Of a stretch of DNA of 27,562 bases, positions 1-27,562 are shown piece by piece. The notes beneath the pieces are model-generated. The model was not told where the DNA came from, did no database searches, and worked only from the letters and a program-made list of their open reading frames with translations. A program made the position numbers and the translations under genes. How positions within the stretch are numbered: position 1 is the stretch's first letter; each line of letters begins with the position of its first letter. The DNA comes from a virus: the IMG/VR virus record IMGVR_UViG_3300030329_001308, positions 1 to 27,562 of that record. One strand, 5' to 3'.

Positions 1-2
1 GA

Positions 3-158
3 TTAGATGATTGGGGTGCATTAGGTGGCTTAAAAGTAAGATTTCAAGGTGCAGCGATGGTTGCAGGTGGTTCACCAGACCAATGGGAAATAGAAGTGTA
101 TAGTGAGCATTTAGAAGAAACAAATGCAGTAACAAGAAACATAAGTTTGCATAGATAA
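3..158 (+). CDS. C-terminal end of a head-tail connector or neck-type protein (partial)
   Basis: An open frame enters from the left edge and ends at TAA 156-158, which overlaps the ATG of the next gene (TAATG). The visible 51 residues include GGLKVRFQGAAMV and end in NISLHR. The pattern of short beta strands with a WEIEVY-like strand fits the end of a small virion protein. It lies just before tail completion and tail tube genes, which suggests a connector or neck role. It could be the missing end of the connector gene that runs off the right edge, but the visible part has no diagnostic motif. The start lies outside the window. Confidence 0.6.
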   Translation, partial: LDDWGALGGLKVRFQGAAMVAGGSPDQWEIEVYSEHLEETNAVTRNISLHR

Positions 159-595
159 TGGCGATTACATACGACAAAATAGCATATGATGAAGTAGAAT
201 TAGGATTGAGAAGTGTTATATCCAAAGAATTTCAAAATGTCTATATTGGTAGTGAATTTAAGATGATAGGATCTGAATGCATTAAAATTGATTTATTATC
301 TAGTACAAGTATTGAACAAGCAACTAACTTTGAAACACGAGAATATGCTTTAAACCTGCGATATTACTTCAAGGCAGATACAAGTCAAGAATTAATAAAT
401 AAGGCTGTAAAAGGCAAAATAGATAGGTTAAGGAAGCATTTATTAGATAATCAGGTAGATGCAGATAATAATTGGGCAGCATTGATTGTAGATACTATTA
501 ATTATAATGTCCAAGATGAAGAAAATGAAGAAGAAACTAATTTGCATATAGCAGAATATGAGATTACAATACAACATTTTAATCATTTTACATAG
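158..595 (+). CDS. putative tail completion/terminator protein
   Basis: This 145-residue protein sits between a connector-type gene and the tail tube gene, the usual place of the tail terminator or neck completion protein in siphoviruses. The sequence has an N-terminal helix (YDEVELGLRSVISKEF), then beta strands, a Leu-rich helix near residues 75-100 and a closing strand (IAEYEITIQHF). This is the alpha/beta layout expected of gpU or gp17-type terminators. No catalytic motif is visible. The start ATG overlaps the previous stop. The function rests mainly on gene order and fold-like pattern, so treat it as probable rather than proven. Confidence 0.5.
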   Translation: MAITYDKIAYDEVELGLRSVISKEFQNVYIGSEFKMIGSECIKIDLLSSTSIEQATNFETREYALNLRYYFKADTSQELINKAVKGKIDRLRKHLLDNQVDADNNWAALIVDTINYNVQDEENEEETNLHIAEYEITIQHFNHFT

Positions 596-604
596 GGATA
601 TATA

Positions 605-808
605 ATGGCAAAATATAAAGCAAAAGCAGGATTTAAAGATTTAGACAATAAGTTTTTTGGTATTCATAAGATAAATAATTTATTAAAAGGTGGTTCAATA
701 GATATAACTGATTTTGATTCTTTGCCTGAATCAGTTAAAAAAGAATTACAGCCATTAGAAGCCAAACAAAAAAAGAAACCAAAAGTAAAGAAAAAAGGAG
801 TTAAGTAA
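605..808 (+). CDS. small lysine-rich hypothetical protein of the tail operon
   Basis: This 67-residue protein has an N-terminal segment resembling a small SH3-like or clamp fold (AGFKDLDNKFFGIHKINNLL) and a strongly basic tail (residues about 53-67, almost all Lys). Its TAA overlaps the ATG of the tail tube gene, and the AAGGAG for that gene (795-800) lies inside its last codons, so the two are probably translationally coupled. The Lys-rich end could bind nucleic acid or acidic virion surfaces. I do not recognise a named family. Confidence 0.55.
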   Translation: MAKYKAKAGFKDLDNKFFGIHKINNLLKGGSIDITDFDSLPESVKKELQPLEAKQKKKPKVKKKGVK

Positions 809-1833
809 TGTCACAAGCGACTAATTATTTTCCAAGCCAAAATGTTTCGGTTTGGTATCAGAAAGAAAGTAATGTTGGTGATCAGCCTGATGATGCAGGG
901 TTAAAGAAGTTACAGGTAACAAGTTTTACTATTCCTGAATCTTCTGTGCCTGTTGAATATTCAGCACAAAGGGCAGGTCAATTTACAACAACAGCATCAC
1001 AAGGACATCATTCAGAAGGAACTAAAATGTGGACATTTGAAACTACATTAAGGGGAACACCTGATTCTGTTTTATTAGCAACAGAAGCAGTATTTGAAGA
1101 TGCTAGTAGTGAGGCAGCATTAAACAATGATTATGTTTTTCCAACAGCAACATATGTAAATGGAGCAAGTTCAGCATCAACATTTGAGATTAGATTTGAA
1201 GATGCAGGTGCAGATGCTACACATAACAATGTAGTTTGTCAAGGTTGTGTAGGTACAGGGTTTACAATAACAGAAGATATTGGTAGTGAGGGTGGAGAAA
1301 TGACTGTTACTATTAATTGGGCAACAGGTTTTATGCCTAATTCAGGTACAGATGCAGATGATGCAATTTCAAGTCCTGCATACGACACAGGAACACCAAG
1401 AAATATTAGAAATTTAGACCCTGACAATACAGGTATTAATGGTGGTGCATTAGAGAAATTGGTAATACAATCTTGGGAATTATCAGTAAATAGAACTATT
1501 GAGAGAGTGCATTATAAAGATAATACAAGTGGTACATTTGAGCCATTTGGATATGCTATGACAGGTGGTTTTGAAGTTACAGGTTCTATTACTGCAATCA
1601 GGAATGATGATATTAATGATTTACTTGCTAAATTCTATGATTCAAATACTGTTGATATAAATATACAAAATGACACAGCAAGTGAATTAACAATAGCATT
1701 AGATAAATGTTTTATTAATGAGCCAACTATTGATAATGGTGGTGCAGTATTAATGGAAACAATACCATTTACAGTAGTAGGTGCAGATGATATAAGTTCA
1801 ACTACTAAAATGTTAGGAATAACAATAGCATAA
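808..1833 (+). CDS. major tail tube protein (putative)
   Basis: This 341-residue, beta-rich, Cys-poor protein is placed immediately upstream of the frameshifted tail chaperone pair and the tape measure gene, the position of the tube protein in nearly all long-tailed phages. Features that fit are an early strand block (KKLQVTSFTIPESSVPVEYS), repeated ITG/TVT strands, and a C-terminal strand block (ETIPFTVVGADDISSTTKMLGITIA) like the inner-barrel strand of tail tube monomers. The start is fixed by AAGGAG at 795-800, seven bases before ATG. At 341 residues it is longer than a minimal tube protein, so an extra surface domain is likely in the middle third. The name rests on context plus strand pattern. 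Confidence 0.65.
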   Translation: MSQATNYFPSQNVSVWYQKESNVGDQPDDAGLKKLQVTSFTIPESSVPVEYSAQRAGQFTTTASQGHHSEGTKMWTFETTLRGTPDSVLLATEAVFEDASSEAALNNDYVFPTATYVNGASSASTFEIRFEDAGADATHNNVVCQGCVGTGFTITEDIGSEGGEMTVTINWATGFMPNSGTDADDAISSPAYDTGTPRNIRNLDPDNTGINGGALEKLVIQSWELSVNRTIERVHYKDNTSGTFEPFGYAMTGGFEVTGSITAIRNDDINDLLAKFYDSNTVDINIQNDTASELTIALDKCFINEPTIDNGGAVLMETIPFTVVGADDISSTTKMLGITIA

Positions 1834-1855
1834 AAACAAAGATAAGGATAAATCT

Positions 1856-2125
1856 ATGTCAGTAAAAGTAAAAGCAAATGATAACCAGAGTTTCAAGACA
1901 TTTGAGGTAGAAATACCTGAAATAGATTGGAAAAAGAGATGTGAATTAAATGATTTGATGATTGCAACTACACAAGAAGGCAATACACCTACATTCACAT
2001 TCTGGGGTGATATATGTCTGAAATACACGAAGTTATCAGAGGAAGAACTAAATAATTGTACAACTGATGAAATAATTGCAATAGCAAACAAAGTGTTTGA
2101 GGTCGCTAATTCAAAAAAAAAGTAG
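1856..2125 (+). CDS. tail assembly chaperone, short product (gpG-like)
   Basis: This 89-residue acidic protein lies between tail tube and tape measure, the site of the G/GT chaperone pair. It begins with a beta hairpin (VKVKANDNQSFKTFEVEIPEI) and continues with helices ending in KVFEVANSKKK. It should coat the tape measure and recruit tube subunits during tail assembly. The last codons are AAA AAA AAG followed at once by TAG, which forms a canonical slippery site, so some ribosomes should continue into the -1 frame (see the fusion entry). AAGGAT upstream serves as the ribosome binding site. Confidence 0.75.
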   Translation: MSVKVKANDNQSFKTFEVEIPEIDWKKRCELNDLMIATTQEGNTPTFTFWGDICLKYTKLSEEELNNCTTDEIIAIANKVFEVANSKKK

Positions 2126-2556
2126 ATGAGATCCTGTTAAGGATTAACGTCTGGATTAGTTGTAATGGTTTAGAAAAAAATGCTTATTCTGGGGTAGAAT
2201 TTCCTTATAATGCTATGTCATTATCTGAAAATAGGTATGCAGAATATCGCAATTTAGATGATGTTTATCAAGAACTGATTGCATTGTATGATATAGCACA
2301 AGAAAAAGGATTTGATTTGGGTCAAGCATTATATACACAATCAGCATTTTTTGTAGATTATTTTTTATTGTTGAGTGAGGATATACAATCAATGATAAAA
2401 GATTACTTGTTTTGCAAGACATTTAATTGCCCTCCATATAAATCACTAGCAGATACTCCTGATGAGTTAAAGAATAATTTTTTAATTATTGATAGTGAAT
2501 ATGGTAAAGTCAAATCCGAGAATCAGAAAAAAGAAACTATGAAGGATAAGAAGTAA
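1856..2556 (+). CDS. tail assembly chaperone, -1 frameshift fusion (gpGT-like)
   Basis: A -1 slip at A AAA AAG (2116-2122) would join the 89-residue short product to a frame open from 2110 to the TAA at 2554-2556. The extension begins V-D-E-I-L-L-R-I-N-V-W and is 144 residues long, giving a 233-residue protein. The extension contains helices around AEYRNLDDVYQELIALYDI and a charged end. The first ATG of the extension is at 2215, in mid-domain and without a Shine-Dalgarno sequence, so independent initiation is unlikely. This matches the G/GT arrangement of lambda and most siphoviruses, in which the T part contacts the tube protein. The fusion is inferred from sequence, not shown by protein data. 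Confidence 0.75.
2113..2144 (+). other. programmed -1 ribosomal frameshift site with hairpin
   Basis: A run of nine A (2113-2121) followed by G gives the heptamer A AAA AAG at 2116-2122 in the correct phase, directly before the zero-frame TAG. Eight bases further on, ATCCT (2131-2135) and AGGAT (2140-2144) form a five-pair stem with a GTTA loop. That spacing suits a frameshift stimulator. The same A AAA AAG heptamer drives frameshifting in E. coli dnaX. Confidence 0.75.
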
Positions 2557-4187
2557 TGGCATCATCAACTACATATACAATTAATGTTAAGTCCAAAGGT
2601 GTTAAAAAAGCAGACAATGATATTAAAAAACTTAAAGGATCTATTGGTGGTTTAAGCAAGGCAGTTGCAGGACTCGCTATTGGTTTTGGTGTTTATAAAC
2701 TAGGTGGTGCAATAATCAATATAGGCAAGAGTTCTATTGAAACAGCAGGACAATTTGAAACATTACGAACAAGATTAGATGTTATGTATGGCTCTGTTCA
2801 AAGAGGTGGACAGGCTTTTGATAATTTTAATAAGATAGCAGCCACAACTCCATTCCAACTTAAAAATGTAGTAGAAGCAGGTGCATCATTAAAAGCATTT
2901 GGTGCTGATGCAGAAGAAATGGCAAAACCAATCGCTGATTTAGCAGCATTTATGGGGGTAGATATAGTAGATGCAGCATCTGCTTTCGGTAGAGCATTTG
3001 CAGGTGGAGCAGGTGCAGCAGATATGTTAAAAGAGAGAGGTGTTCTACCATTAATCGCATCATTTTCAGGAATTGAGGATTTAACTAAATTAACAATACC
3101 TGAATTTAGAGATGTAATGGAGAAGGCTTTGACAGATCCAAGTTTAGGTATAGCAGGTATGACAGAAAAAATGTCTAAAACTTGGGAAGGAACAGTCTCT
3201 AATTTCAAAGATGGTATAGAAAGAATAAAGGCAGCAATTGGTACACAATTAATATCAAAAATACAGCCATTAATAGAAGATATAAATACAGAATTTGGTA
3301 AAATGGGTGAGATAGGTTGGGAAAATGTTGGTACATCAATGGTAGATAATTGGAGAGAGATATTTAGGGTGTTGACAAGAGTATTTGTTGAAGGTGGAAT
3401 ATTAGCAGGAAAAACATTTTTAGTAGGATTGTCAGCAGGGTTTCAATCAGGCTATGTAGCAATTGGTGATAAGTTAATGGAAATGATGGGATTTAGTCCA
3501 AGAGGTGCTAAAACAGGTTGGATAGATGAAGCAACAGATTTACTAATAAGAGATTTTAATAAGGCATTAAATGATGTAGGTGCAGATTTTAAAAATTTAA
3601 ACCAAATCATATTGAAAGATGCAGAAGAAATAGGTGAGAAATCAAAAGAGCAATCAGAAAAAAATACTGAAACTTTTGTACAAGGACAAAAAAAAGCCAA
3701 TGATGAACTAGAAAAGTCAGATGATGAATTAACAAGGAAAAAATTAGAAAATTTAGCAAAGTCTGCAAGTAGTGCATCAGAAGGTGCTAAATCTGTAATA
3801 AAAAGTGAAAGTATGAAAGCAATAGCAGGATTGATTTCAAGTATTTTGAGAGGAGTGCCATATCCTTTTAACTTATTATTAGCAGCAACAGCAGGAGGTG
3901 CAGCAAGTGGTTTGATTGATAAAGGGTTGGCACAAATACCTTCATTTGCAACAGGTGGTAGTTTTGTTACAAATGGTGCAGAACCAATTATGGTTGGTGA
4001 TAATCCAAGTGGTAGAGAGTTGGTAAGCGTAACACCATTAGATGCATCAGGACAGCCAACATCAACAGCAGGTGGGGTTAATATTACATTTACAGGCAAC
4101 GTGATGAGTGAACAATTCATAGAGGAACAGGCAATACCACAAATCAAAGAAGCAATCAGACGTGGTGCAGATATAGGTATTGGATAA
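2556..4187 (+). CDS. tape measure protein
   Basis: This 543-residue protein follows the chaperone pair and precedes the tail hub. It shows the usual tape measure features: an N-terminal SKAVAGLAIGFGVYKLGGAII membrane-like segment near residues 31-52, long Ala/Gly/Lys-rich helices, a TMP-core-like region (LKNVVEAGASLKAFGADAEE, with IADLAAFMG and VDAASAFGRAFAGG), a coiled-coil stretch near residues 345-415, and a second hydrophobic segment near 430-455. The C-terminus has a GGxFVTNGAEPIMVGDNPSG motif that is common at the ends of phage tape measures. The length predicts a rather short siphovirus tail of about 80 nm, using the usual 1.5 A per residue. The start overlaps the preceding stop. Confidence 0.88.
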   Translation: MASSTTYTINVKSKGVKKADNDIKKLKGSIGGLSKAVAGLAIGFGVYKLGGAIINIGKSSIETAGQFETLRTRLDVMYGSVQRGGQAFDNFNKIAATTPFQLKNVVEAGASLKAFGADAEEMAKPIADLAAFMGVDIVDAASAFGRAFAGGAGAADMLKERGVLPLIASFSGIEDLTKLTIPEFRDVMEKALTDPSLGIAGMTEKMSKTWEGTVSNFKDGIERIKAAIGTQLISKIQPLIEDINTEFGKMGEIGWENVGTSMVDNWREIFRVLTRVFVEGGILAGKTFLVGLSAGFQSGYVAIGDKLMEMMGFSPRGAKTGWIDEATDLLIRDFNKALNDVGADFKNLNQIILKDAEEIGEKSKEQSEKNTETFVQGQKKANDELEKSDDELTRKKLENLAKSASSASEGAKSVIKSESMKAIAGLISSILRGVPYPFNLLLAATAGGAASGLIDKGLAQIPSFATGGSFVTNGAEPIMVGDNPSGRELVSVTPLDASGQPTSTAGGVNITFTGNVMSEQFIEEQAIPQIKEAIRRGADIGIG

Positions 4188-7100
4188 TGTTTATTTCTAA
4201 ATCATTTAAAAAGGATATATTATCAAATAATACAAATATTATCCCTGTCATCTTAATAGAAAAATTAATACAAAAAGCATCTACATATATTGACCCTGAT
4301 ACAGGGTTTGAGGAAACATCACCTGCAATTATAGAACCAAAAGGATTTTCTACAAATAATTTACAAATTAAAGAATCATCTAATGTTGGAGGTGTTGATA
4401 ATCCAGATATATATTTAAGACCAATTTTGCTAGGTTTACCGAACTTAAAAGAATCAGTAGATTTGGACAAGGGCAAATATAAAATATCCTCTGTAACATT
4501 GAATTTTAGTAATGTTGATTACAATGGTGTTAGAATGTCTGATTTGTTTACTAATAATATGCTTATTAATGAAACAGTTAGTATTCATTTGAAATCGCAA
4601 TCCTGCACTACTATTACTCCATCATTAAGAAATGTTGATCAATCATTAAAAGACACCGATTGTGCAGTATTATATGTTGGCAAGATTAGGTCAATATCAC
4701 ATACAGACCAGACATTGACTATGCAATTAGAGGACTACACAGAGCAAAAAATACATAGAGATTTGCCTTTAATAGAACTAGGAGATGATAAAAATATACC
4801 TGATAGATATAAAAATAAGCCTGTTCCTATGATATATGGGAGATTAAATAATGCACCTACTGTTGCAAAGTATGTAGATGGTAAATATTCTATTATTTTT
4901 GATTATAAAGATATAGGAGGGTCTGTTACAGAAAATTATTATTCAGGGTTTTATTATGATCAGCAGAATGAACCAATAGATGAAAGTTGGGTTATAGGTG
5001 GATTAAAGTTGTATGATGAGCAGTATTTATCAGTTATGCACAATATAAAGCATCAATTTGTTAAAAATGAATTTTTAAATGATGACCCTGATGATTTAGA
5101 TGTGGAATTAAACCCTGATTATGCTCCACTAACTATTGGGCAAACGCAGATTATTTTTGATTCTTTTAATAATAATATGATACAAATTGAAAATGGTGGC
5201 TTATTTACTAGGAACAGGTTGCAGACATTATCTCAATCTGTGCCAAACAATATATCCTTTAAAAGATTAAATGATAATGGTTATAGTGGTCAGCAAAACC
5301 AAGAATATATAGATGAAAATATTTTAAGTGAACTTATATCAGAAAATAGTGTTACGATTTCTGCAACAAGTAGCAATGTTGGATATGTAGGTAACATTGA
5401 TAACAATCTAATTTCACAAGACATCTTGTTTGGTTATAGATTGTCATCATCTTATGGTCTTAATGGAGGTAAATATAATAAATTGCTGAAATTTACTTTA
5501 AATGATTACAATTTGCCTGTAAAAGACATAGATGCAAACATACAATCTTCTTATAGTTGGGAAGAAAAAGTACCACATTTATTTTCTGGTGCAGATAATT
5601 TAACAGGTGGTATAAATCCTTTTTTATATGCTTTTTATAATTCATTCTGGGAATTGACTAATACTGAACCTACAACATACTCTGATTGGGGTGTCAATAT
5701 AATCCCTTCCGAATGGATAATATATCTTTCTTTACAGTATGATAACAATCAGGGATCTTATGTTCCACCATTTGCACTTGCACCAAATACTTCTGAATTT
5801 CCAAATACAATAACCACATTTAATGATGATGATTATGAAGGATTGCAAATAGGATATAATTATGTTTTTAACCCTGATAGAACAATTAAATTCATTACAA
5901 GTATTGATACTACCGAATCTATACCAAATGATAGTCTTACAGGCAACTGTTTCCCTGTGATTAGATTTCACGAGGGAACAAAGTCATACCAAGATGACAA
6001 GGCAGATTCTTTATCCTATAATATAGATTTTCTAAAAATGTATAATTTATCAACTGCAAATGGATTTGATATTAATAGTAATATTTGTGATTCACAGATT
6101 GAATTAAATATTAATAATATAAAACAATATTCAATAGTAGATGTGGAAGATGTAACAAAAAAGGATTTTTATGTTGATGTACAAGGCAGGTTAACAGATA
6201 ACCTAGATGATGTTTATTATAATGAGGAAATATATTTCAGAAACCCTGTTGTGATAATGAGAGATATATTGCAAAATGAATTAAATGTTTCAGATTTTGA
6301 TGAAGAAGAATATGAAATAGCCTGTGAACAACACCAAGATTATCAATTTGCTTTTGCAGTAGATAAAAAAACAAATTCAAAAAAATTAATTGAGCAAATA
6401 AGTGAGTTTACTCGTTCATATCCAAGAATTAAAAATAATGGAAAGTTCGGATTTGTTACATTGAAGAAATTGTATGAGCAAACAGACTATGAAAATTCTT
6501 TATTAATAAATACTGATGATATAATTAATTATGATTTTAAATTAACAGATATTAATCAATTGATTTCAAGTATAGATGTGGAATATGAATATGATTATGG
6601 GTCAAAAGATTATCTTAAAAAATATACTAATTCTCCTAATATGACACAACAAGCATTGAGATTTTATGGCATAGAGGATTTATTAGATAACAAGACAACA
6701 ATAAAAACAAATCATACCAATAATTCAGACACAGTAGCCATAATTGCTGCTGAAAAATTCTATAATGAATCTGCACAACATTTAATGATAAATATAAAAT
6801 TACCTTTGAGATATACAGAATTAGAGGTTGGTTCTTTAATTAAATTTGAAAAAGATAAACTTATAGATGGTATAAGAGCCTATGGTATGGATTACACAAA
6901 CCCCATTAAATATGGCAGATCTTATAGATACCCATTATTTTTAGTTACAGAAATACAAAGAGGATTAGATTTTATTAACATATCTTGTTATCAATTGCAT
7001 AAGATTTTTGATGTTGATAGTGACCACACAGATAATCATCAATTCTGGAATGATACTAATTTCCCAAACATTAATCTTGATGATCCTGCATTAAATATAT

Positions 7101-7315
7101 CAGATGAACTTTTAGAAGATGTAGAGGAAGGTTTGGGTGATGTCAATTTAGATGAAAATGTAGATATACTAGATGCAGTAATGTTGGCAGCATATCTTTT
7201 AGGTAATACGGATTTAAGTGAAACACAACTATCAAATGCAGATTGGAATCAAGACAATAATATTGATATTACAGATGTTATATCTCTTATTCAACATATA
7301 TTAGGAAACATATAA
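4187..7315 (+). CDS. tail hub/tip protein with C-terminal dockerin domain
   Basis: This 1042-residue protein is the largest gene and directly follows the tape measure, the position of the distal tail or central hub protein. Residues about 690-930 look like the hub domains of gp27/Tal-type proteins, with a segment containing ISEFTRSYPRIKNNGKFGF followed by beta strands ending in LFLVTEIQRGLDFINISCY. The last 63 residues (about 980-1042) form a clear type I dockerin-like repeat pair. Loop 1 has D985, N987, D989, N991, D993 and D996; loop 2 has D1019, N1021, D1023, N1025, D1027 and D1030; each is followed by a hydrophobic helix ending in LLG or ILG. Both calcium loops are intact. The start overlaps the tape measure stop. 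The dockerin would be exposed at the tail tip or could hold a partner with a cohesin fold. Confidence 0.8.
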   Translation: MFISKSFKKDILSNNTNIIPVILIEKLIQKASTYIDPDTGFEETSPAIIEPKGFSTNNLQIKESSNVGGVDNPDIYLRPILLGLPNLKESVDLDKGKYKISSVTLNFSNVDYNGVRMSDLFTNNMLINETVSIHLKSQSCTTITPSLRNVDQSLKDTDCAVLYVGKIRSISHTDQTLTMQLEDYTEQKIHRDLPLIELGDDKNIPDRYKNKPVPMIYGRLNNAPTVAKYVDGKYSIIFDYKDIGGSVTENYYSGFYYDQQNEPIDESWVIGGLKLYDEQYLSVMHNIKHQFVKNEFLNDDPDDLDVELNPDYAPLTIGQTQIIFDSFNNNMIQIENGGLFTRNRLQTLSQSVPNNISFKRLNDNGYSGQQNQEYIDENILSELISENSVTISATSSNVGYVGNIDNNLISQDILFGYRLSSSYGLNGGKYNKLLKFTLNDYNLPVKDIDANIQSSYSWEEKVPHLFSGADNLTGGINPFLYAFYNSFWELTNTEPTTYSDWGVNIIPSEWIIYLSLQYDNNQGSYVPPFALAPNTSEFPNTITTFNDDDYEGLQIGYNYVFNPDRTIKFITSIDTTESIPNDSLTGNCFPVIRFHEGTKSYQDDKADSLSYNIDFLKMYNLSTANGFDINSNICDSQIELNINNIKQYSIVDVEDVTKKDFYVDVQGRLTDNLDDVYYNEEIYFRNPVVIMRDILQNELNVSDFDEEEYEIACEQHQDYQFAFAVDKKTNSKKLIEQISEFTRSYPRIKNNGKFGFVTLKKLYEQTDYENSLLINTDDIINYDFKLTDINQLISSIDVEYEYDYGSKDYLKKYTNSPNMTQQALRFYGIEDLLDNKTTIKTNHTNNSDTVAIIAAEKFYNESAQHLMINIKLPLRYTELEVGSLIKFEKDKLIDGIRAYGMDYTNPIKYGRSYRYPLFLVTEIQRGLDFINISCYQLHKIFDVDSDHTDNHQFWNDTNFPNINLDDPALNISDELLEDVEEGLGDVNLDENVDILDAVMLAAYLLGNTDLSETQLSNADWNQDNNIDITDVISLIQHILGNI

Positions 7316-7833
7316 TGGAGAAAATAATTTTAAATAATGGCAAAATATCAATACCCATAGGTCAAAATGTGGTTGGATTAGATATTAAATTGTCAGGTCA
7401 ATACGAGTTGGAATATATAACTAAAAGTAACTTTTATATAGATTATAGTGATAATAGAATTATCGGTTTTGGGGTTGGTACAAAATTAGGCATATCTACA
7501 TTTTTAGAATACACAGGAAATTTAAAAATTATTAATTGCAAGGTTGTAAAAGACAATTTAAAAGTTGTTGAATTATTGCCATATTACCAAATAGATAAAT
7601 TTAATAAAAACCACTCTACTTTTGATGGTAGTCAGGGATTAATAGAAAATTTAAGCAAAGATAATGTATTTGGAACAATACCACAAAAAATAAAAACTAC
7701 ATTTAAAAATGAGATATATGACCAAGATGGCAAAAAAATAGATATACAAAAAAATAATAATAGGAATATATCTAGGATTTTAAAAACAATTAATATGATA
7801 AAAACAGAAGCAACAAGCACAGGAGGATATTAA
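7315..7833 (+). CDS. small tail-tip protein, possible cohesin-like domain
   Basis: This 172-residue protein overlaps the end of the dockerin-bearing hub gene. Residues about 10-88 are an almost continuous set of short beta strands (VVGLDIKLSG, NFYIDY, RIIGFGVGTKLG, FLEYTGNLKIINCKVV). The order of a VxGxDxxLSG strand, then an F-rich strand, an IxGF strand and a YTGxLxI strand is reminiscent of the beta sandwich of cohesin modules, although this one is shorter than the usual 140 residues. The second half is Lys/Asn-rich with a short YDQDGKKI segment and no clear fold. A cohesin role is my inference from this weak pattern plus adjacency to a dockerin. It may simply be a small beta-sandwich tail protein. 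Confidence 0.5.
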   Translation: MEKIILNNGKISIPIGQNVVGLDIKLSGQYELEYITKSNFYIDYSDNRIIGFGVGTKLGISTFLEYTGNLKIINCKVVKDNLKVVELLPYYQIDKFNKNHSTFDGSQGLIENLSKDNVFGTIPQKIKTTFKNEIYDQDGKKIDIQKNNNRNISRILKTINMIKTEATSTGGY

Positions 7834-8858
7834 TGGCACAATATAGTAATATCAGGAAACCTGCATTTTATGTACCATTATGTGATTATTTACAGAGTTT
7901 AGGAAATGTAGAGTATAAAGATGATGCCTTAAATGATATACACTTATTAAACCCAACTAAAACACATACTATGGAATTGCCAATAAATGAGCCAACAGTT
8001 TATGATGTTGATTTTACAGGATCTATTCAGTTAGAAACAATTACAGATTCAGATGGATATATTTATATTTTTGTTCTAGGACATAATCTGCATACAATAG
8101 ATGCATCAATACAAATACAGTTGATTGAAAATGGTACTTATAATGACCCAACAACTAGAACGCTTGTTATAAATGACAATGGTGCTTCAAGCAAACCTAC
8201 CTATAATGGTTTTACAATATTCAAAGCAAAGTATAGTGTATCAAAGGTTGATGGATATAGAATTAAAATTACAAATAATGGTGATTCTGTGCAGAATGTT
8301 AAGTTAGGTTGCATATCACTATGTTCTAAATGGAATCCACCACATACACCTGATTTATCAGTTTCAATGGTCAGAGAATATGATGGAGTTGCAACTACAC
8401 AAACAAAAGGTGGTGCAACATTATCCAATGCATCATATACAAGAGGTGGAACATTCTGGGCAACATCTTATGCTTGGGAACTGACCACAGGACAATATGA
8501 GCAAGGAACAGAAGCAACTATTGAAATGCAGAGAACATTAGGCAGAAGAATATGGAATATGAATTTTAGTTATTTAACACCAGAGAATCTGATGCCTAAA
8601 ACAGAATCTTTAAATTATTATGAAACATCATTAACTGCTAATTCAGATACAATACTCAATTCACAATCATTCTTTGCAAGAGTGCTAAATAGGGTACAGG
8701 GTTCACATATTCCATTTATATTCCAAGCAAATGATACAGACCCTAATAAAAACCCAGACCAATGGGCAATAGTTAGATTTGATCAGGGTAATTTCTCTAT
8801 AACACAGGCAGCACCAGACTTATATTCATTATCTATGAAGTTAAGGGAATCTTATTAA
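7833..8858 (+). CDS. hypothetical tail/adsorption-associated protein
   Basis: This 341-residue beta-rich protein begins after AGGAGGATATTA, a strong ribosome binding site. The middle (residues about 55-165) has a jelly-roll-like run of strands (VYDVDFTGSIQLETI, YIYIFVLGHNLHTID, GFTIFKAKYSV, GYRIKITNNGDSVQNVKLG). The last part (WNMNFSYLTPENL, FQANDTDPNKNPDQWAIVRF) resembles distal tail components that bind DNA-tip or receptor modules. It is the last large gene of the tail operon. I do not recognise a specific family; a carbohydrate-binding or receptor-contact role is possible but unproven. Confidence 0.55.
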   Translation: MAQYSNIRKPAFYVPLCDYLQSLGNVEYKDDALNDIHLLNPTKTHTMELPINEPTVYDVDFTGSIQLETITDSDGYIYIFVLGHNLHTIDASIQIQLIENGTYNDPTTRTLVINDNGASSKPTYNGFTIFKAKYSVSKVDGYRIKITNNGDSVQNVKLGCISLCSKWNPPHTPDLSVSMVREYDGVATTQTKGGATLSNASYTRGGTFWATSYAWELTTGQYEQGTEATIEMQRTLGRRIWNMNFSYLTPENLMPKTESLNYYETSLTANSDTILNSQSFFARVLNRVQGSHIPFIFQANDTDPNKNPDQWAIVRFDQGNFSITQAAPDLYSLSMKLRESY

Positions 8859-9073
8859 TGCCTGAAAAAGATGATTTAAAATATATGCTAATACAGATTT
8901 CCAAAGATTGTGAGTTCATTAAAGAAAAAGTAGAACGCATTGAGGAATTTAGTTTCCATTTAAATAAAAGACTTATTTCCGTAGAAAAGACGCATTCCTA
9001 TATTAAGGGTGGCTTTTATGTCTTTATAGCGACATCTAGCATAATACTAGCCTTATCCACTATTATTAAGTAG
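8858..9073 (+). CDS. small coiled-coil protein with C-terminal membrane segment
   Basis: This 71-residue protein has an N-terminal charged helix (residues about 1-47, with a heptad-like pattern in LIQISKDCEFIKEKVERIEEF) and one strong membrane helix near residues 51-69 (GGFYVFIATSSIILALSTII). This layout matches XhlA-type phage lysis accessory proteins, but the lysozyme and another holin-like gene lie far away at 22.7-23.4 kb. It could be a holin partner, a spanin-like factor or an infection-exclusion protein. The start overlaps the previous stop (TAATG). Confidence 0.6.
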   Translation: MPEKDDLKYMLIQISKDCEFIKEKVERIEEFSFHLNKRLISVEKTHSYIKGGFYVFIATSSIILALSTIIK

Positions 9074-9175
9074 AGCCACCCTACCTACCCCTCTATAAAT
9101 TAAAAAAAAATAAATTATTGTTGATTCATATTATATTTTATGTTTATATTATATAAACTAATTATGGAGAAATAA
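9074..9175 (+). promoter_or_regulatory. intergenic region with possible promoter for the early cluster
   Basis: These 102 bases separate the tail operon from the small early genes. After a C-rich stretch (9077-9092) comes a very AT-rich segment. TTGATT at 9121-9126 and TATATT at 9145-9150 are 18 bases apart, a plausible sigma-70-like pair. The A9-TAAATTATTG segment at about 9103-9120 weakly resembles the 23-bp repeat found at 15377 and 20350. GGAGA at 9166-9170 is the ribosome binding site for the gene at 9176. AT-rich sequence makes chance promoters common. Confidence 0.4.
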
Positions 9176-9382
9176 ATGTTAGAAATATTAATATCAAATT
9201 CAAAAGATAGAAAATGGGTTTTAAAAGAAGTTGAAGAATTACAAGAATGTGGTTTAGAAACTTATGGAGATTTCGTAGGATATTGGAAAAATCATTTTTG
9301 TAAAAATCAATATCCACCTGCAAAATTTAAAGAATTTTGTATAAATTTTTTAGCAACTATTGAAAATGAATTAACATATTAA
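9176..9382 (+). CDS. small hypothetical early protein
   Basis: This 68-residue acidic, helical protein (RKWVLKEVEELQECGLETYG, then FKEFCINFLATIENEL) contains two Trp and three Cys that do not form a zinc motif. It is the first gene after the intergenic region and has a GGAGAAATAA leader, a close variant of the GGAGAAACAA leader used by later small genes. I do not recognise a family. Position suggests an early gene that could act on the host or on early regulation. Confidence 0.6.
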   Translation: MLEILISNSKDRKWVLKEVEELQECGLETYGDFVGYWKNHFCKNQYPPAKFKEFCINFLATIENELTY

Positions 9383-9400
9383 TTAACTAGGAGAAACAAA

Positions 9401-9514
9401 ATGAATTTACTGAAACAATTTCTAAAAGAGATTCGCAAAGATTGGGAAATCAAAGTTTTAGGCAAACAGCCACGAGATAAAAAAGGTAGGTTTGTTAAAA
9501 GGAGAAACAAATGA
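9401..9514 (+). CDS. very small basic protein
   Basis: This 37-residue protein starts MNLLKQFLKEIRKDWE and ends in a basic KGRFVKRRNK tail. It has the exact GGAGAAACAA leader at 9390-9399 and a start at 9401. Its last codons include the leader of the next gene, and its TGA overlaps that gene's ATG (ATGA at 9511), so translational coupling is likely. The short GxFVKRRNK end is typical of small basic phage proteins. Function is unknown. Confidence 0.55.
   Translation: MNLLKQFLKEIRKDWEIKVLGKQPRDKKGRFVKRRNK
9501..9510 (+). promoter_or_regulatory. GGAGAAACAA start leader (representative of a repeated family)
   Basis: The same ten bases precede starts at 9401 (one extra A), 9511, 9659, 9780 (GTG), 10757 and 13497. 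Near variants precede 9176 (GGAGAAATAA) and 12672 (GGAGAATAA). This exceeds the Shine-Dalgarno match alone, which needs only GGAG, and I found it only in the early module. Confidence 0.6.
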
Positions 9515-9618
9515 TAGAAGAAAGCGTTTTAGGGCATATTTTAGTGTTTCTAGCCATTATTATTACTTTTGTGGTATATGAGTTGGTCAGGGAATATTTA
9601 AAGGGAAATTGGGGATAA
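9511..9618 (+). CDS. tiny single-pass membrane protein
   Basis: This 35-residue protein has a short acidic start (MIEESV), one membrane helix at about residues 8-24 (GHILVFLAIIITFVVYE) and a charged end. It starts at the ATGA overlap with the preceding gene, after the GGAGAAACAA leader. It is one of several tiny membrane proteins in this module. Such proteins may modify the host envelope or block superinfection, but no function can be assigned from sequence. Confidence 0.55.
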   Translation: MIEESVLGHILVFLAIIITFVVYELVREYLKGNWG

Positions 9619-9625
9619 AAGAAAA

Positions 9626-9679
9626 AACCCTACAAGGTGGATATGTTTGGAGAAACAAATGACAACTAGAAGTAGGGTT
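9626..9679 (+). repeat. 8-bp inverted repeat enclosing a ribosome binding site
   Basis: AACCCTAC (9626-9633) is exactly complementary to GTAGGGTT (9672-9679). The 38-base loop holds the GGAGAAACAA leader and the ATG at 9659. If folded in RNA it would present or shield the start of the 23-residue gene, or serve as a processing or termination structure. GC-rich 8-bp matches at this distance are uncommon in such AT-rich DNA, but chance is possible. Confidence 0.45.
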
Positions 9680-9730
9680 AATTCTAATAAGAGTATTATT
9701 TATAATATAAAATATTTTTTATTTAATTAA
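9659..9730 (+). CDS. mini-gene of 23 codons (doubtful)
   Basis: ATG at 9659 follows the perfect GGAGAAACAA leader and opens a 23-codon frame (MTTRSRVNSNKSIIYN start, aromatic end) that stops at TAA 9728-9730. The leader supports translation, but the product is so small that it may be a leader peptide or an eroded gene. A TTAATT/TATAAT pair 17 bases apart (9678-9683 and 9701-9706) overlaps it and could be a promoter for the annealing protein gene at 9780. Confidence 0.35.
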   Translation: MTTRSRVNSNKSIIYNIKYFLFN

Positions 9731-9779
9731 AAAGATTTAAATTCGGTTTACATTTTCAAAACAAAAAAAGGAGAAACAA

Positions 9780-10331
9780 GTGAGTATCAAGATACACGGA
9801 AAGGACTATGTCCTAGTAAATGAGAGAGTTCAAGAGTTCCATAAGTTATATCCAAATGGTTCAATCAGAACTGATTTAATAGAGTTCACAGATAGATTCA
9901 TAATCAAAGCAGAAGTATGTCCAGATGTTGCAGATAGAATGAGAATATTCACAGGATATGCTTATGAAATGGTAGGATCATCACAAATAAATAAAACATC
10001 AGCACTTGAAAATTGTGAAACAAGTGCAGTAGGCAGAGCATTGGGAATGTTAGGGATTGGAATTGATGGATCTATTGCAAGTGCAGATGAAGTTCAAAAT
10101 GCAGTACATCAGGAACAAGCACATAATGTTACTGAACAACAAAAAGATAAATATCAGGAATTGTTAAAGCATAAGTGTTTTGAGGGCAAGAAGAAAAAGA
10201 CTAATGAATGGTGGACACAAATATATGATTCACCAAATCCAAAGATTGCTGCTGAAAAAGCATTAAAAACAATGCAACAAGCAATAGAATTATTTAAGAA
10301 TCCAAAAATAGAAAAACAAGAGGAGAAGTAA
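9780..10331 (+). CDS. putative single-strand annealing/recombination protein (ERF/Rad52-like, tentative)
   Basis: This 183-residue protein starts at GTG 9780 after the GGAGAAACAA leader. It has a beta-rich N-terminal half (SIRTDLIEFTDRFIIKAEVC, then FTGYAYEMVGSS) followed by the motif TSALENCETSAVGRALG at residues 73-89 and SIASADEV at 98-105. This ENxETSAxGRAL signature is widespread in phage proteins placed beside SSBs and annotated as annealing or recombination factors. The Lys-rich C-terminal third looks flexible. The next gene encodes a SpoVG/SSB-like protein two bases away and RusA lies downstream, which supports a DNA annealing role. The family name is given from memory of the motif and not tested by profile search. 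Confidence 0.6.
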   Translation: MSIKIHGKDYVLVNERVQEFHKLYPNGSIRTDLIEFTDRFIIKAEVCPDVADRMRIFTGYAYEMVGSSQINKTSALENCETSAVGRALGMLGIGIDGSIASADEVQNAVHQEQAHNVTEQQKDKYQELLKHKCFEGKKKKTNEWWTQIYDSPNPKIAAEKALKTMQQAIELFKNPKIEKQEEK

Positions 10332-10332
10332 T

Positions 10333-10659
10333 ATGGAATATAAAATAGATAGAATGAAAAAAGGTAATTGGGGTAAAATAGTAGCATTTTTTGACCTTAA
10401 ATTTGTAGGAATGACATCACATTTTGATATGACTATAAAAGGGTTTAAGTTGGTTGAAGGTGTTAATGGTAAATTTGTTAGTATGCCAAGTCAAAAAGGT
10501 GATGATGGTGAATATCACGATACAACTTGGGTTGATAAAGATACTAGAAATATCCTGAATAATCTTGCTATAAAAGCATTTGAATCAGATGGTGAAGAAA
10601 TAGAAGAAAAACCTATTGAGGAATTAATTGCTGCTGCAAAAGATGATCTACCTTTTTAA
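10333..10659 (+). CDS. SpoVG-family protein with SSB-like acidic tail
   Basis: This 108-residue protein matches the SpoVG pattern: a strand with AFFDLKFVG, then TIKGFKLVEGVNGKFVSMPS and a DGEYHDTTWV segment, followed by a helix (NILNNLAIKAFES). SpoVG proteins bind nucleic acid. The end is acidic and finishes DDLPF, the same kind of tip that bacterial SSB proteins use to recruit partners. It starts after GAGGAGAAG and follows the annealing protein by one base. Together these suggest the phage's single-strand DNA-binding protein. The SpoVG assignment is strong by motif; the SSB role is inference. Confidence 0.72.
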   Translation: MEYKIDRMKKGNWGKIVAFFDLKFVGMTSHFDMTIKGFKLVEGVNGKFVSMPSQKGDDGEYHDTTWVDKDTRNILNNLAIKAFESDGEEIEEKPIEELIAAAKDDLPF

Positions 10660-10670
10660 TTGCTAACGAT

Positions 10671-10740
10671 ATGCAGGGTTCTATTGTCGGGGGATTGCAT
10701 AGTGCTTGTGAATATACACTATCCAGATAGTTCCCTGCAT
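10671..10740 (+). ncRNA. structured intergenic element (candidate RNA or attenuator)
   Basis: ATGCAGGG (10671-10678) pairs perfectly with CCCTGCAT (10733-10740). Inside, after a TT/TT internal loop, CTATT (10681-10685) pairs with GATAG (10726-10730) using one GT pair, and an inner ATAGTG (10699-10704) pairs with CACTAT (10717-10722). The 70-base block is much richer in G+C than its surroundings and has no open frame. It lies between the SSB-like gene and the next gene. No T tract follows, so a simple terminator is not favoured. Strand assumed from the flanking genes. Confidence 0.55.
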
Positions 10741-10756
10741 TAATATGGAGAAACAA

Positions 10757-11173
10757 ATGAGAGAAACAACTTTTATTACAGAATTAAATTATAAACAAGT
10801 AGATATATTATCAAAAGATGAATCATTATTTATGGTTGATGGTGAAGAACATACATATTTTAATGTTAAGATTCATTGGGGATTAAAATTTTCTGAAAGT
10901 TATTCAGATATAGACATTACACCATTTATTGATAGAATTGAAGTTACAAGTGGAGATGGTGTTACAGATAATGGTATAATCATTGTAAAACACGATTTTG
11001 TTAATATAGCATTTTCTGCACCAGGAGATTGGAATACAAATGATTGGAAGTGTAAAACCAATTTTTTACGAGATGATGATAGAATAGGATATAGATGGCA
11101 CGTTACTATTAAGCCTAAATTTGTAGCAGTAGATATAGATAAAAAAATTGTGGAGGTATTATTTAATGCATAA
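10757..11173 (+). CDS. hypothetical early protein
   Basis: This 138-residue protein begins at ATG 10757, placed six bases after GGAG (10747-10750) in the repeated leader. An in-frame ATG at 10745 lies before the leader and is unlikely to be used. The protein is beta-rich and acidic in the middle (FSESYSDIDITPFIDRIEV, GIIIVKHDFVNIAFSAPGDW) and ends with strands (WHVTIKPKFVAVDIDKKIVEVLF). No known motif was recognised. Its position between the SSB-like gene and a small HTH gene places it in the DNA-metabolism module. Confidence 0.6.
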   Translation: MRETTFITELNYKQVDILSKDESLFMVDGEEHTYFNVKIHWGLKFSESYSDIDITPFIDRIEVTSGDGVTDNGIIIVKHDFVNIAFSAPGDWNTNDWKCKTNFLRDDDRIGYRWHVTIKPKFVAVDIDKKIVEVLFNA

Positions 11174-11330
11174 GGAATTATTAATTAAAAAATTAGCAAA
11201 GCACGAGAGAAGCCAGAGTTGGTTATCTAGGAAATTAAATATATCACCAATGGCAGTATGTAAATGGTGTAATGGTTTAATGCCTATTCCAGATAAAAGG
11301 GCAAAACAGATTGAAAGGTGGTTACCATAA
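11166..11330 (+). CDS. small Cro/CI-type helix-turn-helix protein
   Basis: This 54-residue protein consists almost entirely of an HTH domain: a first helix (ELLIKKLAKHE), then QSWLSRKLNISPMAVCKWCNG at about residues 17-37, in which the turn (NIS) and the recognition helix (PMAVCKWCNG) are clear, and a last helix with KRAKQIERWL. GGAGG at 11152-11156 and ATG at 11166 define the start; an in-frame TTG at 11148 lies before this site. It overlaps the previous gene by eight bases and its stop overlaps the start of the initiator gene. It may be a transcription regulator or may help origin recognition next door. Confidence 0.7.
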   Translation: MHKELLIKKLAKHERSQSWLSRKLNISPMAVCKWCNGLMPIPDKRAKQIERWLP

Positions 11331-12094
11331 TGGAAGGTTGGATTTCATTACATAGGAAAATATTAGAGAATCCTATATTGAATCGCAGTAGGGTATATTC
11401 CAATTTTGAGGCCTGGATATGGTTATTACTCAAAGCAAATCATAAAGATAATAAATTTATGCTTGGATCTGAATTAATTAAGGTTAAAAAAGGCAGTATG
11501 ATTACATCACAAAAGAAGTTATGCAGACAGTTTAGATGGGGTAATTCCAAATTAAGAAGTTTTCTAAAAGTTTTACAAAAAGATAAAATGATATTGCTGA
11601 AAACTAACACACAATCAACGCACATAACTATATGTAATTATGATACTTACCAAGAAAACCAAATTGCAGATAAACTGCAAACAAATCGCAAACAAACTGC
11701 GAACAAACTGCGAACAAATACAAACAATAATGTAAATAATGATAATAATGTAAATAAAATAAAAACATTAAAGATTGAGTTTATATTGAATAATAAAAAA
11801 TATTTAGATAAATATGGATTAAAGTTATTAAAAGCATTTGTTGATTATTGGTCTGAAAAAAGTGCTAATAGCAAAAAAATGAGATGGCAAAAAGAAAAAG
11901 CATTTGATATTGATAAGAGATTAAATACTTGGTCAAAGAATGATTTTGATGGATATTATAGAGAACATAAGCAGGATTTAATAAATAAAGAACAAGATGA
12001 ATATCTGCAAAAAGCAAAAGAAAATGCATATAGACCTGATGATCAAAGAAAAATGACAATGGATTATATTAAAGGAATAGGCAAAAAAGTATGA
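11330..12094 (+). CDS. replication initiator-like protein (winged helix, DnaD/O-like)
   Basis: This 254-residue protein opens with GWISLHRKILENPI and continues with FEAWIWLLLKANHKD, KKGSMITSQKKLCRQF and SKLRSFLKVLQKDKMI. These are hallmarks of the winged-helix N-domain of phage replisome organisers. A Gln/Thr/Asn-rich linker (residues about 112-142) is encoded by an 11-bp repeat array and an AT-rich stretch. The C-terminal part is helical (FILNNKKYLDKYGLKLLKAF, then WQKEKAFDIDKRLNTW), like a DnaD/DnaT-type partner-binding domain. It likely binds its own gene to start replication and load a host helicase. The start is ATG 11330 overlapping the previous TAA; an upstream in-frame GTG at 11318 is less likely. 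Confidence 0.75.
   Translation: MEGWISLHRKILENPILNRSRVYSNFEAWIWLLLKANHKDNKFMLGSELIKVKKGSMITSQKKLCRQFRWGNSKLRSFLKVLQKDKMILLKTNTQSTHITICNYDTYQENQIADKLQTNRKQTANKLRTNTNNNVNNDNNVNKIKTLKIEFILNNKKYLDKYGLKLLKAFVDYWSEKSANSKKMRWQKEKAFDIDKRLNTWSKNDFDGYYREHKQDLINKEQDEYLQKAKENAYRPDDQRKMTMDYIKGIGKKV
11661..11725 (+). repeat. tandem 11-bp repeats within the initiator gene (candidate origin iterons)
   Basis: Five consecutive 11-base units run from 11661 to 11715: AAATTGCAGAT, AAACTGCAAAC, AAATCGCAAAC, AAACTGCGAAC and AAACTGCGAAC, with a degenerate 10-base unit AAATACAAAC to 11725. The period is not a multiple of three although the array is coding, so it is the DNA that is conserved. It is followed by about 40 bases of nearly pure A/T (11726-11765). 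Repeats plus an AT-rich unwinding region inside an initiator gene is the lambda O type of origin. Confidence 0.65.
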
Positions 12095-12663
12095 AAAGAT
12101 TAAAGGTAAATCCAAAAATTGAATTGAAGGAATATTGTTGGAAATTAGTAAATACAATTGATTTAGGTCAAAGGTCTAAATATAATGGAACGCCAGAGCA
12201 ACAATACGCAGGAATGATTGGTGAATGTGTTGTTAGAGAAATGTTTGGCTTTGGTTGGGTTGATGGCAAATCTGGGTATGATGGTGGTTTTGATATTCAA
12301 TATAATGGCAAGAAATATGATGTAAAAACAATGTCCAGAACAACTGATGTTAAAGACTATTATACTAATAATATTTTGAAATGTCAAATGAAGTATAATG
12401 TTGATGGATATATATTTTGCAGTATGAACACCAAAAAAAATGAATTGACAGTTTGTGGTTGGATTAAAAAAGAAGATGCCATAAAACATAGAAAATTGAA
12501 TCCAAAAGGTATGATTATGCAACAAGGTAAGGGCAAAGGTGAGCCATTAGATGCAGATTGGTATGAAATAGATAATCAATATTTAAATTTTGTTAATAGT
12601 GTAGTAGATATGAAAATGCAGATGATAAGCAGGTGGGATAAAAATAGTCCATTTTATGAATAG
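12091..12663 (+). CDS. putative PD-(D/E)XK nuclease
   Basis: This 190-residue protein overlaps the initiator gene (ATGA). The motif series fits a PD-(D/E)XK nuclease core: E45 in GMIGECVVREMFG, D68 in DGGFDIQYNG, and D77-V-K79 in KYDVKTMSR, with a following strand (GYIFCSMN) and a WIKK segment. Such proteins include Hjc-type resolvases, recombination nucleases and restriction-like enzymes. The C-terminal part ends WDKNSPFYE. Its place next to the initiator suggests DNA repair, recombination or host DNA breakdown. Specificity cannot be judged from sequence alone. Confidence 0.62.
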   Translation: MKRLKVNPKIELKEYCWKLVNTIDLGQRSKYNGTPEQQYAGMIGECVVREMFGFGWVDGKSGYDGGFDIQYNGKKYDVKTMSRTTDVKDYYTNNILKCQMKYNVDGYIFCSMNTKKNELTVCGWIKKEDAIKHRKLNPKGMIMQQGKGKGEPLDADWYEIDNQYLNFVNSVVDMKMQMISRWDKNSPFYE

Positions 12664-12671
12664 GAGAATAA

Positions 12672-12851
12672 ATGAAACCAAAACCAATTAATACATTAGA
12701 CACAACATTACAATCAAAAAAAGTATCTATTGAAACGCCAATAGGCAAATTAGAATCAGATTCAGGAAATCATTTTGTAGATATTATATCAGTAGTAGGT
12801 GTTATTGCAGTATTATACATAGGCAAAAAATTAGTAGATAAATGTCTATAA
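12672..12851 (+). CDS. small membrane-anchored protein
   Basis: This 59-residue protein has a polar N-terminal part (MKPKPINTLDTTLQSKKVS) and one membrane helix at about residues 37-52 (IISVVGVIAVLYIG) followed by a basic end. It starts after GGAGAATAA, a variant of the repeated leader, and its end overlaps the start of the Mom-like gene by ten bases. Function is unknown; it may be an envelope-acting early protein. Confidence 0.58.
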   Translation: MKPKPINTLDTTLQSKKVSIETPIGKLESDSGNHFVDIISVVGVIAVLYIGKKLVDKCL

Positions 12852-13483
12852 AAGATAAATATTATGTAGAATCTATTGATTCAAGAGAAACTTATGATTG
12901 GTTATTGAATAAGCATTATGCTAAAAGAATACCATCTATATCTTATGCTTTTGGATTATTAAAAGATAGAGAATTATTAGGTATTTGCACTTTTGGTAGT
13001 CCTGCATCACCAAACTTATGTACAGGTGTTTGTGGCAAAATATATAAATCACGAGTTATTGAATTAAATAGACTTTGTGTGAATGATATTGCAGTAAATA
13101 ATATTACATCATATTTTTTAGGTTGTTGTTTGAAATTGATACCTAAACCAAGAATAGTTGTCAGTTATGCAGATAAAGCACAAAACCATAATGGCTATAT
13201 TTATCAGGCAACAAATTGGATATATACAGGATTTACACAAGAGAGAACAGATATTGGTTCAGATGATAATACACATAGTAGGCATTATGATAAAAATATT
13301 GATTATAAGAAGAATAGAAAATTTAGAAGCAGTAAACACAGATATATAATGTTTTTAGGCAACAAGACACAAAAAAAGAATATGTTAAAAAATTTAAAAT
13401 ATGAGATAAAGCCATATCCAAAAGGTGAAAATAAAAGATATGATGCAAGTTATAAGCCTATAACACAGATGAAATTATTTTAA
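12842..13483 (+). CDS. Mom-like DNA modification protein (GNAT-type fold)
   Basis: This 213-residue protein matches the pattern of the Mom family. It has KHYAKRIPSISYAFGLLKD (about residues 24-42), LLGICTFGSPASPNLC (45-60), VIELNRLCVND (72-82), KPRIVVSYADKAQNHNGYIY (102-121) and ATNWIYTGF. Phage Mu Mom converts adenine in DNA to a carbamoylmethyl form and so blocks restriction enzymes. This gene could protect the phage genome in the same way. The basic C-terminal third (SKHRYIMFLGNKTQKK) probably contacts DNA. A C5 methyltransferase and a zinc protein follow closely, so this is a DNA-modification block. The chemistry here is inferred from the family, not shown. Confidence 0.8.
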   Translation: MSIKDKYYVESIDSRETYDWLLNKHYAKRIPSISYAFGLLKDRELLGICTFGSPASPNLCTGVCGKIYKSRVIELNRLCVNDIAVNNITSYFLGCCLKLIPKPRIVVSYADKAQNHNGYIYQATNWIYTGFTQERTDIGSDDNTHSRHYDKNIDYKKNRKFRSSKHRYIMFLGNKTQKKNMLKNLKYEIKPYPKGENKRYDASYKPITQMKLF

Positions 13484-13496
13484 AAAGGAGAAACAA

Positions 13497-13658
13497 ATGA
13501 CAGATTCATTAATAGAGTTGCTTTATTTTGCAAATGAAGTGATGTCAATTATAGTAAAGGTGGGTATTGTAGTATTATTATGGGTATTAGTGCCTAAATT
13601 GAGATTAAGGAATATGATAATGAAGGAATATATTGAGTTCCAGAGGAGTGTTAAATGA
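13497..13658 (+). CDS. small membrane protein
   Basis: This 53-residue protein has a hydrophobic segment at about residues 17-33 (SIIVKVGIVVLLWVLVP) and a basic C-terminal tail (KLRLRNMIMKEYIEF). It starts after an exact GGAGAAACAA leader and ends with an ATGA overlap into the zinc-protein gene. It is one of the cluster of short membrane proteins. No family is recognised. Confidence 0.58.
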   Translation: MTDSLIELLYFANEVMSIIVKVGIVVLLWVLVPKLRLRNMIMKEYIEFQRSVK

Positions 13659-13837
13659 ATATTCCAAATTGTCCTAAATGTATATCACCATTAAAGGTGG
13701 CAGAGTTCCTAGTATCAGAAGATGATGTAGAAGAAGGATTGGAGTGTACTAATCCATATTGCAAATTTACTGTATTAGAAATGCTTGGTGAGTTTTTGTT
13801 TGAAGATTATAATGATGAGATGTATGGAGATTTATGA
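13655..13837 (+). CDS. small zinc-ribbon-like protein
   Basis: This 60-residue acidic protein contains C6-P-K-C9 and C31-TNPY-C36, a CxxC...CxxxxC pattern that could bind one zinc. It lies between a membrane protein and the C5 methyltransferase with ATGA overlaps on both sides, so it is probably translated with them. It may act as a small regulator or a helper for the methyltransferase, but there is no direct evidence. Confidence 0.6.
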   Translation: MNIPNCPKCISPLKVAEFLVSEDDVEEGLECTNPYCKFTVLEMLGEFLFEDYNDEMYGDL

Positions 13838-14448
13838 AAGTATTAGAACTTTTTGCAGGATCTAGGTCATTCTCAAAGGTTGCAGAAGAAATGGGGTATG
13901 AAACATATACAAGTGATTTTAAAGCATTTGATAATATAGACCAAGTTTGTGATATATTTGATTTTGATGTAAGTAAGATTCCATTTAAGTCTGATATTAT
14001 TTGGGCATCACCACCTTGTACATATTTTAGTGTTTCATCAATAGGACACCATTGGAATAAAGACCATACACCAAAAACATTTCAAGCAGTACAGGGTGTT
14101 AAAATTGTGCAAAAAACATTAGATATAATTAAGGAATTGAATCCAAAATATTATTATATTGAAAACCCAAGAGGTAAATTAAGAAAATTGTCTGTTATTC
14201 AAGGTGTTCCAATTAGAAATACAGTATGTTATTGTAAGTATGGAGATAACAGAATGAAACCAACAGATATATGGACAAATGATATGTGTTGGATTCCAAG
14301 AGCAATGTGTCATAACGGAAACAGAAATTGTCATCACGAAATAGCACCAAGAGGTTCAAGGACAGGAACGCAAGGAATGAAAAATGCTTATGAAAAAAGC
14401 AAAGTTCCATCAGAATTATGTGAAGAAATATTGAAAGGGATAAAATGA
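13834..14448 (+). CDS. C5-cytosine DNA methyltransferase-like protein (compact)
   Basis: This 204-residue protein shows motif I (LELFAGSRSFSKVAEEMGYE, residues 4-23), acidic S-adenosylmethionine-binding residues near 28-43, the catalytic ASPPCTYFS (about 58-66, with C62) and ENP at 110-112 where ENV is usual. It is shorter than typical Dcm-type enzymes of 300-400 residues, and a separate target-recognition domain is not evident. The Cys/His-rich region from about 127 (NTVCYCKYGDNRMKPTD, then MCHNGNRNCHHEIAPRG) may bind metal or DNA. It could methylate cytosine to hide phage DNA from restriction; it could also be a reduced or altered enzyme. It overlaps genes on both sides. Confidence 0.75.
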   Translation: MKVLELFAGSRSFSKVAEEMGYETYTSDFKAFDNIDQVCDIFDFDVSKIPFKSDIIWASPPCTYFSVSSIGHHWNKDHTPKTFQAVQGVKIVQKTLDIIKELNPKYYYIENPRGKLRKLSVIQGVPIRNTVCYCKYGDNRMKPTDIWTNDMCWIPRAMCHNGNRNCHHEIAPRGSRTGTQGMKNAYEKSKVPSELCEEILKGIK

Positions 14449-14642
14449 TAATTAAATGGATAGTAGCATTAATATTAATTGGAGTATTTTTTATAGCAGG
14501 AGTATTGACTATATTGCTTGTAGATAGTATAAAATATATATTCTTTTTTGTATTTTCAGTAATTCTAGTATTTGCAACAATGTTCCTGATTAGAGATATT
14601 TTAAGATGGTTTTTTAGTTTATTTAATGGGAGAATAGATTAA
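14445..14642 (+). CDS. two-helix small membrane protein
   Basis: This 65-residue protein has two strong hydrophobic stretches (residues about 3-27 and 30-47) with a short polar link (VDSIK), then an amphipathic end (RDILRWFFSLFNGRID). It starts in an ATGA overlap with the methyltransferase gene. The double-hairpin shape resembles class II holins or envelope-modifying early proteins. A lysis role is doubtful since a lysozyme and a holin-like gene are elsewhere. Confidence 0.6.
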   Translation: MIIKWIVALILIGVFFIAGVLTILLVDSIKYIFFFVFSVILVFATMFLIRDILRWFFSLFNGRID

Positions 14643-14660
14643 TAATTGATTTTGACCATA

Positions 14661-14732
14661 ATGATTATTTATCTTATTGGTTGGGTTTTAGCATTTATTT
14701 TAGGCTATTTAATGGGTAAGGAGAACAGGTAA
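14661..14732 (+). CDS. possible 23-residue membrane peptide
   Basis: ATG 14661 opens a 23-codon frame with one hydrophobic helix (MIIYLIGWVLAFILGYLMGK) and a short charged end. The composition looks like a real single-pass membrane peptide, but the upstream ribosome binding site is weak. Its TAA (14730-14732) sits directly against the RusA gene as TAATC. Confidence 0.4.
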   Translation: MIIYLIGWVLAFILGYLMGKENR

Positions 14733-14743
14733 TCCAAATATTT

Positions 14744-15178
14744 TTGGAAATTGAGGGCAATCCAAAGCCACAACAAAGACACCGACATTTCAAGTACGGA
14801 ACATACGACCCCTGCAAAAAAGATAAAGAAGATTTTTTAAAAAAAGCATTAAAAGACTATAATTATTCCAAAGCCTTTACTCACCTGCCAAGATTAACCC
14901 CATTACATATAAATATTAAATTCTATATGAAGCGACCCAAATCACATTACAGGTCAGGCAAATATTCAGGATTAGTTAAAGATAAGTGGCAAGAAGTATT
15001 ACATACCAAGAAGCCTGATATTGACAATCTTATTAAATATGTTTTAGATAGTTTAAGTGGTCATAATGGGTTCTTCCTTGATGATAACCAGATATACACT
15101 ATATACGCAGAAAAACTTTATTCAGATAAACCAAGAACTGAAATAATGATTATTGAAGAAGATGAAGTTAAAAATTGA
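14744..15178 (+). CDS. rusA: RusA-type Holliday junction resolvase
   Basis: From TTG 14744 the protein is 144 residues. It carries GNPKPQQRHRH near the start, KKPDIDNLIKYVLDSLSG (about 89-106) and LDDNQI (112-117). Asp92, Asp94, Asp102, Asp113/114 and Lys98 fit the metal and catalytic positions of RusA. RusA resolves branched DNA formed in replication and recombination, consistent with the annealing and SSB-like genes upstream and the packaging genes downstream. AAGGAG at 14718-14723 lies too far from the TTG (20 bases) but is eight bases from an in-frame ATC at 14732. The real N-terminus may therefore be four codons longer and begin at a rare ATC start (see findings). Confidence 0.85.
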   Translation: MEIEGNPKPQQRHRHFKYGTYDPCKKDKEDFLKKALKDYNYSKAFTHLPRLTPLHINIKFYMKRPKSHYRSGKYSGLVKDKWQEVLHTKKPDIDNLIKYVLDSLSGHNGFFLDDNQIYTIYAEKLYSDKPRTEIMIIEEDEVKN

Positions 15179-15371
15179 AATAAACACAAATCAATTCTAT
15201 GATGTAGATAAGTTAGTTAACCATACTGAAATCAGGAATACTATTATACGTTCATTCTGGGAAGGTCTAAAATATACTGATTATTCTTATAAAAAGCGAA
15301 TGAATATTGTTTGCAAGAAATTCTTTATATCATCTAATTTAGTAGAGAGAATAGTCACTAGGAACTGCTAA
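15162..15371 (+). CDS. small hypothetical protein, possible HTH
   Basis: This 69-residue basic protein overlaps the RusA gene end. The second half (YKKRMNIVCKKFFISSNLVE, then RIV) looks like a helix, turn and recognition helix as in small DNA-binding proteins. ATG 15162 is preferred over the upstream in-frame TTG at 15153. It ends just before the intergenic element that leads into the packaging genes. A regulatory role is possible but unsupported beyond the HTH-like pattern. Confidence 0.5.
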   Translation: MKLKIEINTNQFYDVDKLVNHTEIRNTIIRSFWEGLKYTDYSYKKRMNIVCKKFFISSNLVERIVTRNC

Positions 15372-15376
15372 TTACT

Positions 15377-15399
15377 TGAAAAATAAATAAGGTTATTTT
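15377..15399 (+). repeat. 23-bp intergenic repeat, copy 1, with hairpin
   Basis: These 23 bases (TGAAAAATAAATAAGG followed by TTATTTT) recur identically at 20350-20372. Each copy can form AAAATAA/TTATTTT with a six-base loop. Copy 1 lies 44 bases before the ParB-like gene. The AATAAATA core differs by one base from the T4 late promoter TATAAATA, but no T4-like late factors are visible. Confidence 0.65.
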
Positions 15400-15421
15400 C
15401 ATATAGTTGATTTAGTATAAT
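15393..15421 (+). promoter_or_regulatory. possible promoter for the packaging operon
   Basis: A perfect TATAAT (15416-15421) lies 17 bases after TTATTT (15393-15398) at the end of the 23-bp repeat. It sits just upstream of the first packaging-module gene, which has AAGGGG as its ribosome binding site. The -35 match is weak and the DNA is AT-rich, so this is a candidate only. Confidence 0.45.
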
Positions 15422-15443
15422 AATCCAAGCCAAAAGGGGAAAA

Positions 15444-16010
15444 ATGCTTAAAAAAATTATCCACAAGCAGATAGACGACTTAATATTTGCAGAATATAAT
15501 CCCAGACAGTTGTCTGATGGCCAATACAAACATCTCAAAGACAGCATATCCAGATTTGGTTTAGTAGATCCAATTATTATCAATAAAAACAAAGACAGAA
15601 AAAACACTATAATTGGTGGACATCAAAGAGTAAAGGTTGCACGAACAATGGGTATCAATGAAGTTCCCTGCGTTGAGATTGACCTAACTTATGATAGAGA
15701 AAAAGAATTAAATGTAAGATTGAATAAGAACACAGGTGATTGGGATTTTGATATATTAAATGAAGCATTTGAGATAGAGCAGTTACTTGATTGGGGATTT
15801 GATAATAGTGCAATTAAGATTGATTTGGAAGATGTTATTAAAGATGAGGAAGAAGATTTTAAGACATTATCACTCAAATTACCAGAGCCTGTATATGCTT
15901 TATGGAATAAATGGAAATCAAAAGCAAAAGAAATCACAGATTCAGATAGTGATATAAACGCATTTGAGTATGCAATAGTAGAAGCACTTAATACTCCAAT
16001 TAAGGATTAA
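15444..16010 (+). CDS. ParB-like N-terminal domain protein
   Basis: This 188-residue protein has the ParB/Srx nuclease-like N-domain: YNPRQLSDGQYKHLKDSIS (about residues 18-36), FGLVDPIIINK and IIGGHQRVKVARTMG (56-70), followed by NEVPCVEIDL. The C-terminal part is helical and acidic (EDVIKDEEEDFKTLSLKLPE), with a possible partner-binding end. In phages such proteins often sit next to terminase or methyltransferase genes and bind or nick DNA. Here it heads the packaging operon, with the terminase small subunit one base downstream. The exact role is unknown. Confidence 0.78.
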   Translation: MLKKIIHKQIDDLIFAEYNPRQLSDGQYKHLKDSISRFGLVDPIIINKNKDRKNTIIGGHQRVKVARTMGINEVPCVEIDLTYDREKELNVRLNKNTGDWDFDILNEAFEIEQLLDWGFDNSAIKIDLEDVIKDEEEDFKTLSLKLPEPVYALWNKWKSKAKEITDSDSDINAFEYAIVEALNTPIKD

Positions 16011-16011
16011 T

Positions 16012-16323
16012 ATGGCAAGACCAAAGAAATATGATATAGACAAAGATAAGGTTGAGCAGTTAGCATCATTCGGTTGTTCTAACACAGAAATTGCTTCATT
16101 TTTTGGTTGTAGCAAGGACTTAATTACAAAGAGTTATTCCACAAATGTTGCAAAAGGTAGGGATAAAGGAAAAATTAGATTAAGACAGATGCAATGGAAG
16201 GCAGCAGATAAGGGTAATGTTACTATGCTTATATGGTTAGGTAAACAGGTATTAGGTCAGGCAGAGAAGCAAGAAGTTAAATGGGAGAATCCTGTTGATG
16301 GTGTTGAGTTCATAGATGTATAA
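16012..16323 (+). CDS. terS: terminase small subunit (putative)
   Basis: This 103-residue protein has a basic start (MARPKKYDIDKDKVEQLASF), an HTH (GCSNTEIASFFGCSKDLITK at about residues 22-41), then a helical region (GKIRLRQMQWKAADKGNVTM) and a C-terminal tail (NPVDGVEFIDV) that probably contacts the large subunit. It lies directly before, and overlaps by eight bases, the terminase large subunit. TerS recognises the packaging site and stimulates TerL. Confidence 0.78.
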   Translation: MARPKKYDIDKDKVEQLASFGCSNTEIASFFGCSKDLITKSYSTNVAKGRDKGKIRLRQMQWKAADKGNVTMLIWLGKQVLGQAEKQEVKWENPVDGVEFIDV

Positions 16324-17572
16324 ACTGCGATTCAATAAAGATGATTACTTCCCTCACCAATGGGATTTCTTAACGTCTGATAAGACAATTACGGGTTTAT
16401 GTGGGGGCTATGGTTCGGGAAAAACGCATATATTCATACGCAAGAGTCTGCTCAACATGTTTAAGAGAACAAATAGTAGTGGTGTTAGTAATGGTTGGAT
16501 TATATATCCGACTTATGATCTAGCAGAGGAGTTATTTGTACAGCCATTTAGTCAATTATTAGATGATATGAATTGTCCTTATGAGTACAATCAATCTAAA
16601 CACAGATTCAGGACAGCAGCAGGAAACATTAAGATTTATCAGTTACAGAAGCCACAGCGTATTATTGGTGCAGAACTTACATTCATAGGCTTTGATGAGT
16701 TTGATGTAGAGAGTTGGAAGAACTGCGATATGGCGTTTAAGAAGGCTATTGGTCGTATGCGAGGATCTGATAATTGTGAGATATACATTGTAACATCACC
16801 AGAGGGATTCCATTATACACACAAGATATTTGTAACAGATGATAATGATGATAGGTTATTGGTTAAGGGTAAAACAACTGATAATACTTATTTGCCAGAA
16901 GCCTATGTAAAACTATTAGAATCAAACTATGATGAGAACTTATTAAAGGCATATAGAGATGGTGAGTTTGTCAATCTATCTGCATTATCTACTTATCATT
17001 CATTCAGCAGGGAGAAAAATGTCAAAGAAGTCAAATATAATCCTAGAAAACCCATACACATTGGGCAGGACTTTAATACCGACCCATTATGTGCAGTTTT
17101 GTGGCAAGAATACCACGACAAGCCAAATATCAGGATATTCAAAACCTACTCTCTCTCACACGCAGGGGAAGGTGATTTACTCACAGAAAGATTGTGCGAA
17201 CAAATAAAACAGGATTATCCAAACAATACATATTACTCATATCCAGATGCAACAGGTAGGGCAAAACATTCTTCTGCAAGATATTCTGATATAGACATAT
17301 TACGCAGACATTTCAAGGTAAGAGTTAAACACATCAATCCATTGGTGGTCAATAGGGTAAACGCTATGAACAGGGCATTACAGGATAATATGATCATAGA
17401 CCCATCTTGCCAAGATTTAATAAATGATTTAGAGAGAACAACAAATAAAGCAAACACACGAGAAATTGATAAGAGCAACAAAGCATTAACCCACTTGACA
17501 GATGCACTAGGCTATTCAGTAGAATGGTTATATCCTGTTAAGAAACCTAAATTATGGAGTGTAGATAGATGA
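16316..17572 (+). CDS. terL: terminase large subunit
   Basis: This 418-residue packaging ATPase/nuclease shows Walker A GGYGSGKTH (residues 30-38), Walker B LTFIGFDE (121-128), a coupling segment VTSPEG (159-164) and an RNase H-like nuclease half with D252 (IGQDFN), D311 (YPDATG) and D396 (TDALGY). All expected catalytic acids are present. It drives ATP-dependent DNA translocation into the prohead and cuts the concatemer. The gene overlaps terS upstream and the portal gene downstream (ATGA), the standard packaging order. Confidence 0.95.
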   Translation: MYKLRFNKDDYFPHQWDFLTSDKTITGLCGGYGSGKTHIFIRKSLLNMFKRTNSSGVSNGWIIYPTYDLAEELFVQPFSQLLDDMNCPYEYNQSKHRFRTAAGNIKIYQLQKPQRIIGAELTFIGFDEFDVESWKNCDMAFKKAIGRMRGSDNCEIYIVTSPEGFHYTHKIFVTDDNDDRLLVKGKTTDNTYLPEAYVKLLESNYDENLLKAYRDGEFVNLSALSTYHSFSREKNVKEVKYNPRKPIHIGQDFNTDPLCAVLWQEYHDKPNIRIFKTYSLSHAGEGDLLTERLCEQIKQDYPNNTYYSYPDATGRAKHSSARYSDIDILRRHFKVRVKHINPLVVNRVNAMNRALQDNMIIDPSCQDLINDLERTTNKANTREIDKSNKALTHLTDALGYSVEWLYPVKKPKLWSVDR

Positions 17573-18897
17573 TACCTAAAATACAAGAGTTAGTAGATAA
17601 GCAATCACAATGGAACGCACAGCAACAATCCAAGAACAAGTGGAGAACACGCAGAGAAATGGCGTTGGATTATTACAATGGCAGGACAGAGAGATACACA
17701 AAGAAGTATTTTTCATCAACGCTATCACACAAAGTGCCTATTGCCAATGTGAATATAACTAAAAGAATCATAGACAGAATATCACTTGTATATATGGTTG
17801 CACCTAAAAGACAATACACAGACCCTGATATTGTGAATTACTTTGTAGAAAAAGACTTTAAGATGCAACGTCTGGAAAGATTTACTAACCTGCTTGATAG
17901 TTGTTTGGTTAAGGTAACATTCAGAAATGGACTATTAGACTATGATATTATTCACGACTTTGAGCCTATGTTTGGTGATGACCCTTTACGACCAATTGGT
18001 TATACTTATCCTATATCTACTAAATCAGAGGTACTTGATACTACTCCTGAACTATTTGCATATTGGGATATGGAGAATACATTTATCTATGATAGAAATG
18101 GTAAGATATATGATGATGCAGACAATCCAGAGCATATTAATTTCTATGGTATGCTTCCTTTTGTAGAGTGTTTTAGAGAGGGCAGACCAGAATATGCTTA
18201 TTTAGATACAGAGCCTGTTAATGACATTATTAAGACTAATACAGTTGTTAATGTGGCTGAAACAAATAAAAGTGCTAACATACACTTCCAATCATTTGGT
18301 TATATCTATGCCAATGGTAGTCAGATTGATAAAAAGGATCTACAAATTGGACAAGACCAAATCTATTATCTGGGTGTTGATGGAACATTAAATGTCACTT
18401 CTCCACCTAATTCAGTTCCTGCACTTACAGATAGTATTAAGGAAAGTTATAAGATGTTAGCACAAAACTATCATTTGCCAACATCATTTGCTGATGGCAC
18501 TACTGCTGAATCAGGCGTTGCATTGAGGTTGCGTAATCAGGAGTTACAAGATGATAAGAAATCAGATATAGTTAAATGGAATGATGTTGAGAAGAATCTA
18601 TTTAATGTTGAACGTCAGGTATTAACTACTGAATTAATGATAAATCCAGGTGAATTAGAATCAGTTGATTTTGGTGAAACAGCAGATATATTATCAGCAA
18701 AGGAACAGCGTGATCAATGGGAATGGGAGTTGTCCAAAGGTATTATTGATGTTGCTGATATACTAATGCAGAAAGACCCAGACAGATTCCCTGATAGAGA
18801 ATCAGCACAGGATTATTTGTTTGATAGACAGGAAGAAGAAGTGATGGTACAAGAAGAAACATCTCCATTGTTAGAAGCCTTAACAACGCCAACATAA
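17569..18897 (+). CDS. portal protein
   Basis: This 442-residue protein directly follows TerL, as portal proteins normally do. It has an N-terminal YYNGRTERYTKKYF region, KVPIANVNITKRIIDRISLVY as in SPP1/HK97-type portals, a central beta/wing part with FEPMFGDDPLRPIGY, a stem/crown helix with SGVALRLRNQELQDDKKSD, and an acidic C-terminus. The 12-fold ring would be the DNA channel and binding site for terminase and connectors. Confidence 0.9.
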   Translation: MIPKIQELVDKQSQWNAQQQSKNKWRTRREMALDYYNGRTERYTKKYFSSTLSHKVPIANVNITKRIIDRISLVYMVAPKRQYTDPDIVNYFVEKDFKMQRLERFTNLLDSCLVKVTFRNGLLDYDIIHDFEPMFGDDPLRPIGYTYPISTKSEVLDTTPELFAYWDMENTFIYDRNGKIYDDADNPEHINFYGMLPFVECFREGRPEYAYLDTEPVNDIIKTNTVVNVAETNKSANIHFQSFGYIYANGSQIDKKDLQIGQDQIYYLGVDGTLNVTSPPNSVPALTDSIKESYKMLAQNYHLPTSFADGTTAESGVALRLRNQELQDDKKSDIVKWNDVEKNLFNVERQVLTTELMINPGELESVDFGETADILSAKEQRDQWEWELSKGIIDVADILMQKDPDRFPDRESAQDYLFDRQEEEVMVQEETSPLLEALTTPT

Positions 18898-19193
18898 TGC
18901 CTGAATATCAAGGACAAAAAGTAAAACTTAACAAGCCTAGACGTATAACCAAAGGCAGACCATCTTATGGAAGAAAGAAGTTTGAGGTATTTGTTAATAA
19001 TGCAAAAGGTAATGTAATCAGAGTTACTTTTGGTGATCCTAATTTAGAGATTAAAAGAGATAGTGATGCTAGAAGGAAAGCGTTTAGATCTAGGCATAAA
19101 TGCGATTCTAACCCACCAAAAGATAAAACCAAAGCAAGATATTGGAGTTGCAGATTCTGGGAGAAGGGCAAGACAGTTGGTGAGTTATTATAA
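18897..19193 (+). CDS. conserved small phage protein of the head operon
   Basis: This 98-residue basic protein has KKFEVFVNNAKGNVIRVTFG, then DPNLEIKRDSDARRKAFRSR, HKCDS and KTKARYWSCRFW. This combination of FGD, RxRHxC and ARYWSCR motifs is one I recognise from many environmental phages, where it sits near portal and head genes, but its role is not known. It is positively charged enough to bind DNA. It is fused by overlap to portal (TAATG) and to the minor head protein downstream. Confidence 0.75.
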   Translation: MPEYQGQKVKLNKPRRITKGRPSYGRKKFEVFVNNAKGNVIRVTFGDPNLEIKRDSDARRKAFRSRHKCDSNPPKDKTKARYWSCRFWEKGKTVGELL

Positions 19194-19918
19194 TGGCTAA
19201 TCAGAAGTTCATAAAAGAGCAGACAGAACAATTGGCAAGGCGTTTAGGACTAGCACAGGAAGAAATTGTTGATACAATATCAGAACTAACCAAAGGCAAA
19301 TCTAAAAAAGAAGTTGTTGCAATTATAAATGACCTTGATATGGACAAGATTATTGAGATGAAAACAGCAGGTATTATGGCAGGATATTTAACAGCACAGC
19401 GTGATATATTACTTTCAAAGCAGTTTTTTGCTCCTATAACAGAAGGTGAACTACGAGCATTATTAGTGGCATCAGAGCAGTATTTTGGTGCGAGTTTAGT
19501 AGGTATGGGTGGTGTCATCAAGCAACAAGTATTATCTGGCATTATAAATGGTAGAAATGTTGATGAGATAGTAGATTTGATTGGTAAGCAAGGTTATGCA
19601 GCACACAGTTTGAATAGGATTGTAAATGATGGAATGAACAATTATAGCAGAGCAGTTTCATCTTTTATGATGGATGATGCACCTGCTGATACTAAATTTG
19701 TTTACATAGGGCCTGCTGATGAAAAGACAAGAGATTTCTGTTTAGATCTAATGGCAGCAGGAGAATTGACAAGAGATGAGATACAAAAGCGAGGGTGGTC
19801 AGCATCATTAACAGAAGGTGGTGGTGTTAATTGCAGACATAATTGGGAATTGGCAGCAACAAAAGTCAAGACAGAGTTCCACAATCAAGACACAGCACAG
19901 GAGTTATTAAATGCTTGA
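19193..19918 (+). CDS. minor head / head morphogenesis protein (Mu F-like)
   Basis: This 241-residue protein is helical in its first half (EQLARRLGLAQEEIVDTISE). Its C-terminal domain contains DEKTRDFCLDLMAAGELTRD (residues about 178-197) and GGGVNCRHNWEL, the Cys/His signature of Mu gpF/SPP1 gp7-type head proteins. It follows portal by one small gene. Such proteins sit at the portal vertex or are ejected with DNA. The next gene overlaps its end by eight bases. Confidence 0.78.
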   Translation: MANQKFIKEQTEQLARRLGLAQEEIVDTISELTKGKSKKEVVAIINDLDMDKIIEMKTAGIMAGYLTAQRDILLSKQFFAPITEGELRALLVASEQYFGASLVGMGGVIKQQVLSGIINGRNVDEIVDLIGKQGYAAHSLNRIVNDGMNNYSRAVSSFMMDDAPADTKFVYIGPADEKTRDFCLDLMAAGELTRDEIQKRGWSASLTEGGGVNCRHNWELAATKVKTEFHNQDTAQELLNA

Positions 19919-20345
19919 TAAGAAGTTTTTTAGAGAACTTGCACCTAATGTAGTCAATATGTACAGGAAACATACCTTTGAAAAAGGGTTAGATGTTAAT
20001 AGTCAAAAGTTCAAAGACTATACGCCAGAGTATGCAAGAAGGAAGCGTTCAGGAAGCATTAAAAGGCAATCAAGCCAATTCAAGGACAGAGTAACACCTG
20101 TACTAACAGGGGATTTGTTCAGAGATTTCAAGGTAATCAAAGTGAAGTCAGATAGTTTTTCATTTGGTACAGTAACACAAGGTGGTAAGGTTGTAGGATT
20201 AAACAAGATGGGCAGGGAATTATCTACATCATCAACACCTATTCCAGAAGATATACAAGAATTTATAGAGGTTTTTGCTGTGGGATATACAGACAAAAGA
20301 TTTAGAAAAGAATTTAGAGGTGGAAATTTTGATATTAATTTATAA
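19911..20345 (+). CDS. putative virion morphogenesis/neck protein
   Basis: This 144-residue basic protein has YTPEYARRKRSGSIKRQSSQ, VLTGDLFRDFKVIKVKSDS and FGTVTQGGKVVGLNKMGREL, with a PIPEDIQEFIEVFA helix at the end. The layout (a YxxxY/K region, an LTGDL motif, then a fold-back with LN...GR.L) resembles gpG/HK97 gp10-type head or tail completion proteins. It overlaps the F-like protein gene, consistent with a head-neck role. Confidence 0.62.
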   Translation: MLDKKFFRELAPNVVNMYRKHTFEKGLDVNSQKFKDYTPEYARRKRSGSIKRQSSQFKDRVTPVLTGDLFRDFKVIKVKSDSFSFGTVTQGGKVVGLNKMGRELSTSSTPIPEDIQEFIEVFAVGYTDKRFRKEFRGGNFDINL

Positions 20346-20349
20346 TAAC

Positions 20350-20372
20350 TGAAAAATAAATAAGGTTATTTT
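20350..20372 (+). repeat. 23-bp intergenic repeat, copy 2
   Basis: This is identical to 15377-15399, with the same AAAATAA/TTATTTT hairpin potential. It lies 57 bases before the scaffold gene, at the start of the capsid module. Its two copies both mark the beginning of a gene block. Confidence 0.65.
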
Positions 20373-20373
20373 A

Positions 20374-20387
20374 GTGATGTAAATCAC
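20374..20387 (+). promoter_or_regulatory. palindrome resembling a Crp/Fnr-family operator
   Basis: GTGAT (20374-20378) and ATCAC (20383-20387) are separated by GTAA. Read as AGTGA-N6-TCACA it matches the E. coli CRP half-sites except for the first base. A TAAAAT (20403-20408) lies downstream and could be a -10. It could equally be a phage repressor site or chance. Confidence 0.4.
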
Positions 20388-20429
20388 ATATCTTTATCCA
20401 ATTAAAATACTCACAAAAGAGGAGATAAA

Positions 20430-20999
20430 ATGTCAGAAGAAAACAAGACAAATCAAGTTGAGGAAACCAACGCAACAAACCCTAGCACAGATGCTAGTAA
20501 AAATAATGATATTCCATACAGTAGATTCCAAGAAGTAGTATCTGAAAAGAACACTTTGAAGGATCAAGTGGCTAAAATGTCAGAACGCTTAAATGAAATT
20601 GATGCTGAAAATAAAGCAAAGAGAGAAGAAAGAATGAAGAAGAATGAAGAATATACCACTCTCCTTGCTGAAAAAGATGCAGAGATTGAAAAGTATAAAG
20701 GAACTGCTAACAAATGGAATGATTATGAAACAAGTCGCAGAGATGCGTTAGTTAATCGTTTGCCTGAAAATAAGCAAAAATTTGTTTCATCTATGTCCTT
20801 ACAAGATTTAGAAGAATTTGTAGATATTGAATCTGCAAGTCTAAATAAAGGTACAGGTATGGATTCATCAAGAGTAGGTGCAAAGCCACAAGACTCTGGT
20901 GAATTTGGGGGTTATTCATCTATTGAAGAATTTGCAATGCGAGATCCAAAAGGTTGCGAAGCATATTTAGAGGGTAACACAAAAGGTTATATTAAATAA
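20430..20999 (+). CDS. capsid scaffolding protein
   Basis: This 189-residue, highly charged protein begins with a disordered polar region, has a long coiled coil (residues about 34-85, with EKNTLKDQVAKMSERLNEID and later AEKDAEIEKYKG), and ends with a short region (DPKGCEAYLEGNTKGYIK) that could contact the capsid protein. It lies immediately upstream of the major capsid gene, as expected for scaffold. GAGGAG precedes the start. Confidence 0.8.
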   Translation: MSEENKTNQVEETNATNPSTDASKNNDIPYSRFQEVVSEKNTLKDQVAKMSERLNEIDAENKAKREERMKKNEEYTTLLAEKDAEIEKYKGTANKWNDYETSRRDALVNRLPENKQKFVSSMSLQDLEEFVDIESASLNKGTGMDSSRVGAKPQDSGEFGGYSSIEEFAMRDPKGCEAYLEGNTKGYIK

Positions 21000-21003
21000 A
21001 TAA

Positions 21004-21038
21004 ACCCTACTCAAAGGCATTTGCAGTTGCGAGAGGGT
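21004..21038 (+). promoter_or_regulatory. hairpin in the scaffold-capsid spacer
   Basis: ACCCT and CTC (21004-21008, 21010-21012) can pair with GAG and AGGGT (21031-21033, 21034-21038) with one bulged A. The spacer is 58 bases and carries the capsid ribosome binding site (AAAGCGAGAA) just after. It could affect mRNA stability or raise capsid over scaffold translation. Confidence 0.4.
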
Positions 21039-21057
21039 AAAAGAAAGCGAGAATATT

Positions 21058-21954
21058 ATGGCAGTTACAGATGTCGGTGTTGCAGCAGGTGGTTTAGGAA
21101 AAACAGTTGCAGCAGCAATAGTTCAATTTAACAAAGCAGCAGTTACACCAAGAACAATAACAATGGTTCCTGCAACAGCAGGTACTAATACTGTTCAGAT
21201 TCCTGTTTATTCTAAAATGGCAGTTAGTGCAGTTCAAAATTCTGCATCAGGTGCAGAAGAAACAACAGGTAGTGCAGCAAGTATAACAACAGCAGCAGTA
21301 TCATTAGAAGTATTAAGAAACAATGTGTATGCACAAGTTACTGATTTGGCAGCACACGGAAATTCTGATGCGTTAATGGTTAATGCAGGTAGAGTTCTAG
21401 GTAATGCAGTTGCAGCAGAGTTTGACAATCACGTTTGTGCATTGTTTGATGCTTTTGCTACTTCAAAAGGTTCATCAGGAGAAGGTTTAAGATGGTTAGA
21501 TGTTATGGACGCAGTTGCTTCATTAGAAGCAAATGATGCTCCAAGACCTTATAGTGCAGTATTACACCCACAACAAATGTATGGTTCATTTGGTCTATCA
21601 AATGAGTTAGGACAAGTTGCAGCAGTTAATGGTTCTAATGGTGCTTTCGCAGGTGGTTCAAGTGCATCAGAACAATTTTTACAAGCAGGGTTTGTAACAT
21701 CTCTTGCAGGAATTAACTTCTACACTTCTCCACAGGTTGCTGATGGTTCAGATAGCACAGAGAAAAAAGGTGCTATTTATTCTAATACAGCACTTGGTTG
21801 TGGTTATATTGATTTTGGTGGTGGAAACTTTATCCAAATAGAAACACAAAGACAAGCAGCAGAAGCAGGTACTGATATTGTTGCTAATGGATATTGGGAA
21901 ATCGCTGAAACAGTTGATCTACACGGCGTGGAAATATTCACAGAAATAGCATAG
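21058..21954 (+). CDS. major capsid protein (HK97-fold type)
   Basis: This 298-residue Ala/Gly/Thr-rich protein follows scaffold. It has an N-terminal arm (VGVAAGGLGKTVAAAIVQFN), a strand/helix series (TNTVQIPVYSKMAV, then LEVLRNNVYAQVTDLAAHGN), a spine-helix-like segment (AEFDNHVCALFDAFATSK) and a P-domain/A-domain end (YIDFGGGNFIQIETQRQAAE, then VDLHGVEIFTEIA). This pattern is typical of small HK97-fold capsid proteins. Codon use is rich in GCA and AAA/ACA, fitting a highly expressed late gene. Confidence 0.88.
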   Translation: MAVTDVGVAAGGLGKTVAAAIVQFNKAAVTPRTITMVPATAGTNTVQIPVYSKMAVSAVQNSASGAEETTGSAASITTAAVSLEVLRNNVYAQVTDLAAHGNSDALMVNAGRVLGNAVAAEFDNHVCALFDAFATSKGSSGEGLRWLDVMDAVASLEANDAPRPYSAVLHPQQMYGSFGLSNELGQVAAVNGSNGAFAGGSSASEQFLQAGFVTSLAGINFYTSPQVADGSDSTEKKGAIYSNTALGCGYIDFGGGNFIQIETQRQAAEAGTDIVANGYWEIAETVDLHGVEIFTEIA

Positions 21955-21967
21955 TCTATAAGTGGTC

Positions 21968-22005
21968 AGTAAGTATTGGGAGGGATTCATTTCCCTCCCC
22001 TTACT
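21968..22005 (+). terminator. strong hairpin after the capsid gene
   Basis: AGTAAG (21968-21973) and GGGAGGGA (21978-21985) pair with TCCCTCCC (21992-21999) and CTTACT (22000-22005), leaving a TTCATT loop and a four-base bulge. It is the most GC-rich stem in the window. No T tract follows, so it may be an mRNA 3' stabiliser or partial terminator that raises capsid expression over downstream genes. Confidence 0.65.
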
Positions 22006-22017
22006 AAAAAGGAAATT

Positions 22018-22272
22018 ATGAAAGATAAAAAAGATATAGGAAATTTAAATAATAAAGAGTTTGGAGTTGAATTAGACCCAACTAATAACCTGAAACTTGT
22101 TGAAGATGATAAAAAAGGACAACAGGCGTATTATAAGGGTAGCAAGATGGCATATACTGATTATATATGCGAGGTAGGTGATAGAATTAGCAAGGGTAAG
22201 CAAGGTAAGGGAACTGATAACATTGGAGTATTTAGTGGTGTCAGTTTTGATGAAAATGGTAAAATTATATAA
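22018..22272 (+). CDS. small hypothetical protein after capsid
   Basis: This 84-residue protein starts at ATG 22018 after AAAAAGGAAATT. An in-frame ATG at 21976 lies inside the hairpin and is unlikely. It is charged and rich in Lys/Asp/Gly (GQQAYYKGSKMAYTDYICEV, then GKGTDNIGVFSGVSFDENG), with a beta-hairpin pattern. It is placed where decoration or capsid-completion proteins occur. No known family. Confidence 0.58.
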   Translation: MKDKKDIGNLNNKEFGVELDPTNNLKLVEDDKKGQQAYYKGSKMAYTDYICEVGDRISKGKQGKGTDNIGVFSGVSFDENGKII

Positions 22273-22286
22273 AAGGAGCATTTAAA

Positions 22287-22445
22287 ATGGCTGAAAAGAA
22301 AAAGACAACTAAAAAAGCAACACCAAAGAAATCTGGTATATTTAAAATAACTAAACCTAATGGTAATGTTATTGAAAGAATCAATATGAAAGATGGTGTT
22401 AGAAAGACCTATGAAGATAAGGGTTGGAAAGTTGAGGAAGTATAA
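22287..22445 (+). CDS. small basic hypothetical protein
   Basis: This 52-residue protein has a Lys/Thr-rich start (MAEKKKTTKKATPKKSG) and a compact end (IFKITKPNGNVIERINMKDG, then YEDKGWKVEEV) that looks like a small beta fold. AAAGGAGCATTTAAA serves as the ribosome binding site and its stop overlaps the next start (TAATG). It could be a capsid-bound or DNA-binding minor protein. Confidence 0.6.
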   Translation: MAEKKKTTKKATPKKSGIFKITKPNGNVIERINMKDGVRKTYEDKGWKVEEV

Positions 22446-22753
22446 TGGTTATATTTAAGCCAATAACAACAGAAGCAGCATTAGGTACTTCATCAGGTGC
22501 ATCATCTAATGTAAGTTCAAGCGAATTTGTAAGGTTGCATAATACAGCAGCAACAGGAACAGAATATTTAGTTACATTAGAAGAATCAGGTGGAACAGAT
22601 ATAGGTACATTTTCATTAGATGGTTCTGATACTGTTATAATCCAAAAAGAAGCAACAGATAAATTATTTGCAGGAAATGCAGCAGTTTTAGCGTGTGGGG
22701 TGGCAGTTGTAGAAGTTGGCAATCCACGTTCTTACACTAAATCATTTAAATAA
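22445..22753 (+). CDS. small structural protein candidate
   Basis: This 102-residue protein is rich in Ser/Thr/Gly and beta strands (SSEFVRLHNTAATGTEYLVT, then DTVIIQKEATDKLFAGNAA, then VAVVEVGN). It resembles small beta-sandwich decoration or fibre-base proteins and lies between capsid and lysis genes. The sequence alone does not give a family. Confidence 0.55.
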   Translation: MVIFKPITTEAALGTSSGASSNVSSSEFVRLHNTAATGTEYLVTLEESGGTDIGTFSLDGSDTVIIQKEATDKLFAGNAAVLACGVAVVEVGNPRSYTKSFK

Positions 22754-23158
22754 ATGTCATTATTAGACAGAATCAAACACCACGAGGGATTCAGATCCAA
22801 AGTGTATAAATGCACAGAGGGTTATGATACTATTGGTTATGGTTTTGCTATTAAGGATTTGGAGTTAGATGAAGATATATCAGAGATGATATTGATGCGT
22901 AAGTTAGATAATCTAATGACAAGAATAGGTAAGACATTTGTTTGGTGGCGTTCTGCTGATAGTACAGTAAAAGATGTGGTTGTAGAGATGTGTTATCAGT
23001 TAGGTGTTTCTGGATTCAGTAAATTCAAAAAGACTATTGATCATTTAGAAAATAAGCGATATGGTAAAGCATCTGCTGAAATGCTTGATAGTAGATGGGC
23101 AAAGCAAACACCTAATAGAGCATTAGAACTATCCAATTTAATTAAAGAGTTAGAGTAG
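22754..23158 (+). CDS. GH24 endolysin (T4 lysozyme type)
   Basis: This 134-residue protein has the GH24 catalytic layout Glu-8aa-Asp/Cys-5aa-Thr: E11 in HHEGF, C20, and T26 in GYDTIGYG. It aligns with T4 lysozyme positions 11, 20 and 26, but Cys replaces Asp20, as in many GH24 phage enzymes. The remaining helices (WWRSADSTVKDVVVEMCYQL, ASAEMLDSRWAKQTPNRALE) match the lysozyme C-lobe. It is somewhat shorter than T4 lysozyme (164). No signal peptide is visible, so a holin would be needed for release. The downstream gene is holin-like. Confidence 0.85.
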   Translation: MSLLDRIKHHEGFRSKVYKCTEGYDTIGYGFAIKDLELDEDISEMILMRKLDNLMTRIGKTFVWWRSADSTVKDVVVEMCYQLGVSGFSKFKKTIDHLENKRYGKASAEMLDSRWAKQTPNRALELSNLIKELE

Positions 23159-23161
23159 TGA

Positions 23162-23434
23162 ATGGATCCTATACAGATATTAGAGCAATTTGGATTTCCT
23201 ATTCTAATCTCACTTGCATTGGGTTATTTTCTTTGGAAACAGCAGAATTGGATTCAGAATGAATTAATTGATGATTTGGAGGAGAGATTTAAAAGGTTAG
23301 AAGGCATTATAATAACCCTGATAAATCAACAGAAGAAGATGCAGATTGAACTGCGTGGAATTATGAAGAAGTACGAAGCATTGGTAGAAATAATAGATAA
23401 ACTAATATTAAGAAATGAAAAGGATAAGAAATGA
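23162..23434 (+). CDS. holin-like/BhlA-type membrane protein
   Basis: This 90-residue protein has one membrane helix at about residues 11-26 (GFPILISLALGYFLWK) followed by a long charged coiled coil (LIDDLEERFKRLEGIIITLI, then KKMQIELRGIMKKYEALVEI). This layout is that of BhlA/UviB-type holins. It lies three bases after the lysozyme gene, which supports a lysis role. The next gene starts within its stop region (ATGA). Confidence 0.65.
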   Translation: MDPIQILEQFGFPILISLALGYFLWKQQNWIQNELIDDLEERFKRLEGIIITLINQQKKMQIELRGIMKKYEALVEIIDKLILRNEKDKK

Positions 23435-23628
23435 AAAAACTAACTAATTTTTTAAAGAACTTTGCTATTGATTATGTTATAAAATACTTAACAGAAAACA
23501 AAGATGAAGTGGTTGCAAAATTAAATAAAGAGATCAATGTTCCTATTTTAAATGAGAAGCAAGAAAAAGAACTGCTTGATGCTATCTATGATTCTACATT
23601 GACAGTAGTAAAAGGAATTAAAAAATAA
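23431..23628 (+). CDS. small hypothetical protein of the lysis cluster
   Basis: This 65-residue helical, amphipathic protein (LTNFLKNFAIDYVIKYLTEN, then EKQEKELLDAIYDSTLTVVK) has no full membrane helix. It overlaps the holin-like gene and the next small gene. It may form a complex with its neighbours at the membrane. No family recognised. Confidence 0.58.
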   Translation: MKKLTNFLKNFAIDYVIKYLTENKDEVVAKLNKEINVPILNEKQEKELLDAIYDSTLTVVKGIKK

Positions 23629-23849
23629 TGATTCCTGCGTTATTGATAAAGAAGATTGTCCCTAAAATACTTGAAATTGTCCTAAAACAGTTCAAAGGTA
23701 TTGAGAAAATAGACAAATTGGTCAAGTATATGGAAAATGAGAATGAAACCGATAAACAGGTAAAATTACACGAAAAAGCATTAAAGGGATTAACGTCTGA
23801 AATTGATGAGTTGAAGTCAGAATTGCAAAAATGGAAGAAAAATGTCTAA
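23628..23849 (+). CDS. small coiled-coil hypothetical protein
   Basis: This 73-residue protein begins with a hydrophobic amphipathic segment (PALLIKKIVPKILEIVLKQF) and continues as a coiled coil ending HEKALKGLTSEIDELKSELQ. It resembles small lysis-associated or spanin-like proteins without a signal peptide. It starts at the stop of the previous gene, and the fibre gene starts inside its last codons. Confidence 0.58.
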   Translation: MIPALLIKKIVPKILEIVLKQFKGIEKIDKLVKYMENENETDKQVKLHEKALKGLTSEIDELKSELQKWKKNV

Positions 23850-24501
23850 ACCATTATTGATCACAGATTATGTAGATGAGAATCTAAAATTAGTCAGAGA
23901 TGATGATGGTACAGATACTGCTTTACAATTATCCAAAGATAAATTAAAGATTGTTGGTGATTTAGATGTTACAGGCGATATTAAGACAACTACTCAATCT
24001 ACCCCATTAACAGACTTTGATTTAGCAACAAAAAAATATGTAGATGATAATGCAGGTGGTTCAACTGTTCAATATTACTACGAAACAAAAGTATGTAATT
24101 ATTATACAAATTCAACAAATAATCAATTTATACCATTGGCAGGATATGTTATTGAAAGAGATAATATCGCAGGTCAAAATGAATTTGTTTCTATGGTTGC
24201 TCCATTTAATGGCACTATTGAGAGAATTATGTTTAGAAGTGAAATTGCACAAAATGGAACATTAGAGTTTGATATATATGAATCATCAGATGGAACAGAA
24301 ACACCAGGATCTGTAACAGGCGTAAAAGATACATCTATTAATATTGCTGATGATACAACTGTAACAGTTGATTTTGATAGTATGACAAGTGGAACAAATG
24401 CTTTGGTGAAAGGGAGAATATACGCTATACAGATAGATACTCCTTCTGCACCATACGATACCAATGTAACAGTAGTTTTTAAATGGGATTCAACAACTTA
24501 A
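23842..24501 (+). CDS. fibre/appendage-like virion protein
   Basis: This 219-residue protein has an N-terminal part with DDDGTDTALQLSKDKLKIVG and LDVTGDIKTTTQ followed by DFDLATKKYVDDNAGG, all patterns of phage fibre shafts and trimerisation regions. The C-terminal 145 residues form a beta-sandwich-like domain (MVAPFNGTIERIMFRSEIAQ, then YAIQIDTPSA), likely a receptor or surface-binding head. It is placed after the lysis genes with two further appendage-like genes. Confidence 0.65.
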   Translation: MSKPLLITDYVDENLKLVRDDDGTDTALQLSKDKLKIVGDLDVTGDIKTTTQSTPLTDFDLATKKYVDDNAGGSTVQYYYETKVCNYYTNSTNNQFIPLAGYVIERDNIAGQNEFVSMVAPFNGTIERIMFRSEIAQNGTLEFDIYESSDGTETPGSVTGVKDTSINIADDTTVTVDFDSMTSGTNALVKGRIYAIQIDTPSAPYDTNVTVVFKWDSTT

Positions 24502-24510
24502 AGGGATATT

Positions 24511-25311
24511 ATGGCAGGTTTAACGGGAAAAAGTATAGCAAGTGCATATAAATCATTATTAAGAATAGATGATGATACTAATGGTATAGATACATCATTG
24601 ACAAGCATAACTGATGGAGAAGGCACAGTATCGGCAATACAATTATCTGATGACAATTTAAGGGTTGCACCACAGACTAACGACACAACAGCAGCATTTG
24701 AAGTAAGAGCAAAAGGTGGCACTCCATTATTAGCAGTAGATACTAGTAATAGCGTAGTTAAGGCAGGAGTTGGTCAATTCAATGCACTTACTCAATATGC
24801 TTATTTTTCTGTTCATACAGCAGCAACTACTGCGAATACAGCAGGGTATCATTATCCATTGAATTTTGGGAACGGAGCAACAACAGGAATAACAGACCAA
24901 GTGAACATATTTGGAAATGGTACAGACCCTGCAACAACAGTAACGACAGCAGATGCAAATGACCAAAGAGCAGCAAGTATAGTAAATCACTTAATGTATG
25001 TTCCTGATAATATTTCTGTTGATTCTGTCGTATCATTAGAGGGTGCAGATGCAGCAACAGGAGATACAACAAGATTTCATTTAATGAGTTACACATTTAA
25101 TAGTGGTTCAACATCAGCATTAGCAGACGGAACATTAATTGCACATAATTCTGATACAACAAATGCAGGATCAGAACAAATATATAAATCAACATTTACA
25201 ATAGATAGTGCAAGTGTATCAGCAGGTAAAGTTTTGGTTTGCACATTTGAAAGCGATTCAGTTAATTCAGATTACTCGTGTAACGTAGTAGTAAAATATC
25301 ATTTAGTTTAA
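24511..25311 (+). CDS. conserved virion/appendage protein
   Basis: This 266-residue protein starts GLTGKSIASAYKSLLRI and continues with DGEGTVSAIQLSDDNLRVAP and FEVRAKGGTPLLAVD. I recognise this N-terminal block as a common module of environmental phage structural proteins. It is followed by a Thr/Ala-rich beta domain (VVSLEGADAATGDTTRFHLM, then FESDSVNSDYSCNVVVKYHL). Like its upstream neighbour it combines a conserved anchor with a variable C-domain, suggesting a fibre or capsid decoration role. Confidence 0.68.
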   Translation: MAGLTGKSIASAYKSLLRIDDDTNGIDTSLTSITDGEGTVSAIQLSDDNLRVAPQTNDTTAAFEVRAKGGTPLLAVDTSNSVVKAGVGQFNALTQYAYFSVHTAATTANTAGYHYPLNFGNGATTGITDQVNIFGNGTDPATTVTTADANDQRAASIVNHLMYVPDNISVDSVVSLEGADAATGDTTRFHLMSYTFNSGSTSALADGTLIAHNSDTTNAGSEQIYKSTFTIDSASVSAGKVLVCTFESDSVNSDYSCNVVVKYHLV

Positions 25312-25321
25312 GGGAGAAAAT

Positions 25322-26857
25322 ATGGCAAATGTAAAGACAACATTAACAGTAGAGGGAAATGGCAATACAAATTCATTTTCCAATACTAAAAACTATACAG
25401 AGGAAGTTGTAACAAAATTTTATGTAGACCACACAGATACATTTACAGATGTTATCGCTTTTAGTCCAGATGATGATAGTCCAACTAAAACAGCGACATC
25501 AACAGGTGCGCCACAATCATTCTGTTTATATAATAGTGGTTCAGTAGGATTAGAAATACAAATACAGAACACAAAATGGGCGCACGCAGCACCAGATACA
25601 GTATCAGATGAAGCAGTATTTAATTCATTTATATTAGGTGCAGGTGAGATGTTTTTCTCTAATAATATGAGATTAATGCAAAGAGATGCAGACAATTCAG
25701 CAGCACTTGGTGGGACTTCCTTATTAACATTGGCAACAGATAATGTTGTAACATTAGATGCCACTCATTCAAAAGGTGGTGATATGGGTGCAGATACAGA
25801 TACAGAAGATACATCAAGTTCAACTACAATAGCATTAGATGGTGCAGGTGCTAAATTCAGAGCAGGAGATTATATATTTTTTGATACATCAACTTCTGAT
25901 GCTATGAGAGTTGTATCTGTAAGTAGTAATACATTGACAGTAGAGAGAAATGTATTAGGATATACTGCACAAACAATCCCTGATAATACAGATGTATATA
26001 TGTATGCAGGTAGCCATTTACACGATAAAGGCACAGAAGATGATAGTGGTACTAACATTAGAACAGATGCACAGGGCAGATTTAAAGGTCAATTATTAGG
26101 TGCAAGTGGTGTAGTGCCAAGAGGTACAGGTGCAACTGATGTAGCAGGTGGCATAGTGGCAGGTTCTGTTGTAATTCAATTCCCAGAACACGGAGGTTAT
26201 CAAAATTTAGGTGTTGCAGTTGGTTCAACAGATTCAACAGGATTAGCAGTATCAACAGCGTATGAGTTTAGGATTACAGATTCGCTAGGCACAACAGCAG
26301 ATATAGCATTTACAACAGATTCTTCTGATGTGAGTTGGGGTAAAGTTATTGAACTAATCAATCAAGCATTTGTAGATGCTAATTTAGATTATACAGTAGG
26401 CATTGTGAATGGTGATGTTAGGTTTAGTGCTAAAAAATGGATTGATGGAGATAGCATTACATTAGTAGATCCATCAAGTGGTACAGAACCTTGGGCTGTT
26501 GGTAATGTTCCTGATACAGCAGCACACGAAACACCTATTAAGACTAGATTCCCATCATTGAGGATAACAGATGTTCAGAGTGGTAAATCAGTTAAAAATA
26601 CAAAAAATATGTTGGTTGATGATGGTAATGGTAATTTAGTTGGAGAAGTCGGAAGTGGTACTATTGACTATGATACAGGAATAGTTGATTTTACAGGATT
26701 ATACAGAGCAGAATTTAAGACATCATTCAATTATGCTTCTGCACACGCAGGAATACCAACAAGAGCATCAAATAAATCTAATATGGTGAAATTGATTGCA
26801 GCAAGAAGTACAAATGGTTATAAAAATGGTGAATTAACATTAATTTGCTACTCATAA
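25322..26857 (+). CDS. large structural/appendage protein
   Basis: This 511-residue, Asp/Ser/Thr-rich beta protein has repeated strand blocks (VVTLDATHSKGGDMG, AGDYIFFDTSTSDAMRVVSV, VVIQFPEHGGYQNLGVAVGS). The C-terminal region (NMLVDDGNGNLVGEVGSG, then TIDYDTGIVDFTGL) looks like repeat domains of virion fibre or adhesin proteins. It has AAGGGAG as the ribosome binding site and is the third appendage-like gene in a row. I do not recognise the family; adsorption or capsid decoration is likely. Confidence 0.6.
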   Translation: MANVKTTLTVEGNGNTNSFSNTKNYTEEVVTKFYVDHTDTFTDVIAFSPDDDSPTKTATSTGAPQSFCLYNSGSVGLEIQIQNTKWAHAAPDTVSDEAVFNSFILGAGEMFFSNNMRLMQRDADNSAALGGTSLLTLATDNVVTLDATHSKGGDMGADTDTEDTSSSTTIALDGAGAKFRAGDYIFFDTSTSDAMRVVSVSSNTLTVERNVLGYTAQTIPDNTDVYMYAGSHLHDKGTEDDSGTNIRTDAQGRFKGQLLGASGVVPRGTGATDVAGGIVAGSVVIQFPEHGGYQNLGVAVGSTDSTGLAVSTAYEFRITDSLGTTADIAFTTDSSDVSWGKVIELINQAFVDANLDYTVGIVNGDVRFSAKKWIDGDSITLVDPSSGTEPWAVGNVPDTAAHETPIKTRFPSLRITDVQSGKSVKNTKNMLVDDGNGNLVGEVGSGTIDYDTGIVDFTGLYRAEFKTSFNYASAHAGIPTRASNKSNMVKLIAARSTNGYKNGELTLICYS

Positions 26858-26866
26858 GGAGGGATT

Positions 26867-26947
26867 ATGCCAAAAGGTAAGGGAACATACGGAAGTAAAA
26901 AAGGCAGACCAAGAAAGCCTAAAATGAAGCCAAAGAAAAGGAAGTAG
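26867..26947 (+). CDS. tiny basic protein (26 residues)
   Basis: AAGGAGGGATT precedes ATG 26867, which opens a 26-codon frame starting MPKGKGTYGSKKGRPRK and ending in Lys/Arg. I recognise GKGTYGSKxGRP as a recurrent tiny protein of phage structural operons. Its composition suggests DNA or capsid binding. It lies between the large structural protein and the connector gene. Confidence 0.7.
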   Translation: MPKGKGTYGSKKGRPRKPKMKPKKRK

Positions 26948-26950
26948 AAT

Positions 26951-27562
26951 ATGGCAACTAATTTTAAATATGCAAGTCAATCTGATTTAAAGAATTACTT
27001 TAATAACTTTGGTGATTTTGATCAGAAAACACAAATATACCCTACATTAACATCAGGGAATCTACATTTATTCAGAGATTGTGGTTATGTTGATACGTTC
27101 TTTGTAAATGGTGAAGAACTTGCAGCAGCACAATCCACAAGTGGTGCAGTTGATTCAAATGGAGAATGGTTTTATGCTTCTGCTACTAATCAATTAGAAT
27201 ATTATAATAGTAATTATTCATCTACCACTATAAATGAGCAGATATTTGAAACAGGTGTAGATTTTGCAACATTTATTGACCAACAATTAGTAAATGCTTC
27301 TATGGAGTTAAATAACTTGTTAGATGCAAGATTTCAGATGCCATTACCTAAATCAACACAGATTAAAGAAGGTTCAGCAAGTGGTTTGACACCTGAATAT
27401 GACCCTGTTATTATTAAAGCAACTTGTTATTTAGCAGCAGCAAATTTGATTAGGTCAAAAGACCCAATGTCAGAAGAAGCACAATTTTATATGGATATGA
27501 TAACAAATGCAGAAGGCACAGGGTTAGTTGATAAACTAAATGTAGGACAGATAAAACTTTCT
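26951..27562 (+). CDS. head-tail connector protein (partial at right edge)
   Basis: The frame from ATG 26951 runs off the window after 204 codons. The N-terminal region (TNFKYASQSDLKNYFNNFGD) and the segment FIDQQLVNASMELNNLLDAR followed by DPVIIKATCYLAAANLIRS resemble the helical core of gp6/DUF1320-type head-tail adaptors. Position after appendage genes and, by likely circularity, before the tail completion gene at the left edge supports this. The end of the gene is missing. Confidence 0.65.
   Translation, partial: MATNFKYASQSDLKNYFNNFGDFDQKTQIYPTLTSGNLHLFRDCGYVDTFFVNGEELAAAQSTSGAVDSNGEWFYASATNQLEYYNSNYSSTTINEQIFETGVDFATFIDQQLVNASMELNNLLDARFQMPLPKSTQIKEGSASGLTPEYDPVIIKATCYLAAANLIRSKDPMSEEAQFYMDMITNAEGTGLVDKLNVGQIKLS

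Follow-up and report, generated by a model that had tools for sequence, protein, structure and literature searches.

The window analysed here is the whole of a 27,562-base virus record (IMGVR_UViG_3300030329_001308). In it, the gene that directly follows that of the tape measure protein ends in a dockerin domain, and its stop codon overlaps the start of a gene for a small protein with a predicted cohesin-like fold. The features on which the argument draws are the following.

2556–4187, plus strand: gene of the tape measure protein, immediately 5' of the hub gene; its PHROG matches are tape measure families, phrog_973 (E 1e-12) among them
4187–7315, plus strand: tail hub gene (1042 aa), with a core at about residues 1–940 and a C-terminal dockerin; 55 viral relatives; named in part from its position after the tape measure gene
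7133–7303, plus strand: type I dockerin domain, hub residues 983–1039 (PF00404, 43.4 bits, E 4e-11; genome search, 48.3 bits, E 3.4e-14)
7139–7174, plus strand: calcium loop 1 (D985–D996), read directly; D996 is invariant and D985, N987 and D989 nearly so among 34 hubs
7241–7276, plus strand: calcium loop 2 (D1019–D1030), read directly; D1023 and D1030 are invariant and D1019 and N1021 nearly so among 34 hubs
7313–7317, plus strand: TAATG, the hub stop overlapping the start of the next gene, read from the sequence
7315–7833, plus strand: gene encoding a small, 172-aa cohesin-like protein (family A4), the proposed dockerin partner; present in 85 of 85 listed dockerin hubs with room downstream; AlphaFold2 model
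7315–7590, plus strand: predicted cohesin-like beta domain, residues 1–92 (AlphaFold2 pLDDT mostly 74–94 per ten-residue block; the top four PDB folds are cohesins)
7833–8858, plus strand: third tail-tip gene (341 aa), in the same order in relatives; it lies beyond the apparently inserted unit, and a homologue is found directly 3' of dockerin-less prophage hubs

Elsewhere in the window, 12842–13483 encodes a Mom-family DNA modification protein (PF25680, 135 bits) and 13834–14448 a short C5 cytosine methylase-like protein. A SpoVG-like protein (10333–10659; PF04026, 39 bits) lies in the replication region, which also contains a RusA resolvase (14744–15178).

The tail hub gene and its dockerin domain

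The product of 4187–7315 is called a tail hub from its place right after the tape measure gene and from weak matches to Phage-tail_3 (PF13550) in 14 of 34 hub relatives (best E 0.018). When the hub profile was compared with that of the lambda gpJ family, the alignment was colinear and took in the motifs NPxxIxxDIL and (V)GDxIxF, but at an E of 0.24, which is not significant. Faint PF13550 matches and a non-significant gpJ comparison are what might be expected if the protein were some other tail-tip or fibre protein bearing a dockerin. We regard this as very improbable, given the position directly 3' of the tape measure gene, the colinearity with the gpJ family including both motifs, and the same gene order in prophages.

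The C-terminal domain of this protein is a true dockerin. Its match to PF00404 (Dockerin_1, curated cut-off 22.9 bits) spans the full profile (1–57 of 57), and both loops carry complete calcium ligands: D985-N987-D989-(N991)-D993-D996 in the first, D1019-N1021-D1023-(N1025)-D1027-D1030 in the second. The domain has the two repeats by which dockerins are recognised, each with an F-hand loop (Asp or Asn at positions 1, 3, 5, 9 and 12) and a helix, and the dockerin of a relative, L034, is modelled with two helices at a pLDDT of about 90. By sequence, its nearest PDB chains come from dockerins of cellulosomes (2vn5_B, 2mte_A and 1daq_A), matched at an E of about 1e-3 from the single sequence and down to 2e-7 with a family profile. 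Written as a DNA pattern, the loop motif is found at two places in the window, namely the loops themselves, against 0.02 expected in shuffles, and this, together with the full PF00404 match, rules out a chance motif. The initial annotation, made from the sequence alone, had placed a dockerin at hub residues of about 980–1042 (7124–7312) and described two complete calcium loops of dockerin type. Translation of the open reading frame confirms the coordinates and residues, the ligands are those it had written, and the PF00404 search that it proposed gave a score well clear of the curated cut-off.

Close relatives of the whole hub were found neither in the annotated phage collection nor, with a single-sequence query, in viral contigs. 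Three related viral contigs could be reached via the tape measure protein, which in the window has relatives in L002–L004 at 47–49% identity; one of the three encodes a full hub (40% identity), which also ends in a dockerin-like domain, the first loop of which is degenerate. From this hub and the window's own, both trimmed of the dockerin, a profile was built that led to 55 viral loci. In this set, fetched by hub similarity alone, a dockerin is present in all 45 hubs (38 distinct) whose 3' end lies inside the contig. Pfam detects it in 33 of 34 aligned hubs, the exception being the degenerate one, and it ends no more than 20 residues from the C-terminus in 127 of 131 open reading frames with hub and dockerin (all loci, duplicates counted). 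The matches listed in a scan of viral contigs by dockerin DNA motif, made independently of the hubs, were mostly hub C-termini again, including those of very diverged and split hubs. The hub dockerin is thus a trait of a lineage and not an accident of a single genome. Certain exposed dockerin positions outside the calcium ligands and the core (10, 11, 14, 17 and 18) are also kept in both repeats, as [VI]10-L11, V14 and [VI]17-N18, as expected for a two-fold binding surface.

Several variant arrangements occur within the family. The hub is split into two open reading frames in L070, L088, L098, L109, L128, L140 and L142, with the dockerin on the C-terminal half; the N-terminal half in several of these has a Gly-rich tail and a terminal Tyr (GGGY or GGGGY), resembling the GGY end of the small protein described below. 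The C-terminal hub reading frame of L088 (2136–4775) has its dockerin in an internal position (residues 124–188), and the cohesin-like gene is still directly 3'. In L155 (IMGVR_UViG_2811995110_000196, reverse strand, 4925–8575 and 9215–11032) the hub dockerin is worn, the third tail protein has an intact dockerin (residues 233–287), and the small cohesin-like gene lies between. A different type of viral dockerin protein, 126–129 aa long and with no adjoining cohesin-like gene, was seen in L087, L110, L136, L146 and L147.

The adjoining gene and its predicted cohesin-like fold

Among the matches listed, the gene that follows the hub is a homologue of 7315–7833 in 85 of 85 distinct dockerin hubs that have 450 or more bases of contig after them, against 0 of 14 non-hub dockerin reading frames with room; these counts are not independent events because the contigs are related. 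In every relative, hub and small gene abut or overlap, with a spacing that ranges from −8 to +20 nt. Five more cases with the partner gene concern reading frames that are cut by the contig start and resemble hub ends. Chance pairing of the two genes is ruled out by the difference between the two counts. Among phage open reading frames no natural fusion of dockerin and cohesin-like domain was found.

Members of family A4 are conserved over their first 80–95 residues, followed by a second half that is variable, predicted with low confidence and mostly GGY-ended; the window's protein likewise has a low-confidence second half and a GGY end. Its first part was read as cohesin-like from sequence, ahead of any structure model. 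AlphaFold2 predicts a confident all-beta domain for residues 1–92, and the four best PDB matches of this model are all cohesins (2vo8, 2xdh, 5nrk_A and 5n5p_A), as are the eight best matches of a second model, that of the joined chain of relative L034 described below (from 4dh2, 5k39, 3fnk, 2vn5, 2xdh and 4wi0). Over both models the top probability is 0.90–1.00, the best E values are 1.4e-4 and 1.8e-3, and the TM-scores, at 0.32–0.44, are modest. The two modelled sequences are less than 20% identical, yet their models have alignment rows in common. The Pfam Cohesin profile (PF00963) has no match in the window at E ≤ 10, the Pfam cohesin search found none in 35 relatives of the small protein, and no cohesin was recovered by sequence among PDB sequences, also with a profile of phage and host domains. 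Because of the modest TM-scores and the lack of a match to a cohesin sequence profile, we term the protein cohesin-like by predicted fold and do not call it a Pfam cohesin.

Contact between the two domains was approached in L034, where the hub stop and the next start are in frame, so that reading the stop as glycine gives one chain. In the model of this joined chain both domains have a pLDDT of about 90, and the pTM is 0.55 even with some 85 residues in linker or disordered parts. Chain-length arithmetic gives about 0.38 for two mutually independent domains and about 0.57 if both are placed; the observed value, nearer the latter, suggests a defined packing of dockerin and cohesin-like domain, with the reservation that a short tether can aid placement. 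The top viral fold match of the joined model is a single chain, BFVD A0A516LNX3 (1389 aa; 229 columns), which may be a natural fusion or may align separate parts. From the models and the gene order, the most likely partner of the hub dockerin is the cohesin-like domain of the 7315–7833 protein.

Dockerin-less hubs, bacterial counterparts and the probable host

A scan of genomes with the full hub alignment gave no match. The trimmed hub core, without the dockerin, found hubs in 4 of 245 genomes of the phylum Neomarinimicrobiota (E to 2e-40) and, in Bacteroidota, a weak match in 1 of 242 genomes (E 2e-10). One Neomarinimicrobiota relative sits at 124 kb within a contig of 502 kb, which marks it as a prophage. 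In the five hubs read, the protein stops at the end of the core, and neither a dockerin nor a cohesin-like domain was found in the surrounding 14–20 kb. The third tail gene family (7833–8858 in the window) is matched by the next gene in three of the five and by the one after in G100 (E 1e-6 to 4e-3 by HMM; 90% and E 1.5e-6 when profiles are compared). Dockerin and cohesin-like gene are thus both absent where the flanking gene is kept, and by this comparison of gene order the two look like a single unit added between tail genes that are themselves conserved, the alternative being a loss in the prophage lineage.

Among the matches listed for bacterial genomes, the dockerin motif is commonest in Candidatus Neomarinimicrobiota (SAR406), and the profile of the phage-derived domain matches secreted proteins of this phylum (E 8e-10, 3.5e-7 and 4e-6). 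Profile iteration led to 22 bacterial cohesin-like domains, 13 of which lie 13–21 residues after a dockerin on the same chain. Several such chains then have a PNPFNP-type C-terminus, often a type IX sorting domain (T9SS type A, 42.5 bits, in L245). Seven Neomarinimicrobiota genomes hold from 1 to 45 cohesin-like domains each, some as multi-domain arrays within one reading frame, and two further genomes hold 22 and 26; no such domain was found in three dockerin-bearing genomes from Bacteroidia, Poribacteria and Ruminococcus. The phage-only cohesin-like profile matches 9 of 244 Neomarinimicrobiota-phylum genomes versus 0 of 242 from Bacteroidota. More distant copies, reached by iteration only, occur in a few MAGs labelled Bacteroidetes, Bacteroidales or Lentimicrobiaceae. 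The phage host is probably a member of Neomarinimicrobiota (SAR406). Tandem cohesin-like, scaffoldin-like proteins are encoded in G003:C64 (a 1372 aa reading frame), G003:C1 57976–60993 (1753 aa) and the reverse strand of L259 (654 aa), beside dozens of single-domain ones, in what is apparently an undescribed dockerin/cohesin-like surface system.

The bacterial chains carry in one protein, and in the same order, what the phages encode in two adjacent genes, a Rosetta-stone argument that the parts belong together. This bears on the proposal that the dockerin is a calcium-stabilised cap for folding or oligomerisation, with no cohesin contact, and that its neighbour is an ordinary tail-tip protein tied to it by operon order alone. 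The degenerate loops of some hubs and the modest TM-scores to cohesins would suit such a cap. It is at odds with the joint presence and joint absence of dockerin and partner gene, with the match of the neighbour's fold to cohesins, with the single bacterial chain and with the exposed positions kept in both repeats, and we consider it improbable.

A somewhat less improbable reading, which we would still call unlikely, gives the dockerin a receptor-binding role: it would dock on cohesin-like domains of the host surface in a calcium-dependent adsorption step, and the phage's own cohesin-like protein would cap it or bind host dockerins. The domain is located on a tail-tip protein, Neomarinimicrobiota genomes offer cohesin-like domains in numbers of up to 45, partly as tandem arrays within one reading frame, and this reading keeps some weight because the dockerins of the phage and those standing in tandem in the host have exposed positions of the same class. 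Against it, the partner gene strictly adjoins the hub, so that the dockerin likely has a partner of its own; that whole arrays serve as receptors is a guess, and the host is itself only probable.

The proposed joint and its relation to known systems

Dockerin–cohesin contacts are among the strongest protein pairs known and occur in cellulosomes and in other bacterial or archaeal assemblies. The explanation that we favour is that the hub dockerin binds the neighbouring small protein through a calcium-loaded contact of this kind, which would hold that protein at the tail tip non-covalently. Standing in for a covalent link, the contact would thereby present at the tip either the flexible second part of the small protein or the third tail protein. 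The pair would derive from a C-terminal module of the host, split over two genes, with what was once a covalent tandem turned into a joint between two proteins. Taken as a whole, with a joint on the tail tip, a host-derived pair and a Neomarinimicrobiota (SAR406) host, we find this explanation fairly probable. Against it stand the facts that cohesin profiles do not match the small protein and its TM-scores to cohesins are modest, that the packing argument from the joined chain is indirect, that genes side by side in a tail operon may be kept together on other grounds, that the first dockerin loop is degenerate in L004 and L005 and that the hub dockerin is worn in L155.

The initial annotation had offered two functions, docking of a module onto the virion or binding of a host protein with a cohesin fold. 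The docking idea is now the better supported, because the adjacent gene is cohesin-like in every relative with room and the pair forms one chain in the probable host phylum. As to the search for host cohesins that it had suggested, cohesin-like domains are present in nine of nine genomes searched singly from Neomarinimicrobiota, the probable host phylum. More tentatively, and falling somewhat short of an even chance in our estimation, a marine phage tail tip uses a split, SAR406-derived dockerin–cohesin unit that may swap partners with the host network at adsorption.

If true, a pair conserved in tail tips would put the dockerin–cohesin joint to a new use, would show how phages recruit surface-assembly parts of their hosts, and would give a calcium-dependent step in tail assembly or adsorption. 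The comparison also exposes a widespread dockerin and cohesin-like system in SAR406, an uncultured phylum of the ocean, and offers the dockerin hub with its cohesin-like neighbour as a marker for tying viral contigs to a SAR406 host.

No dockerin on a phage tail hub, and no dockerin–cohesin pair in a virion, was found described in the open-access literature, in agreement with the initial annotation, which knew of no such hub. Two phage proteins have been given the name. Gp02 of Escherichia coli phage vB_EcoS_HSE2 is a tailspike-like protein with a modelled likeness to a cellulosomal carbohydrate-binding module, PDB 2wz8 (PMC5967307), and gene 40 of Vibrio phage VvAW1 bears it as a blastp remark, with no tail role given (PMC3558961); both have only the word dockerin in common with the window's hub. 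Central tail hubs of the lambda gpJ type resemble the window's hub in following the tape measure gene, in the weak PF13550 matches (14 of 34) and in the colinear motifs; they differ in that the profile comparison is not significant and that the gpJ relatives examined have no dockerin.

The type I pairs of cellulosomes (PF00404 and PF00963) are alike in the two calcium loops, the full Pfam match and the internal two-fold repeat of the dockerin, and in that the best fold matches of the phage partner are cohesins. In contrast to them, the phage dockerin sits on a tail protein, its partner is shorter (about 92 versus about 140 residues) and unmatched by Pfam Cohesin, and the recognition positions read [VI]-L and [VI]-N, where the CelS dockerin of C. 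thermocellum has Ser-Thr and Lys-Arg. The closest counterparts are the secreted Neomarinimicrobiota proteins with dockerin, cohesin-like domain and type IX C-terminus, which have the same domains in the same order (E 8e-10) and the same class of dockerin positions; they are built as one chain, whereas the phage has two adjacent genes and no sorting domain.
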